Assembly (NCBI RefSeq): GCF_007856155.1
Contig: NZ_CP042266.1
Location: forward strand, 6,510,001 to 6,574,000
Source of the DNA: Streptomyces qinzhouensis
GTDB lineage: Bacteria; Actinomycetota; Actinomycetes; Streptomycetales; Streptomycetaceae
Reading direction: 5' to 3'
Length of the DNA: 64,000 nucleotides
Positions 1-64,000 of the stretch are shown one piece after another. The translations under genes were made by a program, and so were the position numbers. Positions within the stretch are counted from its first letter, which is position 1; each line of letters starts with the position of its first letter. Under the pieces are notes generated by a model that was not told the DNA's origin, searched no databases, and was given only the letters and a program-made list of their open reading frames with translations.

Positions 1-1
1 G

Positions 2-292
2 GGGAGCAAGGTCGTAACGACCACCGGCAAGAGCGTGCTTGCCATTAAGGCGCCCGGTCCGGACCGACGTATTTTCGGATTCGATGTGATCGACGGTGGC
101 TCACACCTTCGGATTGCCATCCCGGACGGCGAGGTTACCGAAACGGGCGATATCACATACAAGGGTGACGAGGCTATTGCCTACGAGATCACCATTACCG
201 CCTATCCGGGACCGGACGGGACGGTCGCAATCAAGTACTCCGATGACCCGGCATGGGCCACTCCTGCGGGCGTTGCACCGCTCGCTAAGTGA
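2..292 (+). CDS. Major tail tube protein, C-terminal part (5' truncated by window edge)
   Basis: The reading frame is open from base 2, with no start in the window before an internal GTG at 35, so about 96 C-terminal residues are visible. The sequence has the alternating beta-strand pattern (IAIPDGEVTETGDI, ITITAYPG) seen in siphovirus tail tube subunits. It lies directly upstream of the tail chaperone and tape-measure genes, which is the canonical position of the major tail protein. Family assignment rests mainly on this position and on strand pattern. The role would be to polymerise around the tape measure to form the tail tube. Confidence 0.6.
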   Translation, partial: GSKVVTTTGKSVLAIKAPGPDRRIFGFDVIDGGSHLRIAIPDGEVTETGDITYKGDEAIAYEITITAYPGPDGTVAIKYSDDPAWATPAGVAPLAK

Positions 293-332
293 GAGACGAA
301 ACGATCCGCCTACGCCATAAAGGAACATCATA

Positions 333-644
333 ATGAGTACTGCTTTCGACCTTGATGTATGGGTTCGCGAGGCCCGGCGCACGCCTTTCCCTTTCACTCT
401 GTCCGGGGTGCTTTTCGAGCTGCCGCCCGCTGGCGAGCTGGATAAGGAACTTTTGAAAAAGGTCAATCTCGATGCGCCGAGTGCAACCGACATCGAGACC
501 CTCCTTAAGGCCGGTCTCGGAGAGCAGTGGCCTCGGTTTGATGAAATCCCCGTGCCCCTCGCCGCATTGGGTGAACTCTTTCGCCAGTGGCAGAAGCATG
601 AGGGTACGCCACTGGGGGAATCTCCGGCCTCTACCGACTCCTGA
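333..644 (+). CDS. Tail assembly chaperone, short (gpG-like) form
   Basis: This 103-residue acidic protein sits between the tail tube and tape-measure genes, the standard position for lambda gpG-like chaperones, which bind the tape measure during tail assembly. The middle (PPAGELDKELLKKVN) resembles actinophage gpG-like proteins. ATG at 333 follows a purine-rich AAAGGA about 9 nt upstream. The zero frame ends at 642-644, and a -1 frameshift extends it to 1,030 (see the next entry). No other function is likely at this position. Confidence 0.8.
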   Translation: MSTAFDLDVWVREARRTPFPFTLSGVLFELPPAGELDKELLKKVNLDAPSATDIETLLKAGLGEQWPRFDEIPVPLAALGELFRQWQKHEGTPLGESPASTDS

Positions 645-1030
645 CTGAGCACGGAGAGGCAATAGAGGCGGACCTACAGAGGTATTACCAGGTCGATATC
701 CGGGACCTTTTCCGGCCCGGTACGGGGCTCACGTGGCGGCGGCTCCGGGCCCTGGTGCTCAATCTCCCGCAGGAATCGGCATTGGGCAGGGCAATGGGAG
801 GTCCTGACTTTGTCTGGACGCTAGAGACACAGCTACTCGCGGCCATTCATGACCGGGTGGCGGAGGGGAATTGGCAGCGCGGGAATGCGGGGGCCAAGAC
901 TCCGAGCCGTCGACCGTCCCCGATTCCCCGCCCGGGTGTCGATTCGGGCCGGATCGGCGGGACCGATCGGAGTCCGCAGGAAGTCGCCGAGTACCTCGCC
1001 CGATTCCAGCCGACAGGGGGTGACGGCTAA
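333..1030 (+). CDS. Tail assembly chaperone, -1 frameshift (gpGT-like) form, about 232 aa
   Basis: The -1 frame is open from 575 to 1,030. It contains a typical T-domain: GLYRLLTEHGEAIEADLQRY, then a variable loop, then TWRRLRALVLNLP. The T-domain starts before any good start codon (the first in-frame one is a GTG at about 755), so it must be expressed by frameshifting from the upstream gene. The slip most likely occurs at the G-run at 614-620, in zero-frame codons CTG GGG GAA. The long form would recruit tail tube subunits to the tape measure. Its stop (TAA 1,028-1,030) overlaps the tape-measure ATG at 1,030 by one base, implying coupled translation. Confidence 0.82.
614..620 (+). promoter_or_regulatory. 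Candidate -1 ribosomal frameshift site G GGG GAA
   Basis: In zero frame the codons read CTG-GGG-GAA-TCT. Slipping one base back lets the P-site tRNA re-pair perfectly with GGG, while the A-site pairing (GAA to GGA) is imperfect, so this is not an ideal X XXY YYZ heptamer. The site lies 22 nt before the zero-frame stop codon (642-644) and inside the only window (575-641) where both frames are open. The exact slip position is inferred. Confidence 0.6.
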
Positions 1031-3417
1031 TGGCTGTTGAAGTCGGTATGGGCTATGTGTCCGTCGTTCCAGAGGTTCAAGGCTTTGCGGCAGAGCTACA
1101 GCAGCAAGTCACCGGGCCGGCGGACGCTGCGGGGCAGGATGCGGGACAGCAGGCCGGACAAGGCTTCACCGGGCAAATGGGTGGGGTTCTTAAATCGGGG
1201 CTTGCGGCTGTTGCTATGGCGGCTGCCGCAGTGCTCGCGGTGGGGTTCGTCAAAGCTCTGGACCAGTCCAATATCCCGGGCAAAATCCAAGCTCAGCTCG
1301 GGTCGACCCCTGCCGAGGCCCAGCGGTACGGCAAGATCGCCGGTGATCTTTACGCGCACGGGATAGCCAATTCTGTAGAAGATGCTGCGCAAGCGGTGGC
1401 GGCCGTGATGCGGTCCGGGATTATGCCGGTCGGCGCCACGAATAAACAGATTGATGAGATCACCGGCAAGGTCTCGAATTTGGCCAGCACCTTCGAGCTG
1501 GACCTAGGCCAGACCGCAAATTCGGTCGGCCAGATGCTGAAGACCGGTATTGCCAAAGACGGTACGGAAGCGCTCGACCTTATGACGGTCGCCATGCAAA
1601 AAATGGGACCGCGCGCTGACGACCTGTCCGACACCATGAATGAATACAGCACCAAATTTCGGGACCTCGGCCTCTCTGGTGCTGACGCAATTGGTCTAAT
1701 GGCGCAGGGTATGGCCGCTGGTGCGCGCGATACCGACACCATGGCGGACGCTCTGAAGGAATTTCAGATCAGGGCGACGGACGGCAGCGAATCCAGCAAA
1801 GAGGCGTATGAAGCCATCGGGCTAAGCGCCGAATATATGACCCGGAAAATCGCGGGTGGCGGTAAGGGTGCCCGCGAGGGACTGCAACAGGTCTTGGACG
1901 GTATCAAAGCCATTAAGGACCCTGCCGAACAGAACGCCGTAGCGGTCGGACTTTTCGGCACTAAGTCCGAGGATTTGGGTCGGGCTTTGCTTGCAATGGA
2001 CCCTCGTACCGCAGTAAAGGCGCTCGGTGATACTGCTGGTGCAGCGACCACAATGGGTGACGCTCTGCACTCCGGTGCTGGAGCCCGCATTGAGCAACTG
2101 AAGCGCACGGCGGAAATGGCGCTGACGAATTTTTTCGGGAACCACGTCATACCCGTCATGATGACAACCGGTCGGGTAGTTGCCGACTATTTCGCGCCTG
2201 GGTTTCGAATAGCCAAGTCTGCTGTCGGGGACATGGTGGGCGTGTTCTCTGGCGACGGAGTACGCGTCCTCGCCGGCTTCGGAAGGGTGCTGACCGATAC
2301 CGGCAGCAGCTTACGCGCAGATCTAGCCCCGGGATTGGGAGAGCTCGTTACGCAGATGCGGGCACAGCTTCTGCCCGCATTCCGGGATACCTGGGCCTTC
2401 ATATCGAGCCACGTACTGCCCGTGGCGGGATTGCTGGTATCTGTCGTTGGCGGCGCTCTAGGGCCCATCTTGTCAGCGGTATCCCGGATTCTTACGGAGA
2501 CCCTTTGGCCCGCACTAGTAAAAATCCACAACCAGTTCCTGACCGGCCTTAAGCCCGTTCTAGCTCAGGTATCAGAGTTCATATCGACCCGTGTTAGCCC
2601 TGCAATGCGTTCGCTGGGCGAGCGGTTGGGCGAGCTACTACGTAAGGCACAACCAGTCATATCAACCCTGGCCACTCTCATTACGTGGATGGTGACTCTC
2701 GCCGCCCGCGTGGGCGGTGTGGCCATACCTGTACTGCTCCGGCTGGCAGGCCCCGTTTTCTCTGCGCTCTTCTCTGCGCTCGGGACCGCCATCCGTTGGA
2801 TTGGCAATGTCGTCGCCGTAGTAGGCGTGATGGGGAGCGCATTCATCGGTGCCGTGCGCTGGGTCGGCACCTTTGCATCCGGGGCCCGAAAGCAACTCGG
2901 GGACTTCACCGAGTGGATGAAAAGTTTGCCGGGCCGGATCCGATCTGCCCTCGGTGACTTCGGCGGACTACTGGTCGACAAGGGTCGAGATCTCGCCCGG
3001 GGTATCTGGGATGGAATCCAGAGCATGGGCGGATGGCTGCGCGACAAGCTCATGGGGTGGGCCCGGTCTGCGATTCCCGGACCCATCGCCGATGCCCTCG
3101 GCATCAACTCACCGTCCACGCTGCTGCGGGATGAAGTGGGCCGGTGGCTGCCCCCGGGCGTTGTCGACGGAATAGACGATGCGCAGCCTGATTTGGACGC
3201 GCGCCTTAAGGCCATGGTCACCGTGCCGGACCTTCGACCCGTGAGGGCTCCGGGAGTTCTCCGGGCACCTTCAGGGGCAGCCGTCCGGGATCCCGGCCTT
3301 ACCGCGCTCCTCAGGGCTCTTGAGGACGACCGAGGGCGGGACATCGTCATCCGCGTGGGAGAGACCGAGATAGCCCGCGCGGTTGCTGCTGGGCAACGCC
3401 AACTCGCAAGGAGGTGA
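1030..3417 (+). CDS. Tail tape-measure protein (795 aa)
   Basis: This is the longest tail gene in the window and lies directly after the frameshifted chaperone. It sets tail length and is threaded through the tail tube. The N-terminal 60 residues are Gln/Gly-rich, followed by a hydrophobic segment near residues 53-75. A tape-measure core (about residues 80-360) repeats GxxAxxIGLMAQGMAAG-like helices. The central part is strongly hydrophobic (about 450-610), and a C-terminal amphipathic part holds SMGGWLRDKL and INSPS motifs, common near tape-measure ends. At roughly 800 residues it predicts a short siphovirus tail. ATG 1,030 overlaps the preceding stop, and an AAGGAGG site for the next gene overlaps its 3' end. 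Confidence 0.93.
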   Translation: MAVEVGMGYVSVVPEVQGFAAELQQQVTGPADAAGQDAGQQAGQGFTGQMGGVLKSGLAAVAMAAAAVLAVGFVKALDQSNIPGKIQAQLGSTPAEAQRYGKIAGDLYAHGIANSVEDAAQAVAAVMRSGIMPVGATNKQIDEITGKVSNLASTFELDLGQTANSVGQMLKTGIAKDGTEALDLMTVAMQKMGPRADDLSDTMNEYSTKFRDLGLSGADAIGLMAQGMAAGARDTDTMADALKEFQIRATDGSESSKEAYEAIGLSAEYMTRKIAGGGKGAREGLQQVLDGIKAIKDPAEQNAVAVGLFGTKSEDLGRALLAMDPRTAVKALGDTAGAATTMGDALHSGAGARIEQLKRTAEMALTNFFGNHVIPVMMTTGRVVADYFAPGFRIAKSAVGDMVGVFSGDGVRVLAGFGRVLTDTGSSLRADLAPGLGELVTQMRAQLLPAFRDTWAFISSHVLPVAGLLVSVVGGALGPILSAVSRILTETLWPALVKIHNQFLTGLKPVLAQVSEFISTRVSPAMRSLGERLGELLRKAQPVISTLATLITWMVTLAARVGGVAIPVLLRLAGPVFSALFSALGTAIRWIGNVVAVVGVMGSAFIGAVRWVGTFASGARKQLGDFTEWMKSLPGRIRSALGDFGGLLVDKGRDLARGIWDGIQSMGGWLRDKLMGWARSAIPGPIADALGINSPSTLLRDEVGRWLPPGVVDGIDDAQPDLDARLKAMVTVPDLRPVRAPGVLRAPSGAAVRDPGLTALLRALEDDRGRDIVIRVGETEIARAVAAGQRQLARR

Positions 3418-3423
3418 CACGGG

Positions 3424-4254
3424 ATGTGGATTGGTCGACCCGGAGCGCTCCGGGAGATCCGGGACGGAGCCGCGAACTATGACCGGAGCCCCGACCTCGG
3501 CGTTCGGGAATTCGTCTCGCTCGGCGGGGGTGTCACCACATGGGCACCCCCGGTCCAGCCTCGCCGGCTCAAAGTCGGTTGGGATTCGATGGAGCCTGCC
3601 GACTTCCGGCACCTTGACCGGCTCGCCCGACGCATGGACGGTCCGGGCCCGGTCGCCGTGGTGGATCCGCTCGCAGGCTCGATGCTCGGCGGGCACCAGG
3701 GCGACGGAGTTGGCTCGCCCTCGGCGTGGTCCTGGTCCGGATCGGACATTGAGTTGTCGGGGGGTGGTGCGACCGACACCGCCCCCGTCACCGTGACAGT
3801 CAAGGTGGTCCCTGCGTCGCTCGGACCTGATCTCTACTGGCAGCACCCGACATGGTTCGGGTTCCCGGTCGCCCCCGGGATGACTGTCACGTGGTGGGCG
3901 GCGGGGCTGGTCGGTGCGGGTGCTGCGGTCGCCATGATGCGGATTCAGTGGATGGACGCTGCTGGAGCCGTTACCGGGACCGCCACGCAGAACGGCACGG
4001 CCCCGATCGTCCGCACGGTGCCCGCGGGTGCCGTGTTCGCACGGCCGGTGATGCGGTTCTCCGCCCTCGGAACGTGGCCGATCGGCACGGCGGTGCTCGC
4101 CCTCGGCGACGCTTCCGCGGCCCTGGTCGCAGGGGACGTGCCGCACGGCGAGGGCAGCCCCCCGTACAGCATCACGAGATACAGCCACGGTGCCGCACCC
4201 GGTGACGGCCGGTGGCGAGACATCGGGCTAGAGCTGGTGGAGGTAGCCCAGTGA
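3424..4254 (+). CDS. Distal tail (Dit-like) minor tail protein (276 aa)
   Basis: The protein begins with the short beta-rich N-terminus typical of actinophage Dit-like tail proteins, including a WAPPVQPRRLKVGW stretch and LDRLARRM near residue 60. A Gly/Thr/Val-rich beta-sandwich follows, as expected for a ring protein joining tail tube to tip. It starts 7 nt after the tape-measure stop with a strong AAGGAGG site (3,408-3,414). Its stop overlaps the GTG start of the next gene (GTGA). Position between tape measure and tail hub supports the call more strongly than sequence does. Confidence 0.72.
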   Translation: MWIGRPGALREIRDGAANYDRSPDLGVREFVSLGGGVTTWAPPVQPRRLKVGWDSMEPADFRHLDRLARRMDGPGPVAVVDPLAGSMLGGHQGDGVGSPSAWSWSGSDIELSGGGATDTAPVTVTVKVVPASLGPDLYWQHPTWFGFPVAPGMTVTWWAAGLVGAGAAVAMMRIQWMDAAGAVTGTATQNGTAPIVRTVPAGAVFARPVMRFSALGTWPIGTAVLALGDASAALVAGDVPHGEGSPPYSITRYSHGAAPGDGRWRDIGLELVEVAQ

Positions 4255-6473
4255 AACCGACCGATCCCGCGCTCTCGGCAGCCCTCGCGGCCGGTGAACG
4301 CACCGTGTCGACCACCGCGCGGTACGGCGGAAGCAACTTCCGTGTTCAGGTGGCAAGTTGGGCACTGGACCGGGCGTATGGAACTGATCTCCCCTCGGCG
4401 TTGCGGGCATTCTCCGGGACCAGTGCCGCACAGCTTGACGCGGTGATCAGCGGCACCGGGGGGCAGCCGGCTCCGGCGCTCTACGGCCCGTGGGCACCCC
4501 GGGCGACCGGTGATGCGGTCCGGCCCGGACAGTCGACGGTCCACGGGTGGGGGCTCGGCGGAACGGCGCTCGACACCTTCCGGGGGACCGTCCGTTCCCG
4601 GGCGGGTGCTGGTGGTGCGGACCGGGTCGCCCTGGTCGCGCTCGACGGTGCCGAGCGGCTGAGGATGCCCGCGACCCTGCCTCGCCCTAGCGGTGGCATC
4701 GGCGCGGCCGAACCTTTCGCGGGGCTTTCCAACTGGATTGCCAGCCCTGTTTGGGCCGTTGACCATCTGCTGAGGGGTGCGGGCATTCACACGTGCCCGC
4801 CCCCGCGCCCCACCAGCATTCTCTACGCTTCGATGCACGGGGGTGCCGCTGCGGGAATCGGCTACACCGAAACCCTTTCCGGGACATGGCTCGACTGGCG
4901 AAAGGACAACGCCCCATTCGAGTGCGCTGCCATGGGCGGGGCTAGTCCCTCGGTCGCCACCTATCTCCCGCAGACCAAACCCGCCACGAGTGCGGGCACG
5001 GGACTTTGGTTTGAGGCATGGGTGGACACGACAGGGGCCGAGCCGAATCCCGTACTTGACTTCCGAATGCATCTCCGGGGTCTGCATAACGAATATGTGA
5101 CACTGCGAGTCGAGTTCGCCACGGGACGATTCCGGATCGCTGTACGGTCTGACACGACCACCCCGACCACATGGCCATACGAATGGACACACGCCCCGCT
5201 CCGAACGCGAGGACGCTTCCATATCGGGTGGCATTGGTCATGGACGACCAACGGGATACCTGTAGTTACCCCCGTGGTTACGGACCGGACCAACGTTCCT
5301 GCTGTCCTGGCCGAGGTATACGGGTTTGAACTACCCGTTACTTTCGGAAACGTATACTCGGCGGGTATCGCTATTCAGCAGTGCCGTGCCGAAGCATTCC
5401 AAGTATCCGTGATGCCGACCCGCCCGACCACCCTTGCCGAAATCACCCAACACGGAACCTGGTCGCGTACAGCTCGGCTCGATACGCCGATAGACCCCCT
5501 GCGGGTCATCCCGGAAGTCTCCGGATCGGCGTGGGATGCCATTACAGAAATAGCGCGGTGCACCCTCGCGACGGCGGAGTTCGACGCGGACGGGATTTTC
5601 CGGTGGCGGAACCGCACCCGGTGGACGAATGTCCCCACGGTGCCGGATGTCACGGTGACTTCGGCGCGAGAGATTGCGTCCGTGACCGTGTCGGAGGAAA
5701 TCGACGCGTGCCGTAACAACATCACGGTCCCGTGGACCAATTGGCGGAACGTCAAGCTCACGCCTTTGCCCGGGTTCGGCGAGGAAACCGCGTCGATAGC
5801 CATTGCGGCCGGTGCGACCCTGCGCCGAGAGTTCACTATCAGCGAGGACCGGTACGACCCACGGACCCCTCAAGTAGCCGAGCAAGCATTTCCGGATTGC
5901 GTTGGGATCACCACTACGGCGACCGGGAGCACCGGGGCTCATGGGGTCGTTGACGTGCGGGTTCAGCGGGTCGGGGGCACGGTGACGCTCTCGCTGACCA
6001 ACCGAGGGACCACCACGGTCTATTACCGGGGTGTATACCTGATCGCCCTCACTCACGACAACGGAAGCAATCCCGTAACCATCCTCGCTCAGAGCCAACA
6101 CGTACAAAGCCAGGGGTACTACGGGATTCAGCATTACGCCCATGATCCCAAGGGTTGGATACAGGATTCCAACACGGCAGTAACTCTTGCCGGGGCACTC
6201 CGTGAGGCGGGGGCATGGCCCATACCGGTGATCTCTGATGTGGAGATCCTGCCCGATCCTCGGATTGAACTCGGCGACGTAGTAAGGGTAATTGACCACA
6301 CCGGAACCCGGTTGAACACCCTAGCTTGGGTTACCGGAATCAAGACCAGCGGGGAAACAGGTTCCGTGCGCCAGGTTTTGACGCTCCGGGCCGTTGCGTC
6401 CACGGGGGCACCGGTCGATTCTGGATTGACCCCCGACCCGCCCGTAAACCCGGGAGCGCTGCTATCGACATGA
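4251..6473 (+). CDS. Tail hub / receptor-binding minor tail protein (740 aa)
   Basis: The start is taken as GTG 4,251, overlapping the previous stop, with GGTGGAGG about 8 nt upstream. Residues 1-180 are hub-like (TARYGGSNFRVQV, ALRAFSGTSAAQ). Residues about 250-390 form a beta-rich insert resembling a concanavalin/laminin-G fold (LWFEAWVD, FHIGWHWSW), plausibly a carbohydrate-binding module. After that, SAWDAITEIARCTLATAEFD and FRWRNRTRW match the hub motif found in many actinophage minor tail proteins. The C-terminus (DPRIELGDVVRVID) is hub-like as well. The likely role is tail tip attachment and host recognition. Confidence 0.75.
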   Translation: MKPTDPALSAALAAGERTVSTTARYGGSNFRVQVASWALDRAYGTDLPSALRAFSGTSAAQLDAVISGTGGQPAPALYGPWAPRATGDAVRPGQSTVHGWGLGGTALDTFRGTVRSRAGAGGADRVALVALDGAERLRMPATLPRPSGGIGAAEPFAGLSNWIASPVWAVDHLLRGAGIHTCPPPRPTSILYASMHGGAAAGIGYTETLSGTWLDWRKDNAPFECAAMGGASPSVATYLPQTKPATSAGTGLWFEAWVDTTGAEPNPVLDFRMHLRGLHNEYVTLRVEFATGRFRIAVRSDTTTPTTWPYEWTHAPLRTRGRFHIGWHWSWTTNGIPVVTPVVTDRTNVPAVLAEVYGFELPVTFGNVYSAGIAIQQCRAEAFQVSVMPTRPTTLAEITQHGTWSRTARLDTPIDPLRVIPEVSGSAWDAITEIARCTLATAEFDADGIFRWRNRTRWTNVPTVPDVTVTSAREIASVTVSEEIDACRNNITVPWTNWRNVKLTPLPGFGEETASIAIAAGATLRREFTISEDRYDPRTPQVAEQAFPDCVGITTTATGSTGAHGVVDVRVQRVGGTVTLSLTNRGTTTVYYRGVYLIALTHDNGSNPVTILAQSQHVQSQGYYGIQHYAHDPKGWIQDSNTAVTLAGALREAGAWPIPVISDVEILPDPRIELGDVVRVIDHTGTRLNTLAWVTGIKTSGETGSVRQVLTLRAVASTGAPVDSGLTPDPPVNPGALLST

Positions 6474-6757
6474 ACAGAGACCCGACCAGCCGGCCCGGTT
6501 CGGAGGATGAACCGCTCGGCGTCGTCTCGATTGGTGCCCGTGAAATCTATGACGCGGTGGTCGGGCTCCGCGAGGACGTGCGATCCCTCGGAGAACAAGG
6601 CGAATCCGTCGAAGAGACGCTAGCCGACCATGAGACCCGCATTCGCGGACTGGAGTCCGAGCGGGGCAAGTTCGTTCTTCCCGCTGCGCTGATTACCGCA
6701 GTGGCAACCGTCGTTGCTGCGGGTCTCGCCGTTGCAAAAGTCGCAGGGGGCCCGTAG
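6470..6757 (+). CDS. Small coiled-coil membrane protein next to lysis genes (95 aa)
   Basis: ATG 6,470 overlaps the hub stop (ATGA). Residues 25-60 form a charged heptad-like helix (VGLREDVRSLGEQGESVEET, then HETRIRGLE), and residues 66-90 form one hydrophobic membrane segment (LPAALITAVATVVAAGLAV). This layout recurs between tail and lysis genes of actinophages, where such proteins are proposed as holin partners or tail-membrane adaptors. There are no catalytic motifs. Function as a holin component is inference from position only. Confidence 0.6.
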   Translation: MNRDPTSRPGSEDEPLGVVSIGAREIYDAVVGLREDVRSLGEQGESVEETLADHETRIRGLESERGKFVLPAALITAVATVVAAGLAVAKVAGGP

Positions 6758-6780
6758 AGCGCCGAAAAACCACAAACACT

Positions 6781-6812
6781 AGCCCCGTACCGGGTGACCC
6801 GGGCGGGGCTTT
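6781..6812 (+). terminator. Hairpin between tail module and endolysin
   Basis: AGCCCCG (6,781-6,787) pairs with CGGGGCT (6,804-6,810) around a GC-rich loop, followed by TTCACATGCC. It probably ends late tail transcripts or separates the lysis cassette. Confidence 0.6.
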
Positions 6813-6833
6813 CACATGCCCACAGGGGGACGT

Positions 6834-7610
6834 ATGGCCAAGTTCACGGGTGCCGAGTGGCGACCCATTCCGATCAACCACACTCCGGGCGGACAGGATT
6901 CGGTCCGCGGAGTCGTGATTCACATCATGGCCGGGACGCTGGTGGGAACGGATTCGTGGTTCCGTAACCCAAAGGCCCGTGCGTCCTCGCATTTCGGGAC
7001 CGGCAAGGGCGGCAAGTGCTATCAGTGGGTCTCGACTGCCGACCGTGCTTGGGCGCAGGGGAACGGGAACCGGGATTGGCTCTCGATTGAGAACGAGGGT
7101 AAGGGCGGAGACGCTCTCACCTCTGAGCAGATAGACCGTTGCGCGGAAATCCTCGCATGGGCGCATAAGCGGTACGGCGTTCCCCTCGCGGTGGCCACCA
7201 GCCCCACCGGGCGCGGGCTCGGCTATCACGCCATGGGCGGTAAGGCATGGGGTTCGCACCCCGCGTGCCCCGGGGTCCGGATCATCGCTCAGCTTCCCGA
7301 AATCCTCCGGCGCGCTGCTGCCCTGGTGGGCGACAAGCCCAAGCCCAAGCCACCCGTAGGGAAGTACGCCGCGTTCCCCGGAGCCGCGTTCTTCCGGTCC
7401 TCGCCCCGCTCGCCCCTGGTCACTGCCATGGGTCGTCGGCTGGTCGCCGAGGGATGCGGCCGGTACGCGTCGGGTCCTGGTCCGCAGTGGACCGAGAGCG
7501 ACCGCAAGAGTTACGCGGCATGGCAGCGCAAGCGGGGCTACTCCGGGGCCGACGCGGACGGATGGCCCGGCAAGACGACGTGGGACGCGCTCCGGGTGCC
7601 CCGGGTCTGA
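6834..7610 (+). CDS. Endolysin: N-acetylmuramoyl-L-alanine amidase with peptidoglycan-binding C-terminus (258 aa)
   Basis: Start ATG 6,834 is chosen over the upstream ATG at 6,816 because AGGGGGA lies 4 nt before it. Residues 20-150 are an Amidase_2 / PGRP-type zinc amidase domain: VVIHIMAG with likely zinc His30, SSHFGTG, AWAQGN, SIENEG with a conserved glutamate, and a distal SHPACPG with His/Cys ligands. A proline-lysine linker (KPKPKPP) follows. The C-terminal 80 residues end in YSGADADGWPGKTTWDAL, a peptidoglycan-binding repeat. There is no signal peptide, so export depends on a holin. It cleaves the MurNAc-L-Ala bond for host lysis. Confidence 0.92.
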   Translation: MAKFTGAEWRPIPINHTPGGQDSVRGVVIHIMAGTLVGTDSWFRNPKARASSHFGTGKGGKCYQWVSTADRAWAQGNGNRDWLSIENEGKGGDALTSEQIDRCAEILAWAHKRYGVPLAVATSPTGRGLGYHAMGGKAWGSHPACPGVRIIAQLPEILRRAAALVGDKPKPKPPVGKYAAFPGAAFFRSSPRSPLVTAMGRRLVAEGCGRYASGPGPQWTESDRKSYAAWQRKRGYSGADADGWPGKTTWDALRVPRV

Positions 7611-7710
7611 CCACGCGCCGTGACCGATCTCCGGCGCGCGGGGACCAGCTCGTCCCCGGCCCGGACCAGGACCACCACACACCACTCACTCACAGCAACA
7701 GGGGACACCC

Positions 7711-7905
7711 ATGCCTTTCATCGCCACTCATCCCGCCCGTGTCTACGCGGTCGCTGCTGCGTCGCTCGCCCTGGTCGTCCATTACGTACCTGATCTGCCT
7801 TCGGCCCTGGTCCTCGGTCTGGTCGGCGCGGTGCTCGGTCTTGGCGAAACCGTCCAGCGTGCCGAGGACCGGAAGACCAGCCGAGCCGGCGAGGGCGACG
7901 CGTGA
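7711..7905 (+). CDS. Holin-like small membrane protein (64 aa)
   Basis: ATG 7,711 follows AGGGGACACCC. Residues 10-27 and 30-45 are two hydrophobic segments, followed by a charged tail (ETVQRAEDRKTSRAGEGDA). This is the size and layout of small two-helix holins. It is the first gene after the endolysin, the usual holin position in actinophages. Its stop overlaps the GTG of the dNMP kinase gene. The holin call comes from topology and context only. Confidence 0.6.
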   Translation: MPFIATHPARVYAVAAASLALVVHYVPDLPSALVLGLVGAVLGLGETVQRAEDRKTSRAGEGDA

Positions 7906-8486
7906 GCTACCGCCATGTCGCACTGATCGGCCGAGCGGGCTCCGGTAAGGACACCGTGGGCGAACATCTGGTCGCCCGCTTTCAGTTCTTCCGGGTGGCG
8001 TTCGCCGATCCGTTGAAGACGCTTGCGCTCGACCTTGACCCGATCGTTTCCAACGAGCCGACCGGGTACGGCCCCCTGTCCCTGCGTCTGTCCGATGTGG
8101 TCCGCCGTGACGGATGGGACCGGGCCAAGCAACTCCCGGAAGTACGACGGCTGTTGCAGCGCACCGGGCAAGCACTCCGGGACCGGGACCCGGACGTGTG
8201 GCTACGGCCCTTGCTCGACAAGATCACCGTTGCCGATCGCTGGAACGTCCCCGTAGTGATCACGGATGTCCGGTACCGCAATGAGGCGGACGCGCTCAGG
8301 AAGCGCGGGGCACTGCTGGTCCAGGTCGACCGTCCCGGAGAGCACGACCACCAGCCCGACCAGGACCAGCGCGAGCACCGGTCCGAGACCGAGCTACGCG
8401 ACTTCCCCGCCGATGCGGTGCTGACGAATGGCGGCACGGTCGCCGAGTTGCACGCCCTTGCGGACCAGCTCGCCGTACGGCGCTGA
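7902..8486 (+). CDS. Deoxynucleoside monophosphate kinase (194 aa)
   Basis: The P-loop GRAGSGKDT (residues 10-18) opens a nucleoside-kinase fold similar to phage dNMP kinases such as phiC31 gp52. RVAFADPLK after the P-loop and a TDVRYRNEADALR motif near residue 125 are characteristic of this family. It phosphorylates dNMPs to feed phage DNA synthesis. GTG 7,902 overlaps the stop of the holin-like gene (GTGA), showing translational coupling. phiC31 also places its dNMP kinase just after the lysis genes. Confidence 0.88.
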   Translation: MSYRHVALIGRAGSGKDTVGEHLVARFQFFRVAFADPLKTLALDLDPIVSNEPTGYGPLSLRLSDVVRRDGWDRAKQLPEVRRLLQRTGQALRDRDPDVWLRPLLDKITVADRWNVPVVITDVRYRNEADALRKRGALLVQVDRPGEHDHQPDQDQREHRSETELRDFPADAVLTNGGTVAELHALADQLAVRR

Positions 8487-8542
8487 CAGCAGTACGGGCG
8501 ATGCCGGGATGACAGTCCGGCTCTCCCTTTTCCTTTCTCTCT

Positions 8543-8569
8543 ACTTTTTTAGACGCAATCCAAAAAAGT
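8543..8569. repeat. AT-rich inverted repeat in intergenic gap
   Basis: ACTTTTTT (8,543-8,550) and AAAAAAGT (8,562-8,569) are perfect complements separated by 11 nt. An additional TAGAC/GTCTA pairing is possible with the flanks. The patch stands out in an otherwise GC-rich phage, between the dNMP kinase and exonuclease genes. It may be a bidirectional terminator or a protein-binding site. Confidence 0.6.
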
Positions 8570-8622
8570 CTAGAAACGTCATCTCGCCATCCTCGCCGAA
8601 GACTTCCCATGAGGGGACACCT

Positions 8623-9459
8623 ATGCCCGGAGCCATCCGGACCATCAAGCGCGGCGGCAGCCGCTTCTATATCCATCCGTCAACCTCCGAAAAGGTTCCG
8701 GGTGTGACCAGCATCGTGGGCATGTTGCCCAAGCCCTACCTGACTTTCTGGGCTGCCCGGATGACCGCCGAAACGGCCGTTGAGAATCTGGACGCCGTAC
8801 GGTCTATCGCTGAGCGGGACCCTGCGGGGGCAGTTGACTTCCTGAGGAACGCACACGTTCGGTACACCAACCTGCGGGCAAAGGTCGGCTCACAGGCGCA
8901 TGACCTTTTCGAGCGCATGATCCGGCTTGAAGAGATTGGCCGTGTGCACCCGGATATGGAGCCGTACCGGCTCGGTTTCGCCGAGTTCCTAACCGCTGTG
9001 CGCCCCGAACTCATTCACGCCGAGGACGTTTGCTGGTCGGATGAGCACGGCTACGCAGGGTCGTTCGATGCCATCGTTCGCGTGCGGCTCGGCGCGGACG
9101 GAAAGCCGGACCACGAAAACGGCGAGTGGCACACGCTGTTGGTCGACTGGAAAACCAGCAAGAGCGCATACCCGGACGTCGCTCTACAGCTTGCTGCGTA
9201 CGCGAATGCGGACCGCGTCATCTCGCCGGACGGCACCAGCAAGCCCATGCCCAAGGTTGACGGCGCTGCGGTGCTCCATATCACCCCGGAGGGTTGGGTG
9301 TTCAAGCCGGTCCGTATCGACTCCGAGATTTTCAATGTCTTTCTGACGCTTCGACACGTGTTCCATTGGGACCGAGACCTGAGCAAGACCGTGTTCGGTG
9401 TGCCGATCGCGGAGAGCGTCCGCCGGCTCATCACCGGAACGCAACGCCGAGCGGCGTAG
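8623..9459 (+). CDS. PD-(D/E)XK exonuclease, RecB/Cas4-like (278 aa)
   Basis: ATG 8,623 follows GAGGGGACACCT, and the in-frame upstream extension is low-complexity and unlikely to be coding. The nuclease motifs are clear: GSQAHDLFERMI (the helix with conserved His), YAGSFDAIVRV with the catalytic Asp near residue 148, LLVDWKTSKS with D-x-K near residues 174-176, and ALQLAAYA (QxxxY-type motif). This is the single-domain phage exonuclease layout used in recombination or host DNA breakdown. It may act with the downstream gp3-like protein, a pairing I infer from adjacency. Confidence 0.85.
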   Translation: MPGAIRTIKRGGSRFYIHPSTSEKVPGVTSIVGMLPKPYLTFWAARMTAETAVENLDAVRSIAERDPAGAVDFLRNAHVRYTNLRAKVGSQAHDLFERMIRLEEIGRVHPDMEPYRLGFAEFLTAVRPELIHAEDVCWSDEHGYAGSFDAIVRVRLGADGKPDHENGEWHTLLVDWKTSKSAYPDVALQLAAYANADRVISPDGTSKPMPKVDGAAVLHITPEGWVFKPVRIDSEIFNVFLTLRHVFHWDRDLSKTVFGVPIAESVRRLITGTQRRAA

Positions 9460-9487
9460 TCGACACCAGCACCATCATTCCCTTTTC

Positions 9488-9520
9488 AGGGCGGAACCCG
9501 GACCACGGGCCGCCCTTTTT
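9488..9520 (+). terminator. Rho-independent terminator after exonuclease gene
   Basis: AGGGCGG (9,488-9,494) pairs with CCGCCCT (9,510-9,516), with an inner CCCG/CGGG stem, followed by TTTTT and CATGCCC. This is a textbook terminator. Confidence 0.85.
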
Positions 9521-9544
9521 CATGCCCAAAATCAGGAGTCATTC

Positions 9545-10240
9545 ATGTCGCTTCGCATTTTCGAGACCGACCCCGACGCTATGCCGAAGGGTTCTTTCAG
9601 TGATGACACCGTGGGGCGTTTCCATGGCGGGAAGCAGGTCGACAACCTGCCGGTGGCACTTTCTGAGTGGCGCGTGACGACCGGTGACCCGGAAGTTGCG
9701 GATGCTATCGCCCAGCTTATGGGCGGGTCGCCGGTAGAGACCGATTCTACTTCCGAGAACTTCATTGAGATCATGACCGATCGGGAAAAGGTTCAGGTGG
9801 TCCTGTCGGGCCCGGACGCTATCGCATCCGACCTGAAGCTGTGGAATGGGAACACCCTGATTCACCACTGTGACGGAGTGGAATTCCTTTCCCCGGATGA
9901 GGACCGGGGTAAGGCGTGCGGGTGCCCCGCCCTAATGGAGGACCGTAAGGCAGCCGCTAAGGCGAAGCGGGGTCCGTCGCCGTCCATTTCGGTCACGTTC
10001 CGGATTGCCGAGGATTACGACCTGGGTATGTTCCGGCTTCAGACCGGATCTTGGAAGCTCGCCGAGGTTCTGCACGAGATTGAGAACGCGCTGAACAAGG
10101 TGGGCAGCGAGGCTCTGTGCACGCTGGAACTTGAGCTGGTGGAGTACACCACAAAGAAAGGTCGCGATGTCAGCTACCGCAAGCCTGTGATTCGTGTTCT
10201 CAAGTCCTGGTCGGATGCTGTTGCCGACCCGGCGCACTAG
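9545..10240 (+). CDS. phiC31 gp3-like protein, candidate recombination directionality factor (231 aa)
   Basis: ATG 9,545 is used because IFETDPDAMPKG and the VGRFHGGKQV stretch that follows match the N-terminus of gp3-like actinophage proteins as I recall them. Further family-like motifs are LSEWRVTTGDPEVADAI (about 40-57), CDGVEFLSPDED (about 111-122), a KACGCPA cysteine pair, and LVEYTTKKGRDVSYRKPVI near the C-terminus. phiC31 gp3 converts the serine integrase from integration to excision, but most homologues are untested and may act in DNA metabolism. The gene lies between the exonuclease and the methyltransferase. An RDF role would imply a large serine integrase outside the window. Confidence 0.75.
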   Translation: MSLRIFETDPDAMPKGSFSDDTVGRFHGGKQVDNLPVALSEWRVTTGDPEVADAIAQLMGGSPVETDSTSENFIEIMTDREKVQVVLSGPDAIASDLKLWNGNTLIHHCDGVEFLSPDEDRGKACGCPALMEDRKAAAKAKRGPSPSISVTFRIAEDYDLGMFRLQTGSWKLAEVLHEIENALNKVGSEALCTLELELVEYTTKKGRDVSYRKPVIRVLKSWSDAVADPAH

Positions 10241-10257
10241 CCGGCCCGGGGGCTAAA

Positions 10258-10758
10258 ATTCCCATTCTTGAGTTGTGCGCGGGGTACGGCGGAATTGGTC
10301 GGGCCGTTGAGGCATTGACCGGTGACAGGGTGCGGTACGTAGCGGAGATCGACCCGTACGCGTCCCTCATTCTGGAAAAGCGGTACCCCGGCGCACCCAA
10401 CATTGGCGACATTACTCAATTCGACTGGGGAACCCTGCGGGGGCGGGTCGACATCGTCACCGCGGGTTTCCCCTGTCAGGACATCTCAAATGCGGGAAAG
10501 CGGGTGGGAATTCATGGCGAGCGCTCCGGTATCTGGCAGCACGTTGCCGCATCCATTCGCGTCCTACGACCACGGTTCGCATTCTTGGAAAATGTCTCGG
10601 CGATCCGATCGCGCGGTCTCGACGTTGTGGCGGCAGACCTGGCCAAGATCGGGTATGACCTGCGGTGGTGCTGCCTACGAGCGTCCGCAGTGGGCGCCCC
10701 GCACATGCGAGACCGGTGGTTCGGAATCGCCACACTTTCCGACTCCGAAAAGGTCTGA
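10258..10758 (+). CDS. Cytosine-C5 DNA methyltransferase, catalytic part (motifs I-VIII) of a split enzyme
   Basis: Clear C5-methyltransferase motifs occur in order: ILELCAGYGGIG (motif I), VAEIDPYAS (II), GDITQFDW (III), TAGFPCQDIS with catalytic Cys (IV), FAFLENVSAI (VI), and APHMRDRWFG (VIII). The frame then stops at 10,756-10,758 without target-recognition domain, motif IX or motif X. No ATG or GTG precedes motif I in the open stretch. The conserved N-terminus would need ATT at 10,258 (GGGGG about 6 nt upstream). TTG at 10,273 would remove the first beta strand, and the only other option is CTG at 10,207. The last 269 nt are also coding in another frame. By analogy to M.AquI, the enzyme probably needs a partner subunit. 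Confidence 0.8.
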   Translation: MPILELCAGYGGIGRAVEALTGDRVRYVAEIDPYASLILEKRYPGAPNIGDITQFDWGTLRGRVDIVTAGFPCQDISNAGKRVGIHGERSGIWQHVAASIRVLRPRFAFLENVSAIRSRGLDVVAADLAKIGYDLRWCCLRASAVGAPHMRDRWFGIATLSDSEKV

Positions 10759-11248
10759 CGGGCCCAAGGGGTCCCCGAATCAGCGCGGCAGCAAAGGCGA
10801 TTACGCGTTGCCCGGGACCGTGGTGAATCTGCTGCCGACCCCCACCGCAAGCATGTGGAAAGGGGTACAGCCACTCGACAGGAAAGAGACCCGGGACAAT
10901 CTGCCGACCCGGGTTCACCGGCTCTCCGAGGGCGAGAGTCCGCGCGGCTGGTGGGGCGCGTATCTGCCAGTGATTCGCCGTTGGGAAAGGGTTCTCAAAC
11001 GCCCTGCCCCACCCGCTGTTTCACTGACGCGCCGTTCGGTGTACCGGCTGGACCCGGGCTTTGTCGAATGGCTCATGGGGCTACCCGATAGGTGGGTCAC
11101 CGGAATTCCGGGACTCAGCCGCTCGCGACGACTGCAAGTCCTCGGTAACGGAGTCGTTCCGCAGCAAGCACATGCGGCATACGCGTATCTAATGGGAGGT
11201 GATGACGGTACCTCTGAAGCGGAAGAGCGGGAACCGGGCCATTCTTGA
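10490..11248 (+). CDS. Methyltransferase partner 1: TRD/motif X-like protein overprinting the catalytic gene (about 252 aa)
   Basis: The frame is +1 relative to the catalytic gene and overlaps it by about 269 nt. In this frame the overlap itself encodes recognisable family sequence: PFASYDHGSHSWKMSRRS, TWPRSGMTCGGAAYE, then PTPKRSDGPKG. Downstream are LLPTPTASMWKG, RRWERVLKRPAPP, FVEWLMGLPDRWVT and LGNGVVPQQA; the last matches C5-methyltransferase motif X and EWLMGLP resembles the motif IX region. It likely supplies the target-recognition domain and motif X missing from the catalytic subunit. Start is uncertain: ATG 10,490 (CAGG upstream) or 10,514. It shares architecture with the next gene. 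Confidence 0.72.
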   Translation: MRESGWEFMASAPVSGSTLPHPFASYDHGSHSWKMSRRSDRAVSTLWRQTWPRSGMTCGGAAYERPQWAPRTCETGGSESPHFPTPKRSDGPKGSPNQRGSKGDYALPGTVVNLLPTPTASMWKGVQPLDRKETRDNLPTRVHRLSEGESPRGWWGAYLPVIRRWERVLKRPAPPAVSLTRRSVYRLDPGFVEWLMGLPDRWVTGIPGLSRSRRLQVLGNGVVPQQAHAAYAYLMGGDDGTSEAEEREPGHS

Positions 11249-11990
11249 CCGGGGTTCCGGTAGTTGGTTGAAGTACCCCGGATCGAATACCCCCCGGAGA
11301 TTTACAGGGGCTTGGCCGCGCCACGGGACGACCCATGCAGGAATCATGTCCGAACGGTGGGGGCTCGAACCCCCGGTAGTCGAACCGGGCTTTTCTGAGA
11401 TGCCGCTGCTGCCGACCCCCACCGCATCGGATGCCGTGCGTGGACCAGATTTCGCAAAGGCGGACCGCGAGGGGGCCGGGGGCGATGATCTCGTGACCAC
11501 GGTTGCCCGGCTTTTCGACAAGGAACGGGCCCACCGGCTTTTCAAGACACCGACCGCGAACCTCGGCAGCAACGGGGCGTCACAGCACCCGGATAAGCGC
11601 CGTGCGGGTGGCCACGGGCCGACGCTGGACGATGAAGTCTCGTTCCTGCTGCCGGTAGACCCGGACACCGCCGAGGAACAACTCGGAGCCTTTCACTCAC
11701 CCCCGGAATGGTGGGCCGAATATGGGCCGGCTGTGCGCCGCTGGGAAACCCTCATGGGCACCCCCGCACCGATCCCAGTCGAATTCGGTCCTCGCGGTGG
11801 TCGACGGCTCGCAGCGGTGTTCGCAGAATGGCTCATGGGGCTACCCCGGGGGTGGATCACCCATATCCCGGGACTCAACAGGGCCCGGCAACTCAAAGCG
11901 GCAGGAAACGGAGTCGTGGCGCGACAGGCGTTCACGGCCTATCTGCACATGATCAATCACAAGGGGGATGAATGGGAAAGCGGGGCGTGA
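11202..11990 (+). CDS. Methyltransferase partner 2: tandem paralogue with motif X (262 aa)
   Basis: The architecture matches the preceding gene: SGSWLKYPG, AWPRHGTTHAG, LLPTPTASDAVRG, WWAEYGPAVRRWE, FAEWLMGLPRGWIT, then AGNGVVARQAFTAYLHM in the motif X position. Bases 11,066-11,086 and 11,826-11,846 are identical, supporting tandem duplication followed by divergence. The motif X segment reads AGNGVVARQ rather than LGNGVVPQQ. ATG 11,202 (or GTG 11,199) lies right behind GGGAGG and inside the previous gene's 3' end. It could be an alternative specificity subunit for the same catalytic protein or a decayed copy. No catalytic PCQ motif is present. Confidence 0.7.
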   Translation: MTVPLKRKSGNRAILDRGSGSWLKYPGSNTPRRFTGAWPRHGTTHAGIMSERWGLEPPVVEPGFSEMPLLPTPTASDAVRGPDFAKADREGAGGDDLVTTVARLFDKERAHRLFKTPTANLGSNGASQHPDKRRAGGHGPTLDDEVSFLLPVDPDTAEEQLGAFHSPPEWWAEYGPAVRRWETLMGTPAPIPVEFGPRGGRRLAAVFAEWLMGLPRGWITHIPGLNRARQLKAAGNGVVARQAFTAYLHMINHKGDEWESGA

Positions 11991-12256
11991 TCTCTGATTA
12001 CGCGGGCGAGGAACTGTACCGGGGTGACCTGATCAGCTACTCGGCGCGCCAGGGAAACCGGGTGCGGCAGGCAGACGGAATTATCCTAAAGTCCACTACT
12101 CGACTGGTAGATGGGCGGCTCCGGGCAATGCTGCTCGTCCAGCCGACCGGAGTTGAGTCCGGGTTCGTCAAGCGGCGCTCTCTGCGCAAGGAATGGGTGT
12201 CGACCGAGCATGTACGGCTCATCACTCCGGACGTGACCGGAGAGCGGCACCAGTAG
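11972..12256 (+). CDS. Unknown phage protein (94 aa), possibly SH3/KOW-like
   Basis: ATG 11,972 lies behind AGGGGGATGA and overlaps the end of the previous gene by 19 nt. The protein is basic and beta-rich (ELYRGDLISYSARQGNRVRQ, GIILKS, EWVSTEHVRLIT), with the look of a small SH3-like or KOW-like barrel. There are no enzymatic motifs. It ends just before a strong terminator, so it closes the methyltransferase cassette. Confidence 0.6.
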   Translation: MGKRGVISDYAGEELYRGDLISYSARQGNRVRQADGIILKSTTRLVDGRLRAMLLVQPTGVESGFVKRRSLRKEWVSTEHVRLITPDVTGERHQ

Positions 12257-12267
12257 CAGCCACAACA

Positions 12268-12301
12268 GGGGCCGGGCGACCAATGGTTGTCCGGCCCCTT
12301 T
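12268..12301 (+). terminator. Strong terminator closing the methyltransferase cassette
   Basis: GGGGCCGG (12,268-12,275) pairs with CCGGCCCC (12,291-12,298). The inner GCGACC/GGTTGT pairs continue to a three-base loop, and TTT follows. Confidence 0.85.
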
Positions 12302-12315
12302 CGTATGGGGGAAAC

Positions 12316-12501
12316 ATGATCTACGAAATCAGCGCCGAGGACGCTCCGCCCCTCGGAGACATCCGGGAAGCGTGCGCGGGCGACACGATCTTTCTCATGC
12401 CGGATTGGCGCGAGCGGGACGACTGGACTCGCTATTTGGATGCGGTCGCGCACGCCATGGCCCGGGGTGCCGTGATCCACCAGGGGGCCAACTGTGGCTA
12501 A
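12316..12501 (+). CDS. Unknown small phage protein (61 aa)
   Basis: ATG 12,316 follows GGGGGAAAC directly after the terminator. The product is acidic (SAEDAPPLGDIREACAGD, FLMPDWRERDDW) and resembles small nucleotide- or toprim-like fragments only weakly. Its stop overlaps the GTG of the nuclease gene, so the two are probably co-translated. Confidence 0.55.
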   Translation: MIYEISAEDAPPLGDIREACAGDTIFLMPDWRERDDWTRYLDAVAHAMARGAVIHQGANCG

Positions 12502-13009
12502 TCCCAACAAGGCCAAGGGAACGGCATGGGAATCGGCGGTTCGGGACTACTTGAATGGCGCTCACGGGCTCGTTGATGAATCTGGGGCACTCCGGGACCC
12601 GTTCAACCCGATGAACATCCGTCGAGTAGCACAGGAAGGCTCTAAGGACATAGGGGATATCCACGCGGTCCCGTTCATTCTCGAATGCAAGGACGTTAAG
12701 AATCCCGCCGTGCCGACATGGCTCCGGCAGGCTGAGAAGGAAGCGCGGCACGCGCACTTCCCGTACGGGGTGGTGGTCGCCAAGGTTCGCGGGAAGGGCA
12801 CGGCTGCCGGACGGGCCCACTTTGACGTACGTACGTGGACCAGGGTCCGTACCGCCCTCGGACTGCACCCGCGGGAAGCAGCGGACTTGTACGGCGTGAC
12901 CGTGTCCGCTCGCGGGCTCAATACCGGCCGGTGGTACATCACGGTCCCGCTCGCTCGGTTCGCCGTACTGCTCGCGGACATGCGGGGGGTGTTCCGTGAG
13001 GTTCGCTGA
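12494..13009 (+). CDS. PD-(D/E)XK nuclease, Holliday-junction-resolvase-like (171 aa)
   Basis: KGTAWESAVRDYL supplies the N-terminal helix with conserved Glu. EGSKDIGDIHAVPFILECKD has the spaced catalytic Asp and the E-x-K triad, and WLRQAEKEA supplies the following helix. This is the arrangement of archaeal/phage Hjc-like and VRR-like nucleases. It probably cuts branched recombination intermediates during phage replication. GTG 12,494 follows CCAGGGGGCC and overlaps the previous gene. Its end overlaps the primase gene by 14 nt. Confidence 0.78.
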   Translation: MANPNKAKGTAWESAVRDYLNGAHGLVDESGALRDPFNPMNIRRVAQEGSKDIGDIHAVPFILECKDVKNPAVPTWLRQAEKEARHAHFPYGVVVAKVRGKGTAAGRAHFDVRTWTRVRTALGLHPREAADLYGVTVSARGLNTGRWYITVPLARFAVLLADMRGVFREVR

Positions 13010-15443
13010 TCTGCTCGCCCGGTTCACCGGGGTCACAGACCAGCCGGACGGAGGGTACGCGGCACTCTGCCCCGCGCACGCTGACAGTCGCCCGTCCCTG
13101 CGGATATGGAGGGGCGAGGACAACAAGGTTCGCGTGCACTGCCGAGCCGGCTGTTCCGCGGACGCGGTGGTCAAGGCTGCTGGGCTCGACTGGTCCGCGC
13201 TGTTCGATGCCACCGGCCCCGGAGCGACCGTTCCGGCCGGACGCGCCGAGCTGGTCCCGGCGAGACTGGTCGCCGGTCTCGCTGCCTATGTGGACCGGTG
13301 CTCGCTCGCCCTCGGCGACTACTCCGACGAGTGGGCCGAGCGGGCACGGGACTACCTCTACGCCCGGTTCGGCCTCACGCCTGAGGCTGCCGCGGAACTA
13401 CGTATCGGGCTCGATGCCGACCAGGGCGACGACCAGGGCGAACGGTTCCCGTATCTCTCCCGTGCCTACCGGGCTCACCCCCGGATCACGGTCCCGCTCT
13501 GCGGGTGGGCCGGGACCGCCCGGGGTCTACAGGGTCGGGACATCGGCGGGGACTGCCCCGCACGGTGGCTCTCGCTGGTCAACCCCAAGGGTCACCGCTG
13601 GACCCCGTGGGGCGTGTTCCGTGGCGGGGGCGGATACGGAACGGTCCTGATCTGCGAGGGGCCCGGGGACGCTCTCACCGCAGTGTCATGCGGATACGAC
13701 GCGGTGGCCATCCGGGGCGCGTCCCTCGCCGGCTCGGCCGAGCTGGTGCAGGAACTTGCCGAGGGGCTACGCGGGTCGCTGGTCATCCTCTGCGGGGACA
13801 ACGATCGGTCCGGGAACGGGTTCACGGCCAAGCTCGCGGCCGGTCTCGCCGAGCACGGGATAGACGCTCTTGCACTTGAACTTCCCCGATCTGGATGGGA
13901 CTTGACCGATTGGCGCGAGGACGACCCGGACGGGTTCCCCGCAGCACTGCACCGCGCAGTGAAGGAAGCCCGACCCGTCCGGGACAGTGCCGAGCTGGTC
14001 GACGCTGCCCGTACCGCCGAGTTGGCCGAGCGGACCGGGGCGGAGTCGGTCACCCGGGACCAGGGGGCCGAGGCTGCCGAAATCCTCGCTCGACTCGTTG
14101 GGCAGCTCGGCGAGAGCGACGCAATGAATGCCCACGCTCTCACGGCTTTCTGCGGGGGCCGAATACGGTACGCCCCGGGACTCGGTTTCTACACGTGGAA
14201 CGGGCGGGTGTGGGGCCGCTCAGACACCAGGGTCCGGCAGGAAATCCACCGCATGGGGGCCGCTCTCGTCCTCGCAGGGCAGACACAAGCCGCACGGGGT
14301 TTCACGATGACATCCCGGATTGACGCGCTGATGACTGAACTGAAATCCGTGCCGTCCGTCCGAGTCAACGCATCCGATTTCGACAACCGCCCCGATCTGC
14401 TCGGATTCCGTAACGGGGTGGTCGATCTGCGGACCGGGGTTCTCCGCTCTCACGATATGCGGGACATGCTCACGCACGGGCTCGCGGTCGAATACCACCC
14501 GGACGCAGAGTGCCTCCGTTGGGAGTCGTTTCTAGAGGAGATTTTCCCACGTTCCCCGGAGCTGCCCGCCTACGTTCAAAGGCTGGTCGGTTACGGGATC
14601 ACCGGTCACGTTTCGGAGCAGATCTTTGCGGTCCTGTGGGGGAAGGGTGCCAACGGCAAGAGTGTCCTTATCGACGCGTTGATAGAGGTGTTCCGAGAGA
14701 TCAGCAAAACCACGCCGTTTGCCACCTTTGAAGCGAAGAACACCGGGGGCATCCCAAATGACATTGCGGCATTGAGGGGTGCGCGTTTCGTCATGGCATC
14801 CGAGGGCGAGAGCGGGGCCCCAATGTCGGAAGCGATCCTAAAGCGCGTCACCGGTAAGGACATGATCAGTGCGCGCTATCTCCGGCGAGAGTTTTTCGAG
14901 TTCAAGCCGTCCTTTTTGCTGCTGTTGGCGACGAATCACAAGCCTAAGTTCAAGTCCCAGGATGAGGGGCTTTGGCGGCGCGTGAAGTTGCTGCCTTTCC
15001 TGCGGACGTTTGAGCCCGATGAGCGGGATTACGAACTGGACGCGAAATTACGGCGAGAAACCGAGGGGATCGCGGCATGGGCGGTGCGTGGGGCGGTCGA
15101 GTGGTACCGGTCCGGCCTACAGGACCCGCAGGTCATCGCGGGTGCGAGCCGCGAGTATCGCGAAACGAGTGACCAGCTTGCCGGCTTCTTTCCCGGGGTG
15201 CTCGAAAGGGGCTCTGAGGACGATGTCATGAACGGCACCGAAGCATTCAACAGATACTTGGACTGGTGCGAGGAAGAGAATTTGCCCGCCCGGGAACGCT
15301 GGACGCGGCGCGCCTTTTACGACGCAATGGAAGAGCGCGGCCTATACCGACGCAAGACCATGAAGGGAATCGCCCTGGTTGGGCTCCGACTTGCCGAGGA
15401 CACTCCCGACCCGCAGGGGCCGGGCATCTTCGGTACGTCCTGA
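12996..15443 (+). CDS. DNA primase-helicase, D5/P4 type (815 aa)
   Basis: The N-terminus carries a CHC2-like zinc-binding motif (C25PAH28, C49RAGC53). A TOPRIM domain follows around residues 210-300 (LICEGPGDAL, then ILCGDNDRSG). The C-terminal half is a D5_N plus superfamily 3 helicase module with Walker A LWGKGANGKS (about residue 546), Walker B-like FVMASEGESGAP (about 595), and LLLLATNHKPKF sensor motif. The protein therefore unites primer synthesis and replicative helicase functions. GTG 12,996 overlaps the upstream nuclease gene. With the downstream polymerase it forms the replication core. Confidence 0.93.
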   Translation: MRFADLLARFTGVTDQPDGGYAALCPAHADSRPSLRIWRGEDNKVRVHCRAGCSADAVVKAAGLDWSALFDATGPGATVPAGRAELVPARLVAGLAAYVDRCSLALGDYSDEWAERARDYLYARFGLTPEAAAELRIGLDADQGDDQGERFPYLSRAYRAHPRITVPLCGWAGTARGLQGRDIGGDCPARWLSLVNPKGHRWTPWGVFRGGGGYGTVLICEGPGDALTAVSCGYDAVAIRGASLAGSAELVQELAEGLRGSLVILCGDNDRSGNGFTAKLAAGLAEHGIDALALELPRSGWDLTDWREDDPDGFPAALHRAVKEARPVRDSAELVDAARTAELAERTGAESVTRDQGAEAAEILARLVGQLGESDAMNAHALTAFCGGRIRYAPGLGFYTWNGRVWGRSDTRVRQEIHRMGAALVLAGQTQAARGFTMTSRIDALMTELKSVPSVRVNASDFDNRPDLLGFRNGVVDLRTGVLRSHDMRDMLTHGLAVEYHPDAECLRWESFLEEIFPRSPELPAYVQRLVGYGITGHVSEQIFAVLWGKGANGKSVLIDALIEVFREISKTTPFATFEAKNTGGIPNDIAALRGARFVMASEGESGAPMSEAILKRVTGKDMISARYLRREFFEFKPSFLLLLATNHKPKFKSQDEGLWRRVKLLPFLRTFEPDERDYELDAKLRRETEGIAAWAVRGAVEWYRSGLQDPQVIAGASREYRETSDQLAGFFPGVLERGSEDDVMNGTEAFNRYLDWCEEENLPARERWTRRAFYDAMEERGLYRRKTMKGIALVGLRLAEDTPDPQGPGIFGTS

Positions 15444-15447
15444 AGCA

Positions 15448-15479
15448 GGGCTGCCTCCAAAACGGAGGTGGCCCCCTTT
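15448..15479 (+). terminator. Hairpin between primase and polymerase genes
   Basis: GGGCTGCCTCC (15,448-15,458) pairs with GGAGGTGGCCC (15,464-15,474), including two G-T wobbles, over the loop AAAAC. CCTTTC follows. It begins 4 nt after the primase stop and could end or attenuate transcription before the polymerase gene. Confidence 0.75.
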
Positions 15480-15486
15480 CAGGCGT

Positions 15487-17340
15487 ATGCAAACCTTTCA
15501 CCACCCGGTGGCCGGGGACCGCGTCACCATACGCGTACCGGAGACCACAGACGACCTAGGCGCATTCTGGGAGTGGCTTTCCAAAGCACGCGCCCGGGGA
15601 CCTATAGCGGTCGACACGGAGACGACCGGACTCCGGATCTACTCAACCGGCTACGGGCTCCGTACCGTGCAGTTCGGCGACGCGCATGACGCGTGGGTCC
15701 TGCTCTACGAGCGGGGCGGAGAACACGCGCACTACGCCCGGGAAGCGCTCCGCCGATGCCGGGACATCCATATTCACAATGCGATGTTTGATTGGCTGGT
15801 CCTAGACCGGCACGCGGGCATTCCCTTGGAAAACCTCGCACCGGTCACGACAGACACGCGCATCCTCGCCACCCTCATTGACCCCCGCGCACCTTTCGGG
15901 GGCGGAGTCGGGACCGGCCTCAAGCCTCTTTCGGCAAAGTGGATCGACCCTGCCGCGCCGGATACGCAAGGCGGGCTCACGGCGGTTTTCCGGTCCCTCG
16001 GTCTCACGAAAGAGACCGGGTGGGCGGGTATTCCGCTAACGCATCCCACCTTTTTGCTTTACGCAGGGCTGGACGTGATTTTCACGGCACGGCTCGCACC
16101 GATCCTCCGAGCCGAGCTGGAACGGCTATCCGTCCGTCCCGCCCTGGTCCCCTATGAACACACCATCGCTCGCATCTGCGCCGTGATGCAGCGGGCCGGG
16201 TTGCTGGTGGACCGGGAGTACGCCGAACCCCTCGCGGGCCGGCTCACCGAGGATGCCGAGCGGTACGGGGCGGTTGCAGCCCGGTACGGGGTGTCCTCGG
16301 TCAACAGCTCGGCGCAAGTGGCGGACGCTCTCACGGGCATGGGCGAGCGGCTGACGGAGCGCACCGACTCCGGGGCATGGAAGACAGATAAAGCTGTGTT
16401 GCTGCCGCTCGCCGATCTGGACCGGGATTGGCAGCGCATCGGGGCCCGAGACCCCAACCCCCTCGCCGATGCGGTGCTCAGAGCGAAACGCGCGGGAAAG
16501 TGGGGCACGGCGTACGCGCAAGCGTTTCTAGAGAATGCCGATGCCGACAGTCGCATTCACCCGGTAATAGCCCCGCTCGCCGCACGCACGGGCCGGATGA
16601 GTGTCACGGACGGGTTGCACCAGCTACCGAGTTCCGATCACATCATCCGGCGCGCGATCCTCGCCGAGCCTGGACACGTCATGATCAGCACTGATTTCCA
16701 AGCCGTAGAAATGCGCGTCCTCGCTGCCCTCGCCAAAGTACGCCGGATGATTGATGGATTCGTGAACGGCGGGTCCGAATTCGATATCCACATGTTCACC
16801 GCGCAGCTTATCAAGGGCGCGGGCGCAACCACCAAAGAACGGAAACTTTTCAAGGGTGCGGGATTCGGAAAAGTCTACGGCGGCGGGATCACCACCATTG
16901 CCCGACAGACCGGAGCCCCTGAATCGGAGATTGCGCAAGCGGTTGCAGAGTACGACCGCGTCTTCCCCGAGATTAAACGGGCGTCCTCACGGTGGCAGCG
17001 GCAGGCGTTTCAGAATGGAATGGTATTCATCTCGGCGACCGGCCGCCGGCTGCCGCTCGACCGGGACCGAACCTATTCCGTGGTCAACTACGCCTGCCAG
17101 TCAGCGGCTCGCGATCTGCTCGGACAGGCATTGATCAACGCCTCAGAATCTGGGCTGCTCGACTATTGCCGTCTGCCTATTCATGACGAAATTCTCGCGT
17201 CGGCTCCCCGCGAGGACGCCACCGAGATTGCCCGCGAGTTCGAGCGCTGCATGACCACGGATCTTTACGGCGTTCCGATCACTGCTGACGCCGAAATCGG
17301 CGGACGATCTTGGGGCAGCCTCTATGGAGCCGACCACTAA
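15487..17340 (+). CDS. DNA polymerase, family A, with 3'-5' exonuclease (617 aa)
   Basis: Start ATG 15,487 is chosen because upstream in-frame sequence is a shadow of the primase gene; the ribosome-binding site is weak. Exonuclease motifs: AVDTETTGL (Asp43, Glu45), HNAMFDWLVL, and YAGLDVIFTARL. Polymerase motifs: A at STDFQAVEMRVLAAL (Asp403), B at KERKLFKGAGFGKVYGGG, C at LPIHDEIL (His566-Asp567). There is no 5'-3' exonuclease domain, as in phage replicative polymerases of this family. It copies phage DNA together with the primase-helicase upstream. Confidence 0.95.
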   Translation: MQTFHHPVAGDRVTIRVPETTDDLGAFWEWLSKARARGPIAVDTETTGLRIYSTGYGLRTVQFGDAHDAWVLLYERGGEHAHYAREALRRCRDIHIHNAMFDWLVLDRHAGIPLENLAPVTTDTRILATLIDPRAPFGGGVGTGLKPLSAKWIDPAAPDTQGGLTAVFRSLGLTKETGWAGIPLTHPTFLLYAGLDVIFTARLAPILRAELERLSVRPALVPYEHTIARICAVMQRAGLLVDREYAEPLAGRLTEDAERYGAVAARYGVSSVNSSAQVADALTGMGERLTERTDSGAWKTDKAVLLPLADLDRDWQRIGARDPNPLADAVLRAKRAGKWGTAYAQAFLENADADSRIHPVIAPLAARTGRMSVTDGLHQLPSSDHIIRRAILAEPGHVMISTDFQAVEMRVLAALAKVRRMIDGFVNGGSEFDIHMFTAQLIKGAGATTKERKLFKGAGFGKVYGGGITTIARQTGAPESEIAQAVAEYDRVFPEIKRASSRWQRQAFQNGMVFISATGRRLPLDRDRTYSVVNYACQSAARDLLGQALINASESGLLDYCRLPIHDEILASAPREDATEIAREFERCMTTDLYGVPITADAEIGGRSWGSLYGADH

Positions 17341-17613
17341 GTCGCTTCGCAGTCCAGAGTTGTAACCGTGCCGGTCACGAACCGGTCACACATTGTGCTC
17401 TTCCTCATACCAAGGCCGTACTAGCCTCTCGCAAGCTTCCTCCTAGCGGATGACGCCTTTGGGATTTCATTACTCGGAGTTAGCGAATTATTTCAAATCA
17501 AGGCACGTTCTCGTGACTACCCACCACGTCGCCCCGTATGTCCGTAGTAACCGCATTGCCGCTTACCTGATGCCTTCCTAAGTTCGATTAGGCAGCGATT
17601 AGGCAATGCGCAA
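17341..17613. other. Non-coding, locally AT-rich region after the polymerase gene
   Basis: No ORF has coding character here. Visible structure includes a CCGGTCAC direct repeat (17,371-17,378 and 17,382-17,389) that also forms a CCGGT/ACCGG hairpin. There is an AT-rich stretch around 17,460-17,510 and a GATTAGGCA direct repeat (17,586-17,594 and 17,597-17,605). The position next to the replication genes suggests a replication origin or promoter region, which is inference. Confidence 0.45.
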
Positions 17614-17647
17614 GCCCCGTCCCTGCAATCTCGGGACGGGGCATTTT
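17614..17647 (+). terminator. Strong terminator upstream of the sigma-like gene
   Basis: GCCCCGTCCC (17,614-17,623) pairs perfectly with GGGACGGGGC (17,633-17,642), followed by ATTTTCATGCCC. It isolates the sigma-like gene from replication-gene transcription. Confidence 0.9.
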
Positions 17648-17706
17648 CATGCCCTTTTACATGCGCATTGTTAAAGCGTTCGAGATGCCTTAACAGGCTT
17701 TCTCGC

Positions 17707-17764
17707 GCCGTTCCGGGTCATCACCGGCCCCTATCTGGGGCCCAACACCCCTACCCGGAACGGC
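17707..17764 (+). promoter_or_regulatory. Nested leader hairpin just upstream of the sigma-like gene
   Basis: GCCGTTCCGGGT (17,707-17,718) and ACCCGGAACGGC (17,753-17,764) are a perfect 12-bp pair. They enclose a second stem, GGCCCC/GGGGCC (17,726-17,731 and 17,737-17,742) with loop TATCT. The outer 3' arm ends 5 nt before the TTG start and contains the only purine-rich ribosome-binding candidate (GGAACGG). Folding would therefore hide the initiation region. Confidence 0.7.
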
Positions 17765-17769
17765 TTCCC

Positions 17770-18582
17770 TTGACTCAGCTCACGCATGCCCAAATTGCCG
17801 ACGCCAAAAACAACGACATTAGCGCCATCACCTGTGTCATACAGGAAATCGAACAACTGATAGTGGCGCGAGCCCGCCGAATAGCCCCCACTAGTGGCCA
17901 CACAGATACCGATCTCGTGGAGGACTTGCAGCAAGTCGGGCGTATAGCAGTGTGGGAATCTATTGCCACATTCGAGGGAGATGACCCCGCACAATTCATG
18001 GCATACATGGACCGGAAGATTACCCGGGCCATGGAAGATGCACGCAGGGATGCAACCCGCACTGGAGTCAGCGTCTACACAGCCAAGCGTTTTGAGAAAG
18101 CAATCTGCCTCGCAGTGGGAGACCCGTACGAAGCGGAGCGCATCGCAGCATCTGAGGAAAGGGGAGACGAAAAACTCACCCCTGAACTTGCCCGCGCAGC
18201 TCGGCTTTCTTGGATGGGTGTTGACTCGCTGGACCGGCCGTTTGACAGCGCACGCCACGGCGATAACTTCACCCTTGGGGACGTGGTCGCGCAGGAAATT
18301 GGAGTCCCCGCCGAACTGGTCGACTCTCACGACATTGAAAACCACCGCCGACGTGTCATGCGCGACCAAGTACACAAGGTTCTCGGCCTGTTGAGCGAGC
18401 GGCAACGCCACGCCCTTAAGGCTGCACACGGAATCACTCCCGTTCCGCAGTACCAGCCCGGGGCCGATGATGATGAATTGGCCGCAGACATGGGCGTGAC
18501 GTGCGATCAGGTGCAGAAAGCCCGGTACCGGGGCTCGCTCCGGTTCGCCGAGCTGTACCGAGCTGGTGCACGCGCATGGTGA
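17770..18582 (+). CDS. Phage sigma-70-like factor (270 aa)
   Basis: TTG 17,770 is the likely start, since codons upstream run through the leader hairpin. Residues about 50-110 match sigma region 2 (DLVEDLQQVGRIAVWESIAT, YMDRKITRAMEDARRD). A linker follows, and residues about 205-265 match region 4: VLGLLSERQRHALKAAHG, then a helix-turn-helix with DELAADMGVTCDQVQKA. Region 3 is not obvious. It probably redirects host RNA polymerase to phage promoters or acts as an sigma-like activator. It stands alone behind its own terminator and structured leader, suggesting tight control. Confidence 0.8.
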   Translation: MTQLTHAQIADAKNNDISAITCVIQEIEQLIVARARRIAPTSGHTDTDLVEDLQQVGRIAVWESIATFEGDDPAQFMAYMDRKITRAMEDARRDATRTGVSVYTAKRFEKAICLAVGDPYEAERIAASEERGDEKLTPELARAARLSWMGVDSLDRPFDSARHGDNFTLGDVVAQEIGVPAELVDSHDIENHRRRVMRDQVHKVLGLLSERQRHALKAAHGITPVPQYQPGADDDELAADMGVTCDQVQKARYRGSLRFAELYRAGARAW

Positions 18583-18767
18583 CCATGGCGACCAGGGACG
18601 GGGGCAGCATCGCCGTAACCAGAGTTGGTGACGAGATGGACTTTCACGTACGGGACCGCGAGGGCCGGACCGTTGCCACGGTGACCCGCGGGGCCAGAGA
18701 GGGGGCGCGGCTGCTCGCCCTCGCACGGCTTGTTGTGGCACGTAGGACGCCGCTGCCCGTGTCCTAG
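18576..18767 (+). CDS. Unknown small protein (63 aa)
   Basis: ATG 18,576 overlaps the end of the sigma-like gene; GTG 18,579 or ATG 18,585 are alternatives. The product is short and beta-rich at first (ISIAVTR-like pattern, EMDFHVRDREGRTVATVTRG), then a basic helix (ARLLALARLVVARR). It probably is co-translated with the sigma-like gene and ends before a UUCG terminator. No known family is recognised. Confidence 0.5.
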   Translation: MVTMATRDGGSIAVTRVGDEMDFHVRDREGRTVATVTRGAREGARLLALARLVVARRTPLPVS

Positions 18768-18803
18768 TTCCCGCATCGGCTGGTGATAGCTGAGAGTGAT
18801 AAT

Positions 18804-18826
18804 CCCCCGCTTCGGCGGGGGCTTTG
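18804..18826 (+). terminator. UUCG-loop terminator after the sigma-like cassette
   Basis: CCCCCGC (18,804-18,810), loop TTCG, GCGGGGG (18,815-18,821), then CTTTGTCATGCC. It is a compact classical terminator. Confidence 0.9.
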
Positions 18827-19012
18827 TCATGCCTGCCTACAACCACCCCGCGATGCGAGATCACCGTCAAGGCCATGTGATCTGTGCAACTAAATGCCTC
18901 GCTAGGTCGTCATACGGGCTGGTAGACAGAGTGCGTCTCAGTACCTGGACCCCGACACGCCCACCTCCCCGCGCCCCTTTCACAAATAGAACACATGTAC
19001 TACCGTCATCGC

Positions 19013-19378
19013 ATGGTTACGCACAGCAAGGAGTTTCGCGCCCAAACGACAGTCTTTGTGCCTCTCAGTAGCGGACGTACCGGCGAGTGGGGCCCTTGCC
19101 CTGATCTTCCGGTCACCCTCGGGGAGACCCGCATCCGGTCCTGCCAGGACCTCGCCATCACGCTGGAATCGCACGGCAGCGTTGTTGCTCGTCTGCTGCA
19201 CGCTCTGCACGCTGCGTTTCGACTCCTGGCCCGAGACCGCGCGACGGGCGGTCTGGTCGGCTGGTTCGAGTGGACCCGCAGTGACGCCGGCATGTGGAGA
19301 CCCGTGTCCGAGCCATGGACCGGATGCGACCACGGACAACACGTTCCCGGGCATACCTCGCTGGAGATAGCCGCATGA
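19013..19378 (+). CDS. Unknown phage protein (121 aa)
   Basis: ATG 19,013 is preferred over ATG 18,995. Codon use is phage-like and the reading frame couples to the next gene by an ATGA overlap. Visible segments: TTVFVPLSSGRTGEWGPCPD, a central helix (VVARLLHALHAAFRLLARDR), and a C-terminal tail rich in Gly/His. The 185 bp upstream, after the terminator at 18,804, hold no gene and probably the promoter. No family is recognised. Confidence 0.55.
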   Translation: MVTHSKEFRAQTTVFVPLSSGRTGEWGPCPDLPVTLGETRIRSCQDLAITLESHGSVVARLLHALHAAFRLLARDRATGGLVGWFEWTRSDAGMWRPVSEPWTGCDHGQHVPGHTSLEIAA

Positions 19379-19635
19379 CCGCCGTAACCATCGAGATTGA
19401 GACCGAACGACTGTTCATCGTGGCGCGCCCGACCGAACGGGAAGCAAACGCCGCACTGCACCAGCTCGCGGCAGTGCTCCGTAAAAGCGGGCTCACCGGA
19501 CGGTACGGCGTGACCGTGGAACGGCTCTCCGGGTCGCTGGTCCCGTGGGCGGTGTACGTGGTCGACCGGACCCCCTCCGAGGGCGCCCCGGATGCGTGGA
19601 CCCGCGCCGTACTAACGGTTGCCCTCGCCGACTGA
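19375..19635 (+). CDS. Unknown phage protein (86 aa)
   Basis: ATG 19,375 overlaps the previous stop (ATGA). The sequence alternates a beta strand (AVTIEIETERLFIVARP), a helix (EREANAALHQLAAVLRKSG) and another strand pair (YGVTVERLSGSLVPWAVYVV), a small alpha/beta fold of unknown function. It ends just before a strong terminator. Confidence 0.55.
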   Translation: MTAVTIEIETERLFIVARPTEREANAALHQLAAVLRKSGLTGRYGVTVERLSGSLVPWAVYVVDRTPSEGAPDAWTRAVLTVALAD

Positions 19636-19645
19636 GACGTGAGAA

Positions 19646-19674
19646 CCCCGCTGCTTCCCCAGGGAGCGGCGGGG
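19646..19674 (+). terminator. Terminator before the XRE regulator
   Basis: CCCCGCTGCT (19,646-19,655) pairs with AGCGGCGGGG (19,665-19,674), with one G-T wobble. CCTGTC follows. It separates the small-gene pair from the regulator gene. Confidence 0.75.
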
Positions 19675-19790
19675 CCTGTCAGCTGAGCCCCACCGCCACG
19701 GGTCGCGTGCGACTCCAGAGGTAGGGGTAACCCTCTAGTAGGACACGGGCGTTGGGCGCGCCGTACCGTGACCGCGGAGAGAGGTGGACC

Positions 19791-21044
19791 ATGTCACGAG
19801 AAATCGGCGAGAACATCAAGCGTCTGAGGCGCACCGCCGGAAAGTCACAAGAAGACTTGGCCGAGGCGGCCGGACTGTCCGTCAGTACGGTGCAGAAGGC
19901 TGAGCAGGGAAGAACGGTACGTACCGAGACCCTGCACGCCATTGCGCGGGGTCTCGGCGTCACCACGTCCAAGTTGTTCGCGGCGGACTCACCCAAACCT
20001 GTGGTAAGTGACGACGCCACAAAGCGCAGTCTGATGCCAATCCGTGAGGCCCTTATGCCACCGGTCGGAGTCGACGGAGTGGCCATGGTCCCGGTTCACA
20101 CACCCGGGGGTCTGGCTGAACTGCGTAAGGGTGTACTTACTACCCATGATCTCTACGCGGCCGATGACTTTGGCGCGGTCGCAAGGGCCCTGCCGCAACT
20201 TCTGCGAGACTCAGAAGCAACGGTGGCTCTAGCCGAGGACGACAACGCGCGTCAACAAGCGGAGCGAGTGCGCACCCTGACCCTGTTGGTATGCGGCAAG
20301 TTCCTGACGCAAGTAAGGCAATACGACCTTGCGTACTCTGCGCTGACCGAGGGAATTCGTACAGCCCAGTCAGCGGGAGACCGGAGCGGTGCAGCAGTCG
20401 GCGTCATCGGGTTGGGCTGGTTGCTCCTACGTCAAGATCGTTTTACTGACTGCTACAACCTTGCGGTGCGTGCAGCGGAAGAGATGGAACCCCGGATTTC
20501 GGACACCGACCCCGCTCGGGTCGGCATCTGGGGTGAACTCTGGATGCGCGCAGCGGCATCCGCAGTGCGGGACAACCGTCCGCAGGAAGCCAAGGCAGCT
20601 CGCAGGATGGTTGCGCGTGCGGCGGCAGGACTACCGAAGGAAGGAGCTGCCTTCCCAACGACATGGGGCGGGTTCGGTCCGGTCACCGCGTCGGTCAAGT
20701 CTGTTGAGGATTACTTGATCAGAGGGGACGGACGCGCAGAGGCGCGCGCGGTGCTCCGGCTGTCGGAGCGTGGTGTTCTCCGCCGTGATGCCCGTAAGCA
20801 ATCGGGGAACACCACCGCTGTTAACTGGGGCAGGCACCGCCTAGACGTGGCGCAGGCTCATGTACTGCTTGGGGCACATCAAGACGGAATGGAGGTACTC
20901 GCAGCAGTTAAGGCAGCTCAACCGGAGTGGATCAAGCACCAACCGATGGCTCGCAGGATCATGAGCGACGTTCTTCGGACACGCAAGCGGACCTTGTCGG
21001 CTGAGATGCGAGACATGGCCGCTCACCTCGGAGTTTCGGGCTAA
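19791..21044 (+). CDS. XRE helix-turn-helix regulator with TPR-like C-terminus (417 aa); candidate lysogeny regulator
   Basis: ATG 19,791 follows GAGAGGTGG. Residues 5-60 form an HTH_3 domain (IGENIKRLRRTAGKSQEDLA, LSVSTVQKAEQGR). From about residue 100 the protein is helical with TPR-like pairs (YDLAYSALTEGIRTAQSAGD, AGVIGLGWLLLRQDRFTDCY-like). This layout is shared by Streptomyces XRE-TPR regulators that sense peptides or bind partners. Location at the border between replication and accessory genes suggests a lysogeny repressor or a regulator of the accessory block. That role is inference. Confidence 0.75.
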   Translation: MSREIGENIKRLRRTAGKSQEDLAEAAGLSVSTVQKAEQGRTVRTETLHAIARGLGVTTSKLFAADSPKPVVSDDATKRSLMPIREALMPPVGVDGVAMVPVHTPGGLAELRKGVLTTHDLYAADDFGAVARALPQLLRDSEATVALAEDDNARQQAERVRTLTLLVCGKFLTQVRQYDLAYSALTEGIRTAQSAGDRSGAAVGVIGLGWLLLRQDRFTDCYNLAVRAAEEMEPRISDTDPARVGIWGELWMRAAASAVRDNRPQEAKAARRMVARAAAGLPKEGAAFPTTWGGFGPVTASVKSVEDYLIRGDGRAEARAVLRLSERGVLRRDARKQSGNTTAVNWGRHRLDVAQAHVLLGAHQDGMEVLAAVKAAQPEWIKHQPMARRIMSDVLRTRKRTLSAEMRDMAAHLGVSG

Positions 21045-21168
21045 CTCTCACACTGCGTGCTAGCTCGGTAGCGGCACGGAGTGTGATCGGCGTCGCAGTG
21101 TCGGTGGTCCCATTGCGCACCCGTTCATATGGTTCCGGTGTCTGGCCTCACACACCCCGGAGGCAGCC

Positions 21169-21477
21169 ATGACACACCGAACCGAAGCGGACCGCTCGCG
21201 CCGCCGCACCCTGCACGACGCAGCGGCCGGACTCATCACCTCGCCCGAGCCCCCGCCCGCCAACCCGCCCGTGCTCGGCACCCTGCTTCGCGACACGGCG
21301 CGGGACCTGGTGGGCGAGTTCCGAGGAGTCGCCGGCAACCGTTGGACGCTCCGCCCGACGAACGGGGGCCCGGACTGGCCGGTCTCCCCGGAGCACACCG
21401 AGCCTGCCGATATCGTCGCGCGGCTCCGCGCCCGGGGAGAGACGGAAGAGAACACCCCTCAGGGACACCGCCAATGA
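21169..21477 (+). CDS. Unknown small protein (102 aa)
   Basis: ATG 21,169 follows CGGAGGCAGCC, a good ribosome-binding site. The product is Pro/Arg-rich with an acidic end (EHTEPADIVARLRARGETEE) and no motif. Its stop overlaps the next ATG (ATGA), so the two form a translational pair. Similar small proteins occur in Streptomyces mobile elements next to XRE-type regulators. Confidence 0.55.
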   Translation: MTHRTEADRSRRRTLHDAAAGLITSPEPPPANPPVLGTLLRDTARDLVGEFRGVAGNRWTLRPTNGGPDWPVSPEHTEPADIVARLRARGETEENTPQGHRQ

Positions 21478-21911
21478 ACCGGGCTTACTTGTCCGTGGTG
21501 ACCGCCGAGGGGATCGCATTCGGGAAGCCGGTCCGATTCAAACTCGGGTCCCACTCCTCCACCTCTCGCCGGCTCGCGCTGCGCTGGTTACGCAACCAAG
21601 CGCACCGCCTCGCCGATGGGCTGGATCCCGACCCGAACGCGCCGTGGTTGAGGACCGTTCCCGGGGCCCTGGTACGGCTGCCGAGCTTGCGCGCCGACGT
21701 ACCTACGGAACTGCGCCGTTGGTGTCGTGACGATCAGGCGTACGAGGACGCGCTATCGGCACTCACCACCCGAGTTCCGGTCATGCTCAGCGTGGCCGAT
21801 CTCTGGGGCAGTTACACGCTGGCCGTATGGCCCATGTCGGACTCTGCGGCCCGTACCGAACAGTGCGCGGAGCCTCACCCGGAGCCGAGCACAGCGCGCG
21901 CGAGTCCGTGA
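21474..21911 (+). CDS. Unknown protein (145 aa)
   Basis: ATG 21,474 overlaps the previous stop. The N-terminal third (YLSVVTAEGIAFGKPVRFKL) is beta-rich, and a basic helix follows (SSTSRRLALRWLRNQAHRLA). The C-terminal third contains LRRWCRDDQAYEDALSALTT. No conserved catalytic pattern is visible. It is most likely an accessory prophage protein. Confidence 0.5.
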   Translation: MNRAYLSVVTAEGIAFGKPVRFKLGSHSSTSRRLALRWLRNQAHRLADGLDPDPNAPWLRTVPGALVRLPSLRADVPTELRRWCRDDQAYEDALSALTTRVPVMLSVADLWGSYTLAVWPMSDSAARTEQCAEPHPEPSTARASP

Positions 21912-21962
21912 CGTGTGTGTGTTCCCCATTCATCCAACACGCCCACCCATCTGGGACCCGTC

Positions 21963-22745
21963 ATGCCCGAGCCCAACCCCTCTTCCCTGCTGGTCGACCT
22001 ACGTAGCTCCCTCGATGTGCTGACCATGTGGGAGTCGTATCCGTGGCCCGATGTAGTGCTGATCGCGTCCCGCGTCGGCCCCATGGTGCTCGACACCCTC
22101 ACTGCCCACCGTGTGTGGGAACAGCTCACGCCACATGACCAAGCCGCAGCGCACTGGACCATGGCCGACAGTCGGCGCATCCATCGGACTTCGTCACCCG
22201 GTGGAGACCGGGCAAAGTACGGCAGGCTGCTGGAACAGTTCACCTCTGAAGCTACCTACTTTGCTGCGAAGTGTGATCCGGACCGAGCCAACCAATGGCC
22301 CGAGACCAGCGCCGAACGCATGGCTATGGGTCGGAGCGCTGTGTTCCTGTGGCGTGCGTACGACGCACTTCCCGAGCAATGGCAGGCGCATGTCTTGAGG
22401 CAACTCGCGGTGCCCGAGCCGACTCCTGCACCTGCCGGACACGGCTCCGAGCCTGTACCTGAACTTCCCTCGCTCAAAGCAGCTCTTGCCCTCGCCGCTG
22501 CAAAGTTTGAGCGAGGCAAGGAACCTCCCGCGCTGCCACGGTCCGACGTCCACTCGGACAGGTCCAACAAGCTGGTGTCCCGACTCGCGAGACTGCCCGA
22601 AGCGTGGCGCGTGGAAGCACTGCGCCGTATCGCCACCGGCGCCGATCCCAAGCAAGTGATCACAGACGGAGCGCAGGCCATCAACGTCCTGCGACCGGCC
22701 GGAATCCTGATCGACTGGACCGGCCCCGGCTCACTGATCGGGTGA
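21963..22745 (+). CDS. Unknown accessory protein (260 aa)
   Basis: ATG 21,963 is chosen because MPEPNPSSLLVDLRSSLD begins a coherent helical domain; the in-frame upstream start at 21,915 lacks a ribosome-binding site. The first 150 residues are helical with several Trp residues (MWESYPWPDVVLI, HRVWEQLTPHDQAAAHWTMA). A Pro/Glu linker and a second helical part follow (SRLARLPEAWRVEALRRIAT). No family is recognised. Confidence 0.5.
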   Translation: MPEPNPSSLLVDLRSSLDVLTMWESYPWPDVVLIASRVGPMVLDTLTAHRVWEQLTPHDQAAAHWTMADSRRIHRTSSPGGDRAKYGRLLEQFTSEATYFAAKCDPDRANQWPETSAERMAMGRSAVFLWRAYDALPEQWQAHVLRQLAVPEPTPAPAGHGSEPVPELPSLKAALALAAAKFERGKEPPALPRSDVHSDRSNKLVSRLARLPEAWRVEALRRIATGADPKQVITDGAQAINVLRPAGILIDWTGPGSLIG

Positions 22746-22991
22746 GTCGACTTTCATGATCGCCGCCCTCGGAACCAGCCCCGGGCTACCTCCCGGGAAG
22801 ACCCCACCGAGGGCGGACTACACACCCGCTCTGCGTAGTAGCGCTCTTGCACAAGCGCTGCGGAACCTCACGCGGAAGCGGGCCAGGGGGGCGGGACTTG
22901 AGGGCCCCCGCTCCCCGGTCCCGGTCGTCCACTGCCCCCGCCACGGACGACCGGGGCCAAACCTCAACCGCTCACCGACTGCTCTCAACAG

Positions 22992-23414
22992 ATGCGAGTG
23001 ATCACGGTGTTATCGAAAGAACTTAGTGTCCCGCCCGTTGCTGCCGCCGTCATCACCCGCGCCACAGACGGACGGATCCTGCTGGTGCGCCGCCGTGTCC
23101 CTGAAGGGAAGCTCGCGTGGCAGTTCCCCGCCGGGAAAGTCGAGCCGGGAGAGACCCCGGAGGAAGCAGCGGCCCGCGAGGCCCGGGAAGAAACCGGGCT
23201 CACCGTGGTCAGCCGAGCCCGTATCGGGGACCGCATCCACCACGAGACCGGGCGCCACATCATCTACTTCGCATGTGACGTCGTGTCCGGCGTCGCCCAT
23301 GTCGCCGCACCGCGCGAGATCAGTCGTATTGAGTGGCTACCGCCCGAGCTTATCGACACTTTCGCCCCCGCCATTTACGAGCCTGTTCGGCAGTACCTCG
23401 GGCTGGTGTCCTAG
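22992..23414 (+). CDS. Nudix hydrolase (140 aa)
   Basis: A complete Nudix box lies near residues 49-71: GKVEPGETPEEAAAREAREE followed by TGL, which fits GX5EX7REUXEEXGU. The strand before it (PVAAAVITRATDGRILLVRR) and after it (RIEWLPPEL) complete the fold. It hydrolyses a nucleoside diphosphate-linked compound; the substrate is unknown. Nudix proteins also act as immunity factors in actinomycete integrative elements (Pif of pSAM2), so a superinfection role is possible but unproven. The 246 bp upstream contain no convincing gene. Confidence 0.88.
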   Translation: MRVITVLSKELSVPPVAAAVITRATDGRILLVRRRVPEGKLAWQFPAGKVEPGETPEEAAAREAREETGLTVVSRARIGDRIHHETGRHIIYFACDVVSGVAHVAAPREISRIEWLPPELIDTFAPAIYEPVRQYLGLVS

Positions 23415-23416
23415 AG

Positions 23417-23707
23417 ATGACGCTCTACGCCGAGGCAGCTCCGGACACATCTGACGGAACCCGGATGATCCGAGTGTGGGACAGCAACGCGCCGTATCAG
23501 GTGGTCTACACCCCCCGCACGGCGTTCACGATGTTCCTCGGGCACGCACTCGACCTAGCCTTTGAATGCCTAGAGGCAAGCGACCAAGAGATGACGAACG
23601 CCGTACGCCTAGCACGCGGCGCCGTAGGTGAGCAGTTCGGCATCCTGCCCGGTAACTCCCCGATGCCTCCGTTCGGCAGCGAAGATCACCCGAGCGGGTC
23701 CGAGTGA
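23417..23707 (+). CDS. Unknown small acidic protein (96 aa)
   Basis: ATG 23,417 lies 2 nt after the Nudix stop, implying a shared transcript. The sequence contains MIRVWDSNAPYQVVYTPRTA and a helix (FLGHALDLAFECLEASDQEM). No family is recognised. Co-expression with the Nudix enzyme is the main clue to its role. Confidence 0.55.
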   Translation: MTLYAEAAPDTSDGTRMIRVWDSNAPYQVVYTPRTAFTMFLGHALDLAFECLEASDQEMTNAVRLARGAVGEQFGILPGNSPMPPFGSEDHPSGSE

Positions 23708-23856
23708 GTGTCCCTCTAAGAGCGCTGAGACCCCGGAGCCAATGGAGCCGGCGAGCGCGCCGAGCTGCATAGCCCACAAGTTCCGTCCCTGTCGGGTCTG
23801 CTCACCACGGCTCGATAGGGACGGGTCCCGAAAGGCACCCAACGAAAGGGAGTGCA

Positions 23857-24453
23857 GTGAACGCAACCCTTGTCCGCCCCGCCCCTGAAAAGGTGGCGGA
23901 GCGTGCCCGAGAGATCCACCGCACCATGCAGGCCGACCCGGAGTTCGGGCGACTTTGGCAGACGTGTGCCAAGTACAGCTCGGATTGGGACGACTTCTAC
24001 GGCTACCCGATCATCGTGGACTACGACGCGATCGGCGACGCCCCCGGGCTGTTCAAGGAGACCACCCGCGCCATGGCCCTCAAGAGCGCTGTGTACGCGC
24101 TCACAGACGGGAACGAAGCGGCTGCCGAACTGCCGTTGCCCGTCCCGGTCGACGTGATGTCGCACGCGCTGACGGCTCAATTTACGCTGCTGTGCAGGAT
24201 GCAGGAGCGCGGGGGCTTTCAGTTCGTGCACATGACGGACATGGAAGAGGGTCCCGGGGGTGGCTCGTGGGATCACGGCGACTACACCCACCGGTGCTAC
24301 CGGGAAGCTTTCGGGCCGATCAATGACCGGTTCTGGATCGGGAGCAAGGAGACGGAGCGCCGCCGCAAGGTACTGGACGGCGTGTACGGCGTGATCGGGG
24401 TCACCGAGCGCGGGAAGAAGGTAGCCATCCCGCTAGGCGTGTCCGCCAGCTAG
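23857..24453 (+). CDS. Unknown protein (198 aa)
   Basis: GTG 23,857 follows AAAGGGAGTGCA. The product is alpha/beta with aromatic-rich stretches (KYSSDWDDFYGYPIIVDYDA, DHGDYTHRCYREAFGPINDRF). There is no recognisable domain. The 150 bp upstream contain a CCGTCCCT/AGGGACGG inverted repeat that could be a terminator or operator. Its 3' end overlaps the convergent gene at 24,401-24,715 by 53 nt. Confidence 0.5.
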   Translation: MNATLVRPAPEKVAERAREIHRTMQADPEFGRLWQTCAKYSSDWDDFYGYPIIVDYDAIGDAPGLFKETTRAMALKSAVYALTDGNEAAAELPLPVPVDVMSHALTAQFTLLCRMQERGGFQFVHMTDMEEGPGGGSWDHGDYTHRCYREAFGPINDRFWIGSKETERRRKVLDGVYGVIGVTERGKKVAIPLGVSAS

Positions 24454-24715
24454 GCCCCGTAGTCGGTGCGGACGAATCCGGGTCCACCGGGAGCGGGGGC
24501 GGGGCGAGCCGATCAGGCTCTAGCCCCACCTTGTGAGGGTGGATGCACGCCGGGATGCCATCGGCGGTGTACCGGTACCCGTCTTTCGGATCAAACGGGG
24601 CCGCTCTGGTCGGTCGGTCGTAGACCACGAACCGATCTCGGGGCAGTCGCTTTGAGGGGCAGATGCCACACGCCGGATGGTCAAGATCGTCCGCGCTGAC
24701 GAAAGGTACGTCCAC
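24401..24715 (-). CDS. Unknown Cys-containing small protein (about 104 aa)
   Basis: GTG 24,715 is the likely start; an in-frame extension to 24,904 has poor coding character. The core reads DHPACGICPSKRLPRDRFVV (a CxxC pair, possibly metal-binding) followed by RYTADGIPACIHPHK, with a further Cys and paired His. This pattern resembles small zinc-ribbon proteins in Streptomyces mobile elements. The gene is on the opposite strand from most of the prophage and converges on the previous gene. Confidence 0.45.
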   Translation of the reverse strand: MDVPFVSADDLDHPACGICPSKRLPRDRFVVYDRPTRAAPFDPKDGYRYTADGIPACIHPHKVGLEPDRLAPPPLPVDPDSSAPTTGPSWRTRLAGWLPSSRAR

Positions 24716-24890
24716 AAGCCGGAGCCTAGTCCCGTGGGACGGGTTCAGGGCCCCGTTCCGTCCCTCTCGGCCCCAACCGGAGGAACGGGCCGGAACGGGG
24801 TGTCCCGCCCCCTCGGTCGCCCCGCACACGGGCGGTGAGTAGGGGATGAGAGGGGGCCGCGTGTCGCGCGGCGCGCACTCCCTCAAACCG

Positions 24891-24930
24891 GCCCCGCCCG
24901 TCACGATCGGCGAACTATGACGGGCGGGGC
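24891..24930 (-). terminator. Long perfect inverted repeat downstream of the GntR gene
   Basis: GCCCCGCCCGTCA (24,891-24,903) and TGACGGGCGGGGC (24,918-24,930) are perfect 13-bp complements with a 14-nt loop. It lies 20 nt past the GntR stop and probably terminates that leftward transcript. There is no strong T-run. Confidence 0.65.
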
Positions 24931-24949
24931 TCCGCGTATCCCGGGTCGG

Positions 24950-25222
24950 CTACGCCTCGCCCTGGCCGTCGTCCTCGGTAGGCCGGTCCACTACAAACGA
25001 ACCCTTGCCCCACTCCGTATATACGAGACCGCGTTCCCTGAGTTCCTGCACCGCGCGGCGGGCGGTCATAGGGGCTACGCCGTGAGCGGCAGACAGGTCG
25101 GATTCTGAGGGGATGCGGTCCCCCGGTTCATAGGTCCCCGCCTCAATCTCAGCGATCAGCGCATCGCGGACGCGCATGTACGGGGCACGTCGCGTGTGCG
25201 GGTCGGACGGGGTTTCAGGCAT
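24950..25222 (-). CDS. Small GntR-type winged-helix regulator (90 aa)
   Basis: The reading frame extends far upstream, but ATG 25,222 begins the domain. RVRDALIAEIEAGTYEPGDR and IPSESDLSAAHGVAPMTARR form the GntR helix-turn-helix, and RGLVYTEWGKGSFVV forms the wing. There is no effector domain. Stand-alone GntR proteins control transfer genes in actinomycete integrative elements (KorSA-like) and could act similarly here. The divergent gene starts at 25,394, and a palindrome at 25,284-25,303 lies in the shared promoter region. Confidence 0.82.
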   Translation of the reverse strand: MPETPSDPHTRRAPYMRVRDALIAEIEAGTYEPGDRIPSESDLSAAHGVAPMTARRAVQELRERGLVYTEWGKGSFVVDRPTEDDGQGEA

Positions 25223-25283
25223 GAGGGAAAGCGTAGACACCCAGTCGCCACACTGCGACTTAGAGGGGTAGGGGAGTGGAGGA

Positions 25284-25303
25284 GTTAGAGGAGTTGGTCT
25301 AAC
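25284..25303. promoter_or_regulatory. Candidate GntR operator palindrome
   Basis: GTTAGA (25,284-25,289) and TCTAAC (25,298-25,303) are perfect inverted halves spaced by 8 nt. They lie between the divergent GntR gene and the gene at 25,394. Size and placement fit autoregulation by the GntR protein. A GCCCCGA/TCGGGGC hairpin (about 25,327-25,357) follows on the rightward side. Confidence 0.55.
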
Positions 25304-25393
25304 GTCGTACTGAACAAAACGAAACGCCCCGACAACCGCGTAGGACCGGTCATCGGGGCTCCGACCGAACAGCTTGCTAGGAGCTGAACGACC

Positions 25394-25720
25394 ATGCGCG
25401 ACTCTATCGCCCGCGCCCTCGCATGGGTGCTGTGCCTCTGCTTCCCCGCCCGGGGACGACACCGCGCCCCCGACCGTCCCACACCGGTCATCATCTGCGC
25501 GCCCCGCACGCCTATCCCCCTGCATGTCCTCGCCCGGACCGTGCCCACCCGCGAGCCGTTCCGCATCCCGCCCTACATGGCCGAGTGGTCCGCACGCCAA
25601 CAGAGGGAGGAAGAACGACGCCGGGAACGCCGCACCGCACTCGCCCTCGCAGACATCGGCATCGACTACCCGTACACCGCAGACCACGTCCACCAAGTCA
25701 TGACGGGGGTAGCAGCATGA
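25394..25720 (+). CDS. Conserved small mobile-element protein of unknown function (108 aa)
   Basis: ATG 25,394 follows AGGAGCTGAACGACC. The N-terminus has a short hydrophobic run (LAWVLCLCFP), the middle is Pro/Arg-rich, and a charged helix (QQREEERRRERRTALALADI) precedes GIDYPYTADHVHQVM. I recall similar sequences in Streptomyces integrative elements beside GntR genes. Its stop overlaps the next ATG (ATGA). Confidence 0.6.
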   Translation: MRDSIARALAWVLCLCFPARGRHRAPDRPTPVIICAPRTPIPLHVLARTVPTREPFRIPPYMAEWSARQQREEERRRERRTALALADIGIDYPYTADHVHQVMTGVAA

Positions 25721-25917
25721 CCCGCGAGGGACTGCTCACCAGCGCGCCGGAACCGCCGTTCACCGCATGGTGTGTGCACTGCGGACGCCGGACAGCCGCC
25801 CCTGTTGAGGTCGGCGTCATGGAGCGCGGAAGCAGTGCCCCGCTGATCCAGTACGCATGCCCCGAGGACGCGGTGAGGTACGGCGCCGGGCCATCGCCGG
25901 CCGACGTGATCCGCTAG
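25717..25917 (+). CDS. Small zinc-ribbon-like protein (66 aa)
   Basis: ATG 25,717 overlaps the previous stop. WCVHCGRR gives a CxxC pair near residue 19, and YACPEDAVRYG adds a further Cys, so a partial zinc-binding site is possible. It ends just before the first copy of the terminator repeat. No function can be assigned. Confidence 0.55.
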   Translation: MTREGLLTSAPEPPFTAWCVHCGRRTAAPVEVGVMERGSSAPLIQYACPEDAVRYGAGPSPADVIR

Positions 25918-25920
25918 TTC

Positions 25921-25967
25921 CCAGACAGTGAACAGCCCCGTTCGGCCATGTGCCGAGCGGGGCTTTC
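25921..25967 (+). terminator. Terminator, first copy of a 47-bp repeat
   Basis: AGCCCCGTTCGGC (25,934-25,946) pairs with GCCGAGCGGGGCT (25,952-25,964), followed by TTC. The whole 47-nt unit recurs at 26,474-26,520 with only about three differences. Confidence 0.85.
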
Positions 25968-26037
25968 GCATACCCCTACACAAGATCAGCGATCAGTGTG
26001 TACTGACCACACGGACTACACCATCAAGGGGGCCGCA

Positions 26038-26472
26038 ATGGAGCGGAAGACATGGATCATCATCGGAGCGGGTGTCCTAGCGTTCGGCGGAGTCTTGTCG
26101 CTGTTCCAAGACAGCGACGACTCGACAGCCGATGCCAAGCCCCGCGAAACACGGTCTGCCGCAGTGACGCCCCACAAGTCCACTGCGGAGCCGTCAACGC
26201 CCACTACAGGAAGCGGCGTACCCACACCGGATGCACAGCAGCGCGCGGCACTGATACGGGCTCTGACAGCCGTAGACGCGGGTCTGGTGACCAAGGAAGA
26301 CCGAGCCGTCAGCAGAGCCCGGAGCACGTGTCTCGACATCAAACAGGGCAAGGAAGCGTCGGCAGTACAGAGCAACACGAAGCAACGGTTCGAGGGCGGG
26401 ACGGTCCCGACCATCACGGACGCCCAAGCAACCGCCATCGTCGCTGCGGTCAAGACGTCGTTCTGCTCCTGA
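26038..26472 (+). CDS. Membrane-anchored extracellular protein, DUF732-like (144 aa)
   Basis: ATG 26,038 follows AAGGGGGCCGCA. Residues 5-25 form one hydrophobic anchor or signal (WIIIGAGVLAFGGVLSLF), then a Ser/Thr/Pro-rich linker. The C-terminal domain has two Cys (TCLDIKQ and the terminal FCS) and an ITDAQATAIVAAVK helix, similar to DUF732 in actinobacterial secreted proteins. It is flanked by two copies of a 47-bp terminator repeat, like a self-contained prophage cargo gene. Surface exclusion of other phages is a guess. Confidence 0.6.
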   Translation: MERKTWIIIGAGVLAFGGVLSLFQDSDDSTADAKPRETRSAAVTPHKSTAEPSTPTTGSGVPTPDAQQRAALIRALTAVDAGLVTKEDRAVSRARSTCLDIKQGKEASAVQSNTKQRFEGGTVPTITDAQATAIVAAVKTSFCS

Positions 26473-26473
26473 A

Positions 26474-26520
26474 CCAGACAGTTACCAGCCCCGTTCGGCC
26501 ATGTGCCGAGCGGGGCTTTC
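26474..26520 (+). repeat. Second copy of the 47-bp terminator repeat
   Basis: It is nearly identical to 25,921-25,967, including the AGCCCCG/CGGGGCT hairpin and TTTC tail. The two copies bracket the gene at 26,038-26,472. It is the last phage-like feature before the chromosome. Confidence 0.9.
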
Positions 26521-26793
26521 TGCTGTAAACAGACTCCCCACCAGCACACATGCCCCCTAGACTGTCGTTTGAGGGGACTAGCGGAGGTGAGCCCGGAGGC
26601 CACCGACCCACCCGCACCAGCAGGACCGGCGACCTGCACCACGGAGCAACGGTCACCCATCTTTTCAGCCCCTCCGGCGATTGAGGAGCAGGAGCAGCCC
26701 GCACCCCGCGGGAAACGGGCACCCGGGGGACCCCGGTCCAGGACCCTCAGCCGGAGGCGCCCCGGCCCGGGAGCAGGGGCCCGGGCGTACCCC
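26521..26793. other. Prophage-chromosome transition, no gene
   Basis: Composition shifts to very high GC here. A CTCCGGCGATTGAGGAG element (about 26,672-26,688), which I recall as a common Streptomyces intergenic motif, suggests chromosomal DNA by that point. The att core cannot be located because the left end is not in the window. No convincing ORF is present. Confidence 0.45.
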
Positions 26794-27633
26794 TCATGAC
26801 GAGGCTCGCCCTCGAAGGGCGCGTTCGATCGTGCGCATCACGTCCGGCAGCGGCGCGTCCGTACGGGCCACCGCCACCAGGACCTCCTCGTGCGGTTCCG
26901 ACACCGTCGCCACCAGCGCCGGCGGGGCCTCGCCGCCCGGGGTCCGGCCGACCATGATCCCCGTGCCGAAGGTGTCCCGGACGATCGCGAACGCATGGTC
27001 GAGCCGGCCCTCGACATCGCCCTGGCCGCCCGCCCGCAGCCACCGCCGCAGTACATGGTTGTGCGCCGTGACCACGGCCGACGCGGCGACCTCCGCCAGC
27101 AGCGGATCGTCGTTGCCGTCATGGTGGTCGCGCTCGTCGAAGTGGCCCAGCAGATAGCGGGTGAACAGCCGCTCGTACCTGGCCACGGAGGCGATCTCGC
27201 GCTCCCGCAGCGTCGGCACCTCGCGGGTCAGCCGATAGCGTTCGACGGAGACCGCCGGGGACGCCGCGTACATCCGCATCACTTCCTTGATGCCGCGGCA
27301 GACCGTGTCCAGCGGATGCTCGTGCGGCGGCGCCGCGTTCAGGACCGCCTCCGCGCGCACCAGGGTGTCGTCGTGATCGGGGAAGATGGCCTCTTCCTTG
27401 GAGCGGAAGTGCCGGAAGAACGTGCGCCGGGCGACCCCGGCCGCCGCCGCGATCTCGTCGACGGTCGTCGCCTCGTACCCCTTGGTGGCGAAGAGTTCCA
27501 TCGCCGCCGCCGCCAGTTCACGGCGCATCTTCAGTTTCTGCGCCGCCGCGCGGGTGCCCGCGGCGCTCTCGGGCGCGTCCGCGGTGCTCTTGGGACGGGT
27601 CGTACGACGACGGGGATCAGCGGGCTGGGCCAT
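26794..27633 (-). CDS. TetR-family transcriptional regulator (279 aa)
   Basis: ATG 27,633 is favoured; an in-frame ATG at 27,651 lies inside the likely operator. Residues about 35-80 are a TetR helix-turn-helix (AAMELFATKGYEATTVDEIA, VARRTFFRHFRSKEEAIF). The C-terminal ligand domain is helical with FTRYLLGHFDERD and a final DVMRTIERALR. The gene is 133 bp downstream of nothing else on this strand but shares orientation with the 3-hydroxyacyl-CoA dehydrogenase gene upstream. It may control fatty-acid or acyl-CoA metabolism. Confidence 0.88.
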   Translation of the reverse strand: MAQPADPRRRTTRPKSTADAPESAAGTRAAAQKLKMRRELAAAAMELFATKGYEATTVDEIAAAAGVARRTFFRHFRSKEEAIFPDHDDTLVRAEAVLNAAPPHEHPLDTVCRGIKEVMRMYAASPAVSVERYRLTREVPTLREREIASVARYERLFTRYLLGHFDERDHHDGNDDPLLAEVAASAVVTAHNHVLRRWLRAGGQGDVEGRLDHAFAIVRDTFGTGIMVGRTPGGEAPPALVATVSEPHEEVLVAVARTDAPLPDVMRTIERALRGRASS

Positions 27634-27645
27634 GACCTGAACGTA

Positions 27646-27659
27646 CTGCATTCGTGCAG
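27646..27659. promoter_or_regulatory. Candidate TetR operator
   Basis: CTGCA (27,646-27,650), spacer TTCG, TGCAG (27,655-27,659) form a perfect palindrome just upstream of the TetR start at 27,633. This is a typical autoregulation site. Confidence 0.55.
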
Positions 27660-27766
27660 GAGGGCGCGCCTTCGGTCCACCCCCCGGCGGCCCCGGCGGC
27701 CCCGGCGGCGGGAGCGGCCCGCCCCACTCGGGGGACCGGCCGTCCGGCCGCCGGGACGCCGTGCGG

Positions 27767-29572
27767 TCACTTCCGGGCATACTCGCGGAAACCGCGCCCC
27801 GTCTTCCGTCCCAGGCAGCCCGCCGCGACCAGGTGTTCCAGCAGCGGTGCGGGGGCGAGCCCGGGCTCGCGGAACTCCTCGTACAGCACCTTCTCGATGG
27901 CCAGCGACACATCGAGACCGACGACGTCGAGCAGCTCGAACGGGCCCATCGGATAGCCGCCGCCCAGCCGGATCGCCGCGTCGATGTCGTCCACCGACGC
28001 GTAGTGCTGCTCCAGCATCTTGACCGCGTTGTTCAGATACGGGAACAGCAGCGCGTTCACGATGAACCCGGCCCGGTCGCCGCAGTCCACCGGATGCTTC
28101 TTGATGGTCGCGGTCAGCGCGCGGACCGTGGCGTGGACGTCGTCCCCGGTCAGGACCGTCCGCACCACCTCGACCAGCTTCATCGCCGGGGCCGGGTTGA
28201 AGAAGTGCATCCCGATGACGTCCTGCGGCCGTGAGGTGGCCCGGGCGCAGGCCACCACCGGCAGCGACGAGGTCGTCGTGGCCAGCACCGCGCCCGGTTT
28301 GCAGATCCCGTCCAGCGCCGCGAACAGCCGCTGTTTGACCCCGAGGTCCTCGGCGACGGCCTCCAGGACCAGATCCGCACCGGCGAGGGCGGCCAGGGTC
28401 CCGGCGGGCACGATCCGCCCCAGCGCCGCGTCCCGCGCCGCCTCCGTCGTCCGGCCCTTGGCGACGGATCGGGCCAGCGAGACCGCGATCCGCTCCTTGG
28501 CCGCCTCGGCCTTGGCCTGCGACCGGGCCGTCAGCACCACCTCGTACCCCGCCTTGGCGAACACCTCCGCGATACCGCTCGCCATCGTCCCCGAACCGGC
28601 CACCCCGACCGACCGGACCTCGCGGGGCGTCGCGCCCGCCGTCGTCGGGGCCGGGGTGAGCGCGTCGGGCACCACGTCGGCGGAGCCGGGCGCGGCATAG
28701 GTGTAGAAGCCCCGGCCCGCCTTACGGCCCGTCAGCCCCGCCGCGGCCAGCTGCCGCAGCACCGGCGCGGGCGCGTGCAGCCGGTCCCGCGAATCGGCGT
28801 ACATGGCCTCCAGAACGGTACGGGCCGTATCGATGCCGATCAGGTCGAGCAGCGCCAGCGGACCCATCGGCAGCCCGCAGCCCAGGCGCATCGCGGCGTC
28901 GATGTCCTCCCGGGACGCGTAGTTCGACTCGTACATCGCGGCGGCCCGGTTCAGATAGCCGAACAGCAGCCCGTCCGCGACGAAACCGGACCGGTCGCCG
29001 ACCGCGACGGGCTCCTTGCCCAGATCACGGGCGAGCCCGGTGACCGCGGCGACGGCGGCGGGTGAGGTCAGCACCGAGGAGACGATCTCGACCAGCTTCA
29101 TCGCCGGGGCCGGGTTGAAGAAGTGCATCCCGACGACCCGTTCCGGATGGCGGGAGTCCGCGGCGAGCCGGGTCACGGAGAGCGCGTTGGTCCCGGTGGC
29201 CAGGATCGTGTCCGGCCGGACGATACCGTCCAGCTCCCGGATGACCTGCTGCTTCGTCTCGTACGACTCCGAGACCACCTCGATGACGAGGTCCGCGTCC
29301 ACGGCCGCGCGCAGGGTGGTCGCGGTCCGCAGCCGGGCCAGGGCCGCCCGGCGCCGCTCCCCGGTGAGCCGCCCGCGCTCCACGGCACGTGCGGTGGAGG
29401 CCTCGACCGCGGTCACGGCGTTACGGGCGGCGGTCTCGCTGATGTCGATGCCGACCACTTCGCGGCCGGCGCACGCGAGCACCTCGGCGATACCGGTGCC
29501 CATCGTGCCGAGGCCGACGACTGCCACGGTGCGCACGGAAACAGGGGAGTTCATCGGGTTCACAGGGTCCAT
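27767..29572 (-). CDS. Double-domain 3-hydroxyacyl-CoA dehydrogenase (601 aa)
   Basis: Start ATG 29,572 has GGAG about 8 nt upstream; ATG 29,554 is possible. The protein is two full copies of the 3-hydroxybutyryl/acyl-CoA dehydrogenase unit. Each has an NAD-binding Rossmann motif (VVGLGTMGTGIAEVLA and AGSGTMASGIAEVFA), the GMHFFNPAPAMKLVEIV motif with catalytic His, and a C-terminal dimerisation domain (GLPMGPLALLDLIG and GYPMGPFELLDVVG). It oxidises 3-hydroxyacyl-CoA to 3-ketoacyl-CoA in beta-oxidation or butyrate-type metabolism. The duplication gives a pseudo-dimer in one chain, seen in many Streptomyces. Confidence 0.94.
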   Translation of the reverse strand: MDPVNPMNSPVSVRTVAVVGLGTMGTGIAEVLACAGREVVGIDISETAARNAVTAVEASTARAVERGRLTGERRRAALARLRTATTLRAAVDADLVIEVVSESYETKQQVIRELDGIVRPDTILATGTNALSVTRLAADSRHPERVVGMHFFNPAPAMKLVEIVSSVLTSPAAVAAVTGLARDLGKEPVAVGDRSGFVADGLLFGYLNRAAAMYESNYASREDIDAAMRLGCGLPMGPLALLDLIGIDTARTVLEAMYADSRDRLHAPAPVLRQLAAAGLTGRKAGRGFYTYAAPGSADVVPDALTPAPTTAGATPREVRSVGVAGSGTMASGIAEVFAKAGYEVVLTARSQAKAEAAKERIAVSLARSVAKGRTTEAARDAALGRIVPAGTLAALAGADLVLEAVAEDLGVKQRLFAALDGICKPGAVLATTTSSLPVVACARATSRPQDVIGMHFFNPAPAMKLVEVVRTVLTGDDVHATVRALTATIKKHPVDCGDRAGFIVNALLFPYLNNAVKMLEQHYASVDDIDAAIRLGGGYPMGPFELLDVVGLDVSLAIEKVLYEEFREPGLAPAPLLEHLVAAGCLGRKTGRGFREYARK

Positions 29573-29985
29573 CGGGGGACTCCAGGGTGGTGAGTGACGA
29601 CTGAGGAGACGCCGCGCGCCGGGCGAGGGGTTGACGGCGCGCGGCGGGCCGTGCGGGGCCGGCCGCTGCGGAACCGGGCACAAGGCATGAGGATCGTGCC
29701 CGGGCGCGGGGCCCGAACCGGTGCTGAGGTGGTACGGGACGGCGGACCCTTCCCGGAGCCCTGCCGAAGGCGGCGCGGGACCGACACCCGCGCCGAACTG
29801 TCGTACTCGCCGAACCGACTGCACTCGCGGCGGCTGCGTCACCGGGCCGTCGCGGTCGTACCGTGCGGGGGGTACCCGCTCACCCGAGGTTAACCGGCGG
29901 GTAACGAGCGCGCCAGACCCCCGGAAGAGCGTGCGGATGTGATCTGGGTAACCGTCTCGCCACGGATCGTCGCTACGCTCGAGGC
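29573..29985. other. Divergent promoter region, no gene
   Basis: It separates the leftward dehydrogenase gene and the rightward HEAT-repeat gene. GGTTAACC (29,888-29,895) and GGGTAACC (29,946-29,953) are similar short motifs in the proximal part and may be regulator sites. ORFs through it lack coding character. Confidence 0.4.
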
Positions 29986-30558
29986 ATGGACGACGAGTTG
30001 CGGTCGCCGGCCCGGCGGTTGCGGAGCGAGTCGGGCGGCTCGCCGGTGTACGAACGGCTGTTGGTGACGGAGGACCGGGAGGAGCTGGCGGAGGTGCTCA
30101 CCGCGAACGGACAGCCGCTGTGGGCACGGGAGCTGGCCGCGCTCCGGCTCGGCCGGGCGGGGGACCGCAGGGCCTTCGAGACGCTGGTCCTGCTGCTGAA
30201 CCACCGCGACTCGGATCGCTGTGTCTCCGCGGCGCACGCCCTGTACGCCCTGGCCGACCCCCGGACGCCCCGGGCCGCGGCGGCGCTGGCCACGAACGAA
30301 CTGCGGGTCGCCTACGCGCTGACGCCGGTACGGCTCCTGATCCGGCTGCGGGCGCCGGAGTCAGCGCCGGCCCTGATCACCGTGCTGCGCAGGCGGCTCG
30401 CCCCGGGCGACCCGTACCGGCGGATCGCCCTGGCCTGTGTGGAGGGTCTGGGCGCGCTGGGCGACCCCCGGGCCCGCCCGGTGCTGGACGCGGCGTGCTC
30501 CCATCCGGCGCTCGCGGCCCCGGCGTCGGCGGCGCTGGCGCGGCTGTCGATGGAGTGA
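29986..30558 (+). CDS. HEAT-repeat protein (190 aa)
   Basis: ATG 29,986 gives MDDELRSPARRLRSE. Repeated helical pairs follow: LWARELAALRLGRAGDRRAF, SAAHALYALADPRTPRAAAA, and VEGLGALGDPRARPVLDAAC, matching HEAT_2/PBS-lyase repeats. Such proteins act as protein-binding scaffolds. Streptomyces relatives have sometimes been labelled adenylosuccinate lyase, but no lyase motif is visible. Confidence 0.82.
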   Translation: MDDELRSPARRLRSESGGSPVYERLLVTEDREELAEVLTANGQPLWARELAALRLGRAGDRRAFETLVLLLNHRDSDRCVSAAHALYALADPRTPRAAAALATNELRVAYALTPVRLLIRLRAPESAPALITVLRRRLAPGDPYRRIALACVEGLGALGDPRARPVLDAACSHPALAAPASAALARLSME

Positions 30559-30615
30559 GCCCGGGCGCCCGAAAGTCATTGGCGTTCCCGCCGCTTTGGT
30601 GGTGAGACTGCCGGA

Positions 30616-31527
30616 ATGACGCTCCACGACGACGAGATCCCGGTGGACGAGACCCTGATCCGCTCCCTGCTGGCGGCGCAGTGCCCGCGGTGGGCCGGTC
30701 TGCCGCTGGAGCCAGCGGGCGCGGGCACGGACAACACCGTGTACCGGCTGGGCGCCGATCTGCTCGTACGGCTGCCGCGGACCGTGGAGCACGGGCGGTC
30801 CGTGCGGAAGGAACAGAAGTGGCTGCCGAGGCTGGCGCCCCTCCTCGGAACCTGCCGGATTCCCGAACTCGTCCACGCCGGAACGCCGGCGGGTGCCTTC
30901 CCCGCCGTCTGGTCGGTCCACCGGTGGATCGACGGCGACACCGTCCGTCCTGACACCGTCCGGGACCCGGCCGCCCTCGGCACCGACCTGGCGGCCGTGG
31001 TCCGGGAGCTGCACGCCATCGACCTCATGGGCGCGGTGCGCGGCGGTGAACTCGGCTGGTACCGGGGCGGTGCGCTCGCGCCTTGCGCCGGCTGGGTGGG
31101 CAAGGCGTTCGACGACTGCCGGGCCGCCGACGGCGCGGACCTGGACGTCGACACCCTGGAGCGGCTCTGGCGGGCCGGGCTCGCCCTGCCCGAACCCGTC
31201 GGACCCCAGGTCTGGCTGCACGGCGATCTGAAGCCGGGCAATCTCCTGGTCCGCGACGGCCGACTGCATGCGGTGATCGACTTCGGGGGGCTCTCGGTCG
31301 GTCTGCCCGATGCCGAACACGCCGCCGTCTGGGATCTGCCGCCGGTGGCCCGGGGGGCCTACTGGGACGCCGCGGATCTCTCCGACGCGACGTGGAGCCG
31401 GGCCCGTGCCTGGGCGATCGCGGTGGCGGTGAGCGGGCTCGTGTACTACCGGCGCACCTATCCCGCGTTCGCCGCCGAATGCCGGGCCCGGCTGTCGTCG
31501 GTGCTCATGGACGCCGCCGGACGCTGA
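30616..31527 (+). CDS. Aminoglycoside phosphotransferase-family kinase (303 aa)
   Basis: ATG 30,616 is 58 nt after the HEAT gene. The nucleotide-binding loop region (PAGAGTDNTVYRLGADLLVR) and a clear Brenner motif WLHGDLKPGNLLV (about residues 205-217) with downstream VIDFGGLSVG (DFG-like) place it in the APH/choline kinase family. The small-molecule substrate is unknown. Similar genes in Streptomyces are common and need not confer resistance. Confidence 0.9.
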   Translation: MTLHDDEIPVDETLIRSLLAAQCPRWAGLPLEPAGAGTDNTVYRLGADLLVRLPRTVEHGRSVRKEQKWLPRLAPLLGTCRIPELVHAGTPAGAFPAVWSVHRWIDGDTVRPDTVRDPAALGTDLAAVVRELHAIDLMGAVRGGELGWYRGGALAPCAGWVGKAFDDCRAADGADLDVDTLERLWRAGLALPEPVGPQVWLHGDLKPGNLLVRDGRLHAVIDFGGLSVGLPDAEHAAVWDLPPVARGAYWDAADLSDATWSRARAWAIAVAVSGLVYYRRTYPAFAAECRARLSSVLMDAAGR

Positions 31528-31557
31528 CCCGCCCGGGCCCCGGCGGCCCGGGCGGGT
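31526..31557. terminator. Bidirectional terminator between convergent genes
   Basis: GACCCGCCCGGGCC (31,526-31,539) and GGCCCGGGCGGGTC (31,544-31,557) are perfect 14-bp complements between the kinase stop and the convergent secreted-protein stop. Confidence 0.8.
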
Positions 31558-31575
31558 CCCGGGGCGGCGGCGCCG

Positions 31576-32175
31576 TCAGTACAGCTTCGCGACCGCGGTG
31601 ACGGTGGTCTTCCGGAACGCGGTCACCGTCGCGGCGGAGACGTCCCCGAGCTGACCCCACGCCACCACCGTGACCGTCCGCCCGTCGCGCCCCACCGAGT
31701 ACAGCGCCGCGTCGTTCGCGCCGCCCACCGGGTCCGCGGTGTCGATGCCGTAGACATGGGCGCCCTCCTCCACCGGCAGGGCGCCGTAGTAGTCGCTCCC
31801 GCCGACCAGATCGGGGTTCTGGGCACGCATCCGGTCGAAGCAGGTCGCGATCTGCTCGCGGAGGTTGGTGACGAGCTGCTTCGCCTTCGCCTCACTGGCC
31901 GCGACCGTGATCGTCTGACGGGCGCCGGTGTCGAGTTCGGTGTGGAACAGCCGGTGCTTGCTTGCGGCGCGCGGCGCGGTGCTCCCGGTGCAGAAGTCGT
32001 CGGGCAGCCCCGGAGTGACCGGGCCCGCGGTCCACTGGGTGAGCGCGGGCGGCAGCTGGGAGGCGGACAGGAACGCCGGTGCCGCGGCGGCGCCGGCCCC
32101 GGACAGGGCGGTGAAGGTGAAGCCCAGGGCCGCGGTGGTCACGGCGGCGGAGCGGAGCATCGTCATCTGGGTCAT
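31576..32175 (-). CDS. Secreted sensor-domain-like protein (199 aa)
   Basis: ATG 32,175 begins a signal peptide (MLRSAAVTTAALGFTFTALS, AxA-type site near residue 33). The mature part contains two Cys (FCTGST, TCFDRM), a helix (AKQLVTNLREQIATCFDRM), and a beta-rich end (GRTVTVVAWGQLGDVSAATV). This is the pattern of the PknH-like extracellular sensor fold seen in actinobacterial secreted proteins. There is no kinase domain. It is convergent with the phosphotransferase gene. Confidence 0.75.
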   Translation of the reverse strand: MTQMTMLRSAAVTTAALGFTFTALSGAGAAAAPAFLSASQLPPALTQWTAGPVTPGLPDDFCTGSTAPRAASKHRLFHTELDTGARQTITVAASEAKAKQLVTNLREQIATCFDRMRAQNPDLVGGSDYYGALPVEEGAHVYGIDTADPVGGANDAALYSVGRDGRTVTVVAWGQLGDVSAATVTAFRKTTVTAVAKLY

Positions 32176-32372
32176 GTGATGGTCCCCGTTGGCTCGGTCG
32201 GTGCAGGCTGGCTGAGGTGCCGCGACCAGCTTCGGCAGGGCGACGGCACGGCCACAAGGCTTCCGGGCGCCCCTGGGACGGTGGAACCATTCCACCCCCG
32301 TTGACGTGGGAGAACGCAGGGGGGTGGAATGCCGCCCCGGGACGGTGCGGCGGGGCGGAAGCGGAGGCGGTC

Positions 32373-34064
32373 GTGAGCACAGCGCGGGACGCGGAGGGCT
32401 CGGCCGCCGGGGCGTTCGCCCGGCGGCTGCGGGAGCTTCGCGAAGGTTCGGGGCGGAGTTACGGTTCCCTGGCGCGCCGGATCGGAGTGAGCGCCTCCAC
32501 TCTCCACCGCTACTGCTCGGGTGCGACGGTCCCCGCGGAGTTCGCCCCGGTCGAGCGGCTCGCCCGGTTCTGCGGCTGTACGGGAGACGAAATCGTCGCG
32601 CTTCACCGGGCGTGGGTACGCGCGGACGCGGAACGTACCCGCCGTCAGGAAGCTGCCGCGGCCCGCGCGGCGGGGACTCCGGAGCCGGGTTCCAGGCCCG
32701 CGGGTCCGACGGCCGGCGCGGAGTTCACCCCGAACCACGGGCGCGGTTCGGACGCCGTGGGTGCCCCGGTGCTGTACGGAGCCGGCCGGGACCCGCGCGC
32801 CGGGGATACCGCCCCGGCCGGGACCCCGACCCCCGCCCGTACCACCGAAACCGAGCTCGGTGCCGGCACGGACGCGGAGGGGGGCCGCCCCCGCGGTGGC
32901 CGCGGCCCAGAGAGGAACGGCGCTCCTGGCGATACCGCCGAGGCCGCCGAGACCGTTGTCCTCGGCCGGGTCCGCGGCCGCCGCCCCGGTTGGACCGGCC
33001 GGTCGGCCGTCCGGCGGGGCGGGTACGCCGTGGGCGTCGTGGCGCTCTCGGTCGGTCTGGTCGCCGGACTCGTCGCGTACGGCAACTCCCCGGACCGCCC
33101 GACGGCCACCGCCCCGCCGGAGGGCGGCGAACCCGTCCGGCGGGGTGAGCAGGCGGGCGGCCCGGAAGGTACGGCGCCCACCACCCGGCCCCCGGCCCGT
33201 CCGTCGGCCTCGGCAGGCGGCGGACCGTCGCGGCCGGCCGGCTCCCCGCCCGCCCGGTCGCCGCGCGGTGTTACGGGCTCCGCGGCCGGCTCCCCCGCGG
33301 CGACCCCGGTGACGGGCGCGCCCTTCACCGTCAGTGCCGACGACCACCAGTGGGAGATGGGCTGCGGCCATAAGTATCTGGTCGGCGGAGGCCCGTCCGC
33401 GGTGCCCCCGCCGCCCGTCCAGGCCGATGCCGCCGCCTGGGCGGGCGCCCTCGGCGCGGTGCACGGCGGGGAGACCCGGGTACGGATCACCGTGCAGGGC
33501 ACCCGGGAGGAGGCGGTCGTGCTCCACGGGCTCCAGGTGCGCACGGCGGCCCGCCGTGAACCGCCCCGCACGGGCGGTGTCTACCGGATGGACCAGGGCT
33601 GCGGGGGCGCGCTGACGCCCCGTGTCTTCGAGGTGGATCTCGACCGGCGGCGCCCGGTGGCCCGCTCCGTCCCCGGGTACGGCGAGAACGGGCCGATCCC
33701 GGCGGTGTCCTTCCCCTACCGGGTGTCGGTGCGCGACCCCGAGGTGCTGCTGGTCACGGCGAACGCCGCGAACTGCGACTGCGACTGGTACCTGGAGCTG
33801 GAGTGGAGCAGCCCCGGCCGCCGGGGTGTCGTCCGGATCGACGACGGCGGCCGGCCCTTCCGTACGAGTGCGATCGCCGGGCGGCCGGTGTACGAGTACG
33901 ACCCCGGGGCCCGCCGCTGGTCCGCGGCGGATGCGATGTCCACCGGGCCGGTCGAGGGTCGGGGGGCTTCGAGCCCGCGGGCGTACCGCACCTCCGGTAC
34001 CTCCGCGCCGCCCACCTCGAACGGCTCCTCGCAGCCGTCCGGGAGGAAGCCGGCCCGCTCGTAG
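32373..34064 (+). CDS. Membrane-anchored XRE helix-turn-helix protein (563 aa)
   Basis: GTG 32,373 follows GCGGAGGCGG. Residues about 10-70 form an HTH (FARRLRELREGSGRSYGSLA, IGVSASTLHRYCSG). A Pro/Gly/Arg-rich disordered linker follows, then one membrane segment near residues 219-240 (VGVVALSVGLVAGLVAY), then another disordered stretch. An extracellular domain (about residues 315-510) with several Cys (MGCGHKYLV, QGCGGALT, NCDCDWYLE) comes last. This helix-turn-helix plus extracellular sensor layout is common in Streptomyces. The last 116 codons overlap a convergent acetyltransferase gene, so its true end may be near 33,930. Confidence 0.8.
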   Translation: MSTARDAEGSAAGAFARRLRELREGSGRSYGSLARRIGVSASTLHRYCSGATVPAEFAPVERLARFCGCTGDEIVALHRAWVRADAERTRRQEAAAARAAGTPEPGSRPAGPTAGAEFTPNHGRGSDAVGAPVLYGAGRDPRAGDTAPAGTPTPARTTETELGAGTDAEGGRPRGGRGPERNGAPGDTAEAAETVVLGRVRGRRPGWTGRSAVRRGGYAVGVVALSVGLVAGLVAYGNSPDRPTATAPPEGGEPVRRGEQAGGPEGTAPTTRPPARPSASAGGGPSRPAGSPPARSPRGVTGSAAGSPAATPVTGAPFTVSADDHQWEMGCGHKYLVGGGPSAVPPPPVQADAAAWAGALGAVHGGETRVRITVQGTREEAVVLHGLQVRTAARREPPRTGGVYRMDQGCGGALTPRVFEVDLDRRRPVARSVPGYGENGPIPAVSFPYRVSVRDPEVLLVTANAANCDCDWYLELEWSSPGRRGVVRIDDGGRPFRTSAIAGRPVYEYDPGARRWSAADAMSTGPVEGRGASSPRAYRTSGTSAPPTSNGSSQPSGRKPARS

Positions 34065-34483
34065 AAGCGGCGGGCGCGGGCATTCCCCTTGAGGACCCAC
34101 AGCCTCATCGCGCGGTGCCCGGCGGCCTCGGCGCCCGCGACGAGTTCGGCGAGCAGGGCCCGGCCCACACCGGTGGAGAGATGGGCGGGCAGTGCGTAGA
34201 GCGCGTACAGCTCGGCTTCCCCGGGCGCCGCGTCCGGGTCCCGGCCGGGACCGGCGCAGCCCCAGCCGACGACGGCGCCGTTCCGTTCGGCGACGAGATG
34301 GGTCACGGTGCCCGCGCCGGCCGTGAAATGCCCCCGGAGCCGGTCGGTGGCCTGCTCGACGTCCATGGAGTCGAGGTACGGCTGGGGCACCAGCCCGGCG
34401 TAGGCGTACTGCCAGCTCCGTACCCGGACCTCGGCGACCGCGGCGCAGTCGTCGTCCGTCATCACTCTGATCATGGGTGTCAT
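33716..34483 (-). CDS. GNAT acetyltransferase with overlapping C-terminal extension (255 aa)
   Basis: ATG 34,483 begins MIRVMTDDDCAAVAEVRVRSW. The acetyl-CoA-binding region is clear: LYALYALPAHLSTGVGRALL (V-x-x-x-x-R/Q-G-x-G/A-like), then LWVLKGNARARRFYERAGF and EVPEVRYARGL near residue 175, where the family normally ends. The remaining 80 residues are low-complexity and antisense to the convergent XRE gene, suggesting loss of an original stop. The substrate is unknown. Confidence 0.85.
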   Translation of the reverse strand: MTPMIRVMTDDDCAAVAEVRVRSWQYAYAGLVPQPYLDSMDVEQATDRLRGHFTAGAGTVTHLVAERNGAVVGWGCAGPGRDPDAAPGEAELYALYALPAHLSTGVGRALLAELVAGAEAAGHRAMRLWVLKGNARARRFYERAGFLPDGCEEPFEVGGAEVPEVRYARGLEAPRPSTGPVDIASAADQRRAPGSYSYTGRPAIALVRKGRPPSSIRTTPRRPGLLHSSSRYQSQSQFAAFAVTSSTSGSRTDTR

Positions 34484-34560
34484 CAGGGCATCCTGGCCTC
34501 TGCGGGGGCGGCTGAGCCAATTGAATACCGCGGGGCCGGGGCCCGGCCGGGGGCCCGGGG

Positions 34561-35613
34561 TCACAGCAGGGTGAGCTGGGTCGGTCCGGCGACCGCGGCC
34601 GCGGTCGCCGTGTCATCAGGGAGGCTGATGCGGCGGGGTGCCCCGCGGTCCGCGGGCCCGATGCCGAACTCCGCGGCCAGTTCGTGGACCTGGCGGGTGA
34701 TCCGGCGCTGGTACCAGGTGGGGGCGTAGGCCCCGGCCGCGTACATCCGCTCGTACCGCGGTACGAGCCGCGGATGGTGCTCGGCCAGCCATCCCATGAA
34801 CCATTCGCGGGCACCGGGCCGCAGATGCAGGACGAGCGGGGTCACCGAGGTCGCCCCGGCCGCCGCGATCGCCCGCACGGTGGCGCGCAACTGTTCGGGG
34901 CGGTCCCCGATGAAGGGGATCACCGGTGCCATCAGCACCCCGCAGCCGATGCCGTGGTCGCCGAGGACGCGGACGACGTCGAGCCGGCGTTCGGGCGAGG
35001 GCGTACCGGGTTCGACCGTGCGCCACAGCTCGTCGTCGAGGAAGCCGACGGAGACGGAGATGCCGACCTCGGTGACCTCCGCGGCCTGCCGCAGCAGTTC
35101 CAGATCGCGAAGGATCAGGGTGCCCTTGGTGAGGATGGAGAAGGGATTGGCGTGGTCGCGCAGGGCGGCGATGATGCCGGGCATCAACCGGTAGCGTCCC
35201 TCTGCCCGCTGGTAACAATCCACATTGGTGCCCATGGCTATATGGGCGCCGTGCCACTGCCGGGAGCCGAGCTGTCCGCGGAGCAGCTCCGGGGCGTTGA
35301 CCTTGACCACGATCTGGGAGTCGAAGCCGAGTCCGGTGTCGAGATCCAGATAACTATGGGTTTTCCGGGCGAAACAGTACACGCAGGCATGAGTACAGCC
35401 TCGATAGGGATTGACCGTCCATTCGAAAGGCATCCGCGACGCGCCGGGTACCCGGTTGACGATCGAACGCGCCCGCACCTCGTGGAAGGTGATGCCCCGG
35501 AACTCGGGCGTGTCGAAGGTCCGGGTGGTCACCACATCCGTACCGAACAGGGCGGGGTTGGCGGTGCCCCGGGCGGGGGTGGTGTCGTCGTCGGCCAGAT
35601 GGTCCCAGCGCAT
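34561..35613 (-). CDS. Radical SAM protein, Rv2578c-like (350 aa)
   Basis: ATG 35,613 has GAGGAGG 8 nt upstream. NPYRGCTHACVYCFARKTH (about residue 70) holds the CxxxCxxC cluster for the [4Fe-4S]-SAM centre. HIAMGTNVDCYQRAEGRYRL, LTKGTLILRDLELL and APVIPFIGDRPEQL match the Rv2578c/SPL-related family. These enzymes are proposed to repair nucleic acids or modify unknown substrates. It is likely a monocistronic gene, divergent from the SRPBCC gene. Confidence 0.9.
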   Translation of the reverse strand: MRWDHLADDDTTPARGTANPALFGTDVVTTRTFDTPEFRGITFHEVRARSIVNRVPGASRMPFEWTVNPYRGCTHACVYCFARKTHSYLDLDTGLGFDSQIVVKVNAPELLRGQLGSRQWHGAHIAMGTNVDCYQRAEGRYRLMPGIIAALRDHANPFSILTKGTLILRDLELLRQAAEVTEVGISVSVGFLDDELWRTVEPGTPSPERRLDVVRVLGDHGIGCGVLMAPVIPFIGDRPEQLRATVRAIAAAGATSVTPLVLHLRPGAREWFMGWLAEHHPRLVPRYERMYAAGAYAPTWYQRRITRQVHELAAEFGIGPADRGAPRRISLPDDTATAAAVAGPTQLTLL

Positions 35614-35802
35614 GGTCGGCCTCCTCGGCGGTGCTCGAACCACACAATAGAACAAGTGTTCCCATGATCGTTGTGGGGTGTGCCGGAGCCCCCGCCGCGC
35701 CGGGGTGATGTGCTGTACGCCCGTGCCCCTGGATTTGGGCCGGTGCGGACGAGGTGGTTGGCTAGCGCCACCCCCGAACAACCGAATGCTGGAGGAACGG
35801 CA

Positions 35803-36249
35803 ATGGCGCAGGTCGAGGCCACGACGGAACGGATCATCGCGGCGAAGGCGGAGGACGTTTTCGACACTCTTGCCGACTACGAGAACAGCCGGGGCAAGCT
35901 GCTGACCGAGCACTTCAGCGAGTACGAGGTCCGGGAGGGCGGTGACGGCGAGGGCACCCTGGTCCACTGGCGGCTTCAGGCCACCAGCAAGCGGGTCCGT
36001 GACTGTCTGCTGGAGGTCACCGAGCCGACGGACGGGCAGCTGGTCGAGAAGGACCGCAACTCGTCCATGGTGACCACCTGGACCGTCACTCCGGCGGGTG
36101 AGGGGAAGTCCAAGGCCGTGGTGGTCTCGGTCTGGAACGGCGCGGGCGGTATCGGCGGCTTCTTCGAGCGCACCTTCGCTCCCAAGGGCCTCGCCCGTAT
36201 CTACGACGGCGTCCTGGCCCGCCTGGCCGCGGAGGTCGAGAAGGCCTGA
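35803..36249 (+). CDS. SRPBCC-fold protein (148 aa)
   Basis: ATG 35,803 follows GGAGGAACGGC. The sequence has the START/polyketide-cyclase pattern: N-terminal helix and strand (ATTERIIAAKAEDVFDTLAD), central beta strands (GTLVHWRLQATSKRVRDCLL), and a long C-terminal helix (GLARIYDGVLARLAAEVEKA). Such proteins bind hydrophobic ligands. The exact ligand and role are unknown. Confidence 0.85.
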   Translation: MAQVEATTERIIAAKAEDVFDTLADYENSRGKLLTEHFSEYEVREGGDGEGTLVHWRLQATSKRVRDCLLEVTEPTDGQLVEKDRNSSMVTTWTVTPAGEGKSKAVVVSVWNGAGGIGGFFERTFAPKGLARIYDGVLARLAAEVEKA

Positions 36250-37153
36250 CCGCCGGCCCTCCGGGCCAGGGTTCCGGGGCCGCCCCGCCGCCCTGGGCCC
36301 GCCGGCGCGGGCCGGTTTCCGGGCGCATCGGTGGCGTGGAAACCCGCCGCGCCGGGCGCCTTCGGCCCCATGGCCCGCGGCCGGGCGGCCCTCGCCCACC
36401 AGCCCTCCTCGCGACGCCGGGCGCCGCGGCCCGGGTGTGCCATGCCGTGACGGGTGATGGTGTCCGCTGCCGGGTAGCCCGGCGGGGCATGCCTGCTTTG
36501 TGGTGCCGGGTGCCCCGGGCCCGACGGCCCGGGCCGGTTTCCGGGGCTCCACCGGGCCCTGCGGCCGGGCGGCCCTCGCCGATTGTCCTCCCTGGTGGCG
36601 CCGGGTGCCCCGGGCCGGTCGCGGCCTGGGGGCTGGTGTGCCAAGCCGTGGCGGGCGATGGGGTCCGCTGCCGGGCAAGCCCTTCCTCGCCGCGCCGGGC
36701 GTCCTCGCCCGTTCGGCGTGGCTCTCCGACAGGGATGCCCCGGTGCGGCCCACGGGCGCGCTCCAGCAGCTCGGAGGGACTTCCGCCGTACGGAGAACGT
36801 CGCCGGCCCCCGCCCGGCCGGGCATCGGCGCCGCCGCTGCCGTGCGGCCCGCCCGGGGTGCCCGCGCCCGTCCGAACCGGGCCGGGCCGCGGCTCGCTGC
36901 CCGTCACCCTCACCCGCCCGGGACGGGCCCGTCGGGCTCACCGGATCGGGTGGTTTTCGCGGTGGCCGGGCGGCGCGCCCCGCGCGCCCCACGCCCGGGG
37001 GAAAGCCGCTGATGAGCGCCCGACGCGCGCCCCGCCGGATGGCGTACCACGGCAACCGGTCGGCGCCCCCACCCGGTTCGCCCGCGCCTTCCCCCGTACC
37101 GTCACCGCGCAGAATGACGCCCGCGCAAGACGTTGATCGAGGGGAGCGGACAC
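36250..37153. repeat. Non-coding region with degenerate GC-rich tandem repeats
   Basis: No ORF has convincing coding character. Two imperfect copies of a unit are visible, about 36,311-36,476 and about 36,530-36,681. Shared segments are GGGCCGGTTTCCGGG, GCGGCCGGGCGGCCCTCGCC, and a GTGTGCCA-GCCGTG-CGGG-GATGG-GTCCGCTGCCGGG block. The rest is GC-rich spacer. The MFS gene's ribosome-binding site is at its right end. Confidence 0.6.
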
Positions 37154-39586
37154 GTGGGCGGCAGCACTCTGGTGAAGGGCGAGCAGGCCGCGCCACCGGT
37201 CTCCGGCGGGCCCGGGCCTCCCGTCGTTCCCCCGCCCCGGCCCGGCGCCGCGCTCGGTCCCCGCCGGGTGCGGCTGGTCTTCTTCGGACTGCTGCTCGCG
37301 CTGCTGCTCGCCGCCCTGGAGCAGATGATCGTCGCCACCGCGCTGCCGAAGATCGTCGGCGAACTCCACGGCCTGGACCGGATGTCGTGGGCCATCACCG
37401 CCTATCTGCTGACCTCGACGATCACCCTCCCCGTCTACGGGAAGCTCGGTGACCTCTTCGGCCGCAAGGGCGTCTTCCAGTTCGCCATCGTCGTCTTCGT
37501 CATCGGCTCCGCACTCGCGGGCTGGTCCCGGACCATGGACCAGCTCATCGCCTTCCGCGCCCTCCAGGGCATCGGCGCGGGCGGGCTGCTGATCGGCGTC
37601 CACGCGATCATCGCGGATATCGTCCCGGCCCGGGACCGCGGCCGCTTCATGGGCCTCATCGGCGCCGCCTTCGGGCTCGCCTCCGTCGCCGGACCGCTGC
37701 TCGGCGGCTTCTTCACCGACCAGGTCTCCTGGCGCTGGTGCTTCTACTTCAATGTGCCGTTCGGCGTGGTCACCCTGCTCGTCGTCAGCGCCGTACTGAA
37801 GCTGCCGCGGCCCACCGGGCGCGCCCGGCTGGACGTACTCGGCACCCTGCTGCTCGCCGCCGCCTCCACCTGCCTCGTCCTGCTGACCAGCTGGGGCGGT
37901 ACCGAGTACGCCTGGGGCTCGGGCACGATCATCGGGCTGGCCGCCGGAGCCGCCGTAACGACTCTGCTGTTCCTCGTCGTCGAGGCGTACGCCCCCGAAC
38001 CGATCATCCCGCTGCGGCTGTTCCGCGACTCCGTCTTCAATGTCACCGGCCTGGTCGGCGCCGCCACGGGCATCGCGCTCTTCGGCGCCGGCAGCTTTCT
38101 GCCGACCTTCTTCCAGATGGTCGACGGGGCGTCCGCCACCGAGTCCGGGCTGCTGATGCTGCCCATGATGGGCGGCATCGTCGTCGCGTCCATCGTCTCC
38201 GGACAGCTCATCAGCCGCACCGGCCGCTACCGCGCCCACCCCGTCGCCGGATCGCTGATCGCCGCCGTCGGCATGTGGCTGCTCTCCCGGCTCGACGCGG
38301 CCACCCCGCGCTGGGAGTACGGCATCTGGCAGGCCGTCCTCGGCACCGGCGTCGGGCTGGTGCTGCCGGTGCTGGTCCTGGCCGTCCAGAACTCGGTACG
38401 CCCCGCCGACCTGGGCACCGCCACCAGTGCCAACACCTACTTCCGGCAGATCGGCGGCAGTGTCGGCGCCGCCGTCTTCGGAACCCTGTTCGCGCAGCGG
38501 CTCACCGACGCCCTCGCCGACCGGCTGCCCGGCGGCACCGGACTGCCGGCCGGGACCGACCCCGAGTCGGTCACTCCGGAGCTCGTCCATGGGCTGCCGC
38601 CCGAGATCCGCGACGCGTACATCGCCGCCTATGCCGAGGCGATGCCGAGGATCTTCCTCTATCTCGTGCCCGTCCTGCTGCTCGGCCTCCTGGTCGCCTG
38701 CTTCCTCAAGGAGAAACCCCTGGTGTCCCAGAACGCCCCCCTCGCCGAGACCACCGAGAGCCTTCCGTACGAGGTCACCGTCGCATCCGTGCCACCGGCC
38801 CGCGGCGCCGCGGTGCAGACCGCTTCCTTCGGCGTCCCGGTCTGCGGGACCGTGCAGCACTACGACGGTACGAGCGTGCCCCGCGCCGCGCTCACCCTGA
38901 TCGACGTCAGGGGGCAGCAGATCGGGCGCGGCGCGAGCGGTGCCGACGGGCGCTACGCGCTGAGCGTCCCGGGGCCCGGCTCCTACGTCATGATCGCGGC
39001 TGCCGGGGGCCATCAGCCGCAGGCCGTGACCGTCACCGTCGGGGAGCGGCCCGTCGAACTCGACGTGGTGCTGGGCGGCGCGGGACGGCTGGCGGGTTCG
39101 GTGTGCACCGCCGACGGCATTCCGGTACGGGACGCCACCGTCACCCTCACCGATGTCCGCGGGGACGTCGTCGCCACCGCGCGCAGCGGACGCGAGGGGG
39201 GCTTTGTGATGACCGAACTGGTCGCCGGGGAGTACACGCTGGCCGCCAGCGCCCCGGCCTTCCGGCCCGCGGCGCTCCCGGTGAGCGTGCAGGCCTCCCG
39301 CGAAACCCGGCAGGACATCGAACTGGCCGGGGGCGCGGTGCTGCGCGGCACGGTGCGTGCCGGGGGCGGCAGGCCCGTGGAGGAGGCCCGGGTGACGCTG
39401 CTGGACGCCGCCGGGAATGTGGTCGACACCCTCACCACCGGACCCGACGGCACCTTCCGGTTCGTCGACCTGTCGTCGGGCGAGTACACGGTGATCGCCG
39501 CGGGGTATCCGCCGGTGGCGACGGTGCTCCAGGTCGCGGGCGGCGGCCGGACCGAGCGGGACCTCCAACTGGGCCACGCGGACTGA
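37154..39586 (+). CDS. MFS exporter (DHA2-like) with three C-terminal Ig-like modules (810 aa)
   Basis: GTG 37,154 follows GGGGAG at 7 nt; the in-frame TTG 37,133 is less likely. Residues about 35-530 are a drug:H+ antiporter of the 14-helix type, with LLAALEQMIVATALPKIVGE in helix 1 and LPVYGKLGDLFGRKGVF (motif A). The last 260 residues are three CarboxypepD_reg-like beta modules (VPRAALTLIDVRGQQIG, VRDATVTLTDVRGDVV, VEEARVTLLDAAGNVV), each ending in YTL/YTV-A-A. These would lie outside the membrane if helices are even in number. It likely exports a toxic or signalling compound. Confidence 0.9.
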   Translation: MGGSTLVKGEQAAPPVSGGPGPPVVPPPRPGAALGPRRVRLVFFGLLLALLLAALEQMIVATALPKIVGELHGLDRMSWAITAYLLTSTITLPVYGKLGDLFGRKGVFQFAIVVFVIGSALAGWSRTMDQLIAFRALQGIGAGGLLIGVHAIIADIVPARDRGRFMGLIGAAFGLASVAGPLLGGFFTDQVSWRWCFYFNVPFGVVTLLVVSAVLKLPRPTGRARLDVLGTLLLAAASTCLVLLTSWGGTEYAWGSGTIIGLAAGAAVTTLLFLVVEAYAPEPIIPLRLFRDSVFNVTGLVGAATGIALFGAGSFLPTFFQMVDGASATESGLLMLPMMGGIVVASIVSGQLISRTGRYRAHPVAGSLIAAVGMWLLSRLDAATPRWEYGIWQAVLGTGVGLVLPVLVLAVQNSVRPADLGTATSANTYFRQIGGSVGAAVFGTLFAQRLTDALADRLPGGTGLPAGTDPESVTPELVHGLPPEIRDAYIAAYAEAMPRIFLYLVPVLLLGLLVACFLKEKPLVSQNAPLAETTESLPYEVTVASVPPARGAAVQTASFGVPVCGTVQHYDGTSVPRAALTLIDVRGQQIGRGASGADGRYALSVPGPGSYVMIAAAGGHQPQAVTVTVGERPVELDVVLGGAGRLAGSVCTADGIPVRDATVTLTDVRGDVVATARSGREGGFVMTELVAGEYTLAASAPAFRPAALPVSVQASRETRQDIELAGGAVLRGTVRAGGGRPVEEARVTLLDAAGNVVDTLTTGPDGTFRFVDLSSGEYTVIAAGYPPVATVLQVAGGGRTERDLQLGHAD

Positions 39587-40162
39587 CCCGCCGGACGGCC
39601 ACGGGGCCCGCCGGGGCCGGGCCCGCCCGGGACCCGGGGCCCGCACGGGCCCGCCCCGCCGCGGGCCGCGGGGCCCGGGCGGCCTTGGGCTCCGCCGGCC
39701 GGTTCCCCGTACCGGCGGGTGGACCACCAAGGGCCCTCGGGGGTCCGGCGGGACGCTGTCGGAGGTTCGGGGCAGGTCCGGACACCGGCTGTCCGGCGAC
39801 GCTGGTTGCCGCCCTGCTGACCGGGGATCCGATCAGCGAGCCGGGACCTGTGGGTGGACCGTGCTGTACCGGTGGTCCGGGACCCGGGGGTGGCCCTGTC
39901 GGGTCGCACCGCGGGACGGTACCCGCTGGTTCGGCGCCCATGGGTGGCCGTCGCAGGCCGTGGCAGGCCGCCTCGGGGGCTCGCCGTCCTGGCTCGGCCC
40001 CCGGCGGCGGAGCCGCCCCGGGCGGTGGCGCAAGAGGGCGCCGTGCGCCGGATTCGCGCGGGCGCACGACCGATTCGGCCGTTGCGCCACGCACCGAGTG
40101 CCGTGCGCCGTACGGTGGTCACAGGCCGCGTAGCCCCGCGGCGCGGAAGGAGCCTCCCGCCC
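39587..40162. other. Intergenic region, no gene seen
   Basis: Very GC-rich sequence with many short CCCGG and CGGGACC repeats. ORFs on both strands appear to be shadows. GGAAGGAGCC just before 40,163 is the PP2C gene's ribosome-binding site, so the promoter probably lies in the right half. Confidence 0.4.
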
Positions 40163-42697
40163 ATGGACAGTGGTGTTCCGCCGAGAGTGCCGCGGCAGCA
40201 TGCCGTGGACGGCCGGATTCCGCTGGCCGTGGTCGTCGTGGACGGTGACGGCCTGGTGTCCCACTGGTCGACCGGTGCGCGACGGCTGTTCGGCCCGGCG
40301 CGGGAGGAGGCGGTCGGCCGGTCCGCGACCGATTTACTCCCCGTCTCCGGGGCATTGACGGATGACGGGTACGGGGCGGGGAACCGTGATCTCGACGGGC
40401 TGGACCGGCTGGAGGGGCTCGACGGGCCGGACGGGCCGGGGGAGTCGGCCGGTGCCGGGGGTCCCGGCGAGCCGGACACCGCGGATTTCGCGGGACCCGG
40501 GCTCCATGCCTCACTGACCGGCCGCAGCTCCTATCCGTCCGCGGGCCGGGCCCGGCTCTCCGACCCCGGCCGGGACCGCGTCGATGTGCTCTGGTGGGCC
40601 TATCCGATGGTCGGCCCGGGCCCGGAGAGGCTGATCGTTCTGGCCGCCGACGCCGCCCAGTTCGGCGGCGGCGCGTGGGGCGGGAACCCGGCCGCCCGGC
40701 GGCCCGCCGCGGACGGCGTCGAGCGCATCACCCCCGCCTTCGCCCTCCACACCGACTTCCCCGGCGCCGACGAACTCGCCCGCCGACTGCCCGAGATCCT
40801 CCCCAGCATGAGCGTCACCGAGGCCACCCGGATCGTCTCCCAGATCCTGGAACTGGGCTATCCGGTGCTGGAGTTCAGCCATCACGACCGGGTGCCCGTC
40901 ACCGCCGACTGGGGAGTGCCCCGGCGCACCGAACGGCGGGCGCGGCGCCGGACCGCCGAAGCCGCGGCCGCCGCCGGGCACACCCTGGACGACGAGGCCA
41001 GGGCCGATCTCGCCGAGGACCTCGAGTACGCCGCCGTACGCGAACGTCTCGAATTCCTCAACGAGGTCAGCGGGTGCATCGGCTCCTCCCTCGACCTGGC
41101 CCGGACGATCCAGGAGGTCAGCGCCGCCGTCGTGCCCCGCTTCACCGATGTCGCCGGCACCTATCTGCGGGAGCAGGTGGTCGCGGGCGAGGGCTTCCCC
41201 GACGGGCCGCCCGACACGACGACGATGTGGCACCGGGTCGCCCTTGAGCATGTCGACGAGCCCGGCCGCTGGGACGACGTCGTCCCGGTGGGGGAGTCCA
41301 TGCCGTTCCCCGAGCACACCCCGTTCTTCCGGTGCATGACCACCGGCGACCCCGTCCTCGTGCCGCGGATCAGCGAGCAGATGGGCACCGCCATCGCCTC
41401 CCAGTTCGAGAAACGGGACATCCGTCCGCTGATCAGCGGACGGTCCATGCTGGTGGTGCCGTTGAAGGCACGCAATGTGGTGCTCGGATTCATGATCCTG
41501 CTCCGCCACCCCGAGCGGGCCGAGTTCAACGACATGGACCGGGTCACCGGCGCCGAACTCGCCGCCCGGGCCGGGCTCGTCCTGGACAACGCCCGGATGT
41601 ACACGTATCAGGAGAATGTGGCCGAGACCCTCCAGGACTCGATGCTGCCGCAGGTGCCCGCGCGGATGGCCGGCTGCGATACCGCCACCCGCTATCTGCC
41701 CGGCACGCTCCTCGGGCGGGTCGGCGGGGACTGGTTCGACTCGGTCAAACTCCCCGGCTCCCGGGTCGCCCTGGTCGTCGGCGATGTGATGGGCCACGGG
41801 CTGAACTCGGCCGCCATGATGGGTCAGTTGCGTACTGCCGTACAGACCATGGCCGCCCTCGACCTGCCGCCCGCGCAACTGCTCCGCAATCTCGACGACA
41901 TCGCCCAGCGCCTCGGCGAGAACTACCTCGCCACCTGCCTCTACGCGGTCTACGACCCCATCGGCCACGAACTCGTCATCGCCAACGCCGGACATGTGCC
42001 GCCGGTGCTGGTCCGGGCCGCCGACGGCCGCAGCGAACTGCTCGATCTGCCGACCGGCGCCCCCATCGGGGTCGGCGGGGTGCCCTTCGAGAGCCGCCGG
42101 ATCCGGGTCGCCCCCGGGGACCGGCTCGTCATGTGCACCGACGGACTGGTCGAGATGCGCGGCGAGGACATCGGGGTCGGGCTCGCCACCCTCTGCGAGT
42201 CCGCCGCCCACCCCGCCGCGTCGATGGACGACGCCTGCGACACCATCATCCGCGCCCTGAACACCCGGGGCGGACGCAAGGACGACGTGGCCCTCCTGAT
42301 GGCCCGGCTCAATGGCATCCCCGACGAGTCGGTCGCCGTCTGGGAGCTGTCGCTGGAGCCCCGCGAGGCGGCCCGGGCCCGCCGGCTGGTCCGGGGACAG
42401 CTGCGCCACTGGGGCCTGGACGCCGTCGCCGGCACCGTCGAATTACTGGTCGGCGAGATCGTCGCGAACGCGGTCCGGCACGCCTCCGGACGCCGCGCCG
42501 AGCTCAGACTGGTGCGGACCCAGACCCTGCTGTGCGAACTCGCCGACGAGGACCACACCCTGCCGGTTCTACGGGACGCGGGCCCCGGCGACGAGTCCGG
42601 GCGGGGGCTCCGGGTGGTCAGCTCGCTCGCCCGGGAATGGGGCACCAGCCGGACCCGCGACGGCAAGACCGTCTGGTTCGAAACCGGCCTCCGGTAA
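40163..42697 (+). CDS. SpoIIE-type PP2C phosphatase with PAS, GAF and HATPase domains (844 aa)
   Basis: ATG 40,163 has AAGGAGCC 8 nt upstream. Order: PAS-like sensor (about 20-60; PLAVVVVDGDGLVSHWSTGA); linker; GAF-like domain (about 296-470; LEFLNEVSGCIGSSLDLART, SMLVVPLKARNVVLGFMIL); PP2C/SpoIIE domain (about 486-700; GGDWFDSVKLPG, VVGDVMGHG, MCTDGLVEMRG, all metal-binding motifs); and a HATPase domain (about 729-840; ELLVGEIVANAVRHASG, DESGRGLRVV). It likely dephosphorylates anti-sigma-factor antagonists and may phosphorylate or bind them through the HATPase part. It is a typical Streptomyces stress-signalling module. Confidence 0.95.
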   Translation: MDSGVPPRVPRQHAVDGRIPLAVVVVDGDGLVSHWSTGARRLFGPAREEAVGRSATDLLPVSGALTDDGYGAGNRDLDGLDRLEGLDGPDGPGESAGAGGPGEPDTADFAGPGLHASLTGRSSYPSAGRARLSDPGRDRVDVLWWAYPMVGPGPERLIVLAADAAQFGGGAWGGNPAARRPAADGVERITPAFALHTDFPGADELARRLPEILPSMSVTEATRIVSQILELGYPVLEFSHHDRVPVTADWGVPRRTERRARRRTAEAAAAAGHTLDDEARADLAEDLEYAAVRERLEFLNEVSGCIGSSLDLARTIQEVSAAVVPRFTDVAGTYLREQVVAGEGFPDGPPDTTTMWHRVALEHVDEPGRWDDVVPVGESMPFPEHTPFFRCMTTGDPVLVPRISEQMGTAIASQFEKRDIRPLISGRSMLVVPLKARNVVLGFMILLRHPERAEFNDMDRVTGAELAARAGLVLDNARMYTYQENVAETLQDSMLPQVPARMAGCDTATRYLPGTLLGRVGGDWFDSVKLPGSRVALVVGDVMGHGLNSAAMMGQLRTAVQTMAALDLPPAQLLRNLDDIAQRLGENYLATCLYAVYDPIGHELVIANAGHVPPVLVRAADGRSELLDLPTGAPIGVGGVPFESRRIRVAPGDRLVMCTDGLVEMRGEDIGVGLATLCESAAHPAASMDDACDTIIRALNTRGGRKDDVALLMARLNGIPDESVAVWELSLEPREAARARRLVRGQLRHWGLDAVAGTVELLVGEIVANAVRHASGRRAELRLVRTQTLLCELADEDHTLPVLRDAGPGDESGRGLRVVSSLAREWGTSRTRDGKTVWFETGLR

Positions 42698-42864
42698 ATC
42701 CTTTTCCCGCCCGCCCCCGGTCCGGCGAAATCGTACGAAAGTGTGGTCTTCGTACTTGCCGGTTCCACCGGGGCGCGATACACCGATCTTGGCGCCGTCC
42801 GCCGGCGCCACCGGCGCGAGCCGATGGACCGACCACCGGTCGACCCGGGGAATGGGGGAGCTTC

Positions 42865-43665
42865 ATGAGCGTGACAAGCCGGTACTGGGACGCCTGGGAG
42901 AGTTTCTGGAGCGAGGTGCCCGGCGCGGAACCCGGAGAGGTGTTCTGGGACGCCGAGCCCGCCCTGACCTCCGGTCTGCACCTGGCACTGTACGAACCAC
43001 TGGTCGACGCCCCCGGTCTCCCCCTGGTCGACCTCGGCTGCGGCAACGGCACCCAGACGTTCTGTCTGGCCGGCCGGTTCCCCACGGTCATCGGCGTCGA
43101 TCTGTCGCCCGCCGCGATAGCCCTGGCGAACCGCGCCCTGGCGGCCCGGGAGACCCCTCCCGATCACGACGCCGGCGGTGTCGGTATCGGCGTCGGCGTC
43201 GGTGACGACGGCGGGATGGCCGGAAGCATACGTTTCGGGGTGCTCGACGCCACCGACGGGGAAGCGGTCGCCGCCCTGCACGCCGAGACCGGCGACTGCA
43301 ATGTGTATATGCGCGGGGTGCTCCACCAGACCGACCCGAAGGACCGGCAGACGCTCGCCGACAGCATCGCCGTCCTCATCGGCGACCGCGGCCGGGCCTT
43401 CGTCGTCGAACTCGCCGAGGCCGCGGGACGCCAACTCGCCCGCCTCGCCCAGCTCCCGGACGGGCCGCCGCCCAAGCTGAAGCCCGTCTTCCGGCACGGC
43501 ATCGTGCCCGGTGCCGTGGCCGATTCCGATGTCGCCGACTTCTTCGCGGGCGCCGGGCTGACCGTGCTCGCCGGGGGCGAGCTGCCCCTGACGACCACGG
43601 AGTACGAGCCGGACGGCTCCCGTATCGAACTGCCGTCGACCTGGCTGGTCGTCGGCCGCGAGTGA
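42865..43665 (+). CDS. SAM-dependent methyltransferase (266 aa)
   Basis: ATG 42,865 follows GGGGGAGCTTC. The class I SAM-binding motif LPLVDLGCGNGTQTF (about residues 50-64) and GVDLSPAAIALAN form the Rossmann core. FGVLDATDGEAV gives motif II, and MRGVLHQTDP replaces motif IV. A Gly/Val/Asp-rich insert (about residues 105-125) is unusual. The methyl acceptor is unknown. Confidence 0.88.
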   Translation: MSVTSRYWDAWESFWSEVPGAEPGEVFWDAEPALTSGLHLALYEPLVDAPGLPLVDLGCGNGTQTFCLAGRFPTVIGVDLSPAAIALANRALAARETPPDHDAGGVGIGVGVGDDGGMAGSIRFGVLDATDGEAVAALHAETGDCNVYMRGVLHQTDPKDRQTLADSIAVLIGDRGRAFVVELAEAAGRQLARLAQLPDGPPPKLKPVFRHGIVPGAVADSDVADFFAGAGLTVLAGGELPLTTTEYEPDGSRIELPSTWLVVGRE

Positions 43666-43792
43666 ACACGAACGGTGAACGCGAGCGGTGAACACGGGCG
43701 CCCGTCCCGGTGCCGGGGCGCGCACGTCGCGGTGGGCGCGCCCGGACGGGAGGACCCCGAGGGGGGTTGACCCCGTGCGGTTAGATTGAGCC

Positions 43793-44635
43793 ATGAAGAT
43801 CCTCATCAGCGCCGATATGGAAGGCGCCACCGGAGTCACCTGGCCGGCGGACGTACTGCCCGGCACGCCCCAGTGGGAGCGGTGCCGGTCGATGTTCACC
43901 TCGGACGTGAACGCCGCGGCGCTCGGATTCTTCGACGGCGGTGCCGACGAGGTCCTCGTCAACGAGGCGCACTGGACCCAGCGGAATCTGCTCCTCGAGC
44001 AGCTCGACGAGCGGGTGCAGATGCTCACCGGCCGCCACAAGGCGCTCGCCATGGTGGAGGGCGTCCAGCACGGCGACGTCGACGGCATCGCCTTCATCGG
44101 CTACCACACGGGCGCGGGCGCCGAGGGCGTCCTCGCCCATACCTATCTCGCCAACTCCATCACCGAGGTCCGGCTCAACGGCGACCGGGCCAGTGAGGGC
44201 TGGCTGAACGCCCATGTGGTCGCCGAGTACGGCGTCCCCGTCGTCCTGGTCACCGGCGACGATCTGACCTGCGTGGACGCCGATGGATACGCGCCCGAGG
44301 CGGCCAAGGTGGCCGTAAAGGACTATGTGTCGCGGTATGCGGCGATCTGCCGTACCCCGGCCCGGACCGCCGCCGACATCCGGGCGGCGGCCAAGGAGGC
44401 GACGGCGCTCGCCGTCCGCCGTGATCCGGTCGCCGCCGGACCCTTCACCGTGGAGCTGGAGTTCGACGCCGAGCATCTGGCCGGCTCGGCCACGGTCGTC
44501 CCCGGGGTGGAGCCGACCGGGCCGCGCGGATCGCGCCGGGTCGCGTACACCAGCCCGACGATGTACGAGGCCATTCGCACGTTCAAGGCGGTCACGACCG
44601 TCGTATCGGCCGCGACGGAGGAGCAGTATGGCTGA
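43793..44635 (+). CDS. M55 D-aminopeptidase, DppA-like (280 aa)
   Basis: MKILISADMEGATGV begins the M55 fold, with zinc ligands Asp8 and Glu10. Further metal/catalytic motifs are VNEAHWTQRNL and IAFIGYHTGAGAEGVLAH, and the C-terminal SPTMYEAIRTFKAV is typical. DppA releases D-amino acids from D-Ala-containing peptides, consistent with peptidoglycan-fragment recycling. It is the first gene of a four-peptidase operon; its stop overlaps the M20 gene start. Confidence 0.92.
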   Translation: MKILISADMEGATGVTWPADVLPGTPQWERCRSMFTSDVNAAALGFFDGGADEVLVNEAHWTQRNLLLEQLDERVQMLTGRHKALAMVEGVQHGDVDGIAFIGYHTGAGAEGVLAHTYLANSITEVRLNGDRASEGWLNAHVVAEYGVPVVLVTGDDLTCVDADGYAPEAAKVAVKDYVSRYAAICRTPARTAADIRAAAKEATALAVRRDPVAAGPFTVELEFDAEHLAGSATVVPGVEPTGPRGSRRVAYTSPTMYEAIRTFKAVTTVVSAATEEQYG

Positions 44636-46004
44636 GCAGCATCTCACCGAGACACCCCCGGCGGCGCCGACCGGCGGCGAGGCGTCCCCGGTGGACAAGG
44701 TCGCCTACGACGAGGTCGTGGACTTCACCTCCGGCCTCATCCGCATCGACACCACCAACCGCGGCGGCGGGGACTGCCGGGAGCGGCCCGCCGCCGAGTA
44801 CGCGGCCGAGCGGCTCGCCGCCGCCGGGCTCGAACCGGTCCTGCTGGAACGCGTCCCCGGCCGTACCAATGTCGTCGCCCGGATCGCGGGCAGCGACCCG
44901 TCCGCCGATGCCCTGCTGGTCCACGGCCATCTCGACGTCGTCCCCGCCGAGGCCGCGGACTGGAGTGTCCACCCCTTCTCCGGGGAGGTCCGCGACGGTG
45001 TCGTCTGGGGCCGGGGCGCGGTCGACATGAAGAACATGGACGCGATGATCCTCGCCGTGGTCCGGGCCTGGGCGCGCGCCGGGGTCACCCCCCGCCGTGA
45101 CATCGTTATCGCCTTCACCGCCGACGAGGAGGCCAGCGCCGTCGACGGGGCCGGTTTCCTCGCCGACCAGCACGCACACCTCTTCGAGGGCTGTACGGAG
45201 GGCATCAGCGAGTCCGGCGCCTTCAGCTTCCACGCCGACCACGGCATGACGCTGTATCCGGTCGGGGCCGGGGAGCGCGGCACCGCCTGGCTGAAACTCA
45301 CCGCCCACGGCCGGGCCGGTCACGGCTCCAAGGTCAACCGCTCCAACGCGGTCAGCCGGCTCGCGGCCGCCGTCGCCCGGATCGGTGAGCACGAGTGGCC
45401 CGTCCGGCTCACCCCGACCGTCCGCGCCGCCCTCGCCGAACTGGCCCGGCTGCACGGTATCGACGCCGATCCGTACGCCGAGGGCTTCGACCCCGACGCG
45501 CTCATCGCCCAGCTGGGCCGGGCCGCGGCGCTCGTCGAACCGACCGTCCGCAACAGCGCCAATCCGACGATGCTGGACGCCGGATACAAGATCAACGTCA
45601 TTCCGGGGCACGCCACCGCCCATATCGACGGCCGGATGCTGCCCGGCGGCGAGGAGGAGTTCCGCACCACCCTGGACCGGCTCACCGGCCCGGACGTGGA
45701 GTGGGAGTTCGAGCACCGGGAGGTGCCGCTCCAGGCCCCCGTCTCCTCGCCGACCTTCGCCAAACTGAAGGCCGCCGTCGAACGCTTCGACCCCGAAGGG
45801 CATGTCGTTCCCTACTGCATGGCGGGCGGCACCGACGCCAAGCAGTTCTCCCGGCTCGGCATCACCGGCTACGGCTTCTCCCCGCTGAAGCTGCCCGAGG
45901 GCTTCGACTACGCGGCCCTCTTCCACGGCGTCGACGAACGCGTCCCCGTCGAGGCCCTCCACTTCGGCGTCGACGTGCTCGACCACTACCTCCGGTCGGC
46001 CTGA
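44628..46004 (+). CDS. M20 family metallopeptidase (458 aa)
   Basis: ATG 44,628 overlaps the DppA stop by 8 nt. Zinc and catalytic motifs appear in order: LLVHGHLDVVP (about residue 97), WGRGAVDMKN with bridging Asp, FTADEEAS with catalytic Glu, and the C-terminal GGTDAKQF with His replaced by preceding residues. The lid dimerisation domain includes TAHGRAGHGSKVN. It probably removes terminal residues from short peptides. Confidence 0.93.
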   Translation: MAEQHLTETPPAAPTGGEASPVDKVAYDEVVDFTSGLIRIDTTNRGGGDCRERPAAEYAAERLAAAGLEPVLLERVPGRTNVVARIAGSDPSADALLVHGHLDVVPAEAADWSVHPFSGEVRDGVVWGRGAVDMKNMDAMILAVVRAWARAGVTPRRDIVIAFTADEEASAVDGAGFLADQHAHLFEGCTEGISESGAFSFHADHGMTLYPVGAGERGTAWLKLTAHGRAGHGSKVNRSNAVSRLAAAVARIGEHEWPVRLTPTVRAALAELARLHGIDADPYAEGFDPDALIAQLGRAAALVEPTVRNSANPTMLDAGYKINVIPGHATAHIDGRMLPGGEEEFRTTLDRLTGPDVEWEFEHREVPLQAPVSSPTFAKLKAAVERFDPEGHVVPYCMAGGTDAKQFSRLGITGYGFSPLKLPEGFDYAALFHGVDERVPVEALHFGVDVLDHYLRSA

Positions 46005-46029
46005 CCGCGGGACGGGAAAGGAATCAGCC

Positions 46030-48039
46030 ATGTCGTCCACGACAACGGTGACCACGGCCCCCTACGGCACCTGGCCCTCACCGATCGGCGCGGCCCTCGC
46101 CGCCTCGAACGACGGGCGCCCCGAGTATCTGGGCGCCGTCGGCGAAGACATCTGGTGGACCGCGCCCCGGCCCGCCGAGGGCGGCCGCCGGGCCCTGGTC
46201 CGCCGCCGCCCCGACGGCAGCGAGGAATCCGTCCTTCCGCAGCCGTGGAACGTGCGCAGCGGCCTCACCGAGTACGGCGGCCGCCCCTGGGCCGGGGCAA
46301 GGACCGGGGACGGCCGCTCCCTCGTCGTCTTCGTCCACTTCCCGGACCAGCGGCTGTACGCCTGGGACCCGGGCGCGCCGGACACTCCGCCGCGGCCCCT
46401 GACCCCGGTCTCCGCCGTCGGCGGCGGGCTGCGCTGGGCCGACCCGGTGATCCTGGCGGAACGGGGCGAGGTGTGGTGCGTACTGGAGGAGTTCACCGGC
46501 GCGGCGCCCACCGACGTCCGCCGGACCGTCGCCGCCGTCCCCCTCGACGGCTCGGCCGCGGGCGACCGTACGGCGGTCCGCGAACTCACCGGCGACCGGC
46601 ACCGGTTCACCACCGGACCCCGGCTCTCGCCCGACGGCCGCCGGGTCGCCTGGATCGCCTGGGACCACCCCCGGATGCCGTGGGACGGCACCGAACTGCT
46701 GACCGGCTCTGTCACGGACGACGGCCGTATCGACGGCGTCCGGGTGGTGGCCGGCGGCCCCGAAGAGTCCGTCTGCCAGGCCGAATGGGCCCCGGACGGC
46801 GCCCTGCTGTACGTCTCGGACGCGGCCGGCTGGTGGGAGCCGTACCGGCTGCCGCCCGGTGAGGAGACGGCCCGGGCGCTGTGCGGCGGGCGCGGCGAGG
46901 AGTTCGGCAGCGCCCTGTGGCGGCCCGGCACACGGTGGCTGGCACCGCTGGACGACGGGCTGATCGCGGTCATTCACGGCAAGGGCACCACCGCACTCGG
47001 CATCCTCGACCCCACGAGCGGCGAGGTCGTCGACGCGCCGGGCCCGTGGACCGAGTGGGCGCCCGATCTCGTCGTCAGCGGCGAGCGGGTGACCGGGATC
47101 GCCGCCGGTCCTGACCGCGGCTACGAGATCGTCGAGCTGGACACCCGTACCGGCCACACCCGGGTGGCCGGCGCCGCCCACCGGGACCCGGTCGACCCCG
47201 CGTACTACCCACGGCCCGAGGTCCGGGTCTTCACCGGCCCCGACGGCCGGGAGATCCACGCCTTCGTCCATCCGCCGCACCACCCCGAATACACCGGGCC
47301 CGACGGCGAACGGCCGCCGTATGTCATCCGCGCCCACGGCGGCCCCACCGGCCGCTACTACCTCGCCTTCGAGCTGGAGGTCGCCTACTTCACCTCCCGG
47401 GGCATCGGCGTCGCCGAGGTCAACTACGGCGGCTCCACCGGCTACGGCCGCGCCTACCGCAACCGGCTCCGCGGCGGCTGGGGCGAGGTGGACGTCGCCG
47501 ACTGCGCGGCCGTCGCCCGGGCGCTCGCCGCCGAAGGGGCCGCCGACCCCGAGCGGATCGCCATCAGCGGCGGCAGCGCCGGGGGCTGGACCGCGGCCGC
47601 GTCCCTGACCCGGCCCGAGGAGTTCCGGTACGCCTGCGGCACCATCCTCTACCCCGTACTCGACCCGGCCACCTGGGCCGGCGACGGCACCCACGATCTG
47701 GAATCCCGCTATACGGAATCCCTCATCGGCCCCCTCGCCGAGGTGCCCGAACGCTACCGGGAGCTGTCACCGCTGCACCGCGCCGAACGGATCACCACGC
47801 CCTTCCTGCTCCTGCAAGGACTGGACGACGCGATCTGCCCGCCGGAACAGTGCGAAGCGCTGCTGGAGCGGATCGCCGGGCGCGGAATCCCGCACGCCTA
47901 TCTCACCTTCGAGGGCGAGGGCCACGGCTTCCGCCGGGCCGAGACCCTGATCCGTGTCCTGGAGACCGAACTCGCCCTGTACGCGCGGACCTTCGGCTTC
48001 GAACGGCCCGACGTCCCCCCGCTGGAGCTGACCCGATGA
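46030..48039 (+). CDS. S9 prolyl-oligopeptidase-family serine peptidase (669 aa)
   Basis: The N-terminal 380 residues are beta-propeller-like (TTGPRLSPDGRRVAWIAWDH). The alpha/beta-hydrolase part has the nucleophile AISGGSAGGWTAAA (Ser near residue 516). LLLQGLDDAICPPEQ contains the catalytic Asp, and FEGEGHGFRRAETL contains the catalytic His. It hydrolyses short oligopeptides or acylaminoacyl peptides in the cytoplasm. The stop overlaps the S66 gene start, confirming one operon. Confidence 0.95.
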   Translation: MSSTTTVTTAPYGTWPSPIGAALAASNDGRPEYLGAVGEDIWWTAPRPAEGGRRALVRRRPDGSEESVLPQPWNVRSGLTEYGGRPWAGARTGDGRSLVVFVHFPDQRLYAWDPGAPDTPPRPLTPVSAVGGGLRWADPVILAERGEVWCVLEEFTGAAPTDVRRTVAAVPLDGSAAGDRTAVRELTGDRHRFTTGPRLSPDGRRVAWIAWDHPRMPWDGTELLTGSVTDDGRIDGVRVVAGGPEESVCQAEWAPDGALLYVSDAAGWWEPYRLPPGEETARALCGGRGEEFGSALWRPGTRWLAPLDDGLIAVIHGKGTTALGILDPTSGEVVDAPGPWTEWAPDLVVSGERVTGIAAGPDRGYEIVELDTRTGHTRVAGAAHRDPVDPAYYPRPEVRVFTGPDGREIHAFVHPPHHPEYTGPDGERPPYVIRAHGGPTGRYYLAFELEVAYFTSRGIGVAEVNYGGSTGYGRAYRNRLRGGWGEVDVADCAAVARALAAEGAADPERIAISGGSAGGWTAAASLTRPEEFRYACGTILYPVLDPATWAGDGTHDLESRYTESLIGPLAEVPERYRELSPLHRAERITTPFLLLQGLDDAICPPEQCEALLERIAGRGIPHAYLTFEGEGHGFRRAETLIRVLETELALYARTFGFERPDVPPLELTR

Positions 48040-49010
48040 CCCGCTGGGACCCCCTCGCCCAGGCGGGCACGCCGGGCGTCCGGCCGCTCACCCGGGCCAG
48101 GAGGCTGCGCCCCGGCGACCGGGTCGCGATCATCGCCCCCGCCGGGCCGGTCCCGGACGAGCGGCTCGACGAGGGCCTCGCCCTGGTGCGGGGCTGGGAC
48201 CTGGAGCCCGTGGTGATGCCGCACACCCGCGGCAGCCACCGGGAGTTCGGCTATCTCTCCGGCACCGACGAGGAACGGGCCGCCGACCTCACCCGGGCCT
48301 GGTGCGACCCCTCGTACGCGGCCGTCTTCTGCGCCCGCGGCGGCTACGGCGCCCAGCGCATGGCCGATCTCGTCGACTGGGCCGCGATCCGGGCCGCCGG
48401 GCCCAAGGTCTTCGTCGGCTACAGCGATATCACCGCACTCCACGAGGCCTTCGCCGTACGCGCCGGATTCGCCACCCTGCACGGGCCGATGCCGGGCGCG
48501 ATGACCTTCCTGAAGGACGAGGCGACCCGGGAGTCCCTGCGGGCCACGCTCTTCGAGCCCGAGTCCCGGCTCACCCTGGGCCTGCCGGCGGCCCGCGCGC
48601 TGGTGCCCGGCCGGGCGCGGGGCATCACCCTCGGCGGCTGCGCCAGTCTTCTCGCCGCCGACCTCGGCACCCGCCACGCCCGCCCGGGTACGGCCGGCGG
48701 ACTGCTGCTCCTGGAGGACGTGGACGAACAGGACTACCGCCTCGACCGGATCCTCACCCAGCTGATCCGCAGCGGCTGGCTGGACGGTGTCGCGGGGATC
48801 GCCCTCGGCTCCTGGGCGGAGTGCGGCCCCTACGAACAGCTGCGCGAGCTGTTCCGGGACCGGCTGGGCCATCTCGGCGTCCCCGTCGTCGAGGAGCTGG
48901 GCTTCGGCCACGGTCCGACGAACCTCACCGTCCCGTTCGGCGTCCCCGCGGTCCTCGACGCGGACGCGGAGGCGGCGACGCTGACCCTGGAGGAACCGGC
49001 ACTGGTGTGA
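48036..49010 (+). CDS. S66 LD-carboxypeptidase (324 aa)
   Basis: ATG 48,036 overlaps the S9 stop (ATGA). Characteristic S66 motifs: RPGDRVAIIAPAGPVP, AVFCARGGYGAQRM, VFVGYSDITALHEAF with nucleophile Ser, GITLGGCASLLAADLG, and LLLLEDVDEQDYRLDRILTQ, and GFGHGPTNLTVPFG with catalytic His. These enzymes cleave L,D-bonds in peptidoglycan tetrapeptides. Together with the D-aminopeptidase this makes the operon look like muropeptide recycling. Confidence 0.92.
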   Translation: MTRWDPLAQAGTPGVRPLTRARRLRPGDRVAIIAPAGPVPDERLDEGLALVRGWDLEPVVMPHTRGSHREFGYLSGTDEERAADLTRAWCDPSYAAVFCARGGYGAQRMADLVDWAAIRAAGPKVFVGYSDITALHEAFAVRAGFATLHGPMPGAMTFLKDEATRESLRATLFEPESRLTLGLPAARALVPGRARGITLGGCASLLAADLGTRHARPGTAGGLLLLEDVDEQDYRLDRILTQLIRSGWLDGVAGIALGSWAECGPYEQLRELFRDRLGHLGVPVVEELGFGHGPTNLTVPFGVPAVLDADAEAATLTLEEPALV

Positions 49011-49032
49011 GGGGCGCTGGTGTGACGGGCGG

Positions 49033-49088
49033 GCGCCCGGGCCGCAGCGGCCCGGGCGCTCCGCGGACCCCGGCCCGGGGCCCGCGGA
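49033..49088. terminator. Double hairpin between convergent genes
   Basis: GCGCCCGGGCCGC (49,033-49,045) pairs with GCGGCCCGGGCGC (49,047-49,059). A second TCCGCGG-type stem follows to 49,088. It separates the convergent S66 and adenosine deaminase genes. Confidence 0.7.
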
Positions 49089-49092
49089 GCCG

Positions 49093-50163
49093 TCAGGCCT
49101 CGCGCAGGGCCGCGTAGCCCGGGCGGATGACCTCGTCGATCAGCCTGCGGCGCTCGGGCAGCGGCAGGAACGACGCCTCGGCCGCGGCGACCGTGAACTC
49201 CTCGAAGACGTCCGGGCCGTAGCCGAAGGCCGTCACCATATGGGCGAACTCCTCGCCCATCGACGTCCCCGAGACCAGCCGGTTGTCGGTGTTCAGGGTG
49301 ACCCGGAAACCGGTCCGGCGCAGCAGGTCGATCGGGTGGGTGGCGTAGTCCTTCGCGGCACCCGTCTGGAGGTTGGACGTCGGGCAGACCTCCAGCGCGA
49401 TCCGGTTGTCCCGGACGTACGCGGCCAGCGGGCCGAGCGTCGCCGTACCGTCGTCGTGGACGGTGATGTCGTCGGTGATCCGCACCCCGTGCCCGATCCG
49501 CTCCGCACCGCAGACCTGGACCGCCTCGTGGACCGACTCGGCGCCCACGGCCTCGCCCGCGTGGATCGTGTAGTGGCAGTTGTGCCGCCGCAGGTGCTGG
49601 AAGGCCGGGAGGTGGCGGGCGGGCGGATTGCCTATCTCGCCGCCCGCGATGTCGAAGCCCGCGACGCCGCGGTCGCGGTGGGCCACCGTCAGCTCGGCGA
49701 TCTCCAGCGAACGGTCGGTGTGGCGCATGCCGGTGAGCAGGGCACGGACCGTGATCCGGCCGCCGGTACGGCGCTCGCCCTCACGGAAGCCGGCGTTGAC
49801 CGCCTCGACGACCTCGTCCAGGCCGAGACCGGCCTCGAGGTGCTGCTCCGGGGCGTAGCGGATCTCCGCGTACACGACACCGTCCGCCGCGAGGTCCTCG
49901 GCGCATTCGACGGCGACCCGCTCCAGGGCGGCCCGGGTCTGCATCACCGCGCAGGTGTGGGCGAAGGTCTCCAGATACCGCTCCAGCGAGCCGGAGTCCG
50001 CGGCGTCGCGGAACCAGACCGCCAGCTCCGCCGGGTCCTCGGACGGCAGCGCGCGGTAGCCGCACTCCCGGGCCAGTTCGATGATCGTGGCGGGGCGCAG
50101 ACCGCCGTCGAGGTGATCGTGGAGGACCACCTTGGGTGCGCGGAGGATGTCAGACAAGTGCAT
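49093..50163 (-). CDS. add: Adenosine deaminase (356 aa)
   Basis: Zinc and catalytic motifs match adenosine deaminase: VLHDHLDGGL (His15, His17), YTIHAGEAVGAESV, ERIGHGVRITDD, EVCPTSNLQTG, and LNTDNRLVSGT with the zinc Asp. Length fits the family. It converts adenosine to inosine in purine salvage. ATG 50,163 is followed by SDILRAPK, a common start for this family. Confidence 0.94.
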   Translation of the reverse strand: MHLSDILRAPKVVLHDHLDGGLRPATIIELARECGYRALPSEDPAELAVWFRDAADSGSLERYLETFAHTCAVMQTRAALERVAVECAEDLAADGVVYAEIRYAPEQHLEAGLGLDEVVEAVNAGFREGERRTGGRITVRALLTGMRHTDRSLEIAELTVAHRDRGVAGFDIAGGEIGNPPARHLPAFQHLRRHNCHYTIHAGEAVGAESVHEAVQVCGAERIGHGVRITDDITVHDDGTATLGPLAAYVRDNRIALEVCPTSNLQTGAAKDYATHPIDLLRRTGFRVTLNTDNRLVSGTSMGEEFAHMVTAFGYGPDVFEEFTVAAAEASFLPLPERRRLIDEVIRPGYAALREA

Positions 50164-50251
50164 GCGGTGGGAGTGTACGCCACACCGACCCCAGGGCGGT
50201 CCCGGGCCGCCCTGCCGGGGCCGGCGGCCGGTGCGCGGCCCCGGGCGCGGC

Positions 50252-51001
50252 TCAGTTCGACTGGAGTACCGGCAGCGCGGGCGAGCCCGTCGGCAGCATG
50301 TGTTTGGCCGCCATGACGGGGACGTCTCCGGCCCTGACGACCTGGGTCACCAGGACCGCCGGGGTGTCCGCCGCCCGCCCGAGCTCCTCGCCCCGGCGCT
50401 GCCCGAGCAGGGTCGCGGTGACCCCGCTGTGCGCCGTCAGGGCGACTTCCCGGGACGCGGCCGCGAGCACCGCCAGCATCGAGCCCTCCGGTGCCGACGG
50501 CTCCCGCAGGGCCCGGGCGAAGGCGGGGTGCGCCGCCGCCAGCACTCCGTCCGGCGCCGCCCACTCCTGGCTGAGTGCCGCCGCCACCCCCGCCGCCACC
50601 AGCACGGACTCCCAGAAACGCAGTTCGGTACCGGCCGGGGCGTGCAGATGCTGGGTGGTGAAGTCGGTCGGCTCCTCCTCCGCCCGGGCGACCGGCCGCA
50701 CCCGCAGCGGGGCATCGGCGGCCGTGAGCAGCCGCTCCAGCGGCTGGAGCTGTTCGTAGCCGCGCCGGGGCGGGGCGTCGTTGACCGTACGGCCCACCCC
50801 GCGCCGTACCGACAGCAGTCCGTCCTCCTGGAGCAGCAGCAGCGCCTCGCGCAGCGCGGGGCGGCTCACCCCCAGCTCGGCGGCGAGTCTGGGCTCGGAC
50901 GGGAGCGTGGACCCGGGCGGCCAGACGCCCCGGTGGATCGCGTCCGCGATCCGCTCGTACAGGACGACGACGGGTCGGCGCTGCCGTCGGCTGGTCGTCA
51001 C
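50252..51001 (-). CDS. GntR-family regulator with UTRA-like domain (249 aa)
   Basis: Residues about 10-75 are the GntR winged helix (VVVLYERIADAIHRGVWPPG, SEPRLAAELGVSRPALREAL, QEDGLLSVRRGVGRTV). The C-terminal part (residues 100-245) looks like a UTRA-type effector domain (ELRFWESVLVAAG, PAVLVTQVVRAGDVPVMAAK). A target cannot be assigned; the adjacent genes on this strand are adenosine deaminase and it may regulate sugar or nucleoside use. Confidence 0.9.
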   Translation of the reverse strand: MTTSRRQRRPVVVLYERIADAIHRGVWPPGSTLPSEPRLAAELGVSRPALREALLLLQEDGLLSVRRGVGRTVNDAPPRRGYEQLQPLERLLTAADAPLRVRPVARAEEEPTDFTTQHLHAPAGTELRFWESVLVAAGVAAALSQEWAAPDGVLAAAHPAFARALREPSAPEGSMLAVLAAASREVALTAHSGVTATLLGQRRGEELGRAADTPAVLVTQVVRAGDVPVMAAKHMLPTGSPALPVLQSN

Positions 51002-51150
51002 GCTGCTCCTCCTCGGGTAGGGGCTCTCCGCACTGCGGGGCCCAGCTTGTCAGACAGCCAGGGTTCGGGGTGGGACCCGTGGATCCGGTGTGTCACCCGT
51101 ACGGCCCTGCCCGCCGGGTCCCCGGGGCGGGTGGGACCCATCCTGGGGCC

Positions 51151-51411
51151 ATGAGTCCGAAGGACACACCGCGGGTACACAGACGAAGCAGGGGCGGCAG
51201 CCGGTTCACCGACTGGTTCACCCCCGCGCGGACCACTGTCGTCGTTCTGGTCGTCCTGGCGATCGTCTTCATGGCGGAGAACACCGAACAGGTCCGGATC
51301 CGGCTGATCATTCCCCTGGTCACCATGCCGCTGTATCTCGCGCTGCTGCTGATGTTCCTGGTCGGGGCGCTCTGCGGGGCACTGTTCTTCCGCCGCAGAA
51401 CGCCCCGCTGA
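51151..51411 (+). CDS. LapA-domain membrane protein (86 aa)
   Basis: Two membrane segments (about residues 29-47 and 56-80) flank the ENTEQVRIRLIIPLV stretch characteristic of LapA/DUF1049 proteins. The N-terminus is basic. ATG 51,151 follows TGGGGCC. These small proteins are linked to envelope and lipid functions, but their role in actinomycetes is not known. Confidence 0.85.
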   Translation: MSPKDTPRVHRRSRGGSRFTDWFTPARTTVVVLVVLAIVFMAENTEQVRIRLIIPLVTMPLYLALLLMFLVGALCGALFFRRRTPR

Positions 51412-51534
51412 GCCCGGCCCCACCGGGCGGGCCGGGCCTCGCAGCCCCCGGCCGCGCGGATGCGCCCGGGCCCACCAGGGCTTTCGCACCCGGAGCGGTT
51501 GCGCGGCACCTGGTCGGGGACGGAGGCTGACCCG

Positions 51535-52077
51535 ATGCCCTATCTCGCCACCGGCCCCCGGGTCGCGATCCGCCCCTTCACCCCCGCCGACGGGGACGAG
51601 TTCACCGCGGCGGCCCGCGCCGCCACCCGCCTCCACCGGCCGTGGCTGTTCCCGCCCCGTACCGCCGAGGAGTACACGCGGTACGCGGACCGGTTGACCG
51701 AGGGGCCCGGCCGGGCCGGATTCCTGGTCTGCGGCCTCGCCGACGGCGGCCGGATCGCCGGGTTCATCACGGTCAACAACATCGTGGCCGGGGCCTTCCG
51801 CAGCGGTGCCCTCGGATACGGCGCCTTCGCGCACGCGGCCGGGCGCGGACTGCTGTCCGAGGCGCTCGGCCTGGTCCTCGACCACGCCTTCGGCCCGGCG
51901 ATGGACCTGCACCGGCTGGAGGCCAATATCCAGCCGGGCAACGCCGCCTCCATCGCCCTGGTGAAACGGGCCGGCTTCCGGCTGGAGGGCTACTCGCCCC
52001 GCTTCCTCTTCGTCGACGGCGACTGGCGCGACCACGAACGCTGGGCGATCACGGCCGAGGAACGCCCGGCCCGGTGA
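51535..52077 (+). CDS. GNAT acetyltransferase, RimJ/RimL type (180 aa)
   Basis: ATG 51,535 follows CGGAGGCTGACC. RVAIRPFTPADGDEFTAAAR at the N-terminus, GRGLLSEALGLVLDHAFG (acetyl-CoA loop), and LHRLEANIQPGNAASIALVK with VKRAGFRLEGYSPRFL are standard for this subfamily. It probably acetylates an N-terminal amine of a protein or small molecule. Confidence 0.92.
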   Translation: MPYLATGPRVAIRPFTPADGDEFTAAARAATRLHRPWLFPPRTAEEYTRYADRLTEGPGRAGFLVCGLADGGRIAGFITVNNIVAGAFRSGALGYGAFAHAAGRGLLSEALGLVLDHAFGPAMDLHRLEANIQPGNAASIALVKRAGFRLEGYSPRFLFVDGDWRDHERWAITAEERPAR

Positions 52078-52228
52078 CCTCCGGCGGCTTTGCCGAAGAC
52101 TGACGTACCGAGGACCTGGCCCGTGGGCCCCCGACGCTGTTCCATGGTCGTCGGGGGCGCCGGCGGCAGCCGGGGGATCCCCGAGCACACGGGAACGACC
52201 CGGACCACCCGGACGAAACGAGGATGCC

Positions 52229-54205
52229 TTGGCCACGACCGTGCGGCGCACCGTACTGACCCTGCCCGCGGCCCCCCTGGGTTCCCCGAACCCGCTGCCC
52301 GCGCTCCGGCCGCTCGACGAGGTGCACACGGTCGACGAGCGCGCCCGCCGCGAACTGCCGCGCGATATGGCCCGGCAGATCGGATACGGAAGACTGCGGA
52401 CCGTGCTGCCGGTCCGGATGCTCGACGGCTACGGGCGGGAGCGGACCCCCGCCGGCCTCGACGCCGTCGTCATCGAGAACGACCGGCTGCGGGTGACCGT
52501 CCTGCCCGGACTCGGCGGCCGGATCCACTCCCTGCACCACAAGCCGACCGGCCGGGAGCTCCTCTACCGCAACCCCGTCCTCCAGCCCGCCGCCTTCGCC
52601 CTCAACGGCGCCTGGTTCTCCGGCGGAGTCGAATGGAACATCGGCGCCACCGGGCACACCACCCTGTCCTGCGCCCCGCTCCACGCGGCGGTCGTACCCG
52701 CGCCCGACGGCGGTGAGATGGTCCGGCTGTGGGAGTGGGAGCGCCTGCGCGACCTGCCCTTCCAGATCGATCTCTGGCTGCCCGCCGACTCCGACTTCCT
52801 CCGGGTCGGGGTCCGGATCCGCAATCCGCACGAACGGGCCGTCCCCGTCTACTGGTGGTCGAACATCGCCGTCGAGGAGCACCCGACGACCCGGGTCCTC
52901 GCCCCCGCCGACGAGGCCTGGTACTACGGCTACGAGCGGTCGCTGCGGCGGATCCCGGTCCCCGACTACCGCGAAGCGGACCGTACGTACCCGCTGCGCG
53001 GCGAGTACCCCGCCGACTACTTCTACGAGGTTCCGGCGGCCGCCCGGAAGTGGATCACGTCGCTCGACGAGCACGGGCGGGGACTCGTCCAGACCTCCAC
53101 CGACGCCCTCCGCGGGCGCAAACTGTTCGTCTGGGGCGCGGGCCGCGGCGGCCGCCGCTGGCAGCAGTGGCTGACCGAGCCCGGTACGGCCGGATACGCC
53201 GAGATCCAGGCCGGGCTCGCCCGGACCCAGATGGAGCACCTCAGACTGGAGGCGGGCGCGGAGCTGAGCTGGCTGGAGGCGTACGGGCCGCTGGCCGCCG
53301 ACGCGGGGACCGTGCACGGCGCCAACTGGGCCGCGGCGCTGGCGGAGGTCGAACGGAACCTGGAGCGGGCGCTGCCCAGGGCCGAGGTCGACGCCGCGTA
53401 CGAGGAGTGGCGGACCGCCGCCGACACCGAACCGGTCCGGGAGCTGGCCACCGGCTCGGGCTGGGGCGCGCTGGAGGTGCTGCGCAGCGGGGTGAAGCTG
53501 CCCGGGACGCCCTTCGGCGAATCGACCCTGGGGGAGGAGCAGGCGCCGTGGCGCGAACTCCTCACCACCGGCGCCCTGCCCCGCCCCCGCCGGGTCGTCC
53601 CGCCGGGCCCCTCCCTGACCTCCCCGGCCTGGCGCGACATGCTGGAGACCGCGCCCGCCGATCCGCTGACGGAATATCACCTCGGGGTCGCCCAGTGGCA
53701 GGCGGACGACCGGGCGCAGGCGGTCCGGAGCTGGGAGCGCGGCCTCGCCCTGGCGCCGTCGCGCTGGCCGCTGCTGCGCTGTCTGGCGGTCGCCGATCAG
53801 GAGGGCGGACATCCGGAGCGGGCCGCCGAGCGGTGGCTGGAGGCCTTCGCCGACCTCTGCCAGGAGCGCCGTGACGACGGTGACAGCTGGACGGCGGCGA
53901 CCGCGGCGCTGGGCCGGGAGGCCGTGGAGGCGCTGCTCACCGTGGGCCGTACCGCGGATGCCCGCGAAGTGTGGACGGGACTGCTGCCGGCGGTCCAGCG
54001 GCGCGGACGCTTCCAACTGCTGTACGCCCGGCTGCTGATCGCCGAAGGGCGCCCGGAAGAGGCCCGGGCGATCTTCGGCCGGGGTTTCGAGGTGGCGGAT
54101 CTGCGGGAGGGCTCGGAGATCCTCAACGAGGTGTGGGCGGAGTTGAGCGAGGAGCCGCTGCCGGACGTGTACGAGTACCGGATGCGGCCGGGCGGCGACC
54201 GGTAG
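52229..54205 (+). CDS. DUF5107-like protein with C-terminal TPR region (658 aa)
   Basis: TTG 52,229 follows CGAGG at 5 nt. Residues about 75-330 form a beta-rich carbohydrate-enzyme-like domain (VIENDRLRVTVLPGLGGRIH, GGVEWNIGATGHTT, VPVYWWSNIAVEEHP, FVWGAGRGGRRWQQWLTEPG), matching DUF5107 proteins. The C-terminal half carries TPR-like helices (EYHLGVAQWQADDRAQAVRS, GRFQLLYARLLIAEGRPEEA). Such proteins lie near sugar-use genes in other actinomycetes. No catalytic residues can be assigned. Confidence 0.85.
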   Translation: MATTVRRTVLTLPAAPLGSPNPLPALRPLDEVHTVDERARRELPRDMARQIGYGRLRTVLPVRMLDGYGRERTPAGLDAVVIENDRLRVTVLPGLGGRIHSLHHKPTGRELLYRNPVLQPAAFALNGAWFSGGVEWNIGATGHTTLSCAPLHAAVVPAPDGGEMVRLWEWERLRDLPFQIDLWLPADSDFLRVGVRIRNPHERAVPVYWWSNIAVEEHPTTRVLAPADEAWYYGYERSLRRIPVPDYREADRTYPLRGEYPADYFYEVPAAARKWITSLDEHGRGLVQTSTDALRGRKLFVWGAGRGGRRWQQWLTEPGTAGYAEIQAGLARTQMEHLRLEAGAELSWLEAYGPLAADAGTVHGANWAAALAEVERNLERALPRAEVDAAYEEWRTAADTEPVRELATGSGWGALEVLRSGVKLPGTPFGESTLGEEQAPWRELLTTGALPRPRRVVPPGPSLTSPAWRDMLETAPADPLTEYHLGVAQWQADDRAQAVRSWERGLALAPSRWPLLRCLAVADQEGGHPERAAERWLEAFADLCQERRDDGDSWTAATAALGREAVEALLTVGRTADAREVWTGLLPAVQRRGRFQLLYARLLIAEGRPEEARAIFGRGFEVADLREGSEILNEVWAELSEEPLPDVYEYRMRPGGDR

Positions 54206-54227
54206 GCGGCGCGGGAAGCGCCGGTAC

Positions 54228-54263
54228 GGGGCCGGGCCGCCGCTCCGAGGGCGGGCCCGGCCC
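54228..54263. terminator. Bidirectional terminator between convergent genes
   Basis: GGGGCCGGGCC (54,228-54,238) pairs with GGCCCGGCCC (54,254-54,263) between the DUF5107 and glyoxalase-like genes. It is a GC-only stem without a T-run. Confidence 0.55.
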
Positions 54264-54278
54264 GGTGCGCTCCGCGGC

Positions 54279-54635
54279 TCAGTCGGCCGTCGTCCTGCGG
54301 TCCGCGTATTCGAAGACCGACCCGTCGGGGTGGACGGCCAGCAGATTGCGGCCGATCGGGGTGGCCACCGGACCGGCGACGATCCGCGCCCCGACCTCGG
54401 CGAGCGTGGCGCGGGTCCGGTCCACATCGTCCACCGCGATGGTGGCCGTCACCTTCCGCAGCACCTCCAGTTCCCGCTCCGGGCCGCTCATCAGCAGGAA
54501 GCAGCCGACCGCGGCCGCCGATACGCCGCCACGGTCGAAACGCTGCGGGGTGGCGCCCGTCAGCTTCGCGTAGAAGGCGGTGGCGGTGTCGAGGTCGTCG
54601 ACGCAGATGCGGAGGGTCGTTCCCAGAATTTCCAT
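54279..54635 (-). CDS. Glyoxalase/VOC-superfamily protein (118 aa)
   Basis: ATG 54,635 begins EILGTTLRICVDDLDTATAF, the first beta-alpha-beta module, and DDVDRTRATLAEVGARIVAG with VHPDGSVFEY completes the second. Size and pattern fit a VOC protein. The conserved metal ligands are partly retained (Glu near the end). Substrate unknown. A GC-rich repeat separates it from the next gene upstream. Confidence 0.88.
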   Translation of the reverse strand: MEILGTTLRICVDDLDTATAFYAKLTGATPQRFDRGGVSAAAVGCFLLMSGPERELEVLRKVTATIAVDDVDRTRATLAEVGARIVAGPVATPIGRNLLAVHPDGSVFEYADRRTTAD

Positions 54636-54704
54636 ACGGGGGAGGGTAGTTCGGGTCCGGCGGCGACGGGAACGGTACGGGCCGGCCGCGCCCGGGGCGG
54701 TGCC

Positions 54705-54820
54705 GCGGGCCGCGCGGGCGCGGTGGTCCGGGGGACTGCTCGGGCACGGTGGGGCGGGATCGCTCAGGCGCGGTGGCGCGGGCCGCGCGGGCGCGGTGGT
54801 CCGGGATCGCTCAGGCGCGG
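54705..54820. repeat. Short alternating tandem repeat
   Basis: A 28-nt unit at 54,705-54,732 recurs identically at 54,778-54,805. It alternates with a GGATCGCTCAGGCGCGG unit at 54,757-54,773 and 54,804-54,820. The last copy covers the methyltransferase stop codon at 54,811-54,813. Confidence 0.8.
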
Positions 54821-55617
54821 CAGAGCAGCTCGCCGTGGGGCACGGTGAACCACGCGTCATCCTGCGCGCCCCACTCCCGCCAGCCCCGGGCGATCTCCGC
54901 GAGCCGTTCGGGCGTCGTCCAGCCGCCGTCGACCGCGATCCCGGCGTACGAGGACGAGACCGTACGTTCGGCCCAGAGCCCGCTCCACCAGGCGCGCTCC
55001 TCGGGCGTGGCGAAGCACCAGACGCTCGCCCCGGGGGTGATGTCGGTGAAGCCCGCCTCGCGGGCCCAGGACAGCAGCCGGCGGCCCGCGTCGGGCTCGC
55101 CCCCGTTGGCGCGGGCGACCGTGCGGTAGAGCGACTGCCAGTCGTCGAGTACGGGTACGGCCGGGAACCAGGTGAACGCGCCGTAGTCGCTGTCGCGGAC
55201 CGCGACGAGGCCGCCGGGGCGGCAGACCCGGCGCATCTCGCGCAGCGCGCCGACCGGGTCGCCGACGTGCTGGAGCACCTGATGGGCATGGACGACGTCG
55301 AACGAACCGTCCTCGTAGGCGAGGGCGTTGACGTCCGCGACGGCGAACTCGGTGTTCACCAGGCCCCGTCCGGCGGCGTGCTCCCGCGCCTGGCCCACGA
55401 TCTCCGGGGCCAGGTCGACACCGGTGACCCGGCCCTCGGGGACCAGGGCCGCCAGATCGGCGGTGATGGTGCCGGGTCCGCAGCCGATGTCCAGGATCCG
55501 CATGGCGGGCCGGAGTTCGCCCAGGAGATAGGCGGCGGAGTTGGCGGCCGTGCGCCAGGTGTGGGAGCGCAGAACGGACTCGTGGTGGCCATGGGTGTAG
55601 ACGGCGGTTTCGCGCAC
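54811..55617 (-). CDS. SAM-dependent methyltransferase, UbiE/Methyltransf_11 type (268 aa)
   Basis: ILDIGCGPGTITADLAALVP (motif I, about residues 40-60), GVDLAPEIVGQAREHA, VADVNALAYEDGSFDVVHAH and LREMRRVCRPGGLVAVRDSD are the class I methyltransferase motifs in order. The variable C-terminus would bind the acceptor. ATG 55,617 gives MRETAVYTHGHHESVL, typical of this group. The acceptor is unknown. Confidence 0.92.
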   Translation of the reverse strand: MRETAVYTHGHHESVLRSHTWRTAANSAAYLLGELRPAMRILDIGCGPGTITADLAALVPEGRVTGVDLAPEIVGQAREHAAGRGLVNTEFAVADVNALAYEDGSFDVVHAHQVLQHVGDPVGALREMRRVCRPGGLVAVRDSDYGAFTWFPAVPVLDDWQSLYRTVARANGGEPDAGRRLLSWAREAGFTDITPGASVWCFATPEERAWWSGLWAERTVSSSYAGIAVDGGWTTPERLAEIARGWREWGAQDDAWFTVPHGELLCRA

Positions 55618-55761
55618 GGCGGACCTCCCGGGAGAGCTGCTGTCGGTCCCTCCAGCGTAGAGGGTGCATATCGAATGCCGGGATACCTGTCTTAATATGT
55701 GGACGAGATGATGGCGTCGAGAGACGCCTCCCGGCGCAACATCCGTGGATTCGGGCGGAGT

Positions 55762-57246
55762 TCAGAGGAGGGTGCGGGGCCGGTAGACCGTGAGGATCTG
55801 GGGCACCTTGTCGACCAGCAGCTCCGGCGGCGCGGCGGTGATCTCGCCGTCGTACGCCATCGGGGTGCCCGCCGCGATGCCCGCGATACGGACCCGGCGC
55901 CGCTCCTGCGCCGCATGGACCGGCGACCGGCTCAGCGGGCCCGCGAGCGCGGCCGCGATCAGCCGCAGCCCCGGATTGGCACCGCCGTGCACGATCCGCA
56001 CGTCCAGCAGACCGTCCGCCAGATTCTGCCGGTTGCCGGGCGCGGGCCCGGGGCGCTGGTAGATCCCGTTGCCCGCGAAGAGCAGCCACAGTGGCCGGTG
56101 GCTGCCGTCGACCTCCGCCTCCAGCGGCCGGCCGTGCCGCAGCACCTTGCCCGCGGCCAGCACCTGCGCGGTCCAGCCGCCGATCCGGGGCGACCAGCGC
56201 TCCCGGAACGTCACCAGCTCGGGATAGACCCCGAGGCTGAACGTATTGACGAAGTACCCCCAGGGCGCGCGGTCGCCCGAGGCGGTGACCGGGCCGGGGG
56301 TGAACCGGCCCAGGTCCACCTTGACCGCCTCCCCGGTGGCCAGCGCGCGGCAGGTGTCGGCCACGGACTCGATGCCCAGATCGTGCGCGAAGTGGTTGAG
56401 CGTGCCGCCGGGGAACACGGCGAGCGGAACACCCTGGGCGACCGCGATACCGGCGGCGGCGTTGACGGTCCCGTCGCCGCCGTACACCCCGAGGGCCCGT
56501 CCCCGGGCCGCCGCGCTCTCCAGCTCCCGCACCACATCGGCGGGTTCGCACTCCACCACCTCCGCCCGTGGCAGCGCGGCGCGGACCAGACTCGCCAGGG
56601 CCGCCGATCCGGAGCGGCGGTTGGCCACCACGACCAGCCCCGCGCCGTCCGGCAGGGCGGGCGGGTCCACCGGCCGGGCCACCGGCGGTGCGAGCTGAGA
56701 CCGTGCCGGAACGATTCCGCGGACGGCGAGGGCGGCGCCGATACCGAGGGCGGCCCCCGCGACCACATCGGCCGGATAGTGGACCCCCGTATAGACCCGG
56801 GAGAAGGCCACCGAAACGGCGACGGGCGCGACGACGGCGCCCCAGCCCCTGGACTCCATCGCCACCCCCGCGGTGAAGGCCGCGGCGGAGGCCGCGTGCC
56901 CCGAGGGGAACGACGTGGTGAACGGCTGGCGCCGCAGCTGCCGGACCGGCGGCACGGCATCCAGCAGCGGACGGCTACGGCGGACGCTCCGCTTCCCGAC
57001 CGTATTGATGACCGCGGAGGCGACGGCGAGGGACGCGACGCCCCGGACGGCCGCCCGCCGGGTCCGGGCACTGCGCCCCACGGAGGCTATTCCGGCGGCG
57101 ATCCCGAACCAGAGCACCCCGTGGTCCGCGGCCCGGCTGAGCCGTGGCAGCACGGGCTCGGCCGCGGGCCAGGCGCGCTCCGCGACATGGCGGAACACCC
57201 GCCGGTCCCATCGGCTGAACCAGGACTTCCGCGCGGTATCCGTCAT
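55762..57246 (-). CDS. PAP2 phosphatase / diacylglycerol kinase fusion (494 aa)
   Basis: The N-terminal part is a membrane PAP2 phosphatase with SFPSGHAASAAAF and RVYTGVHYPADVVAGAAL (the conserved His/Arg/Asp motif). The C-terminal half is a diacylglycerol-kinase-like domain with GVYGGDGTVNAAAGIAV and PGGTLNHFAHDLGIE. Fusion of these two activities occurs in actinobacteria and suggests a role in lipid phosphate turnover. ATG 57,246; no neighbouring gene on this strand. Confidence 0.93.
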   Translation of the reverse strand: MTDTARKSWFSRWDRRVFRHVAERAWPAAEPVLPRLSRAADHGVLWFGIAAGIASVGRSARTRRAAVRGVASLAVASAVINTVGKRSVRRSRPLLDAVPPVRQLRRQPFTTSFPSGHAASAAAFTAGVAMESRGWGAVVAPVAVSVAFSRVYTGVHYPADVVAGAALGIGAALAVRGIVPARSQLAPPVARPVDPPALPDGAGLVVVANRRSGSAALASLVRAALPRAEVVECEPADVVRELESAAARGRALGVYGGDGTVNAAAGIAVAQGVPLAVFPGGTLNHFAHDLGIESVADTCRALATGEAVKVDLGRFTPGPVTASGDRAPWGYFVNTFSLGVYPELVTFRERWSPRIGGWTAQVLAAGKVLRHGRPLEAEVDGSHRPLWLLFAGNGIYQRPGPAPGNRQNLADGLLDVRIVHGGANPGLRLIAAALAGPLSRSPVHAAQERRRVRIAGIAAGTPMAYDGEITAAPPELLVDKVPQILTVYRPRTLL

Positions 57247-57427
57247 TCCCCCCGGTTACCCCGGCACCGCACCCGCCACGCCTCCCCCACCCCATTCGGC
57301 CGCCGCCGCGCCCCGGGGCTTCGCCGGTCCGAAGCGGGGTGACCGGGTGCGGGCGGGTACCCGGCTCCGTATAACAGACAGAGGGAACAGCGGGGGAGTG
57401 TGTGCGACGAGAAGAGGTACCGCGGAC

Positions 57428-58639
57428 ATGGACCGCAGCCCCCCGGACGACCCCGGCACCGTACGCCACGACCCGCGCGCCCCCGAGAGCGGACTGCCCG
57501 TCCTGCCCGAGCTGCGGGCCGTCGCCGCCGGTGCGGCGGACCGGGCGATCGCCGGGCCCCCGGGCGGCCCGGCCCCGCTGCGGGACGCCGCCGCCGGCTA
57601 CTGGACGCGCCGGGGACTGCGTACCACCGCCACCGACTCCGTCGCCGCCCACGGAACCCCCGCCCTGCTCTGCGCCCTGATCGCCGCGCACGACGGCGAT
57701 GTGCTCATGCCCCGCCCCAGCCCCGCCTGGTGGACCCCACAGGCGCGGCTGCTGCGGCGGGCCGCGTACCACGTACCCACCTCGGCGGAGTCCGGCGGCG
57801 TCCCGGATCCGTACGCCCTGCTGGAGGCCGTACGCCGGGTGCGCGCCGAGGGCGGGACGCCGAAGCTGCTGCTGCTCTCCGTCGCCGACGATCCGACTGC
57901 CTCGGTCGCCCCGCCCGAGCTGGTACGGGAGGCGTGCGAGGCGGCGATCGCCGAGGGCCTGCACATCGTCAGCGACGAGACCTGGCGGGACACCCTCCAC
58001 GATCCGCATGAATCCGTGCTGGTGAGCCCCGCGGAGATGTGCCCGGACGAGGTCACGGTGGTCGCCGATCTCGCGGGTGCGCTGCTGCCCTCCGCCTGGC
58101 CCGCGGCGATCGCCCGCTTCCCGGCGGCGGAACGCGCCCGGCGGGAACGGGTGCTCGATGTGCTCCATGTGCTCGGCGCGGGTATCGCGGAGCCGGTCGC
58201 GGCAGCCGCGGCGATCGCGCTGGACGAACCGCCGCCGGTCGTCGAGCGCGTCGAACGGGCCGCGGCGCTCCACCGGCAGCTGGCCCAGGCCGCGCATCTG
58301 GCCGTCACCGCGTCCGGGGCGCTGGCCAGGCCGCCGCAGGCCGGGCGTCATCTCTACGTGGACCTGGGCCCGCTGCGCGCCGGGCTCGCCGCGCGCGGGG
58401 TGAGCGACTCGATGGAGCTGGAGGAGTATCTGACCGCCCGGCTCGGTACCCCCGTCCCGGGCGGTCACCGCTTCGGCGACGAACTCGGCGCCCTGCGGGC
58501 CCGGCTGCCGACGGCACCGCTCGCCGGGTCCGGCCCCGTGGAGCGGCAGGAGTCGCTGAACTCACCCGCGCCGCTGGAACTTCCGCAGGTCGCGGCGGCG
58601 CTGTCGGAGCTCGGGACGGCCTTCGCCGAACTGGGCTGA
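57428..58639 (+). CDS. Aminotransferase class I/II-fold protein, lysine-poor, probably non-catalytic (403 aa)
   Basis: ATG 57,428 begins a sequence with the fold-type I layout: DAAAGYWTRRGLRT, HGTPALLCALIAAH, and HIVSDETWRDTL, where Asp183 should pair with the PLP nitrogen. The catalytic lysine, expected about 30 residues later, is missing; that segment reads VVADLAGALLPSAWPAAIAR. The only lysine in the protein is Lys146, which is before Asp183. It may be a regulator-like or degenerate homologue rather than a transaminase. Confidence 0.75.
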   Translation: MDRSPPDDPGTVRHDPRAPESGLPVLPELRAVAAGAADRAIAGPPGGPAPLRDAAAGYWTRRGLRTTATDSVAAHGTPALLCALIAAHDGDVLMPRPSPAWWTPQARLLRRAAYHVPTSAESGGVPDPYALLEAVRRVRAEGGTPKLLLLSVADDPTASVAPPELVREACEAAIAEGLHIVSDETWRDTLHDPHESVLVSPAEMCPDEVTVVADLAGALLPSAWPAAIARFPAAERARRERVLDVLHVLGAGIAEPVAAAAAIALDEPPPVVERVERAAALHRQLAQAAHLAVTASGALARPPQAGRHLYVDLGPLRAGLAARGVSDSMELEEYLTARLGTPVPGGHRFGDELGALRARLPTAPLAGSGPVERQESLNSPAPLELPQVAAALSELGTAFAELG

Positions 58640-58729
58640 ACGAGGGCCCGGGGCGAGGCGCGTGCGGGGCCGGTTGGAACCGGTGACGGATCCGCTGCCC
58701 GGGCCCGGGCCCGGGCCGCCGCGGGCGGA

Positions 58730-59398
58730 CTACGCGGTTCCGCCCGCCGAGTCCGGCCTTCCGTGCCGCAGCCTGCGCCAGACCGCCGGCGCCCCGCTGA
58801 CCACGATCGTCAGCCCCACCGCGAGTACCACGCCCTGCCACGGCCGGTCGAAGAGAGAGCCGCCGAGAATGCCGATGAGCTGGTACGTCGCCGCCCAGGC
58901 CAGACACGCCGGAACATCGCCGCGGACGAAGGACCGCAGCGGCATCCGCGCCAGCAGACACGCCAGCATCACCGGGATCCGGCCCGCGGGCACCAGCCGG
59001 GACAGCACCAGGACCGCCACACCGTGCTCCGCCAGTTTGTCCTGGGCCAGGGCGAGGCGCTCCGGCGCGGCCCGGGACTGCAGTTCGGCGAGCCAGCGGG
59101 AGCCGTTGCGGGACCGCACACCGCGCTGCCCGAGCCAGTAGAGCGTGACATCGCCGAGGAACGCGGCGAGCGACGCCACCACGAAGACGTACAGCAGCGC
59201 CAATGGATCGGTCTGATGGAAGGCGACCACCGCCGCCGAGCTGACCACCGCGCCCGTCGGGACCACGGGCACCAGCGCGCCCAGGGTCACCAGCAGGAAC
59301 AGGGACGGATAGCCGACGGCCTGCTGGGTGGACTCGGGGGGCAGCTGCGCCACCGCGTCCGCGACGGGTCCGAACAGTTCGGACAGGGTGGAACTCAC
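58730..59398 (-). CDS. DedA-family membrane protein (222 aa)
   Basis: Several membrane segments occur (LFLLVTLGALVPVVPTGAVV, LALLYVFVVASLAAFLGDVT, and a C-terminal pair). FLGDVTLYWLGQRGV and SRLVPAGRIPVMLACLLARM carry the conserved DedA/VTT motifs (G-D...Y, R-x-x-P-x-G-R). DedA proteins help move lipids across the membrane. It overlaps the next gene upstream on this strand (59,395) by 4 nt, so they are cotranscribed. Confidence 0.9.
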   Translation of the reverse strand: MSSTLSELFGPVADAVAQLPPESTQQAVGYPSLFLLVTLGALVPVVPTGAVVSSAAVVAFHQTDPLALLYVFVVASLAAFLGDVTLYWLGQRGVRSRNGSRWLAELQSRAAPERLALAQDKLAEHGVAVLVLSRLVPAGRIPVMLACLLARMPLRSFVRGDVPACLAWAATYQLIGILGGSLFDRPWQGVVLAVGLTIVVSGAPAVWRRLRHGRPDSAGGTA

Positions 59399-60165
59399 CG
59401 GCCGGCCCCCGGTCTGAACCGCTCCCCGTGGCCGAGCCTGTGCACCGATACGGCGGGGGCGAGCCGGGCCGCGTGCCGGACGAACTCGTCGCCGGGGGAG
59501 TGGAACTCGTGCGGGCGGACATGGTCGAGGCCGATCGGCCAGTACGTGCCGTAGTGGACGGGCACCGCGGCACCCGCGCCGAGCGCGGCCAGCGCCTGGG
59601 CGGCGCGGCCCGCGTCGAGGTGGCCGTGGCCGAGGAAGGGCCCCCAGCCGCCGACCGGCAGCAGCGCGATATCGACCGGCCCGACCTCGTCGGCCATGGT
59701 GTCGAAGAGTCCGGTGTCGCCCGCGAAGTAGGTACGCGCCGCGCCCTCGACGACAAAACCGAGCGCGGGGGAGCGGCGGGGGCCGACGGGGAGCCTGCGG
59801 CCGTCGTGGAGGGCGGGAACGGCCCGTACGGTCAGAGCGCCGACGGCGATCTCGTCACCGGGGGCGACCTCCGTGATCCGCAGACCGAGGCGGGCCAGCG
59901 CCGGAACGGCCCGGGTCGCGCCGCTCGGTGCCACCAGCAGGGTGCCGGGCGCCAGCCTGGCCAGTGATGGGAGGTGGAGGTGGTCGGAGTGCAGATGCGA
60001 GACGAGGACGGCGTCCGCTACCGCGGCCTCGGGGGGTGGTACGGCTCCGCGTCTGCGGCGCAGATGCGCCAGCCTGCGCACGAACAGGGGGTCGGTCAGC
60101 ACCCGCGTACCGGAGTCCTCGACGGTGCAGGTGGCATGGCCCCACCAGGTGACCTCCACCGCCAC
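59395..60165 (-). CDS. Metallo-beta-lactamase-fold hydrolase (256 aa)
   Basis: VLVSHLHSDHLHLPSLARL (about residues 55-73) is the HxHxDH metal motif. FAGDTGLFDTM gives the second Asp, and VPVHYGTYWPIG gives a further His, matching UlaG/RNase Z-like MBL hydrolases. WWGHATCTVEDSG at the N-terminus is the standard first strand. The substrate is unknown. It is translationally coupled to the DedA gene. Confidence 0.92.
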   Translation of the reverse strand: MAVEVTWWGHATCTVEDSGTRVLTDPLFVRRLAHLRRRRGAVPPPEAAVADAVLVSHLHSDHLHLPSLARLAPGTLLVAPSGATRAVPALARLGLRITEVAPGDEIAVGALTVRAVPALHDGRRLPVGPRRSPALGFVVEGAARTYFAGDTGLFDTMADEVGPVDIALLPVGGWGPFLGHGHLDAGRAAQALAALGAGAAVPVHYGTYWPIGLDHVRPHEFHSPGDEFVRHAARLAPAVSVHRLGHGERFRPGAGR

Positions 60166-60678
60166 ACGCCCCCTCCTTCCCGGCCGTGCAGGCCGTCCCG
60201 GGGCCGCCGGTCCGCCCGCTCCTCGGGTACGTCCGCTCCTCGCGGTCCGTCCGATCGTCGCGTCCCGGCCGTCGGGCCCTCGGCGCCCACACTACTGCCG
60301 TTGGGCGGGAGCCCGGTGTGATCTTCGACCGGCAGGGATCGGCAGGGATCGGCGGCTACCGCAGGCGGCGGCTCGGCGTGCGCTGCCACCGGCGGCCCCG
60401 CCGGGACCGGCCGCGTCGGCCGGGGGCGGTTATCCACAGGGGGCGGGGCGAGGCTCCGGGCTGTGCCAGTCTGGATACCCGGCACGGAGCCGGTGCGGGG
60501 CCGGACGTCCGCCGGATGCGGACGCCCTTCACCGGGCAGTCTCCGGGAGGGCCGCCGCGGCCGGGTCCTGAGCAGGTGAGGACCGGCCCGGGACCAGCCG
60601 GTCACCGACCGGGCCCGCGGTGAACCTTCCGCGCGCCGGGCGCACGGACAGCACGTACGAGTACGGGGTGAGCAGGGC
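60166..60678. other. Divergent intergenic region, no gene seen
   Basis: It lies between the leftward MBL gene and the rightward holin-like phosphodiesterase gene. Only short GC-rich ORFs without coding character are present. The sequence GATCGGCAGGGATCGGC (about 60,336-60,352) is a small tandem duplication. Confidence 0.4.
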
Positions 60679-62889
60679 GTGACCGAAAGCCGATGGCACA
60701 GGGCGGGCGGCGCTCTGCTGAGGGTGATCGTGGTGTGGGCGGTGTCCACACTGACGATGCTGGCGCTCGCCGGGGCGCTGCCCGACTTCCGGCTCCAGTC
60801 GCCCGACGGCGACAGCCTCACCCGGACCGCCCTCACCGCCGCCTGGGGCGCGGGCGCCTTCGGTCTGCTGACGGCGCTGGTCTGGCCGCTGGTGGTAAGA
60901 GCGCTGCTGCTCGTCCCGGCACTCGTCCTCGGTCTGCTGGTCTTCTTCCTGAACGGGTCCCTGCTGCTGCTCGCGCTGCGGTTCGTCCCCGACGGCCGGG
61001 GCGCGCTGGGCCCGGAGACCGCCGTCGTCGTCGCCGCGGTGATGTCCGCCGTCGCCTCGGCGACATCCACGGCCCTCGCCGTGCGCGACGACAACGCCTA
61101 CCGCCGTCGGCTGTCCCGGCTGGCGACCCGCCGCAGACGGCGCCGGGGCGACGTCTGCGACGACTGCCACGGCACGGTCTTCCTCCAACTCGACGGCGTC
61201 GGCCACGAGGTGCTGCTGCGCGCCGCCAAGGACGGCCTGATGCCGACGGTCGCCGACTGGCTCGACAGCAGCCACCGGATCACCCCCTGGCGCACCGACT
61301 GGTCCAGTCAGACCGGCGCCAGCCAGCTCGGCATCCTCCACGGCTCCACCTTCGACGTGCCCGCCTTCCGGTGGTACGAGAAGGACACCGGCAGGCTGAT
61401 GGTGAGCAACCGCCCCGCGGGCGCGGTCGAACTCCAGCGCCGCGCCGTCGAGCGGACCGGGGACGGCGGGCTGCTGACGCTGGACGGCGCGAGCCGGGGC
61501 AATCTCTTCAGCGGCGGCGCCGACCAGGTCGCCCTGGTGCTCTCCGTCGCCGCCCGGCGCGGCCGGGCCAACCGCTCCCGCGCGGGATACTTCGCCTACT
61601 TCTCCGACCCGGCGAACGCCGTGCGCACCGCCGTGTCGTTCGTCGCCGAGGTCGGCCGGGAGCTCGGCCAGTCCGTGCGGGCCAGGCTGCGGGACGAGGG
61701 CCCGCGGGTGCGGCGCGGCGGCCTCTATCCCCTGATCCGCGCCTTCGCGACGGTCGTGGAGCGGGATGTGGTGGTCGCGGCGGTGATCGGCGACATGCTC
61801 GCCGGACGCACCGCGGTCTACGCCGATCTCGTCGCCTATGACGAGGTGGCCCACCATTCGGGGCCGCACAGCCGGGACGCGGCACAGGTGCTGGAGCGGC
61901 TGGACCGCTCCCTGGCGCTGATCGCCAAGGTCGCCGAGCACGCGCCCCGCCCGTACCACGTCATCCTGCTCTCGGACCACGGCCAGAGCCCGGGCGAGAC
62001 CTTCGAAGGGGCTTACGGCCTCACCCTGAAGGACCTGGTGCGCGCCGGGTGCGGGCTGCCCGTGCCACGGAAGGCCGAGCGGTCCAGCAGCGGGGCGGAG
62101 GCCAGGGAAGCGGCGCGGGTGGCGCTGCGGACCGCACTGCACCGGGACCCGGCGGCAGGGCCGGAGGAGCCGCCCGCACCGGGCGCCGAGCCGATGGTGC
62201 TCGCCTCGGGAAATCTGGGTCTCGTCTCCTTCTGCGATGTGCCGGAGCGGCTGAGCAGGGAGCAGATCGACGCCCGCCACCCGGCGCTGCTGACCACCCT
62301 GGCCAACCATCCGGGCATTGGATTCCTGCTGGTGCGCAGCGAGGAGCACGGTTCGGTCGTCCTCGGCCCGGCAGGTGCCGAGGTACCGATCGCCGAACTC
62401 TCCGACGACGGCCCGCTCGCCCCGTTCGGCCGGGGCGCCGCGGACGCCGTGCGGCGTACGGACAGCTTCCCGCATGTCGCCGACATCATGATCAACTCAA
62501 TGTGCGACACCGGCACCGGCCGGGTGCACGCCTTCGAGGAGCAGATCGGCTCCCACGGCGGGCTCGGCGGCGAGCAGTCCCAGCCCTTCCTGCTGTCGCC
62601 GCTGGAGCTGTCGCTTCCCGTGGCGGACGGCACCGAACTGGTCGGGGCGGAGCGGGTGCACCGGGTGCTGCGCCGGTGGCTGCGGGAGTGCGAGGGCCCG
62701 CAGATACCACTCGCCGCGGAAGCGGGCGCGGAAGCGGGCCCCGGCACGACGGCCCCGGGCAGGACGGCCCCGGGCGCGGTCGTCGCGGGGACGGCGGAGG
62801 AGGGCACGGCGGGCACGGCGGGCCCGGAGGAGGGCACGCCAGGTACGGCGGACGCTTCGGGTGATCCGGGCGCGCAGGCCCGCGGATAA
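60679..62889 (+). CDS. Membrane holin-4-2-like plus phosphodiesterase/phosphatase-fold protein (736 aa)
   Basis: GTG 60,679 follows AGCAGGGC. Residues about 10-140 contain four membrane segments of the phage_holin_4_2 type (LLRVIVVWAVSTLTMLALAG, ALLLVPALVLGLLVFFLNGS). The large C-terminal part looks like an alkaline-phosphatase-superfamily phosphodiesterase: FLQLDGVGHEVLLRAAKDGL with metal Asp, TDWSSQTGASQLGILHG nucleophile region, DLVAYDEVAHHSGPHS, and VILLSDHGQSPGETF. This protein is a chromosomal membrane enzyme and not a phage gene. It may act on lipid- or wall-linked phosphates. Confidence 0.85.
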   Translation: MTESRWHRAGGALLRVIVVWAVSTLTMLALAGALPDFRLQSPDGDSLTRTALTAAWGAGAFGLLTALVWPLVVRALLLVPALVLGLLVFFLNGSLLLLALRFVPDGRGALGPETAVVVAAVMSAVASATSTALAVRDDNAYRRRLSRLATRRRRRRGDVCDDCHGTVFLQLDGVGHEVLLRAAKDGLMPTVADWLDSSHRITPWRTDWSSQTGASQLGILHGSTFDVPAFRWYEKDTGRLMVSNRPAGAVELQRRAVERTGDGGLLTLDGASRGNLFSGGADQVALVLSVAARRGRANRSRAGYFAYFSDPANAVRTAVSFVAEVGRELGQSVRARLRDEGPRVRRGGLYPLIRAFATVVERDVVVAAVIGDMLAGRTAVYADLVAYDEVAHHSGPHSRDAAQVLERLDRSLALIAKVAEHAPRPYHVILLSDHGQSPGETFEGAYGLTLKDLVRAGCGLPVPRKAERSSSGAEAREAARVALRTALHRDPAAGPEEPPAPGAEPMVLASGNLGLVSFCDVPERLSREQIDARHPALLTTLANHPGIGFLLVRSEEHGSVVLGPAGAEVPIAELSDDGPLAPFGRGAADAVRRTDSFPHVADIMINSMCDTGTGRVHAFEEQIGSHGGLGGEQSQPFLLSPLELSLPVADGTELVGAERVHRVLRRWLRECEGPQIPLAAEAGAEAGPGTTAPGRTAPGAVVAGTAEEGTAGTAGPEEGTPGTADASGDPGAQARG

Positions 62890-63073
62890 CCGAGCCGTAG
62901 TCCCGGGCGGTGTGTCCGGGGCGCCCGCCCCGGACGCGCCCCGGGGCCGGTGGACGGATGGGTGCGGGGGAATCGGGCTAATCCGCGTCCCCCGGGAGAG
63001 GGGATCGTGACGGGCGTCTGCCGTGTCGGGGCGGATTGCGGGGACTGGATGCATGTCCAGGAGGTCGCGCCCC

Positions 63074-63433
63074 ATGAAACAGCCGCCGGTCGCCCCGCCC
63101 CGCCGTTCGGGCTGTGCCGCCGTCCGGCGCGGACTGCTGGCCGTTGTGGCGCTGCTCGCGCTGGCGGGGCTCTCGCTGGGGACGGGCGCCCCGCCGGCGG
63201 AAGCCGCCGAGGTACGCACCCCGGTCTCCACCACCGGCGACGGCACGCCGGAGGGACAGGCGGAGGAGGCCGTCGGCGCGGCCGCGCCCGCCTCCCGCGC
63301 CCGTTCCGCCGCCCGGCCGCCCGGCCGTGGTCCCGCGACGCCCTCGGAGCGGCCGGTCCCGGCCCCGGGGACCGCACTGCCCCCGGCGCCCCGGCCGCCC
63401 GCCGTGCTCCGGTGTGTGGTGCTGCGCTGCTGA
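63074..63433 (+). CDS. Small secreted Pro/Ala-rich protein (119 aa)
   Basis: ATG 63,074 gives a signal peptide (about residues 15-45; RRGLLAVVALLALAGLSLGT, cleavage near AEAAE). The rest is disordered, rich in Ala, Pro, Arg, and ends with LRCVVLRC containing two Cys. No domain is recognised. A weak ribosome-binding site (GAGGTCGCGCCCC) precedes it. Confidence 0.5.
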   Translation: MKQPPVAPPRRSGCAAVRRGLLAVVALLALAGLSLGTGAPPAEAAEVRTPVSTTGDGTPEGQAEEAVGAAAPASRARSAARPPGRGPATPSERPVPAPGTALPPAPRPPAVLRCVVLRC

Positions 63434-63560
63434 CGGAGGAGCGCGGCCCGGTCCGGTGAGACCGGCCGCGTCAGCGGCCCACGGACCGCCGTGCTGCCCT
63501 AGGCCGTGTCGTCACGGAGGGCGCGGCGCGTCCCCCTTCCGACATCAGAGGTGCACCGTC

Positions 63561-63755
63561 ATGCCCATCGACCCCTTCGCCGCCCTGAACGCCATGCTGC
63601 GCGCCGATGCGGCGCGCGCCGCCGACTTCGCCGAGAAGCGGGCCGGCTCGCAGAAGCAGCAGCCCGCCGACGACAGTGGCAGGAACGACGAACCGGAACC
63701 CCGGTCCGCGGCCGGACCCGGGCCGGCCCGCGGCCGCGACAACGGCACGTCCTGA
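63561..63755 (+). CDS. Small conserved-looking protein (64 aa)
   Basis: ATG 63,561 follows AGAGGTGCACCGTC. The N-terminus PIDPFAALNAMLRADAARAA forms a short helix seen in small Streptomyces proteins of unknown role; the rest is charged and disordered. Codon bias is chromosome-like. Function cannot be assigned. Confidence 0.5.
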   Translation: MPIDPFAALNAMLRADAARAADFAEKRAGSQKQQPADDSGRNDEPEPRSAAGPGPARGRDNGTS

Positions 63756-63945
63756 GACCACGGCCGGCCGGGGGACCGACCCCCGGCCGGCCGCCGGCCC
63801 CCCGGCATTACCTCGCGCGTAATCGACCCGGCCCGGCCCCACCGGCAGTCTTCTCCTACCGGAACCCGGGCGGCGCACTCCGCTCGGGCTCCGGGAAACG
63901 AACCCCGGCCCGATGGCCGTCCGCCGCTGATGGAGGCTGATCCCC

Positions 63946-64000
63946 ATGACCGCAACCGCCCTGCTCGCCGGCCTCGCCCGCACCGACGACACCACCCGGA
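63946..64000 (+). CDS. Start of a gene cut by the window edge
   Basis: ATG 63,946 follows TGGAGGCTGATCCCC, a strong ribosome-binding site. Eighteen codons remain (MTATALLAGLARTDDTTR). The fragment is too short to identify. Confidence 0.5.
   Translation, partial: MTATALLAGLARTDDTTR

Follow-up and report, generated by a model that had tools for sequence, protein, structure and literature searches.

The window, the whole stretch of 64,000 nucleotides analysed here, comes from a chromosome assembled as one contig (G000, 8.15 Mb), and phage genes occupy its first part according to Pfam and PHROG profile matches, for which reason we take the locus to be a prophage or a piece of one. These genes include a tape measure/endolysin-like gene (at 1030), an exonuclease (8428) and a gene resembling recombination directionality factors of the phiC31 gp3 type (9398..10240, start approximate, plus strand; PF18897, 1.7e-15; phrog_9220, 1.4e-92), as well as a phiC31 gp4-like small protein (11972..12256, plus strand; phrog_13282), a RusA-like protein (12494), a primase (12996), a DNA polymerase (15379) and a phage regulator (19752). 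Between the gp3-like and gp4-like genes lie three overlapping reading frames of a putative cytosine-C5 DNA methyltransferase, the last of which shares the 19 nt of its 3' end with the start of the gp4-like gene. In phage Samy a member of the phrog_13282 family, annotated there as phiC31 gp4-like, also adjoins a methylase pair.

The first frame (10258..10758, plus strand, 166 aa) matches PF00145 (1.3e-32) and phrog_363 (8.1e-55) and holds in one domain the segments LELCAGYGG, FPCQD, ENV and VGAPHMRDRWF, read by eye, which we take to be motifs I, IV (PCQ), VI and VIII of the C5-methyltransferase numbering. Its stop at 10758 precedes any target-recognition domain (TRD) or motif X, in agreement with the first-pass annotation, which had described a catalytic chain broken off at this point; the score of 88.7 bits against TIGR00675, below the cut-off of 100.65, is expected of such a truncated chain. 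Translation is predicted to start at an ATT at 10258, after a Shine-Dalgarno-like GGGGG run. The codon at this position is ATT or ATA in all nine loci of the window clade, with a G-rich run upstream, and is ATC in L168 and ATT in L169; a canonical in-frame start further upstream is absent from seven of the nine and present in two. With such an ATT/ATA start, the catalytic chain may be initiated only weakly.

The second frame, referred to here as TRD1 (10514..11248, plus strand, 244 aa; phrog_1008, annotated as 'DNA methyltransferase', 1.5e-45), comprises an N-terminal domain (N-domain), two modules of the PTP type and motifs IX/X. Its likely start is the ATG at 10514, in frame +1 relative to the catalytic gene, and 10 of 19 listed split loci have an ATG there; the phrog_1008 match begins within the catalytic gene (residue 18, about 10454). 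TRD2 (11202..11990, plus strand, 262 aa; phrog_1008, 2e-37) would start at ATG 11202 or GTG 11199, and overlaps the 3' end of TRD1 by 47-50 nt. Both have PTPTAS-type middles, EWLMGLP and GNGVV segments and no PCQ, and their IX/X end matches phrog_116 or phrog_363, while Pfam and NCBIfam returned no family match for either chain. An alignment of TRD1 with TRD2 has 92 of 218 residues in common, and one of TRD2 with the single partner of locus L043 has 199 of 251. Thus the earlier view of a split enzyme with two candidate partners agrees with the gene layout, which the sequence establishes, the TRD (assigned by position only) and motifs IX/X being found on chains separate from the catalytic one; what did not hold is that both partner genes lie plainly downstream, since the second frame overlaps the catalytic gene by 245 nt. 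In comparison with the close relative L042, pN/pS was 0.06 in the 5' half of the catalytic gene and 0.05, 0.07 and 0.23 in three stretches of TRD1 past the catalytic gene, and dN/dS was 0.09 and 0.07 in two stretches of TRD2, its N-domain and the rest of the chain (dS 1.73 and 0.86, the former near saturation). These low ratios indicate that the frames are likely real genes, not the product of a sequencing slip.

Modules of the partner chains

A module is a unit of about 35 aa with an LLPTP opening, and the module parse gives two in each partner, all on the plus strand: HFPTPKRSDG...LPGTVVN (10733..10828) and LLPTPTASMWKG...LPTRVHR (10829..10921) in TRD1, and LLPTPTASDAVRG...LVTTVARL (11406..11513) and LFKTPTANLGSNG...PTLDDEVSF (11538..11645) in TRD2. 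From their position and repeat pattern, these modules are the presumptive target-recognition elements. A loose pattern, which caught some non-module stretches too, parsed 327 modules in 130 chains, with 57 module orders by coarse clustering; the 88 partner chains among those parsed contain one to six modules each. When compared directly, the four modules of the window have little in common past the LLPTPTAS opening. Single-linkage clustering was discarded for module typing as too coarse, having placed 229 of the 327 modules, including three of the window's four, in one cluster. The partner chain of phage Samy has four modules, some of them resembling those of the window.

The structure model of a single-chain relative (P0117; pLDDT 76.9) is that of a C5-methyltransferase of the M.HhaI type, with 1fjx as the best PDB match (E 3e-15), and its module region lies mostly below pLDDT 50. 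The model of TRD1 is poor (pLDDT 65.8, pTM 0.41); it forms two short strand pairs in the N-domain, in blocks of pLDDT 82-84 and 67-77, and a structure search with this weak model found no significant match.

Overlap of the catalytic gene and the partner N-domain

The 245 nt shared by the two genes (10514..10758, plus strand) encode catalytic motifs VI-VIII in frame 0 and the N-domain of TRD1 in frame +1, in such a way that the N-domain consensus drawn by eye, [FY]D..S.SW.T...TWP.SGM...G..YE.P....T, is the +1 reading of the catalytic RP..FLENV...LA.IGYD.RW....VGAPH.R.RW. An N-domain HMM built from six database proteins (E <= 0.01) and run on 166 loci plus the window gave 163 matches, 158 of which lie over the catalytic domain in frame +1, the other five being TRD2 of the window and four re-fetched copies of it. 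Because conserved catalytic DNA casts a conserved shadow in frame +1, such matches alone prove nothing, and four further tests were applied: codon phase, synonymous sites, codon shuffling and the state of the N-domain in TRD2.

In seven split loci of the L043 clade the fast codon position moves from 3 to 1 at the end of the catalytic gene. Frame-0 pN/pS is 0.12 in the 5' half of the catalytic gene, the overlap gives 0.44 for frame 0 and 0.34 for frame +1, and frame +1 gives 0.10-0.17 past the catalytic gene, while frame-0 pS is halved in the overlap, from 0.44 to 0.21. Both frames of the overlap are therefore under purifying selection in this clade, to which synonymous constraint in the low-GC3 split loci (see below) is added. 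For the pair formed by the window and L042, the overlap is dominated by the catalytic frame (frame 0, 0.08; frame +1, 0.94), with no sign of +1 constraint, and three groups in which IX/X lie in the catalytic frame gave +1 ratios of 1.33, 0.81 and 0.76; frame-0 pS was halved in the overlap of two of these groups (0.30 to 0.15 and 0.35 to 0.16), whereas the third showed no such fall (0.12 to 0.16). A frameshift or pseudogene reading of the locus was rejected on the codon-phase results.

Synonymous mismatches, set against an amino-acid-stratified expectation, were reduced in the 64 low-GC3 split loci (1829 pairs), reaching 0.62-0.85 over 10558-10737 compared with 0.96-1.04 in the earlier bins (column medians 0.80 vs 1.00; MWU 2.8e-11, circular-shift p 0.007). 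A similar dip was seen in the nine loci of the window clade (0.59 vs 1.05; MWU 3e-4, circular-shift 0.055) and in 27 Streptomyces split loci (0.90 vs 1.04; MWU 0.007, circular-shift 0.060), and none in the distant pairs of 27 high-GC3 split loci (1.02), in 37 high-GC3 single loci (1.11) or in 11 split loci at GC3 0.55-0.7 (1.20). In a codon-shuffle test that preserves the protein and the codon set, with N-domain training loci below 65% identity, the +1 N-domain score surpassed the shuffles (p<=0.05) in 59/64 split low-GC3, 21/27 split high-GC3 and 35/41 single loci, and in 0/64, 3/27 and 5/41, respectively, in the upstream control zone, where counts were used because some z-scores were undefined (zero variance in the shuffle set); the window itself had z = 3.3. 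Frame +2 of the overlap was raised as well (52/64, 17/27 and 34/41), which means that this test marks nucleotide constraint and not which frame is constrained. Stop codons in the last two bins of the split loci numbered 16/2451 and 0/1543 codons in frame +1 and 100 and 44 in frame +2, the +1 counts being partly conditioned on the open +1 ORF.

The N-domain of TRD2 (about 11217..11405, plus strand) lies in DNA without a catalytic frame beneath. Its homologue is the N-domain of L043-type partners, which there overlaps the catalytic gene; the alignment of the two scores 140, and the best of 2000 shuffles 51. The two other offsets of this DNA carry stops (5 and 3, 3 and 2; window and L042). The TRD2 of L042 was missed by the HMM and compared directly instead. 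Since its low dN/dS arises with no catalytic frame beneath, the N-domain of TRD2 behaves as a selected protein segment. Four proteins of the protein database (P0074, P0007, P0044 and P0050) had looked like standalone partners without overlap; among the loci examined, which included 80 of the 554 matched by an alignment of such proteins, N-domain matches with no catalytic gene beneath were confined to TRD2 of the window.

Distribution of split, single-frame and tandem loci

Sequences resembling TRD1 and TRD2 were detected by tblastn (E <= 1e-5) in 568 and 570 of 50,697 phage records, respectively, matches that include partners fused to a catalytic domain and that come mostly from Mycobacterium phages (437 each). 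Within the genus of the host, phrog_1008 is matched in 77 of 295 genomes, and 103 of 392 contain TRD2-like sequence; an adjacent tandem pair appears, among the matches listed for these 392, in G000 only. HMM profiles of the catalytic core, of the partner N-domain and of IX/X allowed 163 loci to be classed, re-fetched copies included, and these were reduced to 140 by keeping one locus wherever the catalytic DNA was at least 97% identical. Of these, 91 are split (a catalytic ORF without IX/X and a +1 ORF with IX/X), 41 have the catalytic domain and IX/X in one ORF and eight are of other kinds; since catalytic and partner sequences served as the queries that retrieved the loci, these counts are not population frequencies. 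These numbers do not support the idea that the split itself is unusual, and neither do the two adjacent 'DNA methylase' genes annotated in several Streptomyces and mycobacterial phage records. What is rare is the tandem arrangement: the count of one versus two partners, proposed by the first-pass annotation as a check, found two partners per catalytic chain in only two of the 91 split loci, the window and L042, a rarity established for the loci examined.

Frame +1 is also used by loci that carry the catalytic domain and IX/X in one frame, and their use as a clean negative control was abandoned when selected +1 modules were found there too. In 42 such loci, 52 module motifs were counted in frame 0, 97 in +1 and one in +2; the motifs are in +1 only in 21 loci (two of which, L037 and L080, look mixed by the length of their +1 ORF), in both frames in 20 and in frame 0 only in one. 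Just after the catalytic domain, pN/pS is 0.13 in frame +1 and 3.5 in frame 0 in the L013 group (five loci), and 0.29 and 2.8 in a second group of nine loci, whereas the L049 group (five loci, some of them close copies) gives +1 values of 0.14-0.27 across 390 nt. In the L013 and nine-locus groups the selected frame becomes 0 at the next module, and the +1 ORF ends at a TGA a few bases before the next LLPTP codons. This TGA always overlaps an NTG codon of frame 0, and coupled reinitiation is possible at such stops.

Origin and meaning of the tandem arrangement

The catalytic gene of the window appears to be composite. Its 5' half is 0.82-0.87 identical to those of L043-48 and L024, and its 3' half 0.69-0.72; the corresponding 5'/3' values are 0.64/0.64 for L002, 0.61/0.68 for L027, 0.72/0.64 for L028 and 0.75/0.65 for L141, so that part of the fall is general, the 3' half being lower in L028 and L141 too. 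In the tree of the 5' half, the window and L042 group with the L043 clade (0.955), and in that of the 3' half they are apart from it (0.938), with L027, L028, L002 and the L001 group, L027 being the closest neighbour (support 0.73). A DNA tree of the TRD2 N-domain gave a very long branch, and the protein alignment was used in its place. As these trees and identities and the state of the TRD2 N-domain fit it, a crossover inside the catalytic gene probably brought in a new 3' half together with TRD1 and left TRD2 behind. A foreign segment would thus have recombined into a catalytic gene that had TRD2 as its sole partner; TRD2 would have retained its old N-domain, and the catalytic frame beneath would have decayed.

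We envisage the product of the locus as an orphan phage C5-cytosine methyltransferase built from separate chains. The catalytic chain (I-VIII, with cofactor binding and the PCQ nucleophile) should not select a target by itself, and TRD1 and TRD2 would each supply target-recognition modules and motifs IX-X, probably pairing with the same catalytic chain to give two holoenzymes with different target sets. TRD1 would be translated from the ATG within the catalytic gene, with its N-domain overprinted on motifs VI-VIII, and TRD2 would come next, across the end of TRD1. With two modules per partner, all four of them different, a broadened methylation specificity is plausible, and the locus would work like a split, possibly multispecific C5-methyltransferase. 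That two specificity chains, with four different modules between them, share one catalytic chain, and that TRD1 arrived by recombination inside the catalytic gene, we consider likely. The broader proposition, namely that a widespread family of phage C5-methyltransferases writes its specificity chain in frame +1 over its own catalytic gene, with an N-domain born by overprinting VI-VIII, in 91 of the 140 loci and in up to 21 nested ones (modules only in +1, catalytic domain and IX/X in frame 0), the window being a one-to-two case with four target modules, seems to us only slightly better than an even bet.

Other explanations of the same features differ mainly in what they make of the second frame. 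The catalytic gene and TRD1 could be one gene, whose parts are joined by ribosomal frameshifting or were separated recently by an indel, with a fused single-chain enzyme as its product and TRD2 as an extra. The adjoining and overlapping frames and the existence of fused single-chain homologues speak for this; however, the split recurs in 91 non-redundant loci, the N-domain, which precedes any useful shift site, is under selection as part of the partner chain in the L043 clade and persists in TRD2 without a catalytic frame, and no common heptamer was apparent by eye at the +1 stops of the 41 loci with IX/X in frame 0, which makes such a gene quite unlikely. Somewhat less unlikely is that only one partner is functional and the other a passing duplicate of recombination, as the scarcity of tandem partners (2/91) would suggest; but the low ratios of TRD1 (0.05-0.23) and of TRD2 (0.07-0.09) between the window and L042 indicate that both have been kept since these lineages parted.

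The constraint on the overlap might instead reflect an RNA or DNA element, with the +1 reading as a by-product, an explanation in keeping with the raised +2 frame in the codon shuffles and with the want of clear +1 constraint in the window/L042 pair and three other groups. We regard it as very unlikely given the +1 ratio of 0.34 in the L043 clade, the selection of the TRD2 N-domain only in its own frame and the shortage of +1 stops relative to +2, even if the latter is partly conditioned on the open ORF. It is hardly credible that the partner ORFs have nothing to do with methylation, as the missing Pfam and NCBIfam families and the unproductive structure search with TRD1 would allow, because both match phrog_1008, their IX/X end matches phrog_116 or phrog_363, and single-chain relatives have the same modules and IX/X after their catalytic domain, in one frame with it.

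The split between catalytic and partner chains is itself of a known kind. In M.AquI-type enzymes, one chain carries motifs I-VIII and a second the distal variable region with IX-X (PMC3404938), the same layout that the window genes have. M.AquI is described there with one small chain, and the passage on it mentions neither multi-module partners nor an overprinted N-domain. For M.EcoHK31I, the same source assigns I-VIII, X and the TRD to the large chain and only IX to the small one (PMC3404938). It resembles the window in being a natural two-chain enzyme and differs from it in that the window partner holds modules, IX and X. The beta chain of M.EcoHK31I is said to come from another reading frame inside the gene for the alpha chain, and if so the overlap has a precedent. 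Bacillus phages SPR, phi3T, rho11, SPbeta and H2 reach several targets with tandem TRDs in one coding sequence (PMC8936443); as described there, the TRDs belong to the enzyme's own coding sequence, whereas here the modules are on separate chains and mostly in another frame. In ShiLan-type methylases an HNH protein is hidden in another frame within the phage methylase gene, an inserted homing endonuclease and not a part of the enzyme (PMC11855218), unlike the putative enzyme partner of the window.

The same catalytic-partner pair is present in RemusLoopin (34/35), Lilbooboo (32/33), Samora (34/35), Samy (49/50) and Mundrea (gp78/gp77), with one partner each where the window has two and with an annotated overlap of 32-83 nt or none, and also in phiBT1, whose catalytic gene gp9.1 is noted as 'may be inactive' and whose partner is unannotated. 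Literature searches on split, overlapping and nested methylase genes, multispecific enzymes and phiBT1, with most subscription papers outside their scope, did not bring up the overlap design; as far as they reach, the tandem partners, the N-domain overprinted and then released, and the wide use of a +1-frame specificity chain appear to be new. If the overprinting reading is correct, many phage genes labelled 'DNA methylase' have been given a wrong start or are only half annotated, and phiBT1 gp9.1 may prove complete when its overlapping partner is included. It would also suggest a route by which a single catalytic chain could serve a phage for several methylation specificities, and would mean that a domain born by overprinting can later stand alone, as in TRD2, a case that makes the independent function of overprinted segments directly testable.

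Partner chains in annotated phage genes

The gp9.1 gene of phage phiBT1 (L054, AJ550940.2) bears the annotation 'DNA methylase may be inactive' and is recorded without an annotated partner; a partner ORF overlapping it in the +1 frame exists, and carries both the N-domain (the overlapped beginning of the partner) and motifs IX/X. The +1-frame ORF nested in gp54 of Babsiella, gp55 (L056, 1438-1746), is annotated as 'DNA methylase domain protein', reads as specificity modules, and has the N-domain immediately 5' of its annotated start.

Overlapping frames at other loci

At a group of loci (L049, L050, L051, L053, L006, L009, L032, L039, L040, L096, L115-L117, L123-L125, L145, L147, and L164), the +1 frame was the only one to yield module motifs, while IX/X is read in frame with the catalytic domain; these are candidates for a specificity chain nested within the methylase ORF. 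Fourteen methylase ORFs that look single-chain (L013, L014, L015, L016, L020, L018, L019, L023, L030, L031, L033, L036, L037, and L038) contain a +1 ORF made of the N-domain and one module, which a TGA ends shortly 5' of the following frame-0 module, and coupled reinitiation at this TGA is possible.

Start codon, prophage setting, and a second locus

The apparent start of the catalytic gene is ATT, ATA, or ATC, codons of a rare start class, in the window (10258), L042-L048, L024, L168, and L169, with a G-rich run 5' of it. The phage genes in window 1-22745 (tape measure, exonuclease, recombination directionality factor, primase, polymerase, and regulator) point to a phiC31-like prophage or remnant. 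The same genome holds a second, more distant member of the methylase family (L009/L010; G000:C1:4294685-4295433, -), where the module motifs are read in +1 and IX/X shares the frame of the catalytic domain.
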